Below are positions 1-64,000 of a stretch of 64,000 nt of DNA, in pieces (the first letter of the stretch is position 1; every line of letters begins with the position of its first letter). Origin of the DNA: Phreatobacter aquaticus. GTDB lineage: Bacteria; Pseudomonadota; Alphaproteobacteria; Rhizobiales; Phreatobacteraceae. The stretch spans positions 1,326,828-1,390,827 of the forward strand of contig NZ_CP039865.1 in the NCBI RefSeq assembly GCF_005160265.1, in the 5' to 3' direction. The notes under the pieces were generated by a model. It was given only the letters and a program-made list of their open reading frames with translations, searched no databases and was not told the origin of the DNA. Made by a program: the position numbers and the translations under genes.

Positions 1-2
1 TG

Positions 3-263
3 GTCGAGGCGCTCGGCGTCCTTCGGCCGAAAGGCTCCGATCCGCGGCCGAAGCGGCTGGCAATGCTCGGCGACCTGCTCGGCGAGTTGCGCGATCTCGA
101 TCTTCTCGCCGCGAGGCTGGGGCGGGCCGGCAAGCCCTCATCCGCCAAGCGCGTCCGCATCGATGCCCGCCGCAGCCGGCTGGAGCGGCAGATCAGCCGC
201 GCCGGCGCGCGCGCCTTTGCCCGGCCGCGCCGGGATATCCTCGTTGACTGGCGCCGGTCATGA
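3..263 (+). CDS. Partial protein, possibly C-terminal end of a CHAD-domain protein
   Basis: The reading frame is open from the window edge to TGA at 261-263, so only the last 86 residues are visible and the start lies outside. The visible part is very rich in Arg and Leu. The stretch around LLGELRDLDLLAARL resembles the conserved helix of CHAD (conserved histidine alpha-helical) domains, which bind polyphosphate or phosphorylated ligands. The CHAD call is inference from this short motif; the rest is basic and unrecognised. The stop overlaps the start of the next gene in an ATGA junction, so the two are probably translationally coupled. Confidence 0.45.
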   Translation, partial: VEALGVLRPKGSDPRPKRLAMLGDLLGELRDLDLLAARLGRAGKPSSAKRVRIDARRSRLERQISRAGARAFARPRRDILVDWRRS

Positions 264-784
264 CCGCAGCATCCTGGCGCCCGATGCAACCGGCCGATCT
301 TCCCGCGGTCTTTAAAATTGCCACCCTTGTCCACCCGGATTTCCCGGAAAGTGCGGAGGTTTTCGCGGAAAGACTGGCTTTGGCGCCGGAGGGATGTCTC
401 CTTCTTGTTCCGGATAACGTCGCGCTGGGCTATTGCATAAGCCATCCCTGGCGGGCTTTTCAGCCGCCGCCGCTGGACAGTCTCCTGCAGGGTCTCCCGG
501 TGTCTCCGGCAACCTGGTACGTCCACGACGTCGCCATCCTGCCCGAGCTCCGCGGCTCCGGCATGGGGCAGGCGGTGACACGGATCCTGGCGGAGAAGGC
601 GAGCGCGGCGGGGCTTGCCGATCTCTCCCTGGTGGCGGTCAACGGCTCGGCGCCGTTCTGGCGGCGGCAGGGCTTCGAGACCGTCTCAAGGCCCGATCTC
701 GACGCCAAGCTCGCGACCTATGGCGAGGGCGCCCGCTACATGGTCCGGCCGCTTCCAGCGTCATCCGACCTTCCACCAGCGTGA
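260..784 (+). CDS. GNAT-family N-acetyltransferase
   Basis: A 174-residue protein with the GNAT fold signature. Motif A is at about residues 88-110, containing [13 protein letters not shown], where R98-G-S-G-M-G103 is the pyrophosphate-binding loop for acetyl-CoA. A C-terminal FWRRQGFE segment matches motif B of the family. GNAT enzymes transfer an acetyl group to amines of small molecules or proteins; the substrate cannot be read from sequence. The start ATG at 260 overlaps the preceding stop by four bases. It is followed by a 136-base gap and hisE. Confidence 0.85.
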
Positions 785-875
785 CATCGCCGGGCATATC
801 TGCAAGATGCCGCCGTCCCGGCCCCGACCGAGGCCGCGCTATCAGCGTGTCGACCATCGCTGCGACCTCCAGGTC

Positions 876-919
876 CCCGAGTGCCAAGTCCCGAGTGCCA
901 AGCCCCATGAGTGCAAGGT
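876..919 (+). repeat. Short tandem repeat directly upstream of hisE
   Basis: Two 14-bp units, CCCGAGTGCCAAGT (876-889) and CCCGAGTGCCAAGC (890-903), differ at one base. A degenerate third unit, CCCATGAGTGCAAGGT (904-919), runs into the hisE start. The third unit creates ATG at 907, which opens a five-codon frame (M-S-A-R-S) ending in TGA at 922-924, overlapping the hisE ATG at 921. The repeat is directly visible; any role in translational coupling is inference. Confidence 0.75.
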
Positions 920-920
920 C

Positions 921-1244
921 ATGAGTTCCTTCACGCTCGCCGATCTCGAGACGATCGTCGCCGCCCGCGCCTCCGCGCCGCCGGACCAGAGCTACACCGC
1001 CTCGCTGGTCGCCAAGGGGCCGGCCCATTGCGCCCGCAAGTTCGGCGAGGAGGCAATCGAGACGGTCATTGCCGGCGTCGAGGGCGATCCGAAGGCGCTG
1101 GTCGCCGAGAGCGCCGACGTGCTGTTCCACCTCATGGTGCTCTGGAAGAGCCGCGGTATCGCGCTTGGCGATGTGCTGGCCGAGCTCGACCGCCGCACGA
1201 GCCAGTCCGGCCATGCCGAGAAGGCCGCGAGGCCCCGGACGTGA
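921..1244 (+). CDS. hisE: Phosphoribosyl-ATP pyrophosphatase (HisE)
   Basis: Hydrolyses phosphoribosyl-ATP to phosphoribosyl-AMP and pyrophosphate, the second step of histidine biosynthesis, in the cytoplasm. At 107 residues it has the usual stand-alone HisE length. It carries the MazG-like acidic helix [12 protein letters not shown] (about 40-51) and the second acidic helix [13 protein letters not shown]. It overlaps coaA by GTGA. In many Hyphomicrobiales hisE follows hisF at the end of the his operon; here the upstream neighbours are a GNAT and a CHAD-like gene, so the his link appears lost or rearranged. The ATG at 921 gives the standard family N-terminus. Confidence 0.93.
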
Positions 1245-2215
1245 ACGAACCAGCGCAGGTTGCACCCACCGAGTACGAGGAGGCTCTCTCGCCCTACCGC
1301 GTCTTCACCCGTGAGCAATGGGCCGCCAAGCGCGCCGACACACCGATGACGCTGACGACCGACGAGGTCACGAAGCTCAAGTCGTTCACCGACCAGTTGT
1401 CGATCGAGGAGGTCGAGGCGATCTACCTGCCGATCTCGCGCCTCCTGTCCTTCTATGTCGCGGCCCAGCAGAACCTGTCGCGCGCCAGCCAGGCCTTCCT
1501 CGGGGCAACGGACGTCAAGATCCCCTTCGTCATCGGTGTCGCCGGATCGGTGGCGGTCGGCAAGTCGACCACCTCGCGCGTGCTGCAGGCGCTCCTGTCG
1601 CGCTGGTCCAACACGCCGAAGGTCTCGCTGGTCACGACTGACGGCTTCCTCTTCCCCAATGCCTATCTCGAGCGCGAGGGGCTGATGAAGAAGAAGGGCT
1701 TCCCGGAGAGCTACGACGCCAAGGCGCTGCTGCGCTTCCTGGCCGATGTGAAGGCTGGCAAGCGGCACGTGAAGGCGCCGCTCTACTCCCATCTCGTCTA
1801 CGATGTCATGCCCGGCGAGACCGCCGAGGTCGACCGGCCCGACATCCTCATCGTCGAGGGCCTCAACGTGCTGCAGACGGGGCGGCCGCCGCGCGATGGC
1901 AAGGCCATCCCCTATGTCTCCGACTACTTCGACTTCTCGATCTTCATCGATGCCGAGGAGGACGTGCTGGAGCGCTGGTATCTCGAGCGCTTCATGCGGC
2001 TGCGCGACACCGCCTTCCGCGATCCGCAGAGCTACTTCCGCCGCTATGCCGAGAAATCCGACTTCGAGGCGATGAAGACCGCGCTGGCGCTCTGGTACGG
2101 CATCAACCTGGTCAATCTGCGCGACAACATCCTGCCGACCCGCCAGCGCGCCACGCTCATCCTCAAGAAGGGCGACAATCACCGCATCGCCGAGGTCAGC
2201 CTCCGGCGCGTGTGA
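1241..2215 (+). CDS. coaA: Type I pantothenate kinase (CoaA)
   Basis: Phosphorylates pantothenate with ATP, the first committed step of coenzyme A synthesis. The product is 324 residues, close to the E. coli enzyme (316). The Walker A loop [12 protein letters not shown] lies at residues 99-110, followed by [29 protein letters not shown] and EGLNVLQ, all hallmarks of the P-loop CoaA family. I chose GTG at 1241 because the family N-terminus ([12 protein letters not shown]) begins before the first ATG and GTG overlaps the hisE stop as GTGA, a coupling junction. The hisE-coaA pairing is common in Alphaproteobacteria. Confidence 0.95.
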
Positions 2216-2298
2216 GCCGGTCCCTCTTCCGGACGGGATGACAGTGCGGGCCGCCTCGGATAGCTGTTTGGCCACCCGATCGCCCTCAAGGACGCGCC

Positions 2299-3087
2299 AT
2301 GACCCAAGAGACCGCTGCCTACGAGACCATCCTTGTCGAAACCCGCGGCAAGGTCGGCCTCATCACGCTGAACCGGCCGAAGGCGCTGAACGCGCTGAAC
2401 TCCCAGCTGGTCGCCGAGATCAACCTGGCCCTCGACGGCTTCGAGCGCGACCGCGGCATCGGCTGCATGGTGATCACCGGGTCGGAGCGGGCCTTCGCGG
2501 CCGGCGCCGACATCATGGAGATGAAGGACAAGGCCTATCCGGAAACCTATCTGGAAGACTTCATCACCGCCTGGGACCGGGTCGCCCAGCGGCGCAAGCC
2601 GATCATCGCGGCGGTGGCGGGCTTCGCGCTCGGCGGCGGCTGCGAACTCGCCATGATGTGTGACTTCATCCTGGCGGCCGACACCGCGAAGTTCGGCCAG
2701 CCGGAGATCAAGCTCGGCGTCATGCCTGGCGCCGGCGGCACCCAGCGGCTCACCCGCTTCGTCGGCAAGTCGAAGGCCATGGAAATGTGCCTGACCGGGC
2801 GGATGATGGACGCCGCCGAGGCCGAGCGCGTCGGCCTCGTATCGCGCGTGATCCCGGCGGCCGATCTGGTCGACGAGGCCCTGAAGGTCGCGGCCCAGAT
2901 CGCCGACATGTCGATGCCATCGGTCATGATGACCAAGGAATCGGTCAATCGCGCCTATGAGACCACGCTTGCCGAGGGCGTCCGGTTCGAGCGCCGCGTG
3001 TTCCACGCCATGTTCTCCATGGCGGACCAGAAGGAAGGCATGGCGGCCTTCGCCGACAAGCGGCCGGCCAAGTTCTCGAACAGCTGA
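2299..3087 (+). CDS. Enoyl-CoA hydratase
   Basis: Crotonase-superfamily enzyme that hydrates 2-enoyl-CoA to 3-hydroxyacyl-CoA in fatty-acid or related acyl-CoA breakdown. The 262 residues include the oxyanion-hole segments FAAGAD (66-71) and FALGGGCE, and both catalytic glutamates, E116 ([11 protein letters not shown]) and E136 ([15 protein letters not shown]). Both glutamates are needed for hydratase rather than isomerase chemistry. AAGGA precedes the ATG. It lies about 100 bases upstream of malonyl-CoA decarboxylase on the same strand, which fits an acyl-CoA metabolism pair, though a shared transcript is not proven. Confidence 0.92.
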
Positions 3088-3190
3088 GTTCACCAACAGC
3101 TGACGGCACCTGGAGCCTTCGCCATCAAAGGGCCTTATCGCGCCGCAGCATTCTGTGGCACGATGAGCGCGCTCTGCTGGTGGAGGCCCC

Positions 3191-4519
3191 ATGACCTATG
3201 TCGCCGACCTTCTCGCAACCGTCTCCAGGCGCAGCCGGGAACTGATCGGTTGGCCCGAGGCCGACACCCGCCCGCGCAAGGCCGCCGATCTCAGCCTGCT
3301 GGCCGATGCCCTGCTGTCCAGACGGGGCGAGGCCTCCGGCGTCGCCCTCGCCCGCGATATCCTGACCGGCTATGAGGCGCTCGACGCCGACGGGCGGACC
3401 GAGGTCCTGCTCGCCATTGCCGACCGGCTTGGTCCCGACCGCAAGCGGCTGGCCGATGCCATCGAAGCCTATTCCGCCGATCCGACCGAGGCCAGAGCCG
3501 CCGCCCTCCATGTGGCGGCCGAGCCGCGCCGGCAGGAGCTTGTCCGCAGGCTCAATCTCGCGCCGCGTGGAACCTTGTCGCTGGTCCGGCTGCGCGAGGA
3601 CGTGCTGGCCAGGCTCGACGATCATCCCGGCCTCAAGGTGCTCGACACCGATCTCGTGCACCTGTTCTCGTCCTGGTTCAACAGAGGCTTCCTGGTTGTG
3701 AGGCGCATCGACTGGTCGACCCCGGCCAATATCCTGGAAAAGATCATCCGCTACGAGGCGGTCCACGAGATCCGCGACTGGGACGAGCTCAGGCGCCGGC
3801 TGGAGCCCGAGGATCGGCGCTGCTACGCCTTCTTCCATCCCCAGCTCGAGGACGAGCCGCTGATCTTCGTCGAGGTGGCGCTGACCGCCGAGATCCCGGC
3901 GGCCATCGGCCCGCTGATCGCTGAGGGTGGCACGCCCATGCCGGCCGACGACGCCCGCGTCGCCGTGTTCTATTCGATCTCCAATTGCCAGAACGGCCTG
4001 GCCGGGATCTCCTTTGGCTCGTTTCTCATCAAGCAGGTGGTGGAGGAACTGAAGCGCGAGCTGCCCAAGCTCACCACCTTCGTCACGCTGTCGCCGGTGC
4101 CGCGCTTCGCTGCCTGGCTCGCCAAGGAACGGGCCACCGAGACCGGCGCGCTGACATCCGAGGAGCGCGGCGCGCTGGCGGCGCTCGACAAGCCCGACTG
4201 GCGGGAAAGCCCTGCGCGCGTCGAGAAGCTGGACCGGCTGCTGGCGCGTCTGGCCGCACGGTACTTTCTGACCGCCAAGGGCACCGGAAACCGGCCGCTC
4301 GATCCGGTCGCCCGCTTTCATCTCGGCAATGGCGCAAGGCTGGAGCGGATCAACGCCGGCGCCGATCTTTCAGCGTCCGGGCTCGCCCAGTCGCATGGCG
4401 TGATGGTCAACTACCTCTACGATCTCGGGCGGATCGAGGAGAACCACGAGGCCTATGCCGAGCGGCGGCAGGTGGTGACCAGTTCGGCGGTCAAGAAGCT
4501 CGCCGACGCCAAGGCCTGA
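3191..4519 (+). CDS. Malonyl-CoA decarboxylase
   Basis: Converts malonyl-CoA to acetyl-CoA and CO2. The 442-residue protein has an N-terminal helical domain (about 1-140) and a C-terminal GNAT-like catalytic domain. Family motifs are YAFFHPQLEDEPL, FYSISNCQNGLAGISFG and the catalytic-histidine block FHLGNGA near residue 377, followed by HGVMVNYLYD. The length matches bacterial homologues. Possible roles are malonate use or removal of excess malonyl-CoA. No malonyl-CoA synthetase or malonate carrier is visible here, so regulation of fatty-acid precursor pools is equally plausible. Confidence 0.93.
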   Translation: MTYVADLLATVSRRSRELIGWPEADTRPRKAADLSLLADALLSRRGEASGVALARDILTGYEALDADGRTEVLLAIADRLGPDRKRLADAIEAYSADPTEARAAALHVAAEPRRQELVRRLNLAPRGTLSLVRLREDVLARLDDHPGLKVLDTDLVHLFSSWFNRGFLVVRRIDWSTPANILEKIIRYEAVHEIRDWDELRRRLEPEDRRCYAFFHPQLEDEPLIFVEVALTAEIPAAIGPLIAEGGTPMPADDARVAVFYSISNCQNGLAGISFGSFLIKQVVEELKRELPKLTTFVTLSPVPRFAAWLAKERATETGALTSEERGALAALDKPDWRESPARVEKLDRLLARLAARYFLTAKGTGNRPLDPVARFHLGNGARLERINAGADLSASGLAQSHGVMVNYLYDLGRIEENHEAYAERRQVVTSSAVKKLADAKA

Positions 4520-4641
4520 ACCGGTCGTTCTCCAGGGTAATAAGGTTACACGTCTCACCAAGCCGTGTTTTGGCGGCTGGGCATGGCCTTTCTAGGGTCC
4601 TTCCGATGCGTCACATGCATCCAAGACAAGGGAGGACCACC

Positions 4642-5307
4642 ATGACGTCACATCGCTCCGCCATCCGGACCCTGACTGTTCTCGGCGCGGCCGCAGCTGC
4701 GGCCCTGCTCTCGGCCGCTCCGGCCACAGCTCAGCAGGCGAATATGAGCTTCTTCATCACCTCGGCGGGACCGGGCAATGGCGCCAATCTCGGCGGGCTC
4801 GAGGGCGCCGATCGCCACTGCCAGACGCTTGCCGCCGCTGCCGGCGCGGGTGCCCGCACCTGGCGCGCCTATCTGTCGACGCAAGGCGCCAACGCCGTCA
4901 ATGCGCGCGACCGGATCGGCCGTGGCCCGTGGCAGAACGCGCGCGGCGTGGTCATCGCCAAGGATGTCGCCGAACTGCACGGCCAGAACAACATCACCAA
5001 GCAGACCGCTCTCACCGAGACCGGTGCTGTGGTCAACGGCCGTGGCGATACGCCGAACATGCATGACATCCTGACCGGCAGCTAGGCCGACGGCACCGCC
5101 TTCACCGGCACCGACGACCGCACCTGCGGCAACTGGACCAAGAGCGGCGACGGCAATGCCATGGTCGGCCATCACGACCGCGCGGGCCTCGACACCTCGC
5201 CGCCGGCCCTGTCGTGGAACACCTCGCATCCGACGCGCGCCTGCAACATCGACGCGCTCAAGGCGACCGGTGGCAACGGCCTGTTCTACTGCTTCGCCGC
5301 AAATTGA
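4642..5307 (+). pseudogene. Exported lectin-like protein gene interrupted by an in-frame TAG
   Basis: The start ATG follows GGGAGGA. The first about 30 residues are a signal peptide ending near ATAQQA. The frame continues in a compact secreted domain (GGLEGADRHCQTLAAAAGAG, WRAYLSTQGANAVNARDRIG, NGRGDTPNMHDILTGS) and meets TAG at 5083-5085, codon 148. The same frame then continues without a break for 73 codons (ADGTAFTGTDDRTCGNWTKS, MVGHHDRAGL, SWNTSHPTRAC, GNGLFYCFAAN) to TGA at 5305-5307. Both halves read as one domain with paired cysteines on each side. From memory, homologues in this order have a residue such as Gln at the TAG position, so one C-to-T change (CAG to TAG) would explain it. 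It is recently broken, amber-suppressed or a sequencing error. Confidence 0.8.
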
Positions 5308-5406
5308 GCCGTATGGCCGTCATCGCCAATTCGGCGTGATCGGCGCAACCAAACGAACCTCTGCGGAGTATCGGCTTCACCCGGAGCCGAACCCGCAGAG
5401 GCCAAC

Positions 5407-6255
5407 ATGCACATCCCCCGCCGCCACGCACTGAGCCTCCTGTCGGCAGGTGCAGCGCTCCTGCCCTTTGCGCCGGCCCGCGCCCTGGCCCAGCTCTTCG
5501 GAGGTCAGGCGCTCGCCAGTGACGTGTCCTTCGGTCCGGCTGCGCGCCACAAGCTGGACATCTACGCGCCTCCACGAGACGGTACCCGACGCCCGGTCGT
5601 CCTGTTCATCTATGGTGGCTCCTGGTCGAGCGGCTCGAAGGAGACCTATGGCTTTGTCGGGCAGGCGCTCGCGGCGCGCGGTTTCGTAACCGTCATCGCC
5701 GACTACCGGCTGGTGCCGGAGGTCCGCTTTCCCGGTTTCGTCGAGGATGGCGCGCTTGCGCTCCGCTTCATCCGCCAGTCAATCGCGACTTATGGCGGCG
5801 ATCCCCAGCGCATCTCGGTGCTGGGCCATTCGGCCGGCGCCTACAACGCCGTGATGCTGGCGCTCGATCCCCGCTTCCTGGCAGGAGCAGGCGTTCCGCC
5901 CGGAACGATTCGCCGTGTCGCCGCGCTGTCCGGCCCCTACGACTTCCTGCCGCTTGACCATCCCTCGACCATCGCCGCTTTCGGCCAGACGCGCGATCTC
6001 TCCCGCACCCAGCCGGTCAATCTCGTCCGGCGAGGCGCGCCGCCCATGCTGCTTGGTACTGGCACCGCCGACACGACGGTCCTGCCGCGCAATTCGGAGG
6101 CCTTGGCGCGGCGGCTTCAGGCGGCCGGCTCACGCGTCGAGCTGCGCCGCTATGAGGGCGTCGGCCATCCCGGTACGATCCTGGCGTTCAACGGGTTCCT
6201 CAGCGGAACAGCGCCGACGCTTGCCGATGTGACACGCTTCTTGGGCGCCGGCTGA
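5407..6255 (+). CDS. Exported alpha/beta hydrolase (esterase/lipase-like)
   Basis: A 282-residue serine hydrolase. The N-terminus (IPRRHALSLLSAGAALLP) has twin arginines before a hydrophobic stretch and looks like a Tat-type signal. The oxyanion segment is YGGSW (69-73), a variant of the HGGG motif of hormone-sensitive-lipase-like carboxylesterases. The nucleophile elbow is GHSAG (140-144, Ser142); the acid is probably in the GTADTTV region and the catalytic His in GVGHPG near 257. GAGG precedes the start. The substrate is unknown. It sits alone between an exported lectin-like pseudogene and a convergent small exported protein. Confidence 0.85.
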   Translation: MHIPRRHALSLLSAGAALLPFAPARALAQLFGGQALASDVSFGPAARHKLDIYAPPRDGTRRPVVLFIYGGSWSSGSKETYGFVGQALAARGFVTVIADYRLVPEVRFPGFVEDGALALRFIRQSIATYGGDPQRISVLGHSAGAYNAVMLALDPRFLAGAGVPPGTIRRVAALSGPYDFLPLDHPSTIAAFGQTRDLSRTQPVNLVRRGAPPMLLGTGTADTTVLPRNSEALARRLQAAGSRVELRRYEGVGHPGTILAFNGFLSGTAPTLADVTRFLGAG

Positions 6256-6259
6256 GGCC

Positions 6260-6649
6260 TCAATCGCCGATCGCGGCGCCGATCCGCGCCGTGCCGGTCT
6301 GGCCGTTGTCGCGCACCCAGTTCAATGAGCGCGGCCCCGTCCGTGTCAGGCGGAAGCAGGATTGCGCACCGTCATACCATTTGGTGAAACGCTGGCAGAG
6401 CTGGTCGCCGGAAATCCACCAGCGTCCGGTATCCTTGGGCGCCAGATAGCGGCCGAGCCCAAGCGCCTCGCCATTGCCGTCGACGCGGCCTCCGGGCCGG
6501 TAATTGAGCGGGAATTCGCCGCCAAGCGGCACGGCGAGATAGACAGCCCGTCCCGCGATGTCAGCACGGATGTCATCGCCGGACATCGGCGAGGCGGCGG
6601 CAAGGGTCGGGAACAGGGCAATCGTCAGGACGGCAAGGCGATATCGCAT
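6260..6649 (-). CDS. Small exported protein of unknown function
   Basis: A 129-residue protein with a clear N-terminal signal peptide (YRLAVLTIALFPTLAAA). The mature part has the pattern DIRADIAGRAVYL, GGEFPLNYRPGGRVDGNGEA and GRWWISGDQLCQRFTKW followed by a second cysteine (QSCFRL). It resembles small periplasmic proteins common in this order (DUF995-like layout), with two Cys that could form a disulfide. The function is unknown. It ends five bases from the convergent hydrolase gene, leaving no room for a separate terminator. Confidence 0.7.
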   Translation of the reverse strand: MRYRLAVLTIALFPTLAAASPMSGDDIRADIAGRAVYLAVPLGGEFPLNYRPGGRVDGNGEALGLGRYLAPKDTGRWWISGDQLCQRFTKWYDGAQSCFRLTRTGPRSLNWVRDNGQTGTARIGAAIGD

Positions 6650-6764
6650 AGGGTCCTCCAGGCGCTTGGGTTAAGCGGGCGCGATTGTGGCTCCGATGAC
6701 CGGACTACGCGCGAAGAGGGCTTCTGGATGCATCGGCGTTGGAGGAAATGACGACCTGAACGCG

Positions 6765-6790
6765 AAAGGGCGACCCGAAGGCCGCCCTTT
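6765..6790 (-). terminator. UUCG-tetraloop hairpin terminator downstream of pnp
   Basis: On the minus strand this reads as an 11-bp stem (AAAGGGCGGCC against GGUCGCCCUUU, one G-U pair) closed by a UUCG loop, about 45 bases after the pnp stop. The right arm ends in UUU but no longer U-tract follows, as is common for alphaproteobacterial terminators. Confidence 0.72.
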
Positions 6791-6802
6791 GCTGATCAAT
6801 GA

Positions 6803-6820
6803 GCCTGAGGAACCTCAGGC
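6803..6820. repeat. Perfect 8-bp inverted repeat between pnp and its terminator
   Basis: GCCTGAGG (6803-6810), AA, CCTCAGGC (6813-6820). It lies between the pnp stop and the terminator hairpin, so the pnp 3' end would carry two stacked hairpins. A role in mRNA 3'-end protection is inference. Confidence 0.65.
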
Positions 6821-6834
6821 GAAGCGGCTCTGCC

Positions 6835-8979
<2,145 letters not shown>

Positions 8980-9231
8980 GGAATTCCTTTCTCGGACGTA
9001 CGGACGAGAGACGGCCATGCGCAAGACGGCGAGAAGCTCGATCCGGGCGTCAGACGCCCCGAGCTCCTTGCGATCCTGCCATGGCGGTCAGTCTGTCCAG
9101 TGGCTTGGCTTTCAAGCAGGGGCGGCGACCCTTCGCAGCCCCGAATATGGGAGCGCCCGGGAGCGGACGATCCCCTGTCTGGGACACCGGCAGCTCCACG
9201 ACAGGTGGCAGCTTCGGGTCCGGATGCGAAA

Positions 9232-9262
9232 CGGCCCCGCGCTCGATTGAGCGGCGAGGCCG
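9232..9262 (-). terminator. Imperfect long hairpin just after rpsO (terminator or processing site)
   Basis: Arms 9231-9244 and 9249-9263 flank a GATT loop and pair over about 12 positions with one bulge and one mismatch. On the minus strand it begins 10 bases past the rpsO stop and is followed by GTTTCG. In E. coli the rpsO-pnp gap carries both a terminator and an RNase III site that autoregulates pnp; this hairpin could serve either role. The rest of the 293-base gap also holds GGGCGT-CAG-ACGCCC (9045-9059). Confidence 0.5.
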
Positions 9263-9272
9263 GTTCCAGATA

Positions 9273-9542
9273 TCAGCGGCGGATGCCGAGGCGCTCGATG
9301 AGCGACTTGTAGCGGGCCTCGTCCTTGCGCTTCAGATAGTCGAGAAGCGAACGGCGCTGGGAGACCAGCTTCAGCAGACCACGACGCGAATGGTTGTCCT
9401 TCACGTGGGTCTTGAAATGCTCGGTGAGGTTGGTGATGCGGGTCGTCAGGATGGCAACCTGGACTTCGGGCGAACCGGTGTCGCCTTCCTTCGTGGCATA
9501 TTCCTTGACGACTTCAAGCTTGCGGGCGTCGGTGATCGACAT
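9273..9542 (-). CDS. rpsO: 30S ribosomal protein S15
   Basis: The 89-residue primary 16S rRNA-binding protein of the small-subunit platform. Recognised from [16 protein letters not shown], the conserved HxxxH block [16 protein letters not shown] and the C-terminal LGIRR. The start ATG (MSITDARK) follows AAGGAT. It is transcribed toward pnp. Upstream lies a divergent DUF1801 gene rather than truB, so the usual infB-rbfA-truB-rpsO linkage is interrupted at this point. Confidence 0.97.
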
Positions 9543-9762
9543 CGGGTGATCCTTAAGGTGTGATGTTGGTCTTGCGGCCAAGCCGGGATGTCGTCCAGCG
9601 TGGTCGGGCGGTTCCGGAGAATGTCGGTGACGGTGTCTCGCGGACCGGCAGTGCCATGGGGCACCACCGAAGGCGCGGCTTATACACGAAAACGGGCGCA
9701 AGGGAAGCGTGCCGGATCACGGGGGCCGGCTTGGGCTCACCGGGCAGGGGGAGACAGACGCC

Positions 9763-10191
9763 ATGGCCGACCCGGTTGACCCGCCCTTTGCCGATGCCAG
9801 CGTGGCTGCGATCTATGCGGCCTATCCCCCGGAGCTTCGCGCGAGGCTGCTTGACCTGCGACGCCTGATCTTCGAGACCGCGGACGCCACGCCCGGGGTC
9901 GGTGCGCTCGTGGAAACCCTGAAATGGGGACAGCCCAGCTACCTGACGCCGTCCGGCAGCGGCAGCACGATCCGCATCGACCAGGTCAAGCGGGATGATG
10001 CGCGCTATGCCCTGTTCGTCCATTGCCAGACCGATCTGGTGGCGACGTACCGCGCGCTCTATTCCGATGAGCTCCGCTTCGAGGGCACCCGGAGCATCGT
10101 CTTCGAGCGCGATGCGCCCTTGCCCCGCGCGGCGCTTGGCCATTGCATCGCACTGGCGCTGACCTACCACAGCCGCAAGCGCAGGGCTTGA
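9763..10191 (+). CDS. DUF1801 (YdhG-like) domain protein
   Basis: A 142-residue cytosolic protein. The pattern ALVETLKWGQPSYLTP, RYALFVHCQTDLV and FEGTRSIVF is characteristic of DUF1801. The function of the family is not established. The ATG at 9763 was preferred to an upstream in-frame ATG because the extra 18 residues are not family-like and GGGGGAG precedes 9763. It is divergent from rpsO and 47 bases upstream of mmcB on the same strand. Confidence 0.8.
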   Translation: MADPVDPPFADASVAAIYAAYPPELRARLLDLRRLIFETADATPGVGALVETLKWGQPSYLTPSGSGSTIRIDQVKRDDARYALFVHCQTDLVATYRALYSDELRFEGTRSIVFERDAPLPRAALGHCIALALTYHSRKRRA

Positions 10192-10238
10192 AGCGGTAAA
10201 CAGCGATTCCAACAGCGCATGGGCCGGATCATAATGGC

Positions 10239-10727
10239 ATGATGGATCGAGCGACCGCTTCCCTTGTCCCGGTGCCGGATGGGCGCCAGTCCGTCCGTGC
10301 GCTGGCGATTGCGCGCGGTACGACGCGGCTGCTCGCGGCGCTCGATTTCGCGATCGTGCCCGAATTGCCGCTGCCATCCGGCCGCCGTGCCGACCTGACA
10401 GCGCTTTCGGCCAACGGCACGATCTGGATCGTCGAGATCAAGTCGTCGATCGAGGATTTCCGCGCCGACCGCAAATGGGCCGACTACCGAGCCCATGCCG
10501 ATCGCGTGCTGTTCGCGGTGGCCCCCGATTTCCCGGTCGAGGTCCTGCCCGAAGATGCCGGTCTGATCCTGGCCGACGGCCATGGTGCCGAGATCATCCG
10601 CGAGGGCGTTGCGGCGGCGCTGCCGGCGCCCACCCGCAAGGTCATGATGCTGCGCTTTGCCCGCGCCGCCGCCAGCCGCCTGACCATCCTGCACGACCCG
10701 CAGGCGCGCCTGCCGCAAGAATTCTGA
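10239..10727 (+). CDS. mmcB: MmcB-family DNA repair protein
   Basis: A 162-residue protein of the PD-(D/E)xK nuclease-like fold. The motif block is RRADLTAL (D52) followed by WIVEIKSS (E66, K68), then FRADRKWADYRAHADRV and FAVAPDFP. In Caulobacter, MmcB is an SOS-induced protein needed for mitomycin C tolerance. LexA control is not evident: I see no clear GTTC-N7-GTTC box within 50 bases upstream. Two adjacent ATGs (10239, 10242) are possible starts; the difference is one residue. Confidence 0.85.
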   Translation: MMDRATASLVPVPDGRQSVRALAIARGTTRLLAALDFAIVPELPLPSGRRADLTALSANGTIWIVEIKSSIEDFRADRKWADYRAHADRVLFAVAPDFPVEVLPEDAGLILADGHGAEIIREGVAAALPAPTRKVMMLRFARAAASRLTILHDPQARLPQEF

Positions 10728-10750
10728 TACCACCAGCCAAAGGTTCGCTC

Positions 10751-11545
10751 ATGCACCCGAACGCGCTCTCCCTCCGGCCCGGCCATCTGCCACCAGGCGC
10801 CATCGGCCATGGCCGCGCTGTCGTGAAGCCGAATTATGCCTTCATGCCGCCGGAAGGCATCCTGTCGAGCAGGCTGCCGGACTACGAGCAGACCGTCGTC
10901 CATTTCCAGGCGGCACCGGCTCTGGGCGCCGAGTTCGCACAGGCTCTGCTGGCGATCGCGCCGGGTGGCGGCACGCGCGGGATGATCCTGGCACAACCGC
11001 AGCACTTCTTCTTCGTGATCGAAGGCACCGTGGTGATCCACGTCGAGGATGGGGAGCCGCAGGAGCTGACCGCCGGCGGCTTCGCCTACCTGCCGCCGGG
11101 AACACGCTTCAGCCTGCGCAATGAATCCCCAGGCCCCGCCCGGGTAGAGCGCCTGACCAAGCCTTATGAATCGATCGGCCTGCCGCCGCCGGACCCGATC
11201 GTTTCCCATCGCGACAAGGTGCCGGCCACCAACCTGACAGGCGCGGAAGGCCGCAACTGGAAACTGCTGCTCGGCGCCGGCGACTTCCGCTTCGACATGG
11301 AGATCAACATCCTGTCGTTCCAGCCGGGCGCCTATTTCCCCGATGTCGAGACCCACATCATGGAGCACGGCCTGGTCATGCTCGAGGGGCAGGGCCTGTA
11401 CTATCTCGCTGGCGACTGGCACGAGATCTGGGCTGGCGACTTCATCTGGATGGGCGCCTATTGCCCGCAGCAATTCTATCCCACGGGCTTTGGCGAGGCC
11501 GCCTACCTGCTCTACAAGAACGTCAATCGCGACATCAGCTTCTAG
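10751..11545 (+). CDS. allE: (S)-ureidoglycine aminohydrolase, bicupin
   Basis: Releases ammonia from (S)-ureidoglycine to give (S)-ureidoglycolate during allantoin and purine breakdown. The 264-residue protein has two cupin barrels: an N-terminal one (QHFFFVIEGTVVIHVEDGE, YLPPGTRFSLRN) and a C-terminal metal-binding one (NILSFQPGAYFPDVETHIME, GLYYLAGDWHEIWAGDF), the latter matching the Mn-binding AllE/YlbA site. No other purine-catabolic gene is near, so it is separated from its pathway here. It ends three bases before the convergent regA stop. Confidence 0.88.
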   Translation: MHPNALSLRPGHLPPGAIGHGRAVVKPNYAFMPPEGILSSRLPDYEQTVVHFQAAPALGAEFAQALLAIAPGGGTRGMILAQPQHFFFVIEGTVVIHVEDGEPQELTAGGFAYLPPGTRFSLRNESPGPARVERLTKPYESIGLPPPDPIVSHRDKVPATNLTGAEGRNWKLLLGAGDFRFDMEINILSFQPGAYFPDVETHIMEHGLVMLEGQGLYYLAGDWHEIWAGDFIWMGAYCPQQFYPTGFGEAAYLLYKNVNRDISF

Positions 11546-11548
11546 AGC

Positions 11549-12109
11549 TCAGCGCGGCGCCCGCTTGGCAAGGATGCGCTGCAGGGTGCGGCGGTGCATG
11601 CCGAGCCGTCGCGCCGTTTCCGAGACATTGCGGCCGCAGAGTTCATAGATGCGTTGGATGTGCTCCCAGCGCACCCGGTCAGCCGACATCGGGTTCTCCG
11701 GCAGCTCGGTTGTCGTGCGCACCAGCGCCATCAGCGCCGCGAAGACCTCATCGGCATCGGCTGGCTTGGCGAGATAGTCGACGGCACCGAGCTTCACCGC
11801 CGTGACGGCGGTCGCGATATTGCCATAGCCGGTGAGGATCACCCCGCGCGCGTCGGGCCGGGCCGCCTTCAGTGCCGAAATGACGTCAAGGCCGTTGCCA
11901 TCGCCAAGCCGCATGTCGACCACGGCAAAGGCGGGAGGGTTGGCGGCGACGGCAGACAGGCCATCGGCGACGCTGTCGGCCGAGGTGACGGCAAAGCCGC
12001 GCGCTTCCATGGCGCGGCTCAGGCGCTGCAGGAACGGCCGGTCGTCATCGACGATCAGCAGCGAGCGGTCGGCAGGGAGCATCGCCGCTGCGGTTTCCTG
12101 GTCAGGCAT
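11549..12109 (-). CDS. regA: RegA/ActR-type redox response regulator
   Basis: Response regulator of the RegB/RegA (PrrB/PrrA, ActS/ActR) global redox system, controlling respiration, carbon and nitrogen fixation genes in Alphaproteobacteria. It has an N-terminal receiver domain with LLIVDDD, the phospho-Asp in FAVVDMRLGDGNG and the conserved Lys in DYLAKPADADEV, then a Fis-type helix-turn-helix at the C-terminus (NVSETARRLGMHRRTLQRIL). With ATG at 12107-12109 it is 186 residues, the normal RegA size, and GGGGGA lies six bases upstream; an upstream ATG at 12133 has no ribosome site. It is 67 bases after regB. Confidence 0.93.
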   Translation of the reverse strand: MPDQETAAAMLPADRSLLIVDDDRPFLQRLSRAMEARGFAVTSADSVADGLSAVAANPPAFAVVDMRLGDGNGLDVISALKAARPDARGVILTGYGNIATAVTAVKLGAVDYLAKPADADEVFAALMALVRTTTELPENPMSADRVRWEHIQRIYELCGRNVSETARRLGMHRRTLQRILAKRAPR

Positions 12110-12176
12110 CAACGATCCCCCGATGGCGCGCATTGCCGCGCTTGTCAGACGTTACTTAAGCTGTCCCGCCAGTTGC

Positions 12177-13556
12177 TCAAGCCTCGGTGGCCGGATGAGG
12201 CGCGGCAAAGGGCCGCGTTTCACTGATCCCGTCAAAGGCCGATTTCGGCCAGATGATCTCGACGATGGCGCCGGTTTCCGGGGCCTGACGGTTGCGCCAG
12301 GCAATGCGGGCGCCCGAGCGTTCGAGGAAGCGCTTGGCGATGAACACCCCGAGGCCGAGGCCCGTGGGCTCCTCGCCCGGCTGGTCGCTCATGCCAGGGC
12401 GGCGGCGGCCGCGCACCCGCTGGTGTGTGAGGTAGGGTTCGCCCATCCGGTCGATGACATCAGCCGCAAGACCAGGGCCATCGTCGATCACGGTCACCGT
12501 CACTTCGGTCTCGGTCCAGCGTGCGGTCACGTTGACCTCCGATCGCGCGAAATCGACCGCGTTCTCGACGATGTTGCCCAGGCCATAGAGAACGCCCGGA
12601 TTGCGCTGAAGAACCGGTTCGCCCTCGCGGATCTCGGGCAGGCTGACATTGATCTGGATGTCGAAGAACCGATGCGGCTGCACCACTTCCTCGATCAGCT
12701 GGGCGAGTGGCATCGTGTCAAAGGGGGCGTCACCGCTCGACAGGCTCTTCAGCTTCGCCAGGATGTCGCGGCAGCGCTTCACCTGTTCGCCCAGAAGCTT
12801 GATGTCCTCGCCGATCGGCCCGTCCTTGGGCAATTCCCCGGCGAGCTCCTTGGCGACCAGCGCGATGGTCGCGAGTGGTGTGCCAAGTTCATGGGCTGCC
12901 GCGGCCGCAAGCCCGTCAAGCTGGGAGAGATGCTGTTCGCGGGCGAGCACAAGCTCCGCTGCGGCGAGGGCATCATTGAACTGGCGCGATTCCTCGGCCA
13001 CCTGCCACGCGTAGATGCCGATGAAGCAGATGCACAGCATGAGGGCGACCCAGACGCCGGCCAGATAGAGCGACGGCAGCCGCAATTCGTCGCGCCATTC
13101 CCACGGCAGCGGCATATGGAACAGCGCGACGATGGTGGCGCCGATGATGGCGAGCCCTGCGATGATCACCGTCATGCGGGTGGGCAGCGCGGTCGCCGAG
13201 ATCAGGACGGGCGCCAGCAGCAGGAAGGCGAAGGGGTTTTCGAGCCCGCCGGTCAGCGAAAGCAGGAATGTCAGCTGCAGAATGTCCCAGGCGAGCGATG
13301 CGCCGGCCTCCGGCGCGGTCAGACGGTGGTTTGCGGGATAGCGCCAGCGCAGCGAGATATTCAGCCAGGCCGAGGCGCCAACCGCGATCATGCACCATTC
13401 GATGGGCAGCGCCGAATCCATGAAGATGAACACGGACAGGATCGCCGCGCTCTGGCCGACAATCGCGAACCAGCGCAGCCGCAGCAGCGTTTCCAACCGG
13501 ACGCTGCGGCGCCAGGTCGGCTCGAACGGAAAGGGCGGGGCTGGCTGCAGCTTCAT
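12177..13556 (-). CDS. regB: RegB/ActS-type redox-sensing histidine kinase
   Basis: Membrane sensor kinase partner of RegA, 459 residues. Six predicted membrane helices occupy about residues 28-185, including the ubiquinone-site motif GGLENPF (103-109). The phospho-acceptor is H222 in AAAAHELGTPLA. The redox-active cysteine is C262 in EQVKRCRDI, equivalent to C265 of R. capsulatus RegB. The ATPase domain carries NIVENAVDF, DDGPGL and GLGLGVFIA. It lies nine bases after hemW and upstream of regA, so redox sensing and a heme chaperone appear to share a transcript. Confidence 0.94.
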   Translation of the reverse strand: MKLQPAPPFPFEPTWRRSVRLETLLRLRWFAIVGQSAAILSVFIFMDSALPIEWCMIAVGASAWLNISLRWRYPANHRLTAPEAGASLAWDILQLTFLLSLTGGLENPFAFLLLAPVLISATALPTRMTVIIAGLAIIGATIVALFHMPLPWEWRDELRLPSLYLAGVWVALMLCICFIGIYAWQVAEESRQFNDALAAAELVLAREQHLSQLDGLAAAAAHELGTPLATIALVAKELAGELPKDGPIGEDIKLLGEQVKRCRDILAKLKSLSSGDAPFDTMPLAQLIEEVVQPHRFFDIQINVSLPEIREGEPVLQRNPGVLYGLGNIVENAVDFARSEVNVTARWTETEVTVTVIDDGPGLAADVIDRMGEPYLTHQRVRGRRRPGMSDQPGEEPTGLGLGVFIAKRFLERSGARIAWRNRQAPETGAIVEIIWPKSAFDGISETRPFAAPHPATEA

Positions 13557-13565
13557 GGGTTGAGC

Positions 13566-14753
13566 TTAGTCCTGCTGCGCGAGATCGGCCACCACGGCGT
13601 CCAGAACGGGAAAGCCGGCTGGCGTGACCTTGAGCCGGTTGGCGCTGGGCCTGGACACCAGGCCCTCGGCTTCGAGGAAACGGATCCGGCCGTCGTCGAG
13701 CGCGCGGCCGGACAGGGCCTCGTAGCGGGCAAGGTCGATACCCTCGGCGAGGCGCAGGCCCATGACGAGGAACTCGTCGGCATTCTCGATCTGGACCAGG
13801 TGTTCTTCGGCGATGATGCCGGTGCCGTGCCGCTCCACGAGGTCGAGCCAGGTCTCGGGATGCCGCTCCGTCGAGGTGGCGATCCGGCCGTTGCCAAGGG
13901 TGAGGCGCCCGTGCGCGCCGGGGCCTGCGCCGACGAAATCGCCGGATCTCCAGTAGATCATGTTGTGCCGGCACTCGGCGCCGGGGCGGGCATGATTGGA
14001 AATCTCGTAGGCCGGCAATCCGGCGGCGTTGCAGATCTCCTGCGTGAGATCATAGAGCACGCGCCCCATGTCCGGATCGGGCATGGCAAGCTTGCCGGCC
14101 TTGTGAAGCGCCTCGAACATCGTGCCGGCCTCGATGGTCAGTTGGTAGAGCGACAGGTGCTCGGCAGCCTCCCCGATGGCGCGGCGTAGTTCCGCCTCCC
14201 AGGCCTCGGGCGTCTGGCCCGGGCGCGCATAGATCAGATCGAACGAGTAGCGGTCGAAATGGCGCCGTGCGATGTCGACGGCGGCGAGCGCCTCATCGAC
14301 CGAATGCATGCGCCCGAGGCTCTTGAGGTCGGTATCGTTGAGTGCCTGGACACCGAGCGACACCCGGTTGACGCCGGCCGCGCGGAACCCCTTGAAGCGC
14401 TCGGCCTCGACGCTGGTCGGATTGGCTTCCAGCGAGATCTCGCAGTCGGGGGAGATCGTCCAGAGCCTGGCGATCCGGTCGAGCACGGCGCCGACCGTGC
14501 TCGGCTCCATCAGCGACGGGGTGCCACCGCCGAGGAAGATGGAGGAGACGGTGCGCCCCGGCGTCCGTGCGGCAGCGCTACCAAGCTCGCGCGCAAAGCC
14601 TGCGACAAAGCGCTCCTGATCCGGCGCGGCGTGCCGGACATGGCTGTTGAAATCGCAATAGGGGCATTTGGACGCGCAGAACGGCCAATGGACATAGACC
14701 CCGAAGCCGGGATCACCCTTGCCGCCCATGCCTGGAATCGTGTTGCCCATCAT
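13566..14753 (-). CDS. hemW: Radical SAM heme chaperone HemW
   Basis: Binds heme and delivers it to respiratory enzymes; formerly annotated as a second coproporphyrinogen oxidase. It has the radical SAM CxxxCxxC cluster C26-ASK-C30-PY-C33 inside VHWPFCASKCPYCDF, then LGGGTPSL, EANPTSVE, RVSLGVQALND and YEISNHARPG, with the HemW C-terminal domain. The 395-residue length is typical. The gene lies 18 bases after rdgB and 9 before regB, in a minus-strand run rph-rdgB-hemW-regB-regA. Confidence 0.94.
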   Translation of the reverse strand: MMGNTIPGMGGKGDPGFGVYVHWPFCASKCPYCDFNSHVRHAAPDQERFVAGFARELGSAAARTPGRTVSSIFLGGGTPSLMEPSTVGAVLDRIARLWTISPDCEISLEANPTSVEAERFKGFRAAGVNRVSLGVQALNDTDLKSLGRMHSVDEALAAVDIARRHFDRYSFDLIYARPGQTPEAWEAELRRAIGEAAEHLSLYQLTIEAGTMFEALHKAGKLAMPDPDMGRVLYDLTQEICNAAGLPAYEISNHARPGAECRHNMIYWRSGDFVGAGPGAHGRLTLGNGRIATSTERHPETWLDLVERHGTGIIAEEHLVQIENADEFLVMGLRLAEGIDLARYEALSGRALDDGRIRFLEAEGLVSRPSANRLKVTPAGFPVLDAVVADLAQQD

Positions 14754-14771
14754 CGGCTCAAGATAGGTCTC

Positions 14772-15416
14772 TCAAGCCGTCTTCGCGAGCAGCGTCTGGG
14801 CAAGGCCGATGAAGGCGCGGGCCCGGTGCGACAGGCCCTGGCCTTCCGGCGGCAGACCATGCTTCTCAGTCGCGGTCATTTCGCCAAAGGTGCGCTGGTG
14901 GCCGTCGGGCAGGAACATCGGATCATAGCCGAATCCGGCGGCACCGCGCGGCGGCCAGACCAGCGTGCCGAACACCCGCCCCTCGAAGATCGCCTCATCG
15001 CCGTCCGGCCAGGTCACGCAGAGTGCGGCGACGAAATGCGCGCGCGCGCCGGTCGTCGTGATCCCGCGCAGGGCCAGTTCGTGATTGACGCGGCCCATGG
15101 CGGCGTCGAAGTCGCGGGGGTTCCCGGCCCAGTCGGCGGTGAACAGGCCGGGCGCGCCGTCGAGCGCATCGACGGCGAGGCCGCTATCGTCCGAGATCGC
15201 CGGCAGCCCGGTGGCCGTGGTCGCGGCGCGCGCCTTGATCGCGGCGTTCTCGGCATAGAGCGTGCCGGTTTCTTCGGGTTCCGGTAGCCCAAGTTCGGCG
15301 GCCGAGACGATGTCGATGCCGTAAGGACGCAGAAGATCGCGGAATTCCGCGAGCTTGCCCTTGTTGTGGGTGGCAATGACCAGCTTCGTTCCGGGCGCGA
15401 GATGACGGGACGTCAT
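14772..15416 (-). CDS. rdgB: XTP/dITP pyrophosphatase (RdgB/HAM1)
   Basis: House-cleaning enzyme hydrolysing non-canonical purine nucleoside triphosphates (XTP, dITP, ITP) to monophosphates. The 214 residues start with the conserved [11 protein letters not shown] and contain [20 protein letters not shown] and LSHRARAF, all family motifs. The start overlaps the rph stop by four bases (ATGA), so the pair is probably coupled, the order usual for this order of bacteria. Confidence 0.95.
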
Positions 15417-16126
15417 GCCACGGCCGTCTTTTGCAGGTCGACCAGCCTGGCGCAGCCGGACTTGGCGAGCGCCAGGAGCTGCATCAGTTCATCCTCGGAG
15501 AAGGGCGTCTTCTCGGCGGTGCCCTGGATCTCGACGATCCCGCCCGAGCCGGTCAGCACGAAATTGGCGTCGGTTTCGGCTTCCGAATCCTCAGCATAAT
15601 CGAGGTCGAGAACCGGCGTGCCATTGTAGATGCCGCAGGACACGGCCGCGATATGGTCCTTCAGCGGGTTGGTCTTGACCATCGAGCGCGCCTGCATCCA
15701 GGCGATGCAGTCGTGCAGGGCCACCCAGGCGCCGGTGATGGATGCGGTGCGGGTGCCGCCATCGGCCTGGATCACATCGCAATCCACCGTGATCTGGCGT
15801 TCGCCGAGCGCGGGCAGATCGACGATGGTGCGCAGCGAGCGGCCGATCAGCCGCTGGATCTCGTGGGTCCGGCCGGACACCTTGCCGGAATTCGATTCCC
15901 GCCTCGTCCGCTCCAGCGTCGCGCGCGGCAGCATCGAATATTCCGCCGTCACCCAGCCGCGGCCCTGGCCGCGCAGCCAGGCAGGCGGCTTTTCCTCGAG
16001 CGAAGCCGTGCACAGCACATGGGTATTGCCGAACTTCACGAAGCACGATCCTTCCGCATAGCGGGCGACCGCACGTTCGAGCGAGACGGGGCGCAGCACA
16101 TCCGGAGCGCGTTTGGAGGGTCGCAT
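15413..16126 (-). CDS. rph: Ribonuclease PH
   Basis: Phosphorolytic exoribonuclease that trims tRNA 3' ends, acting as a hexamer. The 237 residues carry [59 protein letters not shown] and the C-terminal [14 protein letters not shown]. It is the first gene of the minus-strand run rph-rdgB-hemW-regB-regA and is divergent from hrcA; its promoter should be in the 121-base gap that also holds a 14-bp palindrome. Confidence 0.96.
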
Positions 16127-16204
16127 GGCAGTTTCCCGGCTGGATCAAAGGTCGGGCGGTTCTAGAGGTCGCCGCCCATGGGGGCAAGGTTGCTTGCAAA
16201 TGCC

Positions 16205-16218
16205 ATCAAGCGCTTGAT
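16205..16218. promoter_or_regulatory. Perfect 14-bp palindrome in the rph/hrcA divergent gap
   Basis: ATCAAGCGCTTGAT is a perfect dyad with no spacer, placed 79 bases from the rph start and 30 from the hrcA start. A two-fold site at this position could bind a dimeric regulator acting on either gene. It does not match CIRCE. The function is inference. Confidence 0.45.
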
Positions 16219-16247
16219 CATCGGGCCGTGACCGCCCAAGTTCATGC

Positions 16248-17345
16248 GTGGAGTATTGCCCCTTGTCCGCCGAATTTCCGCGTTCCGCATCGTCCCTGTC
16301 AGCGCTCGCCCAGCTCGACGAGCGATCCCGCGAGATTTTCCGCCAGATCGTCGAGAGCTATCTGGCGACGGGCGAGCCTGTCGGTTCGCGCAACCTCTCC
16401 AAGATTCTGCCGATGACGCTGTCGCCGGCCTCGATCCGCAATGTCATGCAGGACCTCGAGGAGGCGGGCCTCATATTCGCGCCGCACACCTCCGCTGGCC
16501 GCCTGCCGACGGAAACCGGACTGCGCTTCTTCGTCGATGCGCTGATGCAGTTCGGCGACCTCGCCGAGGACGAGCGCCGCTCGATCGATGCCCAGGTCGC
16601 GGCCTCAGCCGATGCGCGCCCCCTTGAGACCGTTCTCGCCGACGCCTCCCAGCTTCTGTCCGGCTTGTCGCGCGGCGCTGGCGTCGTGCTGTCCACGAAG
16701 TCCAATGCCCGCCTGAAACATGTCGAATTCGTCCGCATCGAGCCCGAGCGTGCGCTCGTCGTGCTGGTCTCGGAGGATGGCCAGGTCGAGAACCGCCTGG
16801 TGCCGATCCCCATGGGCCTGCCGCCTTCGGCACTGGTCGAGGCGACCAATTTTCTCAATGCCCGCATTCGGGGCCGAACGCTCGTGGAAGCGCGCGACGA
16901 GCTGCAGAACGCGCTCGCTTCCGCCAAGGCCGAGCTGGACGGTCTGACCCAGAAACTGGTCGAGGCGGGGCTGGCGTCCTGGTCCGGCGGCGATCCGGGC
17001 GCCCGCCAGCTCATCGTCCGCGGCCAGGCCAACCTGCTCGGCGATCTCCGGGCCATGGAGGATCTGGAGCGCATCCGGCTCCTGTTCGACGACCTCGAAT
17101 CCAAGCGCGATCTCGTCGATCTGCTCGGGCAGGCCGAGACGGCGGAGGGCGTGCGCATCTTTATCGGCTCGGAGAACAAGATGTTCTCGCTGTCGGGCTC
17201 CTCCATGATCGTCGCGCCCTACCGCGATGGCCAGAGCCGCATCGTCGGCGTGCTCGGCGTCATCGGACCGACCCGGCTCAATTATGCCCGGATCGTTCCC
17301 ATGGTGGACTATACCGCCAAGATCATGTCTCGTCTGATCAAGTGA
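16248..17345 (+). CDS. hrcA: Heat-inducible transcription repressor HrcA
   Basis: Repressor that binds CIRCE operators, classically upstream of groESL, and needs GroEL for activity. About 365 residues: N-terminal winged helix ([48 protein letters not shown]) and a C-terminal GAF-like dimerisation region ([35 protein letters not shown]). The start is uncertain: GTG at 16248 is used, but TTG codons closer to the conserved [14 protein letters not shown] block are possible. grpE, which usually follows hrcA in this order, is absent from the window; a VOC gene follows instead. Confidence 0.94.
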
Positions 17346-17442
17346 CCCTTGGTCAGGTTCGTCACAGGATCGCCACGGGATGCCGGTTGAATGCCAGGAT
17401 GCGGCCCTGAAGGCCGCCAAACCATCGCCCAAGGAGATCGAG

Positions 17443-17820
17443 ATGCACGGCAAGTTCGCCTGGAATGAGCTGATGACCGACAACATTCCCAAGGCGAAGG
17501 ACTTCTACGCCCGCACCCTGGGCTGGACCTTCGATGCCTTCCAGGTTCCCGATTCGGAATACTGGATCGCCAAGACGCCCGACGGGGCGGCGGTTGCCGG
17601 CATCATGTCCCTGCCACCGGATGACCCGGAAGCCCAGCCCGGCTGGCTCGGCTATATCCAGGTCGACAATGTCGACCAGCGCATCCAGGCAGTCACCGCC
17701 GCTGGCGGCCAGCTGCTGCAGGATCCGTTCGACATTCCGGGCGTTGGCCGCATCGCGATCATTGCCGACCCCTCGGGCTCGGTCATCGGCTGGATGACGC
17801 CGCCTGTCCCGCAGGCCTGA
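17443..17820 (+). CDS. VOC (glyoxalase/bleomycin-resistance fold) family protein
   Basis: A 125-residue single VOC module: HGKFAWNELMTDNIPKAKDF, YARTLGWTFDAF, GWLGYIQVDNVDQRI and the closing IIADPSGSVIGWM. Such proteins bind metals and act on small molecules (glyoxalases, dioxygenases, antibiotic binding) but the substrate is unknown here. The start at 17443 has AAGGAG at ideal spacing; an upstream in-frame ATG adds 21 residues without a ribosome site. It is convergent with alkB, eight bases apart. Confidence 0.85.
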   Translation: MHGKFAWNELMTDNIPKAKDFYARTLGWTFDAFQVPDSEYWIAKTPDGAAVAGIMSLPPDDPEAQPGWLGYIQVDNVDQRIQAVTAAGGQLLQDPFDIPGVGRIAIIADPSGSVIGWMTPPVPQA

Positions 17821-17828
17821 CGTCGATC

Positions 17829-18452
17829 TCAGGCGGCTGGCCGGTTCACCCTGCGCATCGTCAGGTTGATCCGGCCGCCATCCTTCAGGAGACCACTGGT
17901 GCCCGGAATGATCCGGTCGACGCCGTGGAAGGCGAGGCGCGCCTCGCCGCCGAACACCAGCGCATCGCCGGACGCGAGCTTGACCGACAGGGTCTTGCCG
18001 CCACGACTGGTGCCCCCGATGCGAAACAGCCCTGTCTCGCCGAGCGAGATCGACACGACGGGCGCGTCGAAATCCTGCTCGTCCCGGTCCTGGTGCAGTC
18101 CCATTCGCGTGCCGGGGGCATACCAGTTGATCAGGCAGGCCTCGGGCGGATGGGGATAGCCGGAGATGGTCGTCCAGACATCAAGCGCGGCGTCGGGAAT
18201 GGCCGGCCACGGCTTGCCGGTCGCCGGATGCAGGGGCTGGTAGCGGTAGCCCGCGACGTCGGACACCCAGCCGAGCGGCCCGGCATTGCTCATCTTCACC
18301 GAAAAGGGCTTGGCCGTCCGCGGCATCACCGGCTGGAACAGCGGCGCGTCCCGCAGGATCTGCCGAAGCGCAGCGAGGAGGTCCTGCTGGGCCGCCAGGT
18401 CGAAATAGCCGGGATACCAGACGCAGCCTGGAACAACCGGAACGCCGTTCAT
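17829..18452 (-). CDS. alkB: AlkB-type alpha-ketoglutarate-dependent DNA dealkylase
   Basis: Fe(II)/2-oxoglutarate dioxygenase that removes methyl adducts such as 1-methyladenine and 3-methylcytosine by oxidation. In 207 residues the iron ligands are H120 and D122 (MGLHQDRDE) and H176 (RLAFHGVDRI), and the 2-oxoglutarate arginines are R194 and R200 (GRINLTMRR). Substrate-side motifs YRYQPLHPATG and CLINWYAPGTRMG match AlkB. The ATG overlaps the stop of the upstream exported-protein gene by four bases, so the two are cotranslated despite different compartments. Confidence 0.93.
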   Translation of the reverse strand: MNGVPVVPGCVWYPGYFDLAAQQDLLAALRQILRDAPLFQPVMPRTAKPFSVKMSNAGPLGWVSDVAGYRYQPLHPATGKPWPAIPDAALDVWTTISGYPHPPEACLINWYAPGTRMGLHQDRDEQDFDAPVVSISLGETGLFRIGGTSRGGKTLSVKLASGDALVFGGEARLAFHGVDRIIPGTSGLLKDGGRINLTMRRVNRPAA

Positions 18453-19369
18453 CGCTGGGCGGGCTGCGGGGGCTGTACCGGAGCAGCGGGCGGCGGCCTT
18501 GGTCGCGCTGGGCGGCGTGCGGCTGGCGCTCCCTCTTCGGCCTGAGGCGCGCCGATGCGGGCCTCGATCGCGGCACTGCGCGCCTCGGTATATTTCAGCG
18601 CACAGAAGGCCGGGCCAATATCCGACGTCCCGTAATTGCGGCAGACGCGCTCGCGGAAGGCGCCAAAACCGGCCTGTTCCTGCAGGAACGTGCGACCCTC
18701 CGGGGTGGTGCGCAAACGGGCCTGCAGCACGCGACGGGCATCGTTCTGGCGGCGATCGGCCGTTCCGCGCGCGGCCTCGATCGTGCGGTCCGGCGGAATC
18801 TCGCGGTCGGTCGGCCCCCACAAGCCCGTCGGGTCGACGGTGCAGTCGTCGCTAAACCTGCAGGCGCCATCGGGCGCCGAGACGATCGCTGCATCCGGCA
18901 ACATGTCGATCACCAGCGTGCAGCCGGGGAAGGCCGCCTCATAGCGCGACAAGCCAACCGGTCTGCCGAGCGAGCGCAGCGTCACCACCTGGCCGCCATT
19001 GAGATCGGGCGTGCAGACATTGCGGATGTCGTTGCCCCGGCGGCCGACGCCGGTCGCGTTGATGGTCAGGGTCTGCTGGGCACCGCTGCCGGACCGGTTG
19101 ATGACCATGGAGCCCTGCTGCCCAAGGAAGCGCAGCGTGCGCCCGGGCAGCGTTTCCTCGCCACGCCGAAGCGGCGGGCCGACCGGACCGCGCGGTATCA
19201 GCGGATTGGCGGCCGATGGTGCAGCCCTCGCACCGGCCGGGCCGGAGGGCGCGCTGCCACCTTGCGGCGTCGGCGTGACAGCGCCCGGCAATTGCAGTTG
19301 TGCCTCCGCCTGGCCCGTGGCCAGGACAAGGAGCGTGGCAATTGCGAAGGGCAGGCTGGAGCGGAACAT
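18449..19369 (-). CDS. Exported protein of unknown function, Pro/Ala-rich ends
   Basis: With ATG at 19367-19369 the protein has a good signal peptide (FRSSLPFAIATLLVLATGQA, cleavage after AEA). A Pro/Gly/Ala-rich linker follows, then a middle domain with several cysteines (RNVCTPDLNGG, FPGCTLVID, GACRFSDDCTVDP), a helical segment ending in VCRNYGTSDIGPAFCALKYT, and a Pro-rich tail. The total is 306 residues. I do not recognise the family. Six or more cysteines in the exported part suggest disulfides. It is the first gene before alkB (ATGA overlap). Confidence 0.65.
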   Translation of the reverse strand: MFRSSLPFAIATLLVLATGQAEAQLQLPGAVTPTPQGGSAPSGPAGARAAPSAANPLIPRGPVGPPLRRGEETLPGRTLRFLGQQGSMVINRSGSGAQQTLTINATGVGRRGNDIRNVCTPDLNGGQVVTLRSLGRPVGLSRYEAAFPGCTLVIDMLPDAAIVSAPDGACRFSDDCTVDPTGLWGPTDREIPPDRTIEAARGTADRRQNDARRVLQARLRTTPEGRTFLQEQAGFGAFRERVCRNYGTSDIGPAFCALKYTEARSAAIEARIGAPQAEEGAPAARRPARPRPPPAAPVQPPQPAQR

Positions 19370-19536
19370 CAGGCGACCACAGGTGGAAATCCAGCCCACC
19401 CATAGCGCTATCGTTGCCGATGGTCACCTTGATCGAAGGACCCGCCACCCTTCTCTGCCGGGATGTGGCAACGATGCCTCACCAGTCGGCTGGGCGGCAA
19501 TTCCACGAATTCCTTCACGCTCATGTGACGCCCCCG

Positions 19537-19565
19537 CTTGCGGCGGCAAATGGCTCCCCCTATAT
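19537..19565 (+). promoter_or_regulatory. RpoH (sigma-32)-type heat-shock promoter for dnaK
   Basis: CTTG (19537-19540), 17 bases, then CCCTATAT (19558-19565), which fits the alphaproteobacterial sigma-32 pattern CTTG-N17-CYTATNT. It lies 168 bases before the dnaK ATG within a 363-base gap (19370-19732) that holds no convincing gene. The predicted leader of about 160 bases contains a small hairpin (GGGGA-ATAG-TCCCC, 19656-19669) and ends in the strong ribosome site GAGGAGA. No CIRCE element is seen. Confidence 0.65.
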
Positions 19566-19732
19566 CCCGCCCAACCGGCGAGAGTTCCGAGGCTTTCGGG
19601 ACTTCCCGCCATTCCAACCCCACACTGTATGAGGGGTCGGCGCGAACGGCCGCGAGGGGAATAGTCCCCGGGTGGCTGGTGATCGTCACGGGTGCTTCGG
19701 GCCCGGCCGACCCGCTTGATGAGGAGAAGACC

Positions 19733-21631
<1,899 letters not shown>

Positions 21632-21655
21632 GACCAGTAAGGTTTCCCGTCGAAA

Positions 21656-21681
21656 CACCCCCGGACGTGAATCCGGGGGTG
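21656..21681 (+). terminator. 10-bp hairpin in the dnaK-dnaJ gap
   Basis: CACCCCCGGA (21656-21665) and TCCGGGGGTG (21672-21681) pair perfectly around a 6-base loop. There is no U-tract after it, and dnaJ begins 31 bases later, so it is more likely a partial attenuator or an mRNA-stabilising 3' end that lets dnaK exceed dnaJ than a full stop. Confidence 0.6.
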
Positions 21682-21712
21682 ATCGCTTGAACAGGGGCTA
21701 AGAGCGCATTCG

Positions 21713-22852
21713 ATGTCCAAGCGCGACTATTATGAGATTCTGGGCGTGGCCCGCGAGGCTGACGAGGCCGCGCTGAAATCCGCCTTCCGCAAGAAGGCGA
21801 TGCAGTGCCATCCCGATCGCCATCCCAATGATCCCCAGGCCGAGCAGACCTTCAAGGAGCTCAACGAGGCCTATCAGATCCTGTCGGACGGCCAGAAGCG
21901 GGCGGCCTATGACCGCTTTGGCCACCAGGCCTTCGAGAATGGCGGCGGCCCGAACCCCGGCGGGTTCGGCGGCGATTTCACCTCCTCCATGTCCGACATC
22001 TTCGAGGAGCTCTTCGGCATGGGCGGCGGGCGTCGCCGTGGCCAGAGCGGCGGACGCGAGCGGGGCGCCGATCTCCGCTACAACATGGAGATCAGCCTCG
22101 AGGAGGCGTTCCACGGCAAGTCGGCGCAGCTGCGCATTCCGACCACCGTCTCCTGCGAGGTCTGCTCGGGCTCGGGCGCAACCCCCGGCTCCAAGCCGAA
22201 GACCTGCGGTACCTGCGGCGGCCATGGCCGCGTGCGCGCTTCCCAGGGGTTCTTCTCGGTTGAGCGCACCTGCCCGACATGCCAGGGCAGAGGCCAGGTG
22301 ATAGAGGACCCGTGCAAGGCCTGTTCGGGTGCCGGGCGCATCACCAAGGAGCGCGTGCTCTCGGTCAACATTCCGGCCGGTGTCGAGGACGGCACGCGGA
22401 TTCGTCTTGCCAATGAGGGCGAGGCCGGCTTCCGCGGCGGACCGCCGGGCGATCTCTACATCTTCCTGTCGCTGCAGCCGCACACCTTCTTCCAGCGCGA
22501 CGGCCAGGATCTCTACTGCCGTGCGCCGGTCTCCATGGTGACCGCGTCGATCGGTGGCGCCTTCGAGGTGCCGACCATCGACGGTGGCCGCGCCCAGGTG
22601 AAGGTCCCCGAGGGCACCCAGTCGGGCAAGCGCTTCCGCCTGTCCGGCAAGGGCATGCCGGTGCTGCGCTCCAAGGTCGTCGGCGACCTCTACGTGCAGG
22701 TCGACGTGGAGACACCGCGCAACCTGACCAAGCGGCAGAAGGAACTCATGGCCGAGTTCGAGAAGGAGAGCTCGAAGGACACCCAGCCGGAAACGGCGGG
22801 CTTCTTCGCCAAGGCCAAGGCCTTCTGGGACGGGTTGAGCAAGGACGCGTAG
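21713..22852 (+). CDS. dnaJ: Co-chaperone DnaJ (Hsp40)
   Basis: Stimulates DnaK ATP hydrolysis and delivers substrates. The 379 residues contain the J domain with HPD at 33-35 ([11 protein letters not shown]), a G/F-rich region, four CxxCxGxG zinc repeats ([32 protein letters not shown]; about 146-212) and C-terminal beta domains ([33 protein letters not shown]). This is a full type I DnaJ. It ends eight bases from the convergent rmuC stop. Confidence 0.97.
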
Positions 22853-22860
22853 CCGGCTCG

Positions 22861-24054
22861 CTATTCTGCCGCCATCGAACCTTTCAGCGGCAGCCGGGCA
22901 ATCGCGCCCGGCACGGCGGCCGGCGCCGGCCGGTCCTCGAACTCCAGTGCCTCGATCCGTCCGCCGCGCTTGGCGATCTTGTCCGCCGAGGTCAGGATCT
23001 GGCCGAGATCGTCGGACGCCTGGCCGAAATGGCGCTGCAGGTTGAGCACCCGCTCCGACAGGCGTGACACGTCGTCGAGCAGCAGGCTGACCTCCTTCTG
23101 GATCACCTTGGCCTCGTCGCGCATCCGCTCGTCGCGGAGCAGGCCCTGCACCACCTGGACCGCCAGCATCAGCAGCGACGGGGATACCACCATCACCCGT
23201 GCGCGGAAGGCGCGCTGCATCACATCGTCAAAATGTTCGTGCAGGTCGGCATAGATGCCCTCCGACGGCACGAACATCAGCGCCATGTCCTGGGTGACGC
23301 CGGGGATCAGATATTTCTCCGAAATATCCTTCACATGGACGGCGATATCCGAGCGCAGCCGCTGGGCCGCCGCCTTCTTCAGGTCCTCCGACTTCGCCTC
23401 GCGCCACAGCGTGATCGCTTCCAGCGGGAACTTGGCATCGACCACCAGTCCCGGCGCACCGCTGGCAAGCCGGATGATCGCGTCAGGCCGCTTGCCGCCT
23501 TCCATGGTCGGCTGCAGCTCATAGCCGTTCGACGGCAGCCCGTCCGCGAGGATCGCCTCCATCCGGCCTTGCCCGAAGGCACCGCGCGCCTGCTTGTTGG
23601 CCAGCACGTCCTTCAGCGACACCACCTGTCCCGCGAGATCGGTCAGGTTCTTCTGGGCATTGTCGATGACGGCCAGCCGTTCGTTGAGGCGGCCGAGATT
23701 CTCCACCGTCGTGCGGGTCTGGCCCTCCAGCGACTGGCCAAGCCTGGTGGACAACCCATCCAGCCGTTCGCCAAGCGCGCGCGACAGATCGGAATGGCTG
23801 GACCCCATGCCCTCGGCCATGGCCTGCAACCGGCCGGTCAGCACCGACTGGTTGCGCACCATCTCGGCCATCCGGTCTTCCAGTTCCTGCGCATGGAAGG
23901 CGGCGCGTTCGGCCTCCATCTCGCGCGACCGGCTCTGCCGCCGCATCACAAAAAAAATGACGACCAGCATGACCAGCGCCAACCCGATCAGGGCGAGCAC
24001 GCTTTCGCCGGCGGTGACGGGGCGACCTGCGAGGATGAGGACAATATCGGACAT
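22861..24054 (-). CDS. rmuC: DNA recombination protein RmuC homologue
   Basis: A 397-residue protein with one N-terminal membrane helix (about 17-37), a long coiled coil (about 45-140) and the RmuC nuclease-like domain with GAFGQGRMEAIL, LVVDAKFPLEAI, DIAVHVKDISEKYL, ALMFVPSEGIYADL and VSPSLLMLAVQVVQGL. RmuC limits inversions at short inverted repeats in E. coli, and newer work links it to anti-phage and anti-plasmid activity; the exact reaction is not settled. The D-AKFP motif fits the PD-(D/E)xK-like site. The gene is convergent with dnaJ. Confidence 0.93.
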   Translation of the reverse strand: MSDIVLILAGRPVTAGESVLALIGLALVMLVVIFFVMRRQSRSREMEAERAAFHAQELEDRMAEMVRNQSVLTGRLQAMAEGMGSSHSDLSRALGERLDGLSTRLGQSLEGQTRTTVENLGRLNERLAVIDNAQKNLTDLAGQVVSLKDVLANKQARGAFGQGRMEAILADGLPSNGYELQPTMEGGKRPDAIIRLASGAPGLVVDAKFPLEAITLWREAKSEDLKKAAAQRLRSDIAVHVKDISEKYLIPGVTQDMALMFVPSEGIYADLHEHFDDVMQRAFRARVMVVSPSLLMLAVQVVQGLLRDERMRDEAKVIQKEVSLLLDDVSRLSERVLNLQRHFGQASDDLGQILTSADKIAKRGGRIEALEFEDRPAPAAVPGAIARLPLKGSMAAE

Positions 24055-24111
24055 GGCTAAAGACTAGCCGATATCGAACAAAAAGGGAACAGGCGGCCTG
24101 CGCCGGCTGCC

Positions 24112-24735
24112 TCACATGTAGCGGCGGAGGTCCCGAGCAGCCTGTTCCGGATCGCGGGCGACGTCGAAGGTCGAAACGAAGGTGCCGTTGCGGTCCATCA
24201 GATAGACGAAGACCGTGTGGTCCATCGTGTAGTTGCCGGCTTCCAGCGGCACCTTGCGGGCAAAGGCGCGATAGGCGCGCATGGCCTGCGTGACCTGCTC
24301 CTCGGTGCCGGTCAGCCCGGAAATGCCGGGATGGAAGCTGCCGAGATAGGTCTTCATCAGGTCTTGCGTGTCGCGGGCGGGGTCGACCGTGACGAAATAG
24401 ACATTCACCTTCGAGGCGTCGGTGCCGAGCTTGTCGAGCATCTGGGTCATCTCGAACAGCTTGGTCGGGCAGATATCCGGGCAATGGGTGAAGCCGAAGA
24501 ACACCAGGCTCGGCTTGCCCTTGAGGTCCCGCTCGGTGATCGCCCGCCCCGTCTGGTCGGTCAGGGTGAAGGCGCCGCCGATTGCCGATGGACCGCTGGC
24601 AAGGCCGCCGCCGCCGGGCATGGTCATGTAGACGACGCCGGCCAGCGCGCTCAGGCCCGCGACCAGCAGCGCCAGCGACAGGATGAGAGCTACGGGCCGG
24701 GGGCCACGCCGCTTCGCTTCGGATGGTTTGGTCAT
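24112..24735 (-). CDS. SCO1/SenC-family copper chaperone
   Basis: Inner-membrane-anchored thioredoxin-like protein that helps assemble the CuA centre of cytochrome c oxidase. The 207 residues have a single membrane helix (about 15-38), the metal-binding CxxxC motif C85-PDI-C89 (FFGFTHCPDICP) and the distal His in YTMDHTVFVYLMD near 172. ATG at 24733-24735 (MTKPSEAKRR) gives a short basic N-terminus before the helix; the longer frame start is less likely. It is followed upstream by a small membrane-protein gene seven bases away. Confidence 0.92.
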   Translation of the reverse strand: MTKPSEAKRRGPRPVALILSLALLVAGLSALAGVVYMTMPGGGGLASGPSAIGGAFTLTDQTGRAITERDLKGKPSLVFFGFTHCPDICPTKLFEMTQMLDKLGTDASKVNVYFVTVDPARDTQDLMKTYLGSFHPGISGLTGTEEQVTQAMRAYRAFARKVPLEAGNYTMDHTVFVYLMDRNGTFVSTFDVARDPEQAARDLRRYM

Positions 24736-24742
24736 TGCAGCC

Positions 24743-24913
24743 TCAGAAGCACCAGGCGAAGCCGGCCGCCAACGCATCCAGGAACACCTTGGCGCCCTGG
24801 CTCCACCACAGCAGACCGGCAGTCCCCATCAGCGCGGCGCAGCCGATCCCCACCGCCCATTGCGCAAGGCGCGGCGTGCGATCGGTATCGGCCGGGATCT
24901 GGTCGAGGCTCAT
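24743..24913 (-). CDS. Small single-pass membrane protein
   Basis: A 56-residue protein starting MSLDQIPADTDRTP, with one membrane helix (AVGIGCAALMGTAGLLWW) and a short hydrophobic C-terminus. It lies seven bases upstream of the SCO gene on the same strand, so it is likely cotranscribed and could be linked to oxidase assembly. I recognise no named family. The short length makes the call moderate; conservation next to SCO genes would confirm it. Confidence 0.5.
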   Translation of the reverse strand: MSLDQIPADTDRTPRLAQWAVGIGCAALMGTAGLLWWSQGAKVFLDALAAGFAWCF

Positions 24914-25011
24914 GGGCAGCAAATCTAGTCCAGCGAGCCTGCCAAAGCAAAACACGCGGTAGAATGGCTCATCCCCTTTTCGTGAAGGGCAGCACTTCCT
25001 AACTTGAGTGC

Positions 25012-26046
25012 ATGCGCCCCGAGGACCTGCTGCAGCCAACCCCCCGTGGGCTCTATTGTCCGCCGGCCGATCTCTACATCGACCCCGTGCGTCCCGTCGG
25101 ACGCGCGCTGATCACCCACGGCCATTCCGATCATGCCCGCTCGGGCCACGATGCGGTGATGGCGACCGCGGCCACCCTCAAGATCATGGCGATTCGCTAT
25201 GGCGAGGCCTTTGCCGGCACGACCGAGGCCACCGACTGGCGCGAACCTGTCGAGATCAACGGCGTCCGCTTCACCTTCGTCCCCGCTGGCCACATCCTCG
25301 GTTCCGCCCAGATCGCGGTCGAGCACAAGGGCCTGACCATCGTTGTCTCGGGCGACTACAAGCGCGCCTCCGACCCGACGGCGGAGGCCTTCGAGGTCGT
25401 CCCGGCCCATGTCTTCATCACCGAGGCGACCTTCGGCCTGCCGGTCTTCCGCCACCCCGTCGCCGCCGGCGAAGTGGCGAAACTGCTCGACTCCGTCGGC
25501 CTCTTCCCCGAGCGCGCCCACATGGTCGGCGCCTATTCGCTCGGCAAGGCGCAGCGCGTCATGGCGCTCATCCGCGCCGCCGGCTACGACCGCCCGATCT
25601 TCATCCACGGCGCCATGGAGAAGCTGACGCGCTTCTACGAGGCCCAGGGCTTCGACCTCGGCGATATCCGACTGGCCAAGGGCGAGACGAAGGAGGCGCT
25701 GGCGGGCGCGATCGTCATCTGTCCACCGAGCGCCACCCGCGACATCTGGGCGAGGCGGTTCCCCGATCCGGTCACCGCCTTCGCCTCGGGTTGGATGCGA
25801 GTCCGCGCCCGCGCCAAGCAGGGCGGCATCGAACTGCCGCTGGTCATCTCCGACCATTCCGACTGGGACGAACTCGGCCAGACCATCCTCGACACCGGCG
25901 CGGGCGAGGTCTGGGTCACCCACGGCCAGGAAGACGCACTCGTCCACTGGTGCGGCACGAGGGGGATAAAGGCGAAGCCGCTGCGGCTCGTCGGCTATGG
26001 CGACGAGGGCGAGGCGGAACCCGCTGGCCCCGAGGCGGCCACATGA
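25012..26046 (+). CDS. Ligase-associated DNA exonuclease (metallo-beta-lactamase fold)
   Basis: A 344-residue nuclease of the beta-CASP MBL group related to Artemis/SNM1. The metal-binding motif is THGHSDHA (about 35-42); GHILGSAQI, VVSGDYKRASDPT and LVISDHSDWDEL follow. Homologues are encoded next to LigC-type ATP-dependent ligases and are usually annotated as ligase-associated exonucleases. Here the stop overlaps the ligase start as ATGA, so both are made from one mRNA and probably act in one end-processing and sealing pathway. Confidence 0.92.
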   Translation: MRPEDLLQPTPRGLYCPPADLYIDPVRPVGRALITHGHSDHARSGHDAVMATAATLKIMAIRYGEAFAGTTEATDWREPVEINGVRFTFVPAGHILGSAQIAVEHKGLTIVVSGDYKRASDPTAEAFEVVPAHVFITEATFGLPVFRHPVAAGEVAKLLDSVGLFPERAHMVGAYSLGKAQRVMALIRAAGYDRPIFIHGAMEKLTRFYEAQGFDLGDIRLAKGETKEALAGAIVICPPSATRDIWARRFPDPVTAFASGWMRVRARAKQGGIELPLVISDHSDWDELGQTILDTGAGEVWVTHGQEDALVHWCGTRGIKAKPLRLVGYGDEGEAEPAGPEAAT

Positions 26047-27683
26047 ACCGCTTCGCCGCTCTCCTTGATCGTCTTGCCTATGAACCGCGCCGCAACGCCA
26101 AGATCCGCCTGATCTCCGACTATTTCCGCTCGACGCCCGACCCGGAACGCGGCTTTGCGCTGGCCGCGATGACCGGTGGCCTGACCTTTCGCAACGCCAA
26201 GGCGGGGCTGGTCAGGGGCCTGATCGCCGAGCGCGCCGACCCGGTCCTGTTCCAGCTCTCCTACGACTATGTCGGCGACCTCTCCGAGACGGTCGCGCTG
26301 ATGTGGCCGGCGCCGGCCCTTCCCGAGGGCCACAACCATCCGCCACCGCCGTCCCTCTCCGAGGTCATCGACGCACTCGCCACCACGGGCAAGAGCGCTC
26401 TGCCGAAGCTTCTCGCCTCCTGGCTCGACGCGCTCGACGAGACCGGTCGCTGGGCGCTGCTGAAGCTGATCACTGGTGCCCTCCGCATCGGCGTGTCGGG
26501 CAGGCTCGCCCGCACCGCCGTCGCCGAGCTCGGCGGTCGCGAGCCCGACGAGATCGAACTGGTCTGGCCCGGCCTGAAGCCGCCCTATCTCGACCTCTTC
26601 GCCTGGATCGAGGGGCGGGCCGAGCGGCCCGAGGCCATCGATCCCGCCCCGTTCCGGCCGCCCATGCTCGCGCACGCCATCGAGGACGCGGACTTCACAA
26701 AGCTCGATCCGGCCGATTTCGTTGCGGAGTGGAAATGGGACGGCATCCGCGTCCAGGCGGCTGCCGGGGCGATCGAGGGCGGGCGGGTCGCCCGGCTCTA
26801 TTCGCGCACCGGCGAGGACATTTCCGGCGCCTTCCCCGATCTGATCGAGGCTCTTGGCTTTGACGGCGCCATCGATGGCGAGTTGCTGATCCTGCGCGAG
26901 GGTCGCGTCCAGAGCTTCAACGTGCTGCAGCAGCGGCTGAACCGCAAACAGGTCTCGCTGGCGCTCATGGATGAGTTTCCCGCTCATATCCGTGCCTATG
27001 ACCTCCTGTTCGATGGTCCCGATGATCTGCGCGAACGCCCCTTTGCCGAGCGCCGGGCGCGTCTGGAGGCGCTGGTCGCCCACCACGCCCATCCGCGCCT
27101 CGATCTCTCCGATATCGTGCCCTTCGCGGACTGGGATGCGCTCGCCGCCTCAAGGCTCGATCCGGCTTCGGCGGGCGCCGAACTCGATGCCGAGGCGATC
27201 GAGGGTCTGATGGTCAAGCGGCGCGATGCGCCCTACCTGCCGGGGCGGCCCAAGGGCCTCTGGTACAAGTGGAAGCGCGACCCGATGGTCGTCGATTGCG
27301 TGCTGATGTATGCCCAGCGCGGCCATGGCAAGCGCTCCAGCTTCTATTCCGACTTCACCTTCGGCGTCTGGCGCCAGTCAGCCTCGGGACCGGAGCTCGT
27401 CCCTGTCGGCAAGGCCTATTTCGGCTTCACCGACGAGGAGCTGAAGGAGCTCGACCGCTTCGTCCGCAACCACACGATCAACCGCTTCGGCCCGGTGCGC
27501 GAGGTCACCCACACGGCATCCCAGGGGCTGGTGCTGGAGATCGCCTTCGAGGGGCTGCAGCGCTCCACGCGCCACAAGTCCGGGCTCGCCATGCGCTTTC
27601 CCCGCATTGCCCGCATCCGCTGGGACAAGCCACCGGCCGAGGCCGACCGGATCGAGGCGCTGGAGGCCCTGATCAAGGGGTGA
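26043..27683 (+). CDS. ATP-dependent DNA ligase, cisplatin-damage-response type
   Basis: A 546-residue ATP-dependent ligase. The N-terminal DNA-binding domain (about 1-190) precedes the adenylation domain, whose nucleophile is K231 in EWKWDGIRVQ (motif I), with LYSRTGEDIS, DGELLI, EGLMVKRRDAPYLPGRPKG and WYKWKRDP as later motifs. An OB-fold domain closes the protein. The layout matches the ligase family reported to contribute to cisplatin tolerance in Alphaproteobacteria. It is coupled to the upstream exonuclease. Confidence 0.94.
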   Translation: MNRFAALLDRLAYEPRRNAKIRLISDYFRSTPDPERGFALAAMTGGLTFRNAKAGLVRGLIAERADPVLFQLSYDYVGDLSETVALMWPAPALPEGHNHPPPPSLSEVIDALATTGKSALPKLLASWLDALDETGRWALLKLITGALRIGVSGRLARTAVAELGGREPDEIELVWPGLKPPYLDLFAWIEGRAERPEAIDPAPFRPPMLAHAIEDADFTKLDPADFVAEWKWDGIRVQAAAGAIEGGRVARLYSRTGEDISGAFPDLIEALGFDGAIDGELLILREGRVQSFNVLQQRLNRKQVSLALMDEFPAHIRAYDLLFDGPDDLRERPFAERRARLEALVAHHAHPRLDLSDIVPFADWDALAASRLDPASAGAELDAEAIEGLMVKRRDAPYLPGRPKGLWYKWKRDPMVVDCVLMYAQRGHGKRSSFYSDFTFGVWRQSASGPELVPVGKAYFGFTDEELKELDRFVRNHTINRFGPVREVTHTASQGLVLEIAFEGLQRSTRHKSGLAMRFPRIARIRWDKPPAEADRIEALEALIKG

Positions 27684-27766
27684 GGTTGGTTCAGCTCGCC
27701 CCATCCGGGGTTACTCGGCCAAGTAAGAGGTCGCTCGTTGCCGGCCTCCCGCTCAACCCTCTCCAC

Positions 27767-27861
27767 CGTCATGGCCGGCCTTGTGCCGGCCATCCACGTC
27801 TTGGGCTCCGTTCGCCGGCTCGTTGAAGGCGTGGATGCCCGCCACAAGGGCGGGCATGACG
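27767..27861. repeat. 95-bp palindromic intergenic element (REP/BIME-like)
   Basis: Two 32-bp inverted arms (27767-27798 and 27830-27861) surround a 31-base spacer. The arms match at 28 of 32 positions. Each arm also folds on its own: ATGGCCGG/CCGGCCAT on the left, TGCCCGC/GCGGGCA on the right. The four mismatches between arms form two compensating base pairs within these local hairpins. Similar CGTCATG-bounded elements are, from memory, common between genes in Hyphomicrobiales. The surrounding 424-base gap (27684-28107) has no gene I can support; it also holds a degenerate direct repeat around CTCGCTCCGC (27948, 28013). Confidence 0.85.
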
Positions 27862-28107
27862 GCGCTAGACCCTCTGAACGCGTGTCTGAATCACCCTCGC
27901 AATTGTCCCCGTCACCGCCCGGAGCACCCCACAGCAGGACAGAGACCTCGCTCCGCCGCGCCCCCGGAAAACCTACCCCCACGGCAGAGCTATCCTGGAA
28001 CAGGAGAGAGGTCTCGCTCCGCTGTCCGCGCGGCAACCATGCCTGCGCCGCCTTTGCATCTCCGACCTTTCATGCGAAAGCCGGAGCAACCTTCCGGCAT
28101 CGCCCCC

Positions 28108-29163
28108 ATGACGCTCTCCGACCTCCTCCACTTCGCCCGCACCTTCATCCTGCCCTGCCTGATTGGCGCGGCCGGCGGTCTCGCGTTCGAAGCGCTGGGC
28201 CTGCCCGCGGCCTGGCTGTCGGGTTCGCTGGTGGCGGTCACCATCGCCGCCTTCTCCGGCCTGGAGGTGAAGGTGCCGGGCTGGATGACCTCGGCCATGT
28301 TCCTGCTTATGGGCACCGTCATGGGCTCGGCGGTCACGCCTGACACCCTCAGGCTCATGCTGTCCTGGCCGATCTCCATGGGCGGGTTGCTGATCCTGGT
28401 GCCGGCCATTGTCGGCGGCATCGGTCTCTACCTCGTCCGCGTCGAGGGCTATTCCCGTTCCACCGCCTTCTATGCCTCCATCCCTGGCGCGATGAACTAT
28501 GTCATGGCGCTCACCCTCGGCTCGAAGGCCGATGCCCGTTCCGTCGTGGTCGTGCAGAGCTTCCGCCTGGTCCTGCTGGTGGCGGCGTTGCCCGGTTTCC
28601 TGTCGCTCGCGGGCCTCGGCACGGTGGTGATCAAGCCGCCGCCTGCAGGCCCCATCGCGTGGTGGGATTTCCCGCTTCTGTTCGTGCTGTCCTTCTCCTG
28701 CGGCCTCGGCATGGAGCGCCTGCGGGTGCCGGGAGGCGCAACCGTCGGCGCCATGATGGCAAGCGCCGTGCTGCACGCCACGGGCCTCGTCACCGCGCTG
28801 GTGCCGCAGCCGCTGACCATCTTCGCCTTCATCACCATGGGCGTGCTGATCGCGGGCCGTTTCGCCGGCACCTCGCTGATCGAGCTCAGGATGCTGCTGC
28901 GCCCCTCGGTCGGCGCCTTCCTGGTTGGTACCGGCGTCACCATCGTGGTGGCGGCGGCGGTCGCCTTTCTCGCTGGCCTGCCGCTCGGCAAGGTCATCCT
29001 CGCCTATGCGCCGGGCGGCATCGAGGCCATGGCCATCCTCGCCTTCGTGCTCGACATGGACCCGGCCTTCGTCAGCGCCCACCACATCGTGCGCTTCGTC
29101 GGCATCGCGGTGCTGCTGCCCTTCGCGGCGCGGCTGATCCTCGGACCCGAGGATCGCGTCTGA
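28108..29163 (+). CDS. AbrB-family membrane protein (COG3180 type)
   Basis: About 351 residues, nearly all hydrophobic, with roughly ten predicted membrane helices arranged as two similar halves. Family features are LPAAWLSGSLVAV, FLLMGTVMGSAVTP, FYASIPGAMNYVMAL, PGGATVGAMMASAVLH and YAPGGIEAMAIL; the repeated GA/PGG motifs in both halves are characteristic. Proteins of this group are often misnamed ammonia monooxygenase or AbrB regulators; transport is likely but the substrate is unknown. The start is uncertain between 28072 and 28108, neither with a clear ribosome site. Confidence 0.85.
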   Translation: MTLSDLLHFARTFILPCLIGAAGGLAFEALGLPAAWLSGSLVAVTIAAFSGLEVKVPGWMTSAMFLLMGTVMGSAVTPDTLRLMLSWPISMGGLLILVPAIVGGIGLYLVRVEGYSRSTAFYASIPGAMNYVMALTLGSKADARSVVVVQSFRLVLLVAALPGFLSLAGLGTVVIKPPPAGPIAWWDFPLLFVLSFSCGLGMERLRVPGGATVGAMMASAVLHATGLVTALVPQPLTIFAFITMGVLIAGRFAGTSLIELRMLLRPSVGAFLVGTGVTIVVAAAVAFLAGLPLGKVILAYAPGGIEAMAILAFVLDMDPAFVSAHHIVRFVGIAVLLPFAARLILGPEDRV

Positions 29164-29224
29164 CCGTTGCGTTGGGCTCGAGGCTTCCGCTAGGTAGACT
29201 GCAGTTCTCCGGGGGTTCCTGCCG

Positions 29225-29956
29225 ATGCTTCGCCTGTTCATCCGTGCCGGCCTTGCCGCCGGCCTCATGACCCTTGTGCCCCATGCCGCGAGTGCCAGCT
29301 GCACGGCGCCCTCCATCGCGGTCCCTACCCCCGGCGGTTCCTTGCCGCGCACCAGCGCCAAGCTGCGCGCCGGCCAGGCGCTGCGCATCCTCGCCATCGG
29401 CTCGTCCACCACGGCGGGCGTCGGCTCGGGCGGGAACGGCTATGCCCAGCGCATCGGCCCGCTGATCAAGGCGCGCGCGCCGCAGGTGCCGCTCGAGGTG
29501 ATCGTCTCCGGCGTCTCCGGCGAGACCGCGTCCGGCGCCGCGGGGCGCCTTGCCTCCGAGATCGCCAGCCACCGCCCCGATCTCGTCGTCTGGCAGCTCG
29601 GCACCAACGACGCCAATTTCGGTGTCTCAGCCGACCGCCTGCGCGCCACCATCCAGGCGGGCCTCGGCACCATCCGCGCCGGCGGCGCCGATGCCGTGCT
29701 GGTCGATCCGCAATTCTCGCGCTGGGCGCAGGGCGGCGAGGCGACAGGCACCGCGGCCCGCATCATCGCGGAAGAAGGCGCGCGCAGCGGCGTGACGGTC
29801 GCCCGCCGCTTCGCCGCCATGCGCAGCCTCGCGGGCAGCAACCGGCCGCTGTTCGACACGCTGATCGCGTGGGACGGCCTGCATCTCACAGCCACGGGCC
29901 ACGCCTGCATGGCCGAGCAGGTGGCCGGCACCATCATCCGCACCGCTCTGAGATGA
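29225..29956 (+). CDS. Exported SGNH/GDSL-family hydrolase
   Basis: A 243-residue esterase-like protein with a signal peptide (LRLFIRAGLAAGLMTLVP, cleavage near ASA). Block I is AIGSSTTAG, where S61 would be the nucleophile in place of GDSL. Block III is QLGTNDANF, and block V is WDGLHLTATGH with the Asp-His pair. One Cys follows the cleavage site and one lies in HACMAEQ. Such enzymes hydrolyse acyl esters on lipids or polysaccharides; the substrate is unknown. It lies upstream of the three-gene cassette. Confidence 0.88.
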   Translation: MLRLFIRAGLAAGLMTLVPHAASASCTAPSIAVPTPGGSLPRTSAKLRAGQALRILAIGSSTTAGVGSGGNGYAQRIGPLIKARAPQVPLEVIVSGVSGETASGAAGRLASEIASHRPDLVVWQLGTNDANFGVSADRLRATIQAGLGTIRAGGADAVLVDPQFSRWAQGGEATGTAARIIAEEGARSGVTVARRFAAMRSLAGSNRPLFDTLIAWDGLHLTATGHACMAEQVAGTIIRTALR

Positions 29957-30006
29957 AGCGTGCCTGTCATCTTGTCTTTGGGTAAGGCGATCATCACATT
30001 GTGACC

Positions 30007-30023
30007 GCCGGCAGTGAGCCGGC
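30007..30023. repeat. Short hairpin between the SGNH gene and the three-gene cassette
   Basis: GCCGGC (30007-30012), AGTGA, GCCGGC (30018-30023): a 6-bp GC stem 20 bases before the start of the cassette's first gene. It could end the SGNH transcript or sit in the cassette's leader. No U-tract follows. Confidence 0.4.
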
Positions 30024-30043
30024 TCTGGCCAGGAAGCGTCGAG

Positions 30044-31237
30044 ATGAGCAGCCCCACGCCCACGACCACGAAGACCGTCGTGCCCTCTCCCATGCAATAT
30101 CTCGATCGCGCCACCGGCGTGCTGCGCGATCTCGGCCTCATGCCGTCCAAGATCGACGAGCAGCCGATCATCGCGCTGCTGCAGAAGATCTCCGACCTCG
30201 ATCAGGACCGCGTGGCCGTCATCGCCCGCACCCTCAACCAGGTCGGCGTGTTCAACGAGGTCGTGCGCAATCAGGTCGCCGGCATGGAGGTCGGCGAGCG
30301 CTACGACCTCATCACCAAGAGCTTCAATTCGATCCGCGACGATGCCAAGCGCATGGTCGACCAGCTGGCCGATGGCAAGCTGTCCACCTTCGAGCGCATC
30401 GAGAATGTCTGGACCAAGGTCCGGCGCGGCGACATCGCCACCCGCTTCGATTCGATCCGCGTCACCTATCTCGACGTCGCCCGCGCCACCAAGGACCAGA
30501 TCCAGCGCGAAGTGACCATCCTCGACGCCTATCGCGACTTCCGTGGCGCGATGAAACAGGCCGAGGTCATGGCGCTGGAAGTGCTGGAAAAGGCCAATGC
30601 CAAGCTGCAGGCCAAGCAGGAGGAGCTGAAGGCCTCCTCCGAGGCGGTCAGCGCCTATACCGGCACCGTGCCGGCCGAGCGCGCCAATCTCGAACTCGTC
30701 CGCGACACCAAGCTGCGCGAGATGCAGGACGAGGAGAAGCGGTTCCAGATCTCCAAGGATCTCTCCGACAACCTGACCATCGGCTACAACACGTCCGAGG
30801 TCATCATGGCGCGTCTGATGCAGACGACCAACGCCAAGGAGCGGGTCTATGCCCAGGCGATCTCGTTCTTCTCCACCAATGACGCGGTGCTGACCGCGCT
30901 GAAGGCCTCGTTCACCGGCCTGCAGGGCCTGCACGAATCGACCAAGACGCTGAACGAGATGAAGGAGGGCGTCTCCAAGTCGCTCGAGACCCTCTCGGAG
31001 ATCGGCGACAAGGTGCAGGAGGCTGCCTTGCGCGCCGGCTACGGCCCGACCATCCGCGCCGATGCGGTCAAGAAGCTGGTCGAGTCCGTGGTCACCTTCC
31101 AGGAGAAGTCCGGCGAGATCATCCTGGAGATGCGCAAGCTCTCGACCAAGAACAGCCAGGAGATCCGCGACGTCGTCGAGGACGGCAAGCGGCGCCTGGC
31201 GGCTCTCGCCGAAAAGGGCGCGGCCCTCGGCATGTGA
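30044..31237 (+). CDS. Cassette gene 1: helical cytosolic protein, remotely TelA-like
   Basis: A 397-residue protein with no signal peptide or membrane helix, almost entirely charged alpha-helix and coiled coil. Recognisable stretches are MQYLDRATGVLRDLGLMPSK, NTLNQ-like RTLNQVGVFNEVVRNQ, IFDAYR-like TILDAYRDFRGAMKQAEVM, and a heptad-rich C-terminus (EKSGEIILEMRKL). The overall helical order loosely recalls TelA (toxic anion resistance) proteins, but this is weak. From memory, relatives are filed as cell surface protein without a tested function; the lack of a signal argues against that name. AGGAAG precedes ATG at 30044. It heads a same-strand run with the next two genes. Confidence 0.72.
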   Translation: MSSPTPTTTKTVVPSPMQYLDRATGVLRDLGLMPSKIDEQPIIALLQKISDLDQDRVAVIARTLNQVGVFNEVVRNQVAGMEVGERYDLITKSFNSIRDDAKRMVDQLADGKLSTFERIENVWTKVRRGDIATRFDSIRVTYLDVARATKDQIQREVTILDAYRDFRGAMKQAEVMALEVLEKANAKLQAKQEELKASSEAVSAYTGTVPAERANLELVRDTKLREMQDEEKRFQISKDLSDNLTIGYNTSEVIMARLMQTTNAKERVYAQAISFFSTNDAVLTALKASFTGLQGLHESTKTLNEMKEGVSKSLETLSEIGDKVQEAALRAGYGPTIRADAVKKLVESVVTFQEKSGEIILEMRKLSTKNSQEIRDVVEDGKRRLAALAEKGAALGM

Positions 31238-31266
31238 GGCGATGGGCGTGGAGGAGCGAGGTCCTC

Positions 31267-31397
31267 ACCTCTCCCCGTTCACGGGGAGAGGTCGGCAGCG
31301 TCAGCTGCCGGGTGAGGGGCTTTCGCCGCTTGCTGCCAGCCCCTCACCCGCCCTCGGCTTCGCCTCGGTCGACCTCTCCCCGCAGGCGGGGAGAGGT
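31267..31397. repeat. Multi-hairpin intergenic repeat inside the cassette
   Basis: Four perfect hairpins in 131 bases: A, ACCTCTCCCCGT/ACGGGGAGAGGT (31267-31292, 12 bp, 2-base loop); B, GGCAGC/GCTGCC (31294-31309); C, CGGGTGAGGGGC/GCCCCTCACCCG (31309-31350, 12 bp, 18-base loop); D, ACCTCTCCCCGC/GCGGGGAGAGGT (31372-31397, 12 bp). A and D share almost the same arms. This is the layout of the CTCTCCCC-type palindromic repeats scattered through Hyphomicrobiales genomes. It occupies the 237-base gap between cassette genes 1 and 2. Confidence 0.85.
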
Positions 31398-31474
31398 AAG
31401 CCTCGCGCCATTCTCTTCCAGTCTGCGGCGAGCCGCCTCGTGCTGACTGAATACGAAGTCCGGAGCATCGCCCG

Positions 31475-32404
31475 ATGACCGATACAGCTGTTGCCCCCAC
31501 CGCTCCGCCACCGGCGGCGCCGCTCGACGACGTCATGCTCGCCATGGATGTCGTCGACACGCTGCGCCATCAGGAGCGCGTGGTCGAGAAGGCGATGAGC
31601 GAGGGCGACCGCGAGGAAGACCTCGTCGAGCGCCTGCGCCAGATCTATCGCAACCAGGGCATCGAGGTCTCCGACGAGGTGATCCGCCAGGGCGTCAAGG
31701 CCCTGCGCGAGGAGCGCTTCGCCTACAAGCCGCCGGCCGACAGCCTGTCGGTGAAGCTCGCCCGCATCTATGTGACCCGCGGCACCTGGGGCAAATGGGC
31801 TCTTGGCGCGGTAGCGGCGCTCGCCATCGGCTTCGGCACGCTCGCCTACCAGGGTTATGCGGCCAATGTCGAACTGACCCGGACCATTCCGGCCGAGATC
31901 ACCCGGCTCTCCGGCGACATCGCCCGCGAGGCGACCGCGGATGCCGCCAAGGTGCGGGCAGCGGCCATCGTCGCCGAGGGACAGGCCGCGGTCCGCGACG
32001 GCAAGGCCGATCTCGCCCGCAAGGCGGTCGGCGATCTGGAGCGGCTGCGCGATGATCTGCGCGCCGAATATGACGTGCGCATCGTCTCCCGGCGCGGCGA
32101 GCAGACCGGCTTCTGGCGCGATCCGCCGGGCCAGTCGACAGCACTCAACTATTACCTCGTGGTCGAGGCGATCGACCGCGCCGGTCGGGCCCTGCCGCGC
32201 ACCATCACCGAGGAGGAGGGCGGGTCCACCTCCACGGTGACCAAATGGGCGGTGCGGGTGCCGCGCAGCCTCTATGACGAGGTGCGGCGCGAGAAGGAAA
32301 CCCGCGGCTTCCTGCAAAACCCGGTGCTTGGCAGCAAGGCGCGCGGGCAGCTTGAACCGACCTGGCGGATCGCCCTTCCGGGCGGCGCCATCACGCGCTG
32401 GTAG
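31475..32404 (+). CDS. Cassette gene 2: single-pass membrane protein (DUF6384-like)
   Basis: A 309-residue protein. The N-terminal cytosolic part (about 1-100) has DVVDTLRHQERVVEKAM, LRQIYRNQGIEVSDEVIRQG and ALREERFAY, a pattern I recall from proteins named DUF6384 (not verified). One membrane helix lies at about 107-125 (WALGAVAALAIGFGTLAYQG), followed by a helical stretch and a beta-rich C-terminal domain (YYLVVEAIDRAG, TKWAVRVPRSLYDEV) on the other side of the membrane. It starts 237 bases after gene 1, across the hairpin repeat, and is followed nine bases later by gene 3. Confidence 0.75.
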   Translation: MTDTAVAPTAPPPAAPLDDVMLAMDVVDTLRHQERVVEKAMSEGDREEDLVERLRQIYRNQGIEVSDEVIRQGVKALREERFAYKPPADSLSVKLARIYVTRGTWGKWALGAVAALAIGFGTLAYQGYAANVELTRTIPAEITRLSGDIAREATADAAKVRAAAIVAEGQAAVRDGKADLARKAVGDLERLRDDLRAEYDVRIVSRRGEQTGFWRDPPGQSTALNYYLVVEAIDRAGRALPRTITEEEGGSTSTVTKWAVRVPRSLYDEVRREKETRGFLQNPVLGSKARGQLEPTWRIALPGGAITRW

Positions 32405-32413
32405 GAGCGGGCC

Positions 32414-33910
32414 ATGATTCCCGGACATTCGGCGCTTGGCGGCATCGAGGGCGCGCTCGCCCAGGTGAGGACGGAGGAGGCCGATGCCAGCCGGAGGCTG
32501 GACGAGGCCCTGCGCCAGATAGCGGAAGCCAAGACCCAGGAGACCGAGGGCTATCGCGACCTCGCGGCCTTCCGCCTTAAGAACTCCGATGGCCTCGGTG
32601 GCCGGCTGACCCAGGTGGCCACACGGGTCCGCGCCGTCATGGCGCTGCGCGCCAACGATCGCCAGACGCTGGACAAGCAGCTCGCCGCGCTCGAGCAGGA
32701 GATCACCAAGATCGCCGCCGACCGGGAGGCCTTCGCGGGTGCTCTGGCGGCCGCCGAGGAAAAGCGGCGCGCCGTCGAGAACGAGGCGCAGGTGGGTCTT
32801 GCCGCCAAGAGCGACTATGCGGCGCTGCGCGCCGATGCCGAGCAGGCCGTGCGCGTCGCGCAGGAATCGGAGAAGAAGGCGAAGCTCGCCGAGGACGAAC
32901 TGGAGGCCAAGCGCAAGCCTTACGAGGACGACCGGCTGTTCATGTATCTCTGGCGGCGCGGCTACGCGACGTCGGCCTATCAGGCCGGCAATATCGCACG
33001 CCTGCTCGATGGCTGGGTGGCCCGTCTCGTGCGCTATCAGGATGCCCGGCCGAACTACGCAACCCTCACCGATATTCCGCCGCGTCTGCGCGCCCATGCC
33101 AATCGGGCGGCGGCGCTCGCCGTCGATGCGGTGGAGAAGATCAAGGCTCTGGAGAGCCAGGCCTATGTGCAGAGCGGCGGCGAGCGCGCCAATGCGGCGG
33201 TTTCGGCCGAACAGGCGCGTCTCGACCAGCTCGATCGCGCCCGTGCCGATGCCGAGACGCGCCACGGCGAGATCGAGGCCGCCATCGAGGCCTTCGGCCG
33301 CGGCGAGGACCAGCGCTACCGCGAGGCGGTGGGCCTGCTCGCCGAGGCGCTCTCCGCCGAGGACCTCAACCGCCTCTACCAGGACGCCCGCGCCACGCCC
33401 TCGCCCGATGACGAGGCGATCGTCACGAAGATCGGCGCCGCCCGCAATCGGCAGGACGATCTCGATACCAGCGTGAAGCGCATCCGCGCCGAACTCGCCG
33501 ATTTCGCCCGCCGGCGCAACGAGGTGTCGCAGGTTGCCACCGGCTTCCGCCGGCAGCGCTACGATGCCGATGGCTCGGTCTTTGACAATGACGTGGTCGG
33601 CACGCTGCTGCGCGGTCTGGTCACCGGCGTCATCACCGCGGCCGATTACTGGTCACGCATGGAGCAGGGCCGGCGCTGGAGCCAGGGCCATCAGGATAGC
33701 GGCTCGTGGGGCGGTGGCGGCTCCTGGGGTGGCGGCGGCAGCGGCGGCTCATGGGGGCCGGGCCCCTGGTCGGGCGGGGGCTCCTCCGGCGGGTCGTCAG
33801 GCGGATCCTGGGGCGGTGGCTCGTCCGGGGGCGGCTCTTCGGGAGGTGGCTCATGGGGCGGTGGCGGCCGCACCGACAATTCCGACTTCGAGACCGGCGG
33901 CAAGTTCTGA
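32414..33910 (+). CDS. Cassette gene 3: coiled-coil protein with Gly/Ser/Trp-rich tail
   Basis: A 498-residue protein without signal or membrane helix. Residues 1-175 and 240-380 are long coiled coils, with a conserved-looking middle block (DDRLFMYLWRRGYATSAY, AGNIARLLDGWVARLVRYQD). After RRQRYDADGSVFDNDVVGTL and VITAADYWSRMEQGRRW comes a low-complexity tail (about 428-485) of SWGGGGS-like units, closing with TDNSDFETGGKF. The tail is probably disordered. GAGCGGGCC precedes the ATG nine bases after gene 2. I recognise no characterised family; the gene order suggests a complex with genes 1 and 2. Confidence 0.72.
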   Translation: MIPGHSALGGIEGALAQVRTEEADASRRLDEALRQIAEAKTQETEGYRDLAAFRLKNSDGLGGRLTQVATRVRAVMALRANDRQTLDKQLAALEQEITKIAADREAFAGALAAAEEKRRAVENEAQVGLAAKSDYAALRADAEQAVRVAQESEKKAKLAEDELEAKRKPYEDDRLFMYLWRRGYATSAYQAGNIARLLDGWVARLVRYQDARPNYATLTDIPPRLRAHANRAAALAVDAVEKIKALESQAYVQSGGERANAAVSAEQARLDQLDRARADAETRHGEIEAAIEAFGRGEDQRYREAVGLLAEALSAEDLNRLYQDARATPSPDDEAIVTKIGAARNRQDDLDTSVKRIRAELADFARRRNEVSQVATGFRRQRYDADGSVFDNDVVGTLLRGLVTGVITAADYWSRMEQGRRWSQGHQDSGSWGGGGSWGGGGSGGSWGPGPWSGGGSSGGSSGGSWGGGSSGGGSSGGGSWGGGGRTDNSDFETGGKF

Positions 33911-33963
33911 GGGGCGCGCTGCCTCCGATCCGAACCGCCGCGCGCTGACCGGGAGTCCCAGTC

Positions 33964-35028
33964 CTAGGTGGAGAGGCGTTCTGGTGGGATCTTCAAGGTG
34001 ACCACCAGGCCCTCCTCTGCCCAGTTATAGTCGATCGAGCCGCGCAGGTGCCCGGTGACGCTGCGCTCGACAAGCTTGCTGCCATAGCCTTTCACATCAG
34101 CCGGCGATCCAATCCTGGGTCCCCCACTCTCGGTCCACACCACTGTGACCGGTCCGTCCTGCGCCGAGCACGAAACATCCAGCGCGCCTGTGTCGACCGA
34201 CAAGGCGCCATATTTGAGCGAGTTCGTCGCCAGTTCGTGCACGATCAGCGCGAGCATCGTGGTCGCGGATTCGCCGACGCTCATGCGGGGCACCGAGACC
34301 CGGATCCGGCCGCTGAACGCTCCAAGGTCGTCATAGGGCGCCAGCAGGACGGACAAGAGATCGCCCAGCAAGGCGGAGGCAGCCTCGGTCTGGCCGGGAA
34401 CCGGCCGGACCAGATCATGCGCACGGCCGAGGGCCGTCAGCCGCAGCGTGAGTTCGCGGGCCATCTCGTTGGTGGTCTTGGTCGACCGCGACGAGATGGC
34501 CGTCAGGCCGGACGCAATGGCCAGCAGGTTCTTGACGCGGTGGCTCATTTCGCCGGCCAGAAGCTCGCGACCCTCTTCGGCCTGCTTGCGTCCTGTGACA
34601 TCGATGAAGATGCCGAACATGACCCGCTTGACGATCCCGGCATCGTCGCCCTGGCCGCGCGCCGAAATCCACTTGAGCTCGTCGCCGATCAGGATGCGGA
34701 AATCGATCTCGAACGCCCCAACAATGGCACGCGTCGCCGTGAAAGCAGCCCTGACACGGTCGCGGTCGGCGGGGTGGATATGCGCGGACAAATCCTCGAA
34801 CTTGACATCGGTGCTGCGTGGGATTCCCCACAGATCATAGGCACGCTCATCCATCGCCAGAGCGTCGGAATCGACGTTCCACGACCAGAGGGTGACCCCG
34901 GCCGCCTCAATCGCGCGCACCAGGTTCTGCGGTTCCCAGAGCAGGGGCTTCAGGGCGTCGGCGGTCTTGGGCATCAGCATTCCGCGTTCGGGGGCAACGG
35001 GACGGTCGACCGCGGGGAGGCTAGTCAC
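33964..35028 (-). CDS. PAS-containing HWE-family sensor histidine kinase
   Basis: A soluble kinase of up to 354 residues. A PAS domain (about 35-150) contains TLWSWNVDSDALAMDERAYD, HIHPADRDRV and the closing IDVTGRKQAE. The phospho-acceptor is H163 in GEMSHRVKNLLAIA, the HWE/HisKA_2 form, with the ATPase N-box HELATNSLKYGALS. HWE kinases are abundant in this order and often serve stress or light responses. No response regulator is adjacent, so it is an orphan kinase. The start is GTG at 35028; ATG at 34980 is an alternative. Confidence 0.88.
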   Translation of the reverse strand: MTSLPAVDRPVAPERGMLMPKTADALKPLLWEPQNLVRAIEAAGVTLWSWNVDSDALAMDERAYDLWGIPRSTDVKFEDLSAHIHPADRDRVRAAFTATRAIVGAFEIDFRILIGDELKWISARGQGDDAGIVKRVMFGIFIDVTGRKQAEEGRELLAGEMSHRVKNLLAIASGLTAISSRSTKTTNEMARELTLRLTALGRAHDLVRPVPGQTEAASALLGDLLSVLLAPYDDLGAFSGRIRVSVPRMSVGESATTMLALIVHELATNSLKYGALSVDTGALDVSCSAQDGPVTVVWTESGGPRIGSPADVKGYGSKLVERSVTGHLRGSIDYNWAEEGLVVTLKIPPERLST

Positions 35029-35086
35029 ACTTGGCTCATGCAGGCAATGAGACGTGGCCGCCGGGGCCCAAGATGGGGGCCCGGCC

Positions 35087-35782
35087 TCAAAGCCTCAGCA
35101 TCACCAGGAACGCCGTCAGGTCCTCGGTGACGAAGTCGACATGATCGTCGCCCTGACCCTCCATCTCCCAGGCCTCGCGGAACACCTCGCGGGTATTGGG
35201 CGGCACCACCAGCACGGTTTTCATGCCGAGCCCATGGGGCGCTTCCAGATTGCGCGACAGGTCCTCGAACATGGCGGCGCGAGTGGGGTCGACGCCATGG
35301 TCGGCCAGGAACTTCTCATAGGTCACCCGCGCAGGCTTCGGCAGGAGGCCGGCATCGACAATGTCGAACACGCCGTCGAAATGGTTGTCGATGCCGAGCC
35401 GGCGCGTCACCGCCTGCACATGGGCGTGGGTGCCGGAGGTGAACACGAACTTGCGGCCCGGCAGCGCGGCAATCGCCGCGCCAAGCTCGGGATTGGCCTG
35501 CAAGGGCGAATGGTCGATGTCGTGGACAAACCGCAGGAAATCGTCCGGGTCCATGCCGTGCTCGATCATCAGCCCGCGCAGCGACGTGCCGTAGCGCTTG
35601 TAGAAGTCCTTCTGCTTGGCGAAGGCCTCTTCCGGCGTCACCTTCAGGAAGTCGGCGACATAGCTCTTGATCCGGGCGTCCATCTGCGGCCAGAGCGACA
35701 GGTGAGCGGGATAGAGCGTGTTGTCGAGGTCGAAGATCCACTGATCCACATGGCCGAAGGCGTCGCGCGCTGTCATCGTCAT
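35087..35782 (-). CDS. HAD-family pyrimidine 5'-nucleotidase
   Basis: A 231-residue HAD hydrolase of the SDT1/PhoG-like pyrimidine nucleotidase group. Motif I is WIFDLDNTLYP with catalytic Asp residues, motif II is FVFTSGT, and motif III/IV is AAMFEDLSRNLEAPHGLGM. An alpha-helical cap lies between (FYKRYGTSLRGLMIEHGM). It probably dephosphorylates UMP/CMP-type nucleotides or related phosphates. The start overlaps the upstream DUF1036 gene by ATGA, in the run argB, DUF1036 gene, HAD gene. In many relatives of this order the nucleotidase also sits near argB. Confidence 0.88.
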   Translation of the reverse strand: MTMTARDAFGHVDQWIFDLDNTLYPAHLSLWPQMDARIKSYVADFLKVTPEEAFAKQKDFYKRYGTSLRGLMIEHGMDPDDFLRFVHDIDHSPLQANPELGAAIAALPGRKFVFTSGTHAHVQAVTRRLGIDNHFDGVFDIVDAGLLPKPARVTYEKFLADHGVDPTRAAMFEDLSRNLEAPHGLGMKTVLVVPPNTREVFREAWEMEGQGDDHVDFVTEDLTAFLVMLRL

Positions 35783-36798
35783 TCCCTGAACCTGACCGAG
35801 GCGCGCCGCCGGCCATCGAAGGTGACGGCGAGAAAGCCCGTGGCCCTTGCATTATGGGCGGCGCAGTCGGTGCCGCCGATCTCGAATTCCGCGGGCCGCA
35901 CGCAGCCCGGAATGTCGCCGCCGAAGACGAGGGGCTTGCCGGCGGCCTGCACCGGCCGCCCATCCCGGTCGACCGCTTCGGCGAAGGAATAGACCCTTGC
36001 CGCCCCGAGCTCCACCGGCGGTTTCAGGCAGGTGCCGGGATCGACCCGATACCAACCGCGGGTGACGATGCGGCCGCCCTCGTCGACCCCGAGCGAGGCC
36101 ATGATGCGATGGCCAGTCTCGTTGCACCAGGCAAAGCCCGGTCCTTCGCCGGCGCGCCAGGCGCTGAGCAGCGTGTCGAAGATGTCGGGCGAGGCGGCGG
36201 CATCGGCGGGCAGGGCGCGGTCGGCGATGAAGCTTCTCAGCGCGGCGTCGGTGCGCGGCCCTTCCAGCCCGTCGACAGGGCCTGGATCATAACCCATGCG
36301 GGCGAGCAGCCGCTGGATGCCGGCGCGGCGCGCCTGCGGCAGGTCGTAATCGGCGGCCTCTGACAGGAACAGCACGGCAATGGCCTCGACCACGGTCGGG
36401 CGCACCTCGGAAAAGGCCACCATGCGGGTGTTCGGGCGCGCGCAGGCCGTGGCGCCGGAGACCAGGAAGTCGCCCTCGCCGACGCAGAGCGTCACATGCT
36501 CCGGCTGGCCGAGGCTGGTGTTCTGAGGCTCGCCGATGGCGCGGGTGTGCAGGAACAGCCGGCCCGGCGCCTCGGCGGTCTGCAGGATCGCCCGGCACTG
36601 GCCGGGATCGAGCCGGAACCAGCCGCGCGTGGCCGCCGTGTCCGACGCCATGACGCCGATCGCCGCCTCGGTGACGATGCTGGTGCGATTGCACAGCCGC
36701 GTCTCGGCCTGGGCGGCGGTGGCGGCAAGGCAGAGCCCCGCCGCCACGAGCGCAGCCGAAGCCAACCTATGCGTGGATGAGCGTGCCCGCGCCGCCAT
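35779..36798 (-). CDS. Exported protein with two DUF1036 domains flanking a peptidoglycan-binding domain
   Basis: About 339 residues with a signal peptide ([20 protein letters not shown]). The first DUF1036 domain (about 30-125) has LCNRTS and [12 protein letters not shown]; the second (about 225-330) has [14 protein letters not shown] and [12 protein letters not shown]. Between them (about 155-210) is a PG_binding_1 motif, [20 protein letters not shown]. The paired WxxxxPGxC motifs imply conserved disulfides. The protein would be periplasmic and could attach to the wall; function is unknown. The start overlaps the end of argB by 32 bases; an ATG at 36840 would overlap more. Confidence 0.8.
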
Positions 36799-37663
36799 CG
36801 GTGAGAAGCTCCACGAGAACGGCATGCGGTGTCTTGCCATCGAGGATCACCACGCCTTCGACACCGCGTTCGATGGCGTAGATGCAGGTCTCGATCTTCG
36901 GGATCATGCCGCCCGTCGCGGTGCCGTCGGCGATCAGCCGCCGGCAATCCTCGATCGACAGCGACTTGATCAGCTGCTTGTTCTTGTCGAGCACGCCCGG
37001 CACGTCGGTGAGCAGCAGGAGCCGCTTGGCCCCGAGCGCACCGGCGATCGCGCCGGCAAAGGTGTCGGCATTGACGTTGTAGGTGTCGCCGGCCGTCGAT
37101 GTCGCCACCGGCGCCAGCACCGGGATCAGGTCCTTGCCGAGCACCGTGTCCAGCACCTTGGTGTCGACCTTGTCGGGCTCGCCGACGAAGCCCAGATCCA
37201 CCTCGCGCTCGATATTGGAATCGGGATCGCGGGTGGTGCGGCTCACCTTGACCGCCTTCACCATGTCGCCGTCCTTGCCGCAGAGGCCGATGGCCTTGCC
37301 GCCGGCGGCATTGATGAAGCCCACGATCTGCTTGTTGATCGAGCCGGCGAGGATCATCTCGACGATCTCCACCGTCGGCTTGTCGGTCACGCGCAACCCG
37401 TCGACGAACTCGCTCTTGATGCCGAGCTTGGCTAGCATCTGGCCGATCTGCGGCCCGCCGCCATGGACCACCACCGGATTGATGCCGGATTGTTCCAGCA
37501 TGACGATGTCGCGGGCAAACGACCGTGCGCCGCTCTCGTCGCCCATCGCATGGCCGCCATATTTTACCACGACGATCTCGTCGTCATATTTCTGCATATA
37601 GGGCAGGGCCTCATTGAGCATGCGGCCAATGTCCTGGGCATCGAGAGGTTCATTCGCGGACAT
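36767..37663 (-). CDS. argB: Acetylglutamate kinase
   Basis: Phosphorylates N-acetyl-L-glutamate, the second step of arginine biosynthesis. The 298 residues have [57 protein letters not shown] and [11 protein letters not shown], all amino-acid-kinase family blocks, plus [10 protein letters not shown] near the end. The length and the N-terminal extension suit the arginine-sensitive hexameric form. It heads the minus-strand run toward the DUF1036 and HAD genes and is divergent from plsC across a 250-base gap with no gene. Confidence 0.96.
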
Positions 37664-37913
37664 GAGGGTCTCCGACAGTCGCCGCCAGACGGGGCGACGC
37701 CGGCGGTCTTAGCTGATTTTCGGGCCAAGGTGAAAGGCCGGATCGGCACCCTCACCCTGCATCGCGCGCCCCCGCCCATCGGCCTTTCGGCCAGCCGCAA
37801 TCGACGCGCCGCAGCAATTCCCAAGGTGACAGGACCGCCCCCAGGTCCTAAGCCATCACGCAACTGGCCCGCGCACCCGCGCAGGGCGCTTCCCAAGGCG
37901 GCAACCGGAGACC

Positions 37914-38615
37914 ATGACGACCCTCCGCTCGAAGGCCTTCGACATCCTGCTCGGTGCCTGGACAGCCCTGTTCGGCCTGATCATCCCGCTGCTCCTGGGC
38001 GTCGGCTCGACGCGCCTGCGCGCGGTGTCGCGCGCCTGGGTGGCCGGCGTCCTGTTCCTGCTGCGCCACGTGGTCGGGCTCCGCCATGTCGTCATCGGCG
38101 AGGAAAACCGGCCGGACAAGGCCTGCCTCATCGTCTGCAATCACCAGTCCACCTGGGAGACCATCGCGCTGCTCGTGGTGTTCCCCGACGTCGCCATCGT
38201 CGCCAAGGAAGAGCTTCTGAAGATCCCGGTCTTCGGCTGGTATCTCCAGCGCTCGCCGATGATCACCATCGACCGCGAATTCGGCACCCAGGCGCTGCGC
38301 CGCATGGTGGAGGGCGCCAAGCAGGCGCTGGGCGACGGCCGCCCGGTCCTCCTGTTTCCCGAGGGCACGCGCAAATCGCCCGACGAGCCCATCGACTTCA
38401 AGCGCGGCGTGGAACTGCTCTATGGCCGGCTCGACGTGCCGGTCCTGCCGGTGGTGGTCAATTCCGGCCGCTTCTGGAACATCGACAAGACCGCGAAGCG
38501 TGCCGGCACCATCACGGTCTCCTTCCTGCCGCCCCTGCCGCCAGGCCTGCCCGGCGGCGAGATGATGCAGAAGGCAGCCGAGGCGATGGAAGCCGAGCGG
38601 ATCAGGATCGGCTGA
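37914..38615 (+). CDS. plsC: 1-acyl-sn-glycerol-3-phosphate acyltransferase (PlsC family)
   Basis: Acylates lysophosphatidic acid to phosphatidic acid at the inner membrane. The 233 residues have one or two N-terminal membrane segments (LLGAWTALFGLIIPLLLGVG, VAGVLFLLRHVVGL). The catalytic block is CNHQSTWET, an HX4E version of the HX4D motif that is usual for this branch, followed by KEELLKIPVFGWYL, DREFG and the substrate-binding FPEGTRKS. GGAG precedes the ATG. An alternative is a related lyso-lipid or ornithine-lipid acyltransferase, which cannot be separated by eye. Confidence 0.88.
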   Translation: MTTLRSKAFDILLGAWTALFGLIIPLLLGVGSTRLRAVSRAWVAGVLFLLRHVVGLRHVVIGEENRPDKACLIVCNHQSTWETIALLVVFPDVAIVAKEELLKIPVFGWYLQRSPMITIDREFGTQALRRMVEGAKQALGDGRPVLLFPEGTRKSPDEPIDFKRGVELLYGRLDVPVLPVVVNSGRFWNIDKTAKRAGTITVSFLPPLPPGLPGGEMMQKAAEAMEAERIRIG

Positions 38616-38618
38616 GCC

Positions 38619-39431
38619 CTACCGCCCCACCGCCTGCGCATCCCGGTGCGACAGCCACCTCGCGACATCGCCCTTGTCGCTGTCCGGATTGCGGTCGAAA
38701 TGGCGGGTGCGGGCGGCCTCGAAGGTCCGGTCATAGCGCCGCCGGACCGCCGGTCGGTCGGTGGCTTCCGCCAGGGCGCCCGCGTTCAGGCGCTGGAACC
38801 GCGCCTCCAGCGAGATGCCGGGGCGGCCTGCCCGGTTGACGCTTTCGACATAGCGGGTGACGGCGATATCGCAGCCGCGCCGCCCGGAGGCTGCACGCAC
38901 GAGGCTCGTATTGCCCCAGTCCACCACCTCCGGAAAGGTCGCGAGCAGTTTCCAGCCGGCATCGAACACCCGGATGGTCCAGCGGTGCACGCCCATGCCA
39001 TTGCTCTGGGCATTCCAGGCCGCGAGCACCGTTTCGGATGTGCCGTCGCCGTCGAGATCGACGCGGATCAGGTCGAAGCTCTGATACTTCCCGGCCATCA
39101 GCTCGTCGGGCAGCACCTGCACCGGCTGGCCCGGCCGCATCAGCAGGAAGGCATGTTCCGGCGTGCCCTCGGGCAGGTCCTTGCCGTCCGGCGGCACCAC
39201 CTGGCAGCGCCAGAGCGTTGCGCCGCCGCCGGCCTCGAAGGCAATGCCATGGGTGCAGCCGACCGGGTTTTCCGGCACCGGCTTCAGCCAGCTGGACGTC
39301 ACCGCATCGCGCGGCGGGCGGGCCGGCGTCGCGATCGACAGGGGCCGGCAGGCCTCAAGCCCCGCGGCCAGCGCCGGCAGGGGCGCCAGCACCAGCGCGA
39401 GGCAGAGGGTGAGAGCCCGGCACATCGCCAT
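38619..39431 (-). CDS. Exported protein of unknown function
   Basis: A 270-residue protein with an N-terminal signal (CRALTLCLALVLAPLPALAA). The mature part contains LIRVDLDGDGTSETVLAAWN, an EF-hand-like DxDGDG loop seen in FG-GAP/VCBS calcium-binding repeats, and FDAGWKLLATFPEVVDWG. The C-terminus is basic. It looks like a periplasmic single-repeat beta protein. No family is recognised. Its start is two bases from the stop of the upstream GST gene, so they probably share a transcript. Confidence 0.65.
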   Translation of the reverse strand: MAMCRALTLCLALVLAPLPALAAGLEACRPLSIATPARPPRDAVTSSWLKPVPENPVGCTHGIAFEAGGGATLWRCQVVPPDGKDLPEGTPEHAFLLMRPGQPVQVLPDELMAGKYQSFDLIRVDLDGDGTSETVLAAWNAQSNGMGVHRWTIRVFDAGWKLLATFPEVVDWGNTSLVRAASGRRGCDIAVTRYVESVNRAGRPGISLEARFQRLNAGALAEATDRPAVRRRYDRTFEAARTRHFDRNPDSDKGDVARWLSHRDAQAVGR

Positions 39432-39432
39432 G

Positions 39433-40305
39433 TCAGGTCTTCGGTTCCAGCTTGTCCTGCGTCTTGGTCTCAAAGTCGCTGGCCTCGTGCCGCTCGCGCA
39501 GCTGGCTCGACAATTCGCCCTGCATGCGGTTGACCATGCGGCCACGCTGCACGGCAGGGCGGGCGCCGATCTGGTCGGCCCAGCGGCGCACGTTTCCGTA
39601 TTCCTGCACCTGCAGGAACTCGCCGGCCTCGTAGGTGAGGCCCTTGGAGAGCGCGCCATACCAGGGCCAGACCGCCATGTCGGCGATCGTGTAGTCCGGC
39701 CCGGCCAGATACTCGCTTGTCGCAAGGCGGCGATCCAGCACGTCCATCTGGCGCTTCACCTCCATGGCGAAGCGGTCGATGGCATATTCGATCTTCACCG
39801 GCGCATAGGCGTAGAAATGGCCGAAGCCGCCGCCGAGATAGGGCGCGGATCCCATCTGCCAGAACAGCCAGGACAGCGTCTCGGCCCGCGCCGCGCCCGA
39901 GGCCGGCAGGAAGGCGCCGAACTTCTCGGCGAGATAGGTGAGGATGGCACCCGATTCGAACACGCGCACCGGCTCCGGCCCGGAGCGGTCCATCAGCGCC
40001 GGGATCTTCGAATTGGGGTTCACCTCAACGAAGCCCGAACCGAACTGGTCGCCCTCCGAGATGCGGATCAGCCAGGCGTCATATTCGGCTTGCGTATGGC
40101 CCGCCGCCAGCAGCTCCTCCAGCATCACCGTCACCTTCACGCCGTTCGGCGTGCCGAGCGAATAGAGCTGGAGGGGATGCCGCCCGACGGGCAGCTCCTT
40201 CTCGTGGGTCGCGCCCGCCACCGGGCGGTTGATATTGGCGAAACGCCCGCCCGAGGCCTTGTTCCAGGTCCAGACTTTCGGCGGGGTGTAATCGGCGGAG
40301 GACAT
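39433..40305 (-). CDS. yghU: YghU-like glutathione S-transferase (disulfide-bond oxidoreductase)
   Basis: A 290-residue GST of the Nu class. It begins TPPKVWTWNKASGGRFANIN, a family N-terminus; the thioredoxin-like domain has LYSLGTPNGVKVTVMLEELL and VNPNSKIPALMDRSG, and the helical domain FESGAILTYLAEKFGAFLP and DYTIADMAVWPWYG. YghU/YfcG proteins bind two glutathione molecules and reduce disulfides. ATG at 40303-40305 with a GGAG upstream is the best start. It is divergent from the thiamine operon. Confidence 0.92.
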   Translation of the reverse strand: MSSADYTPPKVWTWNKASGGRFANINRPVAGATHEKELPVGRHPLQLYSLGTPNGVKVTVMLEELLAAGHTQAEYDAWLIRISEGDQFGSGFVEVNPNSKIPALMDRSGPEPVRVFESGAILTYLAEKFGAFLPASGAARAETLSWLFWQMGSAPYLGGGFGHFYAYAPVKIEYAIDRFAMEVKRQMDVLDRRLATSEYLAGPDYTIADMAVWPWYGALSKGLTYEAGEFLQVQEYGNVRRWADQIGARPAVQRGRMVNRMQGELSSQLRERHEASDFETKTQDKLEPKT

Positions 40306-40433
40306 GGCGGGGCTCCAGAGGAGGGCAAAGGTTGGACGCATGGTGCGTCGGGAGGGGGAGCGAGGGCAAGGGATACCAGCGTGCTCCCCATCCTCCTTGA
40401 CTTCCGTCGCCCACACGTCACATTCAGACCTGC

Positions 40434-40538
40434 ACCGAGGGGGGCCCCGAGAGGGGGCTGAGAGGCCGCACCGCACGTCAGTCGTGCTCCGCGGCGACCC
40501 TTGAACCTGATCCGGGTCATGCCGGCGGAGGGACGGGA
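40434..40538 (+). promoter_or_regulatory. TPP riboswitch upstream of thiE-thiC
   Basis: The conserved thi-box halves are both present: CTGAGAG (40458-40464) and CCCTTGAACCTGATC (40498-40512) followed by CCGGGTCATGCCGGCGGAGG (40512-40531). The variable P3 arm lies between them. The riboswitch is 71 bases upstream of the thiE ATG; the linker ends in TTCCCCCCAAGAGGAGG, where a C-run next to the Shine-Dalgarno could mask it, suggesting translational control, though this is inference. The whole 304-base gap (40306-40609) otherwise has no gene. Confidence 0.95.
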
Positions 40539-40609
40539 ATGCCTGACGACCACACACGGCGCCTTGCGCGCCTCGCAGCCATCGCCGTTCCCCCCAAGAG
40601 GAGGACGGC

Positions 40610-43104
<2,495 letters not shown>

Positions 43105-43142
43105 GCAGAGCGGGGCGGGGCGCGGCGTGGCCCGCGCCCCCG

Positions 43143-43721
43143 TCACGTCGTGACGTTGTAGGAGTGCACCGTCGCGGTCGTCAGGTCGCAGTCGAAGACG
43201 ATGGTCACGCCGTCCAGGTCGGCAGATCCCCAGAGCGACAGGCCGATGGTCGCCGGGGGCGGCACGCAGACGATCAGCTGCCCGTCCGGCCTGTCCGGAA
43301 GGTTGGGGAAGCGCTTGGCGAAATCCGCATAGCTGCGCGGAACAGCCGACGCGAGCATCAGCGGCACGAAGGGCAGGAGGTCGGGAAAGCCGCGATAGGG
43401 CCAGTCATCCAGCGATCGCGTGCTGGACATGCTCAGCACCTCGACCTCATGGGAGTGGGTGAGGCGGTAGGTCATGTCGCCGCCCCCGAAGCACATGCCG
43501 TAGACGAGCGGGAAATCCAACAGATAGGTCCGGCTCAGCGCCCGGATGGCCCGTCCGCTGAGCTTCGCGATGGCGTGGAGCCGACGCGGTCCGTGGTCGA
43601 GGCCGGTCACGGTCCAGTCCAGCGGCCCCCCGAGGTGGAAGGACGTGATCCTGCCGGCGGGGACGAAGGTGTAGTCCACGCCGTCGCAATGGGCATGCAC
43701 GAGCCTTTCCTTGCGGGCCAT
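43143..43721 (-). CDS. Protein of unknown function
   Basis: With ATG at 43719-43721, preceded by CTGGAGGGACC (a good ribosome site), the product is 192 residues. There is no signal peptide or membrane helix. Stretches such as HCDGVDYTFVPAGRITSFHL, YLLDFPLVYGMCFGGGDMTY and DLLPFVPLMLASAVPRSYADF suggest a compact mixed fold, with acidic and aromatic clusters. I recognise no family. It is convergent with thiC, 38 bases away, and divergent from the following region; nothing around it hints at a role. Confidence 0.55.
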   Translation of the reverse strand: MARKERLVHAHCDGVDYTFVPAGRITSFHLGGPLDWTVTGLDHGPRRLHAIAKLSGRAIRALSRTYLLDFPLVYGMCFGGGDMTYRLTHSHEVEVLSMSSTRSLDDWPYRGFPDLLPFVPLMLASAVPRSYADFAKRFPNLPDRPDGQLIVCVPPPATIGLSLWGSADLDGVTIVFDCDLTTATVHSYNVTT

Positions 43722-43830
43722 GGTCCCTCCAGCGCAGCGCGGTCCTCGACCGTCTGACGGCAAGCGGCGTTTGTCGGATATCGGCATGCGGGAATTGTCG
43801 ATGTTCTATATATGTTCTCACATTGCGTCA

Positions 43831-44112
43831 ATGAAGGACTGCTCGGGTGACTTGTGCCGGCGCGTCTTCTCCCGGCCGAAGGTCGCGGGCAGCAGAAACT
43901 CCGGCCACGGTGGGTTCCGCGTTGTGAGGCAGGGTGCGACGGGGAACAGCCTCGGCTGCGACTTCTCCGACATCCGCTACGAATTCGACACCCGCCGGCA
44001 TGTGAACTGGTGCATGAGCCAAAGCGCCAATCAGATGCGCACGGCGCCGGCCCTGCATCACAGAAATCTCGCCGCCCGCTGCAGCCGGAGCGGCGTCACC
44101 TTCACCAGATGA
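43831..44112 (+). CDS. Possible small Cys/Trp protein or gene remnant
   Basis: The 438-base stretch 43722-44159 has no strong gene, but this frame (93 codons from ATG 43831, or 103 from ATG 43801) contains LGCDFSDIRYEFDTRRHVNW-C followed by MSQSANQM and a final AARC. This spacing (GC, R-[YW]-x3-x4-H-x-[NY]-W-C, closing C) resembles small exported proteins common in this order. The N-terminus lacks a signal peptide, so this may be the preserved 3' end of a decayed gene or a short real one. The upstream TATATATG stretch is unusually AT-rich. Confidence 0.35.
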   Translation: MKDCSGDLCRRVFSRPKVAGSRNSGHGGFRVVRQGATGNSLGCDFSDIRYEFDTRRHVNWCMSQSANQMRTAPALHHRNLAARCSRSGVTFTR

Positions 44113-44159
44113 TGCTGTACTGTCGGGCGCCAACACCGTCCGACAGGAGGACCGCCGCC

Positions 44160-44777
44160 ATGACCCGACCGCCCGGCTTCGACCATTGGGAAGAACGGTT
44201 CGCCGGAGCGGAGTTCCGGTTCGGCCGCGAGCCGAACCCGTTCCTCGTCCGCTGCAAGCCGCTTCTGCCGGCCTCGGGCAAGGCGCTGGCGGTGGCCGAT
44301 GGCGAGGGTCGCAACGGTGTCTGGCTCGCGCGCCAGGGGCTGGATGTCGTCTCCGCCGACTTCTCGCCCACCGCTCAAGGCAAGGCCCGTGCGCTCGCCG
44401 CCGAACACCGCGTTGCCGTCACCTTCGTCGAGGCGGATGCCCACACCTGGGCCTATCCGGAAGCCGCATTCGACGTGGTGGTGGAAATCTTCACCCAGTT
44501 CAGCCCGCCCGAGGGCCGGGCGCTGAAATGGGCCGGCATGCGCCGCGCGCTGAAGCCCGGTGGCCTCCTCATCATCGTCGGTTACACGCCGAAACAGCTC
44601 ACCTATACCTCCGGCGGGCCGAAGCAGATCGAGAACCTCTATACTCGCGAATTGCTCGAGCAAGCCTTCGGTGATTTCGCCGATGTTGCGATCACCGAGG
44701 AAGAGACGGAACTCCAGGAAGGGCCTGGCCATTCCGGCCTGTCCGCGGTGATCGGGCTGACGGCGAGGAAGCGCTGA
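44160..44777 (+). CDS. Class I SAM-dependent methyltransferase
   Basis: A 205-residue soluble methyltransferase. Motif I is ALAVADGEGRNGVWLARQG (GxGxxG-like, here DGEGRNG), followed by VSADFSPTAQGKA, VTFVEADAHTW and the motif IV region FDVVVEIFTQFSPPEGR; MRRALKPGGLLIIVGYTPKQ is motif VI. The pattern fits the TehB/thiopurine-like group found beside detoxification genes, but the substrate is unknown. ACAGGAGGACC precedes the ATG at 44160, a strong ribosome site. Confidence 0.85.
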   Translation: MTRPPGFDHWEERFAGAEFRFGREPNPFLVRCKPLLPASGKALAVADGEGRNGVWLARQGLDVVSADFSPTAQGKARALAAEHRVAVTFVEADAHTWAYPEAAFDVVVEIFTQFSPPEGRALKWAGMRRALKPGGLLIIVGYTPKQLTYTSGGPKQIENLYTRELLEQAFGDFADVAITEEETELQEGPGHSGLSAVIGLTARKR

Positions 44778-44906
44778 GCCCTTCAGGATGCGGGGCGTCC
44801 CCGAAGGCCTCCAGCCCCAATTCTCACGATGAATTCATCGCGCGCGTTAACCTCAATTTGTCAACTGCGGACGTAAGGTAACCTGTCCATAGCGGGGCAA
44901 GGGTGA

Positions 44907-47900
44907 ATGACGGCACGCGACAGCACGGCGGGTTTGGTTGAAGGCGCAGCCGTTGGCGTGCCAGCCACGCAGTCCGCCTTGACCCTGGATCAGGCCCTGC
45001 TCGATGCCGTCGCGCACGGCGTCTGCATCTATTCGGCGCAATTCGAACTCATGGCGTTCAACCGCCGCCTGTTGGAAATCCTCCGGCTTGATCCGGCTGT
45101 GATTCACCGCGGAATGCCGATGCGCGAATTCCTGCGCGCGGCCGCCCGCAGCGGCAATCTCGACGAGGCGCGCCTCGACGCCATCTGCGACGAGCGGCTG
45201 GCCATGCTGGCCCGCAACGAACGGCTCGAGGAGCACCGCCTGCTGCCGGACGGCCGCACCCTGTCCATCACCTTCGAGCCGGTGGGCGACGGCCGCTGGG
45301 TCACCAGCTATCGCGACATCAGCGCCCAGACCAGCCTGGAAGCTGAACTGCGCGACCAGGTGGCGCGCTTCGGCCAGGCGCTCGGAAACATGTCGCATGG
45401 CCTGGCCATGTATGGTCCGGACGAGCGCCTCACCGTCTGCAACGCCCGCTTCGTCGAAACCTTCGGGCTGGACCCGTCCGTGGTGAAGCCCGGGGCGACG
45501 CTGCGCGAGGTCGCCTACCACGCCTGCAGCATCGGCGCCCATGGCGACGTCGATCCCGAGGCCTTCTATCAGGGCGCGCGCGCCCGCCTGGTCGACAGCC
45601 CGCGGGGCGGCAACCGGCACCGGCTCGGCGATGGGCGCACCATCGTCACCCACAGCCGGCCGATGGAACAGGGCGGCTGGGTGGTCACCTGCGAGGACAT
45701 CACGGAGAGCGAGCGCGTCGCCGAGGAGCTCCGCCAGCAGCACAGCCGCTTCAGCCTGGCGCTCGACAACATGTCCCACGGCCTGGCCATGTACGATTGC
45801 GACGAGCGGATGATCGTCTGCAACGACACCTACATGACGATGTTCGACATGGACCCAGGCGTTGTGAAGCCGGGGATCTCGCTGCGCGAGATGGTGCAAC
45901 ACATTGCCCGGCGCGGTCAGTATAGCGACGCCGATCTCGACCGGGTCTATGCCGATGCGCGGACACGCATGTACAGCGGCGCGGATCAAACCCATACCCG
46001 TCGCCTGGCCGATGGCCGGGTGATCGCAACGCGCAGCAGGCAGGCTCCCGGCGGTGGCTGGATCGTGACCGGCGAGGACGTCACGGAGAGCGAGCGCACG
46101 GCCGAGACGCTGCGCGAACAGCACCATCGCTTCGACGCCGCCCTCAACAACATGTCGCAGGCGCTCGCCATGTTCGACGCCGATCACCGGCTGATCGTCT
46201 GCAACGAGCGCTATGTCACGATGTTCTCCGCCGATCGCGAGGTGGTGAAGCCCGGCATCACGCTGAGGGGCGTGTTCGAGCACGGCGTCACCAAGGGCAT
46301 CTATCCCGGCGTCACCGCCGATGACCTGGTCGAGCGGCGGCTTGCCTCGCTCGCCGAGGGCGGGCGCCGCAGCTACGATCAGAGGATGGCCGACGGCCGG
46401 CTCATCGAGGTCACGCTGTCGATCATGGCGAATGGCGGCTGGGTCGGCACGTTCGACGACGTCACCGAGTCGCGCCGTGCCGAGGCAGAACGGGCCGCGG
46501 CGGTCGCCCAGCTATTCGAGAAGAAACTGCTGCTTGATGCGACGCTCGAGAGCATGGCGCACGGCCTCGCCGTGTTCGACAGCAATTTCAATGTGGTCAT
46601 CCGCAACCAGCGCTACCTCGACCTCTACTCGCGCACACCCGAGCAAGTGCCGTTTGGAAAGCCGCTGCGCGAGCTCACCGCCGAGTGCATCGAGGCTGGC
46701 GTGCATCCGCGCGACAGCGATGTGGACCAGATCTTCAACAGCTTCTGCAGCCAGCTGATGAACAATACCGGGGCCGTGCTGCAACGCCGCCTCGGCAACG
46801 GCCGGATCGTGGCGATCCGCAACCATCCGATGTCGAATGGCAATTGGGTGGCGACCTTCGAGGACATCACCGAGCGCGAGCGCGCCGCCGAGCAGGAGCG
46901 CGAGCAGAACCAGCGCTTCGATGCGGCCCTGAACAACATGGCCCATGGTCTCGCCATGCTGGACGAGGATCTGAACCTCATCGTCTGCAACAAGCGCTAT
47001 CTCGAGATGTATGGGATGTCCGCCGACATCGTGAAGCCGGGCGCAACCATGCGGGCAATCGTCGAGCATTCGCTGGCGGTCGGCAATTATGTCGGCAGGA
47101 CAGCAGATGACTTGCTGACCAGCTATCACGACAGTCTCAAGGCCGGCAACTTCGTCACGGTGAAGCAGCTCGCCGACGGCCGCTACTTCCAGGTGATCTA
47201 CCGCGCCATGCCCGGCGGCTGGGTGGCTACCCACGAGGACGTCACCGAGCGGCACACGGCGGAACAGAACATCGCCTACATGGCGCATCACGATGCGCTG
47301 ACCGGCCTGCCGAACCGCGTGCTGTTCCTGCAGACCATGGAGCAGGGCCTGGTCGAGGTGACCGGCGGGGCCGAGTCGCTGGCGCTGATCTGCCTCGACC
47401 TTGACCACTTCAAGGGGGTCAACGACACGCTTGGTCATCCGGTCGGCGACCATCTTCTGTGCCTGGTCTCCGAGCGACTGACCGACGCGGTCGGCGACGC
47501 CGGCACGCTCGCCCGCCTTGGTGGCGACGAATTCGCCGTTCTCCTGCGCAACACCTCGAAGCCCGCGGCGGAGCGGCTGGCGCGCCGTCTGGTCAGGCTG
47601 ATGGCCGAGCCCTTCGTCATCGACGGCCACATCATCAATACCGGCCTCAGCCTCGGTATCGCCATGGCGCCGGCCGATTCGACCACCGCCGACCACCTGA
47701 TGAAATGCGCCGACCTCGCGCTCTACCGCGCGAAGGCTGACGGCCGCGCCATGTTCCGCTTCTTCGAGGCGGACATGAGCGCGCGCATCCAGGCCCGCCG
47801 CGAACTTGAGCTCGATCTGCGCCAGGCGCTCGCCAATGGCGAATTCCACATGGTCTATCAGCCGCAGGTGCGGGCCGAGGACCTGACATTGTCCGGCTTC

Positions 47901-48569
47901 GAGGCCTTGCTGCGCTGGAACCACCCGGTGCGCGGCAACGTGCCGCCGTCCGACTTCATTCCCGTGGCCGAGGAAACCGGCCTCATCCAGTCGATCGGTG
48001 AATGGGTGCTGCGCTCCGCCTGTGAGGAGGCGGCGCGCTGGCCGGCTTCCGCCAAGGTGGCGATCAACCTGTCGCCGCTGCAGTTCAAGGGCCACAGCCT
48101 CGTCGCCACCGTCATCAGCGCGCTGGGCAATTCCGGCTTGTCGCCGCGCCGCCTGGAGCTGGAGATCACCGAGGCCGTGCTGCTGCAGAACGACGAGGCG
48201 ACGATCGCCACGCTGCATGAACTGAGGGCGCTCGGCATCCGCATCTCGATGGACGATTTCGGCATCGGCTACTCGTCGCTCAGCTACCTGCGCTCGTTCC
48301 CCTTCGACAAGATCAAGATCGACCGCTCGTTCATCGCCGATCTCGACCGCAACACCGACAATGCCGCGATCATCCGCGCCATGGCGAGCCTGGGCGCCAG
48401 CCTCGGCATCGATACGACCGCCGAGGGCGTCGAGACCGAGGAGCAGCTGGCCATGATCCGCCAATATGGCTGCACCGAGGTCCAGGGCTATCTGATCAGC
48501 AAGCCGCTGCCGACCGCGGACGCCCGCGCCCTGATCGAGACACACCGCGCCCGCTCAAGGGCGGCCTGA
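44907..48569 (+). CDS. Six-PAS, GGDEF, EAL cyclic-di-GMP protein
   Basis: A 1220-residue soluble protein. Six tandem PAS_7-type repeats start near residues 27, 153, 281, 409, 542 and 671, each beginning with an A-x-x-N/S-M-x-H/Q-G/A-L-A-M-like block such as LDNMSHGLAMYD and ending with a DITE/DVTE signature. A GGDEF domain follows (HHDALTGLPNR near 793; intact LARLGGDEFAVLL near 868), then an EAL domain (GFEALLRWNHP near 996, TDNAAIIRAMASLG, KPLPTADA). Both catalytic motifs look intact, so it could make or break cyclic-di-GMP. No membrane segment is seen. Confidence 0.93.
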   Translation: MTARDSTAGLVEGAAVGVPATQSALTLDQALLDAVAHGVCIYSAQFELMAFNRRLLEILRLDPAVIHRGMPMREFLRAAARSGNLDEARLDAICDERLAMLARNERLEEHRLLPDGRTLSITFEPVGDGRWVTSYRDISAQTSLEAELRDQVARFGQALGNMSHGLAMYGPDERLTVCNARFVETFGLDPSVVKPGATLREVAYHACSIGAHGDVDPEAFYQGARARLVDSPRGGNRHRLGDGRTIVTHSRPMEQGGWVVTCEDITESERVAEELRQQHSRFSLALDNMSHGLAMYDCDERMIVCNDTYMTMFDMDPGVVKPGISLREMVQHIARRGQYSDADLDRVYADARTRMYSGADQTHTRRLADGRVIATRSRQAPGGGWIVTGEDVTESERTAETLREQHHRFDAALNNMSQALAMFDADHRLIVCNERYVTMFSADREVVKPGITLRGVFEHGVTKGIYPGVTADDLVERRLASLAEGGRRSYDQRMADGRLIEVTLSIMANGGWVGTFDDVTESRRAEAERAAAVAQLFEKKLLLDATLESMAHGLAVFDSNFNVVIRNQRYLDLYSRTPEQVPFGKPLRELTAECIEAGVHPRDSDVDQIFNSFCSQLMNNTGAVLQRRLGNGRIVAIRNHPMSNGNWVATFEDITERERAAEQEREQNQRFDAALNNMAHGLAMLDEDLNLIVCNKRYLEMYGMSADIVKPGATMRAIVEHSLAVGNYVGRTADDLLTSYHDSLKAGNFVTVKQLADGRYFQVIYRAMPGGWVATHEDVTERHTAEQNIAYMAHHDALTGLPNRVLFLQTMEQGLVEVTGGAESLALICLDLDHFKGVNDTLGHPVGDHLLCLVSERLTDAVGDAGTLARLGGDEFAVLLRNTSKPAAERLARRLVRLMAEPFVIDGHIINTGLSLGIAMAPADSTTADHLMKCADLALYRAKADGRAMFRFFEADMSARIQARRELELDLRQALANGEFHMVYQPQVRAEDLTLSGFEALLRWNHPVRGNVPPSDFIPVAEETGLIQSIGEWVLRSACEEAARWPASAKVAINLSPLQFKGHSLVATVISALGNSGLSPRRLELEITEAVLLQNDEATIATLHELRALGIRISMDDFGIGYSSLSYLRSFPFDKIKIDRSFIADLDRNTDNAAIIRAMASLGASLGIDTTAEGVETEEQLAMIRQYGCTEVQGYLISKPLPTADARALIETHRARSRAA

Positions 48570-48641
48570 CGCGAAGTCCATATGGAAACGGCGGCACACC
48601 TCCCGGTGCACCGCCGCTCAGGATCGTGATGGCCGCCAGGC

Positions 48642-49748
48642 TTATTCGGCAGCCTGCGCCTGGTTCAGCGCGGGATAGTCGGTATAGCCCTCGGCACCGC
48701 CGCCATAGAACGTCTCGCGGCCCTTCAGCTCGTTCAGCGGCGCATTCAGCTTCAGCCGCTCGGCCAGATCCGGATTGGCGATATAGGCCCGGCCGAAGGC
48801 GATAGCGTCGGCGCGGCCGGCCTCGACAGCGTCGATGGCGAGGTCGCGGGTGTAGCTGTTATTGGCGATATAGGCGCCGGAGAACGCCTTCTTCAGCGCC
48901 GCATAGTCGAAGGCCATATTGTCGCGCGGGCCGCCGGTGGCGCCCTCGACGACATGGATGAAGGCGATGCCGCGCTTCGACAATTCGGCCGCGAAATAGC
49001 CGAACACCTCGGCCGGATCGCTGGTCACCGCATTGTTGGCGGGGCTCACCGGCGACAGGCGGATGCCGAGCCGGCCCTTCGGGAAGACCTTCAGGATGGC
49101 GTCAACCACCTCCAGCGGGAAGCGGGCGCGGTTCTCGACCGAGCCGCCATAGCTGTCGGTGCGGGTGTTGGAACCGTCCTTGAGGAATTGGTCGATCAGG
49201 TAGCCGTTGGCGCCGTGGATCTCGATGCCGTCGAAGCCGGCCTTGAGGGCATTGGCGGCGGCCTTCGCGAAGTCGCCGGCAACACCGGCCAGTTCGCCGG
49301 CATCGAGCGCGCGCGGGTCCGACGTATCGGTAAAGCCTGTCGGGATGAACGTCTTGGTTCCGGCATTGATGGCGGAAGGCGCAACCGGCGCGCCGCCATT
49401 CGGCTGGAGCGAGGCGTGCGAGATGCGGCCGACATGCCAGATCTGGGCGGCGATCAGGCCGCCGGCATCATGCACGCCATCGGTCACCTTGCGCCAGGCA
49501 GCCACCTGCGCGTCGCTGTAGAGGCCGGGCGTCCAGGCATAGCCCTGGCCCTGCTGCGAGACCTGCGTACCTTCGGTGATGATCAGGCCGGCGCCGGCGC
49601 GCTGGCGGTAATAGGTGATCGACAGCGCGCTCGCGGTGTCCGGGCCGTGGTCGGCGCGGTTGCGTGTCAGCGGCGCCATGACGACGCGGTTCTTGAGGGA
49701 GAGGTCGCCGATCTGGACCGGCGTGAAGAGTTTGGGCTCGTTGCTCAT
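48642..49748 (-). CDS. nemA: Alkene reductase of the Old Yellow Enzyme family
   Basis: FMN-dependent ene-reductase, 368 residues. Features are LFTPVQIGDLSLKNRVVMAP, LIITEGTQVSQQGQGY, AQIWHVGRISHAS with the substrate-binding His pair region, FDGIEIHGANGYLIDQFL and YGGSVENRARFPLEVVDAI, ending FYGGGAEGYTDYP. The N-ethylmaleimide reductase group reduces activated alkenes and nitro compounds. ATG at 49746-49748 gives the standard N-terminus. Redox regulators such as NemR are not adjacent. Confidence 0.93.
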   Translation of the reverse strand: MSNEPKLFTPVQIGDLSLKNRVVMAPLTRNRADHGPDTASALSITYYRQRAGAGLIITEGTQVSQQGQGYAWTPGLYSDAQVAAWRKVTDGVHDAGGLIAAQIWHVGRISHASLQPNGGAPVAPSAINAGTKTFIPTGFTDTSDPRALDAGELAGVAGDFAKAAANALKAGFDGIEIHGANGYLIDQFLKDGSNTRTDSYGGSVENRARFPLEVVDAILKVFPKGRLGIRLSPVSPANNAVTSDPAEVFGYFAAELSKRGIAFIHVVEGATGGPRDNMAFDYAALKKAFSGAYIANNSYTRDLAIDAVEAGRADAIAFGRAYIANPDLAERLKLNAPLNELKGRETFYGGGAEGYTDYPALNQAQAAE

Positions 49749-49860
49749 GGAATGGACCTGACAGAAAAAGCGGCGCTGGCCTCGGCCGTTCGCCGCGGGG
49801 GAGAAGGACAAGCTGCAAATGGGAATGGCTACCGCGCCGCACCATAGCGATGCGCGCGGG

Positions 49861-50400
49861 TCAGCCCCGATGAATCGGGTCGATCCACAGCACGGACTCC
49901 GGCTTCTCGACCGGCTCGATGTCCAGGTTGACCGCAATGGCTTCGCCGTCGGAGCGCACGAGGACGCATTCCAGCACCTCATCCGGGCTCGCATTGATCT
50001 CCTGATGCGGCACATAGGGCGGAACGAAGATGAAATCGCCCGGGCCGGCCTCGGCGACGAATTGCAGGCTCTCGCCCCAGCGCATGCGGGCACGGCCGCG
50101 CACCACATAGATCACACTTTCGAGATGACCGTGGTGATGGGCGCCGGTCTTGGCATCGGGGCGGATGGTGACGGTACCTGCCCACAGTTTCTGCGCACCG
50201 ACCCGGGCAAAATTGATCGCGGCCTTGCGGTCCATGCCGGCGGTCGAGGGCACGTTCGGATCGAGCTTGTCGGCCGGGATCACCCGGATGCCGTCATGCT
50301 TCCAGCGATCGGGATCGGCGGCCGCGTCGTGGTGATGCTCGTGGTGGGGGCCGTCGCCATGATGGTGGTGGTCATGGTGGTCGTGGTCATGGCCGGACAT
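49861..50400 (-). CDS. Cupin-domain protein with His-rich N-terminus
   Basis: A 179-residue single cupin. The N-terminus (about residues 3-28) is a run of His/Asp/Gly, SGHDHDHHDHHHHGDGPHH. The cupin core has GAHHHGHLESVIYVVRGRAR with metal-ligand His and Glu, FIFVPPYVPHQEINAS and ECVLVRSDGEAIAVNL. The His-rich tail probably binds Ni, Zn or Co. From family knowledge it may be a metal-dependent small-molecule enzyme or a metal store; the role is unknown. ATG at 50398-50400 is chosen; an in-frame TTG nine bases upstream is less likely. Confidence 0.82.
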   Translation of the reverse strand: MSGHDHDHHDHHHHGDGPHHEHHHDAAADPDRWKHDGIRVIPADKLDPNVPSTAGMDRKAAINFARVGAQKLWAGTVTIRPDAKTGAHHHGHLESVIYVVRGRARMRWGESLQFVAEAGPGDFIFVPPYVPHQEINASPDEVLECVLVRSDGEAIAVNLDIEPVEKPESVLWIDPIHRG

Positions 50401-50495
50401 GGCGTGCAATTCCCGAATGATCGATGGCGGACTCTAGCGCGAACCGACCCGGCGGATCGACAGGCCACATTGGCGCCGAGGTGCAGGGCTGCCGG

Positions 50496-51380
50496 TCAGA
50501 TCACGTAGACGAAGGACTCGGCGGCCTCGCGGCTGAGGATCTGGTCCATCGAGCGCGCCGGCTCGGCGCAGCCCGCCGTGCCGACCGCCTTGGCGGGCAC
50601 GCCGGCCACCGTCGTATTGGGCGGAACCGCCTGCAGCACCACGGAACCGGCGGCGACACGCGCGCAATGGCCGATCTCGATATTGCCGAGGATCTTGGCG
50701 CCGGCGCCGATCAGCACGCCATTGCGCACCTTGGGATGGCGGTCGCCGCTCTCCTTGCCAGTCCCGCCAAGCGTCACGCCCTGCAGGATCGAGACATTGT
50801 TGCCGATCACGGCGGTCTCGCCGACCACCAGGCCGGTGGCGTGGTCGAGGAAGATGCCATGGCCCATGGGTACGGCTGGATTGATGTCGGTCTGGAAGAT
50901 TTCGGAAGACCGGCTCTGCAGATAGAGCGCGAAGTCGCGCCGGCCCTTCGTCAGCATCCAGTGCGCGAAGCGGTGGGTCTGGATCGCGTGGAAGCCCTTG
51001 AAGAACAGGACGGGCTCCACCAGCCGGTCGGTCGCCGGGTCGCGGTCGATGGCTGCGGCGAGATCGGCGTGAATGGCCGTGACGATGGTGCTGTCGTCAT
51101 CCATGGCGCGGCTGAAGGCATCGTACAGCACGTCCTGCGCCAGATCGGCGCCGGCGAGCCTTCCGGCCACCCGCCGGGCCACCGCATCTTCCAGAGAATG
51201 CGCGTTGACGATGGTGCGCAGGACCAGGGTCGCCAGCTCGGGGCTGCCATCGACGACCGTCTGTGCCTCGGCGCGCAGGCGCTGCCAGGCGAGGTCGCGG
51301 CGTTCCGCTTCGGGTTGGGGCACCAGCCGCAAGACGCGGTCGGCGCGGGACGGGTTCGAGGCCAAGGGATTGCTCCGCAA
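50496..51380 (-). CDS. cysE: Serine O-acetyltransferase
   Basis: Makes O-acetylserine, the carbon backbone of cysteine. The 294 residues have an N-terminal helical domain and a left-handed beta-helix with hexapeptide repeats: HRFAHWMLTKGRRDFALYLQ, DINPAVPMGHGIFLDHATGL, GETAVIGNNVSILQGVTLGG, RHPKVRNGVLIGAGAKILGN and AGSVVLQAVPPNTTVAGVPA. The start is TTG at 51378-51380 in this reading; the N-terminal 10-20 residues are uncertain. The sulfite reductase block lies 3 kb away, but no operon link is visible. Confidence 0.94.
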   Translation of the reverse strand: MRSNPLASNPSRADRVLRLVPQPEAERRDLAWQRLRAEAQTVVDGSPELATLVLRTIVNAHSLEDAVARRVAGRLAGADLAQDVLYDAFSRAMDDDSTIVTAIHADLAAAIDRDPATDRLVEPVLFFKGFHAIQTHRFAHWMLTKGRRDFALYLQSRSSEIFQTDINPAVPMGHGIFLDHATGLVVGETAVIGNNVSILQGVTLGGTGKESGDRHPKVRNGVLIGAGAKILGNIEIGHCARVAAGSVVLQAVPPNTTVAGVPAKAVGTAGCAEPARSMDQILSREAAESFVYVI

Positions 51381-51521
51381 CCGGGGTCAGGGCGCAAGAG
51401 ACAAGTCCCGCAGCGCACAAAGATCAAGTCAAAAGAATGTTGTAGAACAATGACCTGGCGCAGAACGCCCGGAGAGAACAATCGCACTGCGAACGACGAG
51501 TCGGAGAGAAGGATCCACCCG

Positions 51522-52874
51522 TCAGCGCAGGATGATCTCGACCTTCAGGCCGCCGAGAGCCGAGCGCCCGAGCGCCAGTTCACCGCCATAGGCCTCGGTC
51601 AGGTCCTTCACGATGGCAAGCCCGAAGCCCGATCCCTCGACCTGCTCATCCAGGCGCTTGCCGCGCTCGATCTCGAAGGACACGCCGCCTTCCGGCAGGC
51701 CCGGCCCGTCATCCTCGACGATGATGCGGGCGCCCCCATCGGCCAGCGCCTCGGCGCGCAGGATCACCCGCGACTTGGCCCATTTGCGCGCATTGTCGGC
51801 GACATTGCCGAGCACTTCGGTCAGGTCGCCCTCGTCCATGGCGACGGTGATCTGGGCGCCGATCTGGTTGCTGATCTCGATCGGCGTGGCCGACGGCAGC
51901 AGCGACAAGGCCTTGGACAGCATCTCGGCCACCGGGCGGATCACGGTCGCATCCGTCCTGCGGAAGGCGCGGACCCCGGCGCGGGCACGCATCAGCTCGC
52001 GCGACACATGCCGGCTCATCCGGGCGATCTCGCCGTCCACCTCCGCAGCGATAGCAACCTGGCCGGCTTCCTTCAGCTGGCGCGCGATCGACGACAGCAC
52101 CGCCAGCGGTGTCTTCAACCCGTGGGCAAGATCGCCGGCACGGGCCCGCGCGGCGAGCAGATCCGCATTTCGGGCATCGAGCAGGGCATTGAGGTCATCG
52201 ACCAGCGGCCGCACCTCGTCGGGGAACAAGCCCTCGACGGTCTTGCGCCGGCCGTCATGGACGGCGGTCAGCGCCTGCCGCAGCGCATCCATCGGCGCGA
52301 GGCTGACACGGGTGGCAAACCACAAGGCCATGATCAGCGCGATACCGAGAGATGCCAGCGACAGCCCCGCGAACTGCATGAAGGCGGTGCGCGCTTCGTC
52401 GAGCTCCCCCTGGTCCAGGCCGACCGCGATGCGGATCGTTGTGGTGGCCGTCCCTCGCTGCAGCACAACGCGGCGTTCCAGCACCAGCATGCGCCGCCCC
52501 TCGGGCGCCGGCCGCTCGTAGATGGCGAGGTCATTGCCGGTTGGGGGCATCGCCGGCCAGTCGATGGTGAAGCCCATCAGCGATTCCGACCGGAGCTCGA
52601 TGGTGCGGCCGCGGCCCACCTGCCAGTAATAGCCGCCAAAGGGCGTCCGGAAACGCGGGTCGGGAAGCTGGACGGTCAGCGTGATCCGGCCATCGTCGCC
52701 GACCAGCACATTGGCGGCCAGGGCGCGCAATTCGTCGCCAACCTCGCCGATGGCGCGGGCGCGGATATTGTCCTCATAGATATAGTTCAGGGCGAACCCC
52801 GCCGCGACGAGCGCCACAATGACAGCGGCGCCCGCGACGAAGGCGAAGCGACGGCGAAGCGAGCGAAGGATCAC
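51522..52874 (-). CDS. Membrane-bound sensor histidine kinase
   Basis: A 450-residue EnvZ/PhoQ-type kinase. Two membrane helices (about 10-30 and 170-190) enclose a periplasmic domain with IDWPAMPPTGNDLAIY. HAMP follows (ATRVSLAPMDALRQALTAV); the phospho-acceptor is in GDLAHGLKTPLAVLSS near residue 250. The ATPase has NVADNARKWAKS, DDGPGLPEGG and GSGFGLAIVKDL. The start overlaps the regulator's stop by four bases (ATGA), regulator first. The signal is not evident. Confidence 0.9.
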   Translation of the reverse strand: MILRSLRRRFAFVAGAAVIVALVAAGFALNYIYEDNIRARAIGEVGDELRALAANVLVGDDGRITLTVQLPDPRFRTPFGGYYWQVGRGRTIELRSESLMGFTIDWPAMPPTGNDLAIYERPAPEGRRMLVLERRVVLQRGTATTTIRIAVGLDQGELDEARTAFMQFAGLSLASLGIALIMALWFATRVSLAPMDALRQALTAVHDGRRKTVEGLFPDEVRPLVDDLNALLDARNADLLAARARAGDLAHGLKTPLAVLSSIARQLKEAGQVAIAAEVDGEIARMSRHVSRELMRARAGVRAFRRTDATVIRPVAEMLSKALSLLPSATPIEISNQIGAQITVAMDEGDLTEVLGNVADNARKWAKSRVILRAEALADGGARIIVEDDGPGLPEGGVSFEIERGKRLDEQVEGSGFGLAIVKDLTEAYGGELALGRSALGGLKVEIILR

Positions 52875-53545
52875 GCTCCGCCCGCCGGCATGTCGCTGAT
52901 CACATAGCCATGGCCCCGCCGTGTCTCGATCACCGGCACGCCGAGCTTCTTGCGCAGCCGCGCCACCAGAACCTCGAGCGCGTTGGAATCGTGCTCCTTG
53001 TCCTGATCATAGATATGGGCGGCAAGCTCGCTCTGCGACACGACGCGGCCGTTCTGGTGGATCAGATAGGTCAGCAGCCGGTATTCGAGCGGCGTCAGCG
53101 CGAGGCCCCGTCCCTGCACCGACACGCTCTTCTGGCGGGTGTCGACCTCGACATCGCCCACTTTCAGGATCGGCGAGGCATAGCCGCTGGCGCGCCTGGT
53201 CAGCGCGCGCACCCGGGCGACCAGCTCCTCCATGTGGAAGGGCTTTGTGAGATAGTCATCGGCACCGGAATCAATGCCCGCCACCTTGTCGCGCCAGTTG
53301 TCGCGCGCGGTGAGCAGCAGAACCGGCATGAGCCGGCCCGCCTGGCGCCATTTCTTCAGGATCGTGAACCCGTCCATCAACGGCAGGCCGAGATCGAGCA
53401 CGATCGCGTCGAAATCCTCGCTGTCGGCGCGGAACCAGCCATCCTCGCCGTCGAAGCTGGTTTCCACGACGAAGCCAGCCGTGGTGAGGGCAGCCTTCAC
53501 GTCGGCTGCGATCCGCTTTTCGTCTTCAACCACCAGGACGCGCAC
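52871..53545 (-). CDS. OmpR/PhoP-family response regulator
   Basis: A 224-residue regulator. The receiver domain has VRVLVVEDEK, phospho-Asp D51 in IVLDLGLPLMDGF, and LTARDNWRDKVAGIDSGADDY with the Lys in YLTKPFHMEEL. The C-terminal winged helix has LALTPLEYRLLTYL, SQSELAAHIY, NALEVLVARLRKKLG and TRRGHGYVI. GTG at 53543-53545 with GAGGG upstream is the likely start. It is transcribed before the kinase. The layout is PhoP/QseB-like, but the target genes are not identifiable here. Confidence 0.92.
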   Translation of the reverse strand: MRVLVVEDEKRIAADVKAALTTAGFVVETSFDGEDGWFRADSEDFDAIVLDLGLPLMDGFTILKKWRQAGRLMPVLLLTARDNWRDKVAGIDSGADDYLTKPFHMEELVARVRALTRRASGYASPILKVGDVEVDTRQKSVSVQGRGLALTPLEYRLLTYLIHQNGRVVSQSELAAHIYDQDKEHDSNALEVLVARLRKKLGVPVIETRRGHGYVISDMPAGGA

Positions 53546-53820
53546 GCCGGTTGGCCCTCTGCCATGTCGTGACGGGTTCGCCCGCCGGTCCTCAATGTCG
53601 CCCGCCCTGACGCCGGACGCAACCGGGCCGAGGAGTGGGTCCTGTGCGCTGGTCGGTGGCGGATCGCCCGGTTGGCAGGACGGGCCGGGGGCAGGACCAT
53701 CTCCCGGATGCCGGCTCCACGATGCGCTCCTTCTCCGCGCGAGCCGTTCCCAGGAGAGGATGTTCTTTTCTCGGCCAGACCCTTGAACAGTCGAGCTTTT
53801 CTGCGTTTCTGAAGGGCCTT

Positions 53821-53840
53821 GACCGTCATTGCGGACGGTC
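53821..53840. repeat. Inverted repeat upstream of the sulfite-reductase run
   Basis: GACCGTC (53821-53827), ATTGCG, GACGGTC (53834-53840): a perfect 7-bp stem 19 bases before the ATG of the small membrane gene. It could be an operator or a leader hairpin for the cys run. The remaining 314-base gap (53546-53859) shows no gene; a weak TTGAAC-N17-TTTCTG is the only promoter-like string. Confidence 0.4.
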
Positions 53841-53859
53841 GTCTGCCCAGGATTCCACG

Positions 53860-54078
53860 ATGGATCGCCGCCCCGGATCACCGCGCCTGATGGATGTCGC
53901 CGGCATGCTGCTGGCGTTCGGGCTGGTGCTGGTGACGACGATTTTCGTGCGTGGCGAGACGCCGCCCGATCCCTTCGCGATCGCCCGCCCTGCCGCTCCG
54001 GCGCCGCTGGCCCTTGCATCGGGTGCGGTCACCCCAGCCGCAGGCGCGCGCCACCAGGCCACGGCGGCGCTCAGGTAG
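53860..54078 (+). CDS. Small single-pass membrane protein
   Basis: A 72-residue product with one membrane helix (DVAGMLLAFGLVLVTTIFV) after a short basic N-terminus, then a Pro/Ala-rich tail. It ends four bases before the DUF2849 start, so it is probably part of the same transcript. No family is recognised; the composition of the tail is typical of low-conservation membrane peptides, so the call is tentative. Confidence 0.45.
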   Translation: MDRRPGSPRLMDVAGMLLAFGLVLVTTIFVRGETPPDPFAIARPAAPAPLALASGAVTPAAGARHQATAALR

Positions 54079-54082
54079 CCCC

Positions 54083-54400
54083 ATGGCCAAGCCCGCCCGG
54101 CCGTACAAGCCTGTCGTCGTCACCGCCAATGATCTTGGATCGGGCGCGGTGGTGTTCCGTCATCGCGATGGCACCTGGTCGATTGACGTCGCCCATGCCG
54201 AGGTCGCCGAGGACCCGGAGGCCGCGGCGGATCTCCTTGCCCGCGGCCAGGCCGATGCCCAGGCCTGCCTGGTAGTGGAGCCGGTTCTCATCGAGGTCGT
54301 TCGCGATGGCGACGTCGTGCGTCCCGCCGCGTTGCGCGAGCTCATCCGCGCATCCGGGCCAACGGTTCCGCTGCCGCCCGAAGCCTTCGCGCATCTGTGA
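54083..54400 (+). CDS. DUF2849 domain protein of the sulfite reductase operon
   Basis: A 105-residue protein with KPVVVTANDLGSGAVVFRHR, DGTWSIDVAHAEVAED and an acidic helical end. DUF2849 proteins are encoded between siroheme synthase and cysI in many alphaproteobacteria; the role is unknown but linked to sulfite reduction by context. ATG at 54083 agrees with the family N-terminus; cysI starts 24 bases after its stop. cysG, the usual upstream neighbour, is not present here. Confidence 0.88.
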   Translation: MAKPARPYKPVVVTANDLGSGAVVFRHRDGTWSIDVAHAEVAEDPEAAADLLARGQADAQACLVVEPVLIEVVRDGDVVRPAALRELIRASGPTVPLPPEAFAHL

Positions 54401-54424
54401 GAAGAGCGCTCCCCCGAGGTCACG

Positions 54425-56083
54425 ATGTATCGCTACGATGAGTTCGACCAGGCCTTCGTCCAGGAGCGTGTCGCCGAGTTCTCGGACCAGGTGGCGCGGC
54501 GTCTCTCGGGCGAGCTGACCGAGGACCAGTTCAAGCCGCTCCGGCTGATGAACGGCGTCTATCTCCAGCTCCACGCCTACATGCTGCGGATTGCCATTCC
54601 CTACGGCACGCTGTCGTCCAGGCAGATGCGCCGGCTGGCCCATATCGGGCGGACCTATGACCGCGACTACGGTCATTTCACCACGCGGCAGAACCTTCAG
54701 TTCAACTGGATCAAGCTGTCGGACGTGCCGGCGATCCTGAACGAACTGGCCGAGGTGGAGATGCATGCCATCCAGACCTCGGGCAATTGCATCCGCAACG
54801 TCACGGCGGATCATTTCGCGGGCGCTGCCGCCGACGAGGTCGCCGATCCCCGGCCCTATGCCGAGATTCTCCGGCAATGGTCGTCCCTGCACCCGGAATT
54901 TGCCTACCTGCCGCGCAAGTTCAAGCTGGCGGTGACCGGCTCGCCCAACGACCGCGCGGCCATTCAGGTCCATGACATCGGCCTGGAGGTGAAGCGCAAC
55001 GCAGCCGGCGAACTGGGCTTCTCGGTCTGGGTCGGCGGCGGCCAGGGCCGCACCCCGATGATCGCGAAGAAGGTCAGGGATTTCCTGCCAGAAGCCGATC
55101 TCTTGGCCTATTGCGAGGCGATCCTGCGCGTCTACAACCTCGATGGCCGGCGCGACAACAAGTACAAGGCGCGCATCAAGATCCTGGTCCACGAGACGGG
55201 CGAGGAGGAGATCAAGCGGCAGATCGAGGCCGAATTCGCCGCTCTCGGCAAGGCCAGCCTGACGCTTCCCGAAGCGGAAGTGGCCCGCATCGCTGCCTAT
55301 TTTGCCCCTCCGACGCTTGAGCGCCTGCCGGCCCGCTCCGATGTGCTGGAGCGCGCCAAGGCCGCGGATCCGGAGCTCGCCCGCTTCCTCTCCCGCAATC
55401 TCCATGCTCACAAGACACCCGGCTACAGCATCGTTACGGTGTCACTCAAGCCCGTCGGCCTGCCGCCTGGTGACGCGATCTCCTGCCAAATGGATGCCAT
55501 CGCCGACATCGCCGAGCGCTATTCCGCCGACGAGATCCGGGTGAGCCACGAGCAGAACCTCGTCCTGCCCCATGTCCGGCTCGACGATATCCCGGCGGTC
55601 TATGCGGCGCTGAAGCACGCAGGCCTTGCCACTCCCAATGCCGGCTTCATCACCGACATCATCGCCTGTCCCGGCCTCGACTATTGCGCGCTCGCCAATG
55701 CCCGCTCGATTCCCGTCGCCCAGCGCATTTCCGAGCGCTTCGCCTCCATCGAGCGGCAGACCGATATCGGCGATCTCAAGCTGAAGATTTCCGGCTGCAT
55801 CAATGCCTGCGGCCACCACCATGTCGGCCATATCGGCATTCTCGGTGTCGACCGGAAGGGCGAGGAATTCTACCAGATCACGCTTGGCGGCTCGGGTGAC
55901 GAGAGCTGCTCGATCGGCGAGATCGTCGGCCGCGGCTTCTCCTCCGACGAGGTGGTCGATGCCGTCGAGACCATCGTCGACACCTATCTGAAGATCCGCA
56001 CGGCGCCCGAGGAAAGCTTCCTCACCGCCTATCGCCGGGTCGGCGAGGCGCCGTTCCGCGACGCCCTCTATGCCGAGGCCTGA
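54425..56083 (+). CDS. cysI: Assimilatory sulfite (nitrite/sulfite) reductase, siroheme type
   Basis: Ferredoxin-type or NADPH-linked siroheme enzyme reducing sulfite to sulfide, 552 residues. Motifs include GRTYDRDYGHFTTRQNLQFN, VEMHAIQTSGNCIRNVTADH and the cluster-siroheme binding residues ACPGLDYCALANARS (CX5C near 416) with KISGCINACGHHHVGHIG (CX3C near 458). Sequence alone cannot fully separate sulfite from nitrite reductase; the DUF2849-DUF934 flanks strongly support sulfite. It is followed four bases later by the DUF934 gene. Confidence 0.95.
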   Translation: MYRYDEFDQAFVQERVAEFSDQVARRLSGELTEDQFKPLRLMNGVYLQLHAYMLRIAIPYGTLSSRQMRRLAHIGRTYDRDYGHFTTRQNLQFNWIKLSDVPAILNELAEVEMHAIQTSGNCIRNVTADHFAGAAADEVADPRPYAEILRQWSSLHPEFAYLPRKFKLAVTGSPNDRAAIQVHDIGLEVKRNAAGELGFSVWVGGGQGRTPMIAKKVRDFLPEADLLAYCEAILRVYNLDGRRDNKYKARIKILVHETGEEEIKRQIEAEFAALGKASLTLPEAEVARIAAYFAPPTLERLPARSDVLERAKAADPELARFLSRNLHAHKTPGYSIVTVSLKPVGLPPGDAISCQMDAIADIAERYSADEIRVSHEQNLVLPHVRLDDIPAVYAALKHAGLATPNAGFITDIIACPGLDYCALANARSIPVAQRISERFASIERQTDIGDLKLKISGCINACGHHHVGHIGILGVDRKGEEFYQITLGGSGDESCSIGEIVGRGFSSDEVVDAVETIVDTYLKIRTAPEESFLTAYRRVGEAPFRDALYAEA

Positions 56084-56087
56084 GACC

Positions 56088-56612
56088 ATGGCGCTCTATC
56101 GCAACGGCGCCTTCGTCGCCGAGGACTGGACCTTCCCAGCCGAGGACGAGCCGATCCCCGGCTCCGGCGCAGTCGCCCTGCCGAAGGCGCGCCTGCTGGC
56201 GGAATGGCCGGCGCTCGCCAGCCGCAACGGCCCGGCGGGGCTCGTCCTGGCCTCCGGTGAGAAGGTCGATGGTCTGGAGGAGATCCTGCCGCGCCTCGCC
56301 CTCGTGCGCATGGTGATCCCGCGCTATTCCGACGGCCGGCTCTATTCGCAGGCGCGCCTGCTGCGCGAGCGCCATCGCTTCACCGGCGAGATCCGCGCTG
56401 CCGGCGACATCCTGCGCGACCAGATCGTGTTCCTGGCCCGTGTCGGCTTCGACGCCTTCGAGATCGTCCACGAGGGCACGATCAAGGCGCTCGCCGAGGG
56501 CAGGATCGTCAGCGTCGGGCACTTCTACCAGCCGGCAGCGCGCGAAGTCTCAGAAGCCCAACCGGGCGCGCGACCCTGGCTGCGCCAGCGCAAGGCCGGC
56601 ACAGTTCTGTAG
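56088..56612 (+). CDS. DUF934 domain protein of the sulfite reductase operon
   Basis: A 174-residue protein with ALYRNGAFVAEDWTF, LPRLALVRMVIPRYSDGRLY and SQARLLRERHRFTGEIRAAG, typical of DUF934, which is almost always next to cysI. The role is not established, possibly electron transfer or assembly. ATG at 56088 with GAG upstream was chosen. cysH, which usually comes next, is absent; the operon ends here against the convergent MBL gene, seven bases away. Confidence 0.9.
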   Translation: MALYRNGAFVAEDWTFPAEDEPIPGSGAVALPKARLLAEWPALASRNGPAGLVLASGEKVDGLEEILPRLALVRMVIPRYSDGRLYSQARLLRERHRFTGEIRAAGDILRDQIVFLARVGFDAFEIVHEGTIKALAEGRIVSVGHFYQPAAREVSEAQPGARPWLRQRKAGTVL

Positions 56613-56619
56613 GGTTGGA

Positions 56620-57675
56620 TCAACCCTGCGCGAAACGGCGCACGCCGTCGCGGCCGTCGATCGAGACGAACGACCCGTCCACCTCCAGCCGGCGCAGATG
56701 GGCCAGTGTCTCGGCCACTGCGAGAAAGGCGTGGCCCGCCGCCATGGCGCGCGGGAACAGCACATGGGCCGCCTCGTAGCCGGACATCGGCCGGTCGACG
56801 CCCGCGCGCAACATGTCGAGGCGTCCTGCGTGATGGTCGCGCAAGGCGTCGAGACGGCGGTGGAGGCCGCGGAACGGCGTGCCGTGCGAGGGCAGGACCA
56901 GCGTATCCTCGGGCAGCGTCCGAAAGCGCTCCAGAGACACGAGATAGTCGCCCAGCGGATCGGCCTTCGGCTCGCCCGGGAAGATGCCGATCACCGGCGT
57001 GATATGCGAGAGGATCTGGTCGCCGGCGATCAGCACGCGGCTCTCTGCCGAATAGAACGAGGCGTGCTCCTCGGCATGGCCGCCGGCGGTCATCACCTGC
57101 CAGTCGCGCCCGCCCATGCGCAGCGTGCGTCCGTCGATCAGCCGCTCGATTTCGCTCGGCTGGGGGCCGAGTGCCTTGGCAAACATCGCGCGATCATCGG
57201 CCAGCCGCTTGATCAGGTCGGGATGGCAGCCGTTCTGGGCGAGGAAGCGCTGCACATGCGGCCGGTGCGGCTGCTGCTGGTCGGCATAGCGCAGCTTCGC
57301 CGAGAGCCATTCCACCAGCGTGGAGGCAAAGGGCATGTCGAACCGGTCGACCAGATGGCCGGCAAGGCCGATATGGTCGGTGTGACCGTGGGTGGCGACG
57401 AGCTTCACCAGGGGACGGCCGAGCGGGCCCTTCACAAGGCGCTGCCACAGGGCGCGCATGTCAGGGGATTCGACGCCGGCATCCACCGCGGTCCAGCCAG
57501 CCGTTTCGGGCAGGAACCAGACATTGACGTGGTTCAGCACGAAGGGCAGCGGCATACGCGCCCAATGCAGGCCTTCGGTGATCTCGACCACTTCACCGGC
57601 TGCTGGCGTCGCGACGCTGGTGAAGTCGAGATTGCTTTCCGGCCTTGGCGACCGGACGACCTGATCCTGGCTCAT
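56620..57675 (-). CDS. MBL-fold metallo-hydrolase
   Basis: A 351-residue metallo-beta-lactamase-fold hydrolase. The metal site is VATHGHTDHIGLAGH, with the later ligands in MTAGGHAEEHASFY, LIAGDQIL and LPSHGTPFRGL. The layout fits glyoxalase-II-like or lactonase-like members with an N-terminal domain. Its start overlaps the upstream ABC transporter's stop by four bases. The gene is last in the run fusion-ABC-MBL. A hydrolytic step on a small metabolite or its detoxification is inference. Confidence 0.88.
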   Translation of the reverse strand: MSQDQVVRSPRPESNLDFTSVATPAAGEVVEITEGLHWARMPLPFVLNHVNVWFLPETAGWTAVDAGVESPDMRALWQRLVKGPLGRPLVKLVATHGHTDHIGLAGHLVDRFDMPFASTLVEWLSAKLRYADQQQPHRPHVQRFLAQNGCHPDLIKRLADDRAMFAKALGPQPSEIERLIDGRTLRMGGRDWQVMTAGGHAEEHASFYSAESRVLIAGDQILSHITPVIGIFPGEPKADPLGDYLVSLERFRTLPEDTLVLPSHGTPFRGLHRRLDALRDHHAGRLDMLRAGVDRPMSGYEAAHVLFPRAMAAGHAFLAVAETLAHLRRLEVDGSFVSIDGRDGVRRFAQG

Positions 57676-59507
57676 TCGTCCTCGTCTGCCTCAGCCTCGG
57701 CCTCGGGGCGGCGGCTCTGGCGTTGGCGCGACCACATATTGGCATAGAGGCCGCCCTGGGCGACCAGCGCGGAATGCGTGCCTGTCTCCACGATATGGCC
57801 GTGGTCGAGCACGATGATCCGGTCGGCGGTGACCACGCTGCCGAGCCGGTGGGTGACGCTGACGACGGTCCGGGTCTCGGCGATCTTCGACAGGGTCTCG
57901 TTGAGCTTGTGCTCGGTTGCCGCATCGAGCGCGCTGGTCGCCTCGTCCAGCACTAGGACGGCCGGATTGCGCACGAGCGCGCGGGCGATCGCCACACGCT
58001 GGCGTTGGCCGCCGGAGAGCTGGCCGCCGCGCTCGCCCACCATCGTGTCATAGCCTTCGGGCAGCTCCATGATGAAGTCATGCACCTCGGCCTGGCGGGC
58101 GGCGTCGTGGATCTCCTCCATCGTCGCCTGCGGATAGGCCATGCGGATGTTCTCGGCGATGGTGGTGTTGAACAGGAAGCTTTCCTGGAACACGACCGCC
58201 ATCTGCTCGCGCAGCGAGGCCTGGCTGACGGAGCGGATGTCGACGCCGTCGATGGCGACGCGGCCCTCGCCCGGATCGTAGAAGCGCATCAGCAGATTGA
58301 GGAACGTGCTCTTGCCCGAGCCCGACGGTCCGACAATTCCGAGGAACGAGCCCTTGGGCACGGTGACCGACAGGCCCTCCGTGCGGAAGCTGGAGCCGGG
58401 ATAGTTGAAGGCGACGTTCTCGAACGTGATTTCGCGCGCGAAGGGCTGCAGCTCCTTGGCATCCGGCGGATCGACCATGGTCGGCTTGACCTGCAGCATG
58501 TCGTTGAGATGGTGGATCGAGCCGGCGGCCTGGGCCAGCGTCGGCACATATTGCGTGACGTTGGTCAGCGCATAACCCATCGACAGGAACACGCCCTCGA
58601 ACGCGATGATCGTGCCGACCGTGATCCGGTCGGTGAACGCCCAGTAGGAGCCGAGCGCGAAGACGATGATGTGGACGACATAGAGACCGGTCTGCGCCGT
58701 GCGCTCGACCAGGGCGCTGGCGAAATTGGTCCGCCGGGCAATGCCGAACCAGGTGCCATTGACCAGCGAGAAGGCATGGCGGGCGCGGTCGGCCATGCCG
58801 AAGGCCTTGATCACCGGCTGCGCCGCGACATTCTCCTGCACGGCGCCGAGCAGATGGCCCTCGGTCTGGCGTTTCTCATAGGCATGGTTGAACGCCTTGC
58901 GGGCGAAGATGCGCGGCCACCACAGGATCAGCGGGAAGATCAATGCACCAATCAGCCCGAGCCAGATGTCGAACATGAACATCAGGATGGTGGCGTAGAT
59001 CACCTCCAGGAAGGGCATGATGAACAGCGGCACGATGCCGACGAGGCCTGTCTCCACCGCCACCAGATCGCCCGAGAAGCGCGACAGCACGGTCCCCGTC
59101 GGCGTGGTGTGGAAGAACGGCATGGACATCGACTGCACATGGTCGAACAGGTGCTGGCGGATGTCCTTCACGACGGACGAGAACACCCGCGTGTACATGT
59201 AGTCGGCAACCAGCGCGACCATCGACACGGTGATCGCCGCGATCCCCATGAAGGCGATGGAGCGGACCAGCGCTTCCCATTCCTTTTTTATCAGGCCTTC
59301 GTCGATCAGATATTGGGTGACCAGGGGAAACGAGAAGTTGAGGGCGGCTTCCGTCAGCACCAGCAGCATCAGGATCGCGAAGAAGCCCTTGTAGGGCTTG
59401 CAGAACGGCAGGACGAAAGCGATCAGCGCCTTGACGTCGGCAGCACTGACGTCTTCCGCCTCTTCCTCGTCGTCGAGGTACTCGTCTACGGGCGCTTCTT
59501 TGCTCAT
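57672..59507 (-). CDS. ABC exporter with fused permease and ATPase domains
   Basis: A 611-residue half-transporter that would function as a dimer. Six membrane helices lie in about residues 30-310 (KGFFAILMLLVLTEAALNF, YATILMFMFDIWLGLIGALI, GLYVVHIIVFALGSYW). The ATPase has Walker A GPSGSGKST, signature QLSGGQRQRVAIARAL, Walker B VLVLDEATSALD and the H-loop in VSVTHRLGS. The N-terminus is acidic. This is the MsbA/multidrug-lipid exporter type. The start is ATG at 59505-59507; a longer reading through tandem repeats is less likely. It follows the fusion gene. Confidence 0.93.
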   Translation of the reverse strand: MSKEAPVDEYLDDEEEAEDVSAADVKALIAFVLPFCKPYKGFFAILMLLVLTEAALNFSFPLVTQYLIDEGLIKKEWEALVRSIAFMGIAAITVSMVALVADYMYTRVFSSVVKDIRQHLFDHVQSMSMPFFHTTPTGTVLSRFSGDLVAVETGLVGIVPLFIMPFLEVIYATILMFMFDIWLGLIGALIFPLILWWPRIFARKAFNHAYEKRQTEGHLLGAVQENVAAQPVIKAFGMADRARHAFSLVNGTWFGIARRTNFASALVERTAQTGLYVVHIIVFALGSYWAFTDRITVGTIIAFEGVFLSMGYALTNVTQYVPTLAQAAGSIHHLNDMLQVKPTMVDPPDAKELQPFAREITFENVAFNYPGSSFRTEGLSVTVPKGSFLGIVGPSGSGKSTFLNLLMRFYDPGEGRVAIDGVDIRSVSQASLREQMAVVFQESFLFNTTIAENIRMAYPQATMEEIHDAARQAEVHDFIMELPEGYDTMVGERGGQLSGGQRQRVAIARALVRNPAVLVLDEATSALDAATEHKLNETLSKIAETRTVVSVTHRLGSVVTADRIIVLDHGHIVETGTHSALVAQGGLYANMWSRQRQSRRPEAEAEADEDE

Positions 59508-59531
59508 GGGTTCGCGGGCGATCCGATCGGG

Positions 59532-59594
59532 CAAGGCTTGGTCAGGCAAGGCTTGTCTTGGTCAGCAAGGCTTGGCTTGGTCAGGCAAGACATG
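59532..59594. repeat. Short tandem repeat between the fusion gene and the ABC exporter
   Basis: Units CAAGGCTTGGTCAGG (59532-59546), CAAGGCTTGTCTTGGTCAG (59547-59565), CAAGGCTTGGCTTGGTCAGG (59566-59585) and a partial CAAGACATG (59586-59594). Unit lengths are 15, 19, 20 and 9, so units differ by small internal insertions. The tract is the leader of the ABC gene on the minus strand. Confidence 0.8.
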
Positions 59595-59697
59595 CCGGAA
59601 CGGGGGCTCCGTCAACCCCCGGCGGCCTAGGGCGGCTCGGAATAACGAAATGGCCGGACTTATCCGGCCATTTCAGCGGAGATTGCGGCAAGAGGTC

Positions 59698-61857
59698 TTA
59701 GCCGGCGATGGGCTTCTTGACCTTGCTGGTCGGGCCCTTCTGGCGGCCGGCCATCAGCTTGTCGATCCACTTCTGGGCGTCGGGCTTGGCGTAGAAGCAA
59801 TAGCGCATGGTCTCCATGTCCGGATACCACGGGAAATCGCCCTCATTGGCGTCGCACTCGATCTTCCAGGCCTTCTTCAGGATCTTCTGGTCATGGACGG
59901 CCGGGCGCCAGCCGTGGCGCTGGAAGCGCTCCGACCATTGCCAAGTGCTCTCCAGCGTCAGCACGCCGTCGAACACGTCGTGATACTCGATCACTTCGCG
60001 GGTCATGTCGGCGGTGATGCCGCCGAAGAAGATGCCGATGCGGGTGACGCGGTAGAGTTCCTGGATCGCCTTGTCGATCAGCTCTTCCGGCACGTAGCAG
60101 AGGCAGGTGTCGTAGATGACGTCGAAGGAATTGTCCTCGAACGGCAGGTTGGTGACGTCACCGAGCAGGTTGCGATGCAGCCATTCCGGGGGCGTCTGGG
60201 CATGGACGTGGCGCGAGTTCTCGATGCCCCAGGCGTCGATGCCGATATCGGCGAAGCACTTCAGCGTCAGGCCCGAGGCCGAGCCGACATCGAGGAGCTT
60301 GTAGGGCGCCTTGATACCGAAGATGCACTCGTAGAGGTCGGCATTGTACTGCTCGTCGAAATACTCGCGGAAGCTCTCCTCGTAGGAGAGGCCGACGGCA
60401 TATTCGTCGTGATAGTCGTCGGTGAGCGTCGATTCGACGAAGCCCTCCTCGACCACGCCCTTCTGCTTCTCGAGATCCGCCTTCTTGCGAGCGCCGGCAT
60501 AGGCCGCGCCGCGCAGCTTGCCCATCAGCATGTCGACGACGAAATTCGCCGAGTCATAGGCGCCGTTGACGGTCGAATCGAACAGGTAGTCGCCGACCAG
60601 ATAGAGGTTCGGCAGAACCTTGGCGTCCGGCTGGTGGCGCTCGCGCAGTTCCGGCGCGGGATTGCCGCCCGGCAGGCCCGAGATCGTGCCGATCCAGCGC
60701 TGGACCTTGGCCTCGACGAACTGCTTCTTCGCCGGTCCGATGAGGTCGGAGGGCAGCGAATCCAGTGCGAGCTGGGTCAGCGTCTCGTCGTCGAGATTGG
60801 ACAAGGCCATGGCCTGGCTCGCCGGGATCAGCCAGCCGAGCACACCGTGCTTGGAGGGATGCCGCGCCGTCTCGTCATAGATGCAGCAGCCGCCGAAGGC
60901 GTCGCTCATGATGTAGCTGCCCTGGAAATGCTCGTTCCAGAACGGCTTTTTGAACAGCACGGTGACGCGCAGGTAATGCGCGGCATTGTCGTAGCGGGCC
61001 TGGTGCTTCTGGATCGCCTCGCGGGCCGCGCGGCCCTCGAACTCGATCTGGCTGACCCAGTAATTCGGCACGGCGACCACGACATGGTCGAACTCGTGGA
61101 CCTCGTTCTTGCCCTTGCGGCGCACCGTCAGATTGTAGGTGCCGCCCTCGTTGCGGGCGATCTTGGCGACCCGCGAATTGAGCATGACCTTGCCCGAGAC
61201 GCGCTCGGCCAGGCCCTCGATCAGCTTCTCGTTGCCGCCGGCGATCGAATAGAGCCGGAGGTACTTCGGATCGTCCATCAGGACGTTCTTCAGGCCGTTC
61301 AGCGCGTTGGTCAGCTGGGATTCGGTCGCGACATCGGAGCGCGCGGCCACCTCGATATATTTGCGGGCAGCCTCGTCGGGGATCTCGTCCAGCACCTCGC
61401 GGAAGGACTTTCCAGCCCAGGGGTGCTTGTTGTCGTCGCCCGAATAGCCCTCGTAATACTCGTCGGGCGAGCAGAGCTCATGGCACTTGGCGTGGAAGGC
61501 GTCGATCGCCTTCACCGTCGCCTCGCCGAAATGCTTCTTGATGTCGCGCTTGGTGTTGAGGATCGCGTCGCCGATGATCACGCCCTTGCCGTCCATCGGC
61601 ACGACGTCCAGCTCCATCACCTCGGTGATGATGCGCTTCAGCGGGTCGGGCCCGAAATGCGAGTAGTCGTAATATTCGGCGACGCCGCGCTCGAACAGCG
61701 TATTGCCCTTCTCGAACGTGTCGGTGACGATCTTGCCGCCGAGACGGCCGGACGCTTCGAAAATGGTCGCCTGAAACAGGCCGTCGCAGAACCGGTCGAG
61801 CAGGTAGTTGGTGAACAGGCCGCCCGGCCCGCCACCGACGATCGCGACACGAGTCAT
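59698..61857 (-). CDS. Flavin amine oxidase fused to a SAM methyltransferase
   Basis: A 719-residue protein with two enzyme domains. Residues 1-430 form a flavin amine-oxidase-like domain: FAD motif RVAIVGGGPGGLFTNYLL, EASGRLGGKI, the FAD-contact LPNLYLVGDYLFDSTVNGAY near 410. A linker (about 435-510) leads to a class I methyltransferase: motif I YKLLDVGSASGLTLKCF near 522, GIENSRHVH, and DVTNLPFEDNSFDVIYDTCL. Both nucleotide-binding motifs look intact. The substrate is unknown; oxidation and methylation of one molecule is inference. It begins a minus-strand run followed by the ABC exporter and MBL hydrolase, suggesting a small biosynthetic or detoxification unit. The 268-base gap upstream (61858-62125) has no gene. 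Confidence 0.82.
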   Translation of the reverse strand: MTRVAIVGGGPGGLFTNYLLDRFCDGLFQATIFEASGRLGGKIVTDTFEKGNTLFERGVAEYYDYSHFGPDPLKRIITEVMELDVVPMDGKGVIIGDAILNTKRDIKKHFGEATVKAIDAFHAKCHELCSPDEYYEGYSGDDNKHPWAGKSFREVLDEIPDEAARKYIEVAARSDVATESQLTNALNGLKNVLMDDPKYLRLYSIAGGNEKLIEGLAERVSGKVMLNSRVAKIARNEGGTYNLTVRRKGKNEVHEFDHVVVAVPNYWVSQIEFEGRAAREAIQKHQARYDNAAHYLRVTVLFKKPFWNEHFQGSYIMSDAFGGCCIYDETARHPSKHGVLGWLIPASQAMALSNLDDETLTQLALDSLPSDLIGPAKKQFVEAKVQRWIGTISGLPGGNPAPELRERHQPDAKVLPNLYLVGDYLFDSTVNGAYDSANFVVDMLMGKLRGAAYAGARKKADLEKQKGVVEEGFVESTLTDDYHDEYAVGLSYEESFREYFDEQYNADLYECIFGIKAPYKLLDVGSASGLTLKCFADIGIDAWGIENSRHVHAQTPPEWLHRNLLGDVTNLPFEDNSFDVIYDTCLCYVPEELIDKAIQELYRVTRIGIFFGGITADMTREVIEYHDVFDGVLTLESTWQWSERFQRHGWRPAVHDQKILKKAWKIECDANEGDFPWYPDMETMRYCFYAKPDAQKWIDKLMAGRQKGPTSKVKKPIAG

Positions 61858-62125
61858 TATCGGTCTTTCGTCTTCATGCCGAAGCTCCCCGTCTCATGCG
61901 GAGGGCCCGGCTGCCATAGGGTTAAGTTCCGATGTGGCTATAGCCGGGACATGTCGGAGAATAAAGGGACGTTCGCCAAAATCCGGCGAAACGGTTACCC
62001 CCCGTCAGCCCGCACCGCCACCTCGGAAAATGCGAGGACTATTTCGTGCCTACCGGCGCCTGAACGCTCGGTGAACCGATTGGCACGGCATCGCTTTTCG
62101 ATCCTATGGCGCGGACGGGGTCTTC

Positions 62126-63508
62126 CTATTTCAGCACCGAGGGCAGCCAGAGCGCGATGCCTGGCCAGTACATCAGGATGCCGATGGCGGCGATATAGAC
62201 GATCATGAAGGGCATGACGCCGGAGAACACATCCGATATCGGTCCGCCGTCCTTGCGCATGCCCTGCAGCACATAGAGGACCGTGCCGTCCGGTGGCGAG
62301 ATCAGCGCGATCTCCACCAGCATGGTCACGATGACGCCGAACCAGATCGGATCGTAGCCGAGCGCCACCACGACGGGGAAGATCACGGGGATCGTCGTCA
62401 CGATCATGGAGAAGCCCTCCATGAACGTGCCGAGCGCCAGGTAGAAGCCGATGATCATCAGCATGATCGCCCAGGGCGGCAGCGGCATCTCGGAGACGAG
62501 CTTGGCCAGCGCCTGCGGCACGCCGAGATTGGTGAAGACGAAGTTCAGCACATAGGCGCCGAACAGGATGAGCCCGATCATCGCCGTGTTGCGGGCGGTC
62601 GCCTCGGCGCTGTCATTGAGCATCTTCCAGGACAGCTTGCCGCCAAGTCCCGCCAGCACGATCGAGGCGACGACGCCCAGCGCCGCCGATTCCGTCGGGG
62701 TCGCAAGGCCGCCATAAATCGTGCCGAGTACAATGAAGATGAGGAGGGCCGTCGGCGCGAGGTCGACAAGGCTCATCATCTTCTCGCGCATCGAATAGCG
62801 CGGCGCATCGGGGTCGCGCGGTGCGGCGGTCCTGGCCTTGAGGAGGATCACCAGCGTGAACAGGACCACGACCAGGATGCTCGGGCCGACGGCGGCATTG
62901 TAGAGCGCGCCGACCGATGTCTCGGTGATCAGGCCGTAGATGATGAAGGTGATGCCTGGCGGAATGAGATTGCCGAGCGCGCCGCCTGCGGCGAGCGATC
63001 CCAGCACCATTTTCGGGTCATAGGCGCGGCCCTTGAAGAAGGGGAGCGCCACCGAGCCCATGGTGGCGGCGGTGGCCACCGACGAGCCGGAGATCGCCGA
63101 GAACACGGCGGAGGAGGCGATGTTGGTGTGCAGGAGTCCGCCCGGAACGCGCGACAGCCAGACATTCAGGGTCCGGTAGAGCCGGTCGGAGAGGCCGGCG
63201 CGCAGGAGGATCTCGCCCATCAGCAGGAACAGCGGAACGGCGATCAGCACGAAGGACGAGGACGGATTCCAGATCGTCTGCCCGAGGAAATTCCAGAAGG
63301 CGCGGCCGTCGGAAAAGGCATAGCCGACGATCAGGCCGAGCACGCCAAGGGCCGCGCCGACATAGATGCCCATGCCGAAGAACACGGCGAACAGGCCGAC
63401 CAGCAGCAGGATCTCGCCGATCAGATGGGAGGCAACGGTGACCGCGCCGGTGAGCGAGAGGCCGACGAGCGTTGCCGCAAGGACCAGCAGGAAGACGATG
63501 GCGATCAC
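62126..63508 (-). CDS. dctM: TRAP transporter large permease (DctM)
   Basis: The 460-residue membrane subunit of a tripartite ATP-independent transporter. Ten or more helices and family motifs MGEILLRAGLSDRLYRTLNV, SSAVFSAISGSSVATAATMG, GGALGNLIPPGITFIIYGLI, TPTESAALGVV and ALISPPDGTVLYVLQGM. It overlaps the small permease gene's stop by four bases (ATGA). The substrate is probably a carboxylate or related solute; the DctP binding protein that would indicate it is outside the window. Confidence 0.95.
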   Translation of the reverse strand: MIAIVFLLVLAATLVGLSLTGAVTVASHLIGEILLLVGLFAVFFGMGIYVGAALGVLGLIVGYAFSDGRAFWNFLGQTIWNPSSSFVLIAVPLFLLMGEILLRAGLSDRLYRTLNVWLSRVPGGLLHTNIASSAVFSAISGSSVATAATMGSVALPFFKGRAYDPKMVLGSLAAGGALGNLIPPGITFIIYGLITETSVGALYNAAVGPSILVVVLFTLVILLKARTAAPRDPDAPRYSMREKMMSLVDLAPTALLIFIVLGTIYGGLATPTESAALGVVASIVLAGLGGKLSWKMLNDSAEATARNTAMIGLILFGAYVLNFVFTNLGVPQALAKLVSEMPLPPWAIMLMIIGFYLALGTFMEGFSMIVTTIPVIFPVVVALGYDPIWFGVIVTMLVEIALISPPDGTVLYVLQGMRKDGGPISDVFSGVMPFMIVYIAAIGILMYWPGIALWLPSVLK

Positions 63509-63999
63509 GAGCGGGGCTCCTTGGCGGGGGCGGTGGCGGCCGCGAACTCGGCGGCGGGTTCCATGCCGACCGCTTCCAGCGTCTCGGCGACCTCTTCCGC
63601 ATAGGTGCGGGTGTGCAGCATGGCTTCGGATTCCGCGCCGCGGCCGGCGAGGATCAGCAGCAGGTTCTCCACGAACATCAGCACGATCAGCAGCATCATC
63701 ACGCAGATACCGAAGGCCCAGAGGCCCTGGGGAATGGCGAGCGGGGTGCGCAGGATGGAGATGTCGGTTGCGCCGAACAGCAGCGATTCATCGACCAGCA
63801 TGTAGGAGCCATAGGCGAGGTAGCCCATGAACACCCCAAGGAAGCCCAGGCTCATCAGGTGCAGCCAATAGCGGATCGTGTCGGGGAACTTGTTGACCAG
63901 GATGTCGATGCGCACATGGGCGCGCATCGTCAGAGTGTGGGAGAGGCCCCAGGCGATGCCGAAGGCCAGCGCATAGCCGGACAGCTCCGTCGTCGCCTG
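63505..63999 (-). CDS. dctQ: TRAP transporter small permease (DctQ), partial at window end
   Basis: The frame is open to the window edge, so the N-terminus is missing; 164 codons are visible. Segments TTELSGYALAFGIAWGLSHT, VRIDILVNKFP, LGFLGVFMGYLAYGSYML and GICVMMLLIVLMFVENLLLI show membrane helices 2-4 of DctQ. The conserved WGLSHTLTMRAHVRID block is intact. It overlaps dctM. The extension past 63927, where an internal ATG could be taken as start, matches the family and shows that ATG is not the true start. Confidence 0.9.
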   Translation of the reverse strand, partial: QATTELSGYALAFGIAWGLSHTLTMRAHVRIDILVNKFPDTIRYWLHLMSLGFLGVFMGYLAYGSYMLVDESLLFGATDISILRTPLAIPQGLWAFGICVMMLLIVLMFVENLLLILAGRGAESEAMLHTRTYAEEVAETLEAVGMEPAAEFAAATAPAKEPRS

Positions 64000-64000
64000 G

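Follow-up and report, generated by a model that had tools for sequence, protein, structure and literature searches.

Freshwater Phreatobacter carries a single polypeptide chain composed of a flavin oxidase followed by a methyltransferase. Its gene lies in the window, by which we mean the whole 64,000-nucleotide stretch of Phreatobacter aquaticus DNA analyzed here, beside genes for an ABC exporter and an MBL-fold hydrolase (Table 1). The original prediction described an intact 719-residue frame with an N-terminal FAD motif and the SAM motif LLDVGSASG, followed on the same strand by an ABC exporter and an MBL hydrolase joined by an ATGA overlap. Both descriptions were confirmed, the frame on the minus strand at the coordinates listed and the two neighbors by their Pfam domains and the overlap itself.

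Table 1. Features of the fusion locus and genes of the type B partner (window coordinates, except where a locus name precedes the positions)
Feature	Position	Strand	Basis or remarks
Fused FAD oxidase–SAM methyltransferase, 719 aa	59698..61857	-	ORF list, Pfam, genome searches
Oxidase part, residues ~1-445	60523..61857	-	GGGPGG 8-13, Arg297, GDYLFDSTVNG 422-432
Methyltransferase part, residues ~482-692	59782..60414	-	Motif I LLDVGSASG 521-529, Glu546 invariant
12-bp perfect GC-rich hairpin, just past the fusion stop	59647..59674	-	Terminator-like, weak T tail
ABCB-type exporter half-transporter, 611 aa from ATG 59507	57672..59507	-	PF00664 + PF00005
MBL-fold hydrolase	56620..57675	-	Pfam (PF00753); ATGA overlap with exporter at 57672-57675
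Type B partner	L040:10312-11154
Type B partner	L041:11057-11908
Type B partner	L083:11002-11838
Type B partner	L038:7169-8062
Type B partner, second copy	L038:5296-6201

Each half of the fusion has Pfam matches above the cut-off, namely NAD_binding_8 (residues 6-59) and Amino_oxidase (residues 156-438, E 2.8e-30) in the oxidase part, and Methyltransf_11 (residues 522-608, E 2.7e-10) as well as Methyltransf_25 in the methyltransferase part. The chain scored 106.4 bits against PF01593, for which the Pfam gathering cut-off is 19.8, and matched no NCBIfam model at cut-off. AlphaFold models of the fusion reached mean pLDDT values of 35.4 and 39.8 from two shallow alignments (9 sequences, sharing 88-94% identity with the first one). 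A 936-residue open frame runs antisense to the fusion on the plus strand (window positions 59398-62208) and is likely a high-GC shadow frame, not a gene.

The fusion is present as a single copy in its own genome of 4,974,952 bases (one match at E 0.001). Other PF01593 proteins of this genome reached at most 25 bits against a profile of the fusion oxidase, compared with 762 bits for the window protein, whose own sequence is included in that profile. They include the paralogue L106 (25.0 bits) and the amine oxidase L110 (16.8 bits), the latter adjoining what we take to be a DUF1365-like protein, an arrangement presumably reminiscent of oxidases linked to cyclopropane synthases.

The exporter combines ABC_membrane (PF00664) and ABC_tran (PF00005) in one chain, an architecture common to the half exporters MsbA, Sav1866, and ABCB1/B4; the ORF list offers TTG at 59549 as an alternative start. 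It fell below the NCBIfam cut-off in the best 25 of 188 matched families and is therefore assigned to none of those 25 named subfamilies.

Comparison with known enzymes

The oxidase half belongs to the same domain family, and has the same FAD-binding motif, as putrescine oxidase, MAO, L-amino-acid oxidase, and protoporphyrinogen oxidase (superfamily PF01593), and its best relatives of solved structure by profile are putrescine oxidase and MAO-A, at only ~50 bits. The segment GDYLFDSTVNG is presumably flavin-binding. Fused FAD and SAM domains also occur in the tRNA-modifying enzyme MnmC, in which the methyltransferase comes first and a DAO-type FAD domain second. The fusion has the reverse order, and the window protein has an Amino_oxidase match with no DAO match, so that membership in the MnmC family was rejected. 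In one relative (L040) the DAO score narrowly exceeds its cut-off (30.9 vs 27.9), the Amino_oxidase match being stronger.

Closer in domain order are the cyclopropane synthases of cotton and Sterculia, in which an N-terminal FAD oxidase domain and a C-terminal S-AdoMet-dependent domain share one chain; in the cotton work, the function of the oxidase domain is given as unknown, and its full removal cuts product by ~70%, leaving ~30% (PMC3132707). This common order raises the alternative that the fusion is a lipid-methylating enzyme of the same kind, its flavin domain supporting the methyltransferase, with the exporter acting as a lipid flippase and nothing being secreted. ABCB4, a phosphatidylcholine translocator, is indeed one of the proteins of solved structure that match the exporter best in sequence, but such ABCB matches are not substrate-specific. 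We consider the alternative somewhat unlikely for two further reasons. The C-terminal domain of the plant enzymes is CMAS (PF02353), whereas that of the fusion is Methyltransf_11/25, and the partner genes differ as well; all seven places in the own genome that match PF02353 lie away from this locus, and membership among the CMAS-type cyclopropane synthases was rejected on these grounds. In addition, the DUF1365-adjoining oxidase L110 is distant from the fusion in the oxidase profile, scoring below L106.

Searches of the literature returned no description of the fusion or of its neighborhood by title or abstract start among the papers listed, and the family is apparently unstudied. An origin in phages or plasmids was rejected: the fusion had no match in the phage collection and no relatives in viral contigs, and the plasmid search returned seven Pseudomonas plasmids with matches to the methyltransferase domain at only 13% coverage. 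A PHROGs search gave no matches. A role in defense was rejected for both genes, the PADLOC matches of the fusion being weak and partial only, and those of the exporter (mad3 at 116 bits and mad8 at 41, with the best stretches inside the ATPase part) being read as generic ABC similarity.

Conservation and selection of the fusion

The fusion was found in all 12 Phreatobacter genomes, the own genome included, the other 11 sequences being 88-91% identical to it, and in 2 of the 49 other genomes covered by the same search (at E 1e-20). Counting the own genome, matches occurred in 4 of 385 genomes of the class and 11 of 398 of the phylum, and a family profile detected the fusion in 33 of the 397 order genomes and, in family f35, in 71 of 198. 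The distribution is therefore patchy, 127 of the 198 f35 genomes being without the fusion. Some profile matches in the order and in f35 report one internal stop, which we read as the terminal stop, and the frame runs to its end in the loci where frames were called. The two-domain order is conserved in relatives, each match being one chain except in G045 and in G1247, where the match starts at a contig end. The G045 gene (L039:8019-10078) is split near residue 348 into two frames that overlap, with the adjoining exporter frame open. Intact unfused relatives were not seen at the thresholds of these genome searches; single-domain relatives weaker than those thresholds were sought in the own genome.

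A maximum likelihood tree of 31 fusions, from which the broken locus of G045 and matches of 600 aa or fewer were excluded, contained three well supported groups: the f35/f42 sequences, Phreatobacter together with G829 and G1044, and a set of four (G060, G1065, G152, and G351) that we call type B after the partner gene described below. The tree was midpoint-rooted for drawing only, and its deep joins may be false because long branches meet there, as the program warned.

In the same 31 sequences Gly8, Gly10, Gly13, Glu34, and Asp423 of the oxidase part and Gly525, Gly529, and Glu546 of the methyltransferase part are invariant, as are Cys125, Cys325, His285, and His408. Position 297 is arginine throughout and aligns with a lysine of L-amino-acid oxidase (LAAO) and putrescine oxidase. 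In amine oxidases this lysine, located near flavin N5, is catalytic, and the fusion thus lacks a defining residue of a catalytic amine oxidase. The window protein has the residues expected of a class I SAM methyltransferase (D523, G525, G529, and E546), whereas the motif-I acid Asp523 is kept in 14 of the 31 fusions (the 12 Phreatobacter, G829, and G1044) and replaced in the other 17, by V or I in the f35/f42 clade (13) and by His in type B (4). Asp567 is kept in 16 of 31.

The invariant arginine and the uneven retention of the two aspartates would fit a chain in which one domain is non-catalytic, either because the flavin domain has a structural or sensory role or because the methyltransferase is a SAM-binding regulatory module, leaving a single reaction. 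We regard this as unlikely given that the presumed cofactor-site residues are kept in both domains, that the window protein has a canonical motif I, and that purifying selection acts on both domains. In Phreatobacter (66 pairs, 12 sequences) the median dN/dS was 0.18 for the oxidase and 0.08 for the methyltransferase, the latter being the more constrained half in this genus; in f35 (55 pairs, 11 sequences) the medians were 0.09 and 0.12, respectively. We infer that both halves have been kept by selection in both lineages, and that the fusion is no chance product based on this selection and on its presence in all 11 other Phreatobacter genomes.

Partner genes of the fusion

The link between the fusion and the exporter is our strongest result. 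An exporter orthologue (E 1e-105) was found in 29 of 397 genomes of the order, all of them among the 33 genomes with the fusion, and in all 29 it lies directly downstream of the fusion on the same strand, with 171-475 bases between the matched ends. The hypergeometric chance of this overlap is 4e-40 on the assumption of independent genomes; as the genomes are not independent, the linkage is fairly counted as two dissimilar chromosomal contexts. The exporter list used in the tree analysis was restricted to matches above 400 bits.

The first context is that of Phreatobacter, in which, among the genes called, the exporter orthologue comes immediately after the fusion in 12 of 12 loci, with 78-83% identity between the window sequence and the other 11. 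All 12 also have the TRAP transporter gene DctM upstream of the fusion (window positions 62126-63508, minus strand), accompanied in the window by a frame resembling its small partner; DctM had no match in the first-viewed f35/f42 stretches. The second context is that of f35 and f42. G045 aside, 13 such loci were viewed first, and in each the next gene after the fusion is an exporter sharing 41-43% identity with that of the window, with rpoC on the other side of the fusion and rpsG or fusA beyond the exporter, one or two genes intervening in some loci on the rpoC side and other genes in some on the far side. Another 14 f35 loci, none of them from genus g609, all repeat the order rpoC–fusion–exporter, and 12 of these have rpsG or fusA beyond the exporter (not L125 and L129). 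Altogether, exporter-linked fusions (type A) are found downstream of rpoC in 12 of 13 fusion-bearing f35 genera sampled. The names rpoB, rpoC, rpsG, and fusA are provisional assignments made by inspection of the sequences. A position downstream of rpoC and mostly ahead of rpsG/fusA (e.g., L042, L082, and L122-L135) is unusual for a specialized gene pair.

The orthologue stands apart from other ABC proteins. In four exporter-linked genomes outside Phreatobacter that were checked (G1063, G045, G1061, and G781) the linked exporter scored 504-517 bits, and no other ABC protein in the 14 genomes of this search exceeded 315 bits. It was absent from the four type B genomes, from G829 and G1044, and from three controls (nothing above 305 bits). 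G829 and G1044 are 84% and 89% complete, respectively; the 576 bases between the fusion and the contig end in G829 hold an opposite-direction frame and no exporter, and only ~360 bases follow the fusion in G1044. Since the four type B genomes lack an orthologue, export by this exporter is not universal to the fusion.

Type B fusions are instead followed directly by a gene for a protein of ~280 residues, which occupied the place of the exporter in eight of eight loci viewed (G060, G152, G351, G1065, and four of the five matching genomes of g609, a genus of f35; the fifth, G1215, was outside this view). G060 carries two copies. When 11 genomes were searched with a profile of this partner, the four of type B, and no others, gave a match. 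By eye, the protein ends in a hydrophobic segment, as might also be expected if the fusion were a lipid-methylating enzyme of the plant cyclopropane synthase kind. No Pfam family suits it: at a limit of E 10, five partner sequences together yielded just three hits (E 0.04-0.09), each from a single sequence, and a likeness to RMD1/DUF155 is therefore unsupported. Both partners together were found in none of the loci viewed, and a weak ABC match in L120 (86 bits, 29%), ~5 kb away, falls far below the exporter orthologue. Among the 71 fusion-bearing f35 genomes, the neighbors of 31 were viewed, 27 having the exporter and 4 the type B partner.

Conservation of the three-gene neighborhood, which the original prediction had offered as a check, extends to the exporter (29 of 29) and not to the MBL hydrolase. 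Of the 12 Phreatobacter loci, only 3 (the window, L018, and L036) have the hydrolase gene next to the exporter, and no match to it occurred in 14 f35/f42 stretches or in 18 further f35 stretches; the hydrolase was rejected as a member of the unit and is accessory.

The claim that the fusion heads an operon is doubtful. Nine of the 12 Phreatobacter loci have a perfect stem of 9-12 bp past the fusion stop, each equaled in no more than 3 of 200 dinucleotide shuffles, and in L019, L022, and L023 the perfect stem of 6-7 pairs is not unusual, a longer imperfect stem folding there. The folding energy of the first 90 bases stands out in 6 of the 12 (z below -2), and T-rich tails occur in some loci only, those of L020 and L037 being best and that of the window poor. 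A terminator scan did not list the hairpin, a promoter scan of window positions 56500-62300 found nothing, and Rfam had no matches in 56000-64000. Outside Phreatobacter a stem of this kind is present in 3 of 14 loci (L043, L047, and L084; at most 6 of 200 shuffles), and 14 of the 17 genomes with a linked exporter have a promoter-like element, TTGCCG-N17-TAGRAT, ahead of the exporter (not G1049, G1061, and G1063), this pattern being descriptive and not blind in that it was set after inspection of the intergenic sequences. These hairpins and promoter-like elements argue against one transcript. In G1063 the exporter frame overlaps the fusion if translation is taken to begin at the first available start codon, making co-transcription plausible there. 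Between the exporter start and the hairpin of the window (59530-59594) lie three imperfect 26-nt direct repeats at a spacing of 19-20, which are not obvious in the intergenic sequences of relatives.

Probable separate transcription, and the location of the f35 and f42 loci in one syntenic region downstream of rpoC, would suit an exporter that is a mere co-inherited neighbor, the pair sharing a conserved chromosomal place and no joint function. This we consider quite improbable, as the linkage persists at 41-44% exporter identity in the very different Phreatobacter context with TRAP genes upstream, and as none of the 397 genomes has the exporter orthologue without the fusion.

Proposed function and significance

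It is quite possible, if a little short of probable in our estimation, that the fusion is a bifunctional tailoring enzyme combining oxidation and methylation, whose product is moved by a dedicated ABCB-type partner. The N-terminal flavin domain would oxidize (dehydrogenate) a substrate, and the C-terminal SAM-dependent domain would methylate the same or a linked intermediate. The exporter may have evolved as a dedicated partner of the fusion, and would move the product, or a lipid or peptide bearing it, across the inner membrane. The nature of the partner, an ABCB exporter or else a C-terminally hydrophobic protein, favors a hydrophobic or membrane-associated substrate.

More broadly, and more tentatively, the fusions may represent an undescribed flavin–SAM family of this alphaproteobacterial order and some neighbors that makes a membrane-delivered metabolite, the partner being an ABCB exporter in type A and a new, C-terminally anchored membrane protein in type B.

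The recurrence of fusion and exporter together suggests an exported or membrane-bound product. Should the fusion prove to resemble the plant cyclopropane synthases, it would provide a bacterial system for the role of a flavin domain beside a SAM-dependent domain, a question left open in the cotton work (PMC3132707). The retention of the fusion in all 12 Phreatobacter genomes and in 71 of the 198 sampled from f35, with no function found in the literature searched, points to an overlooked metabolite or envelope modification.
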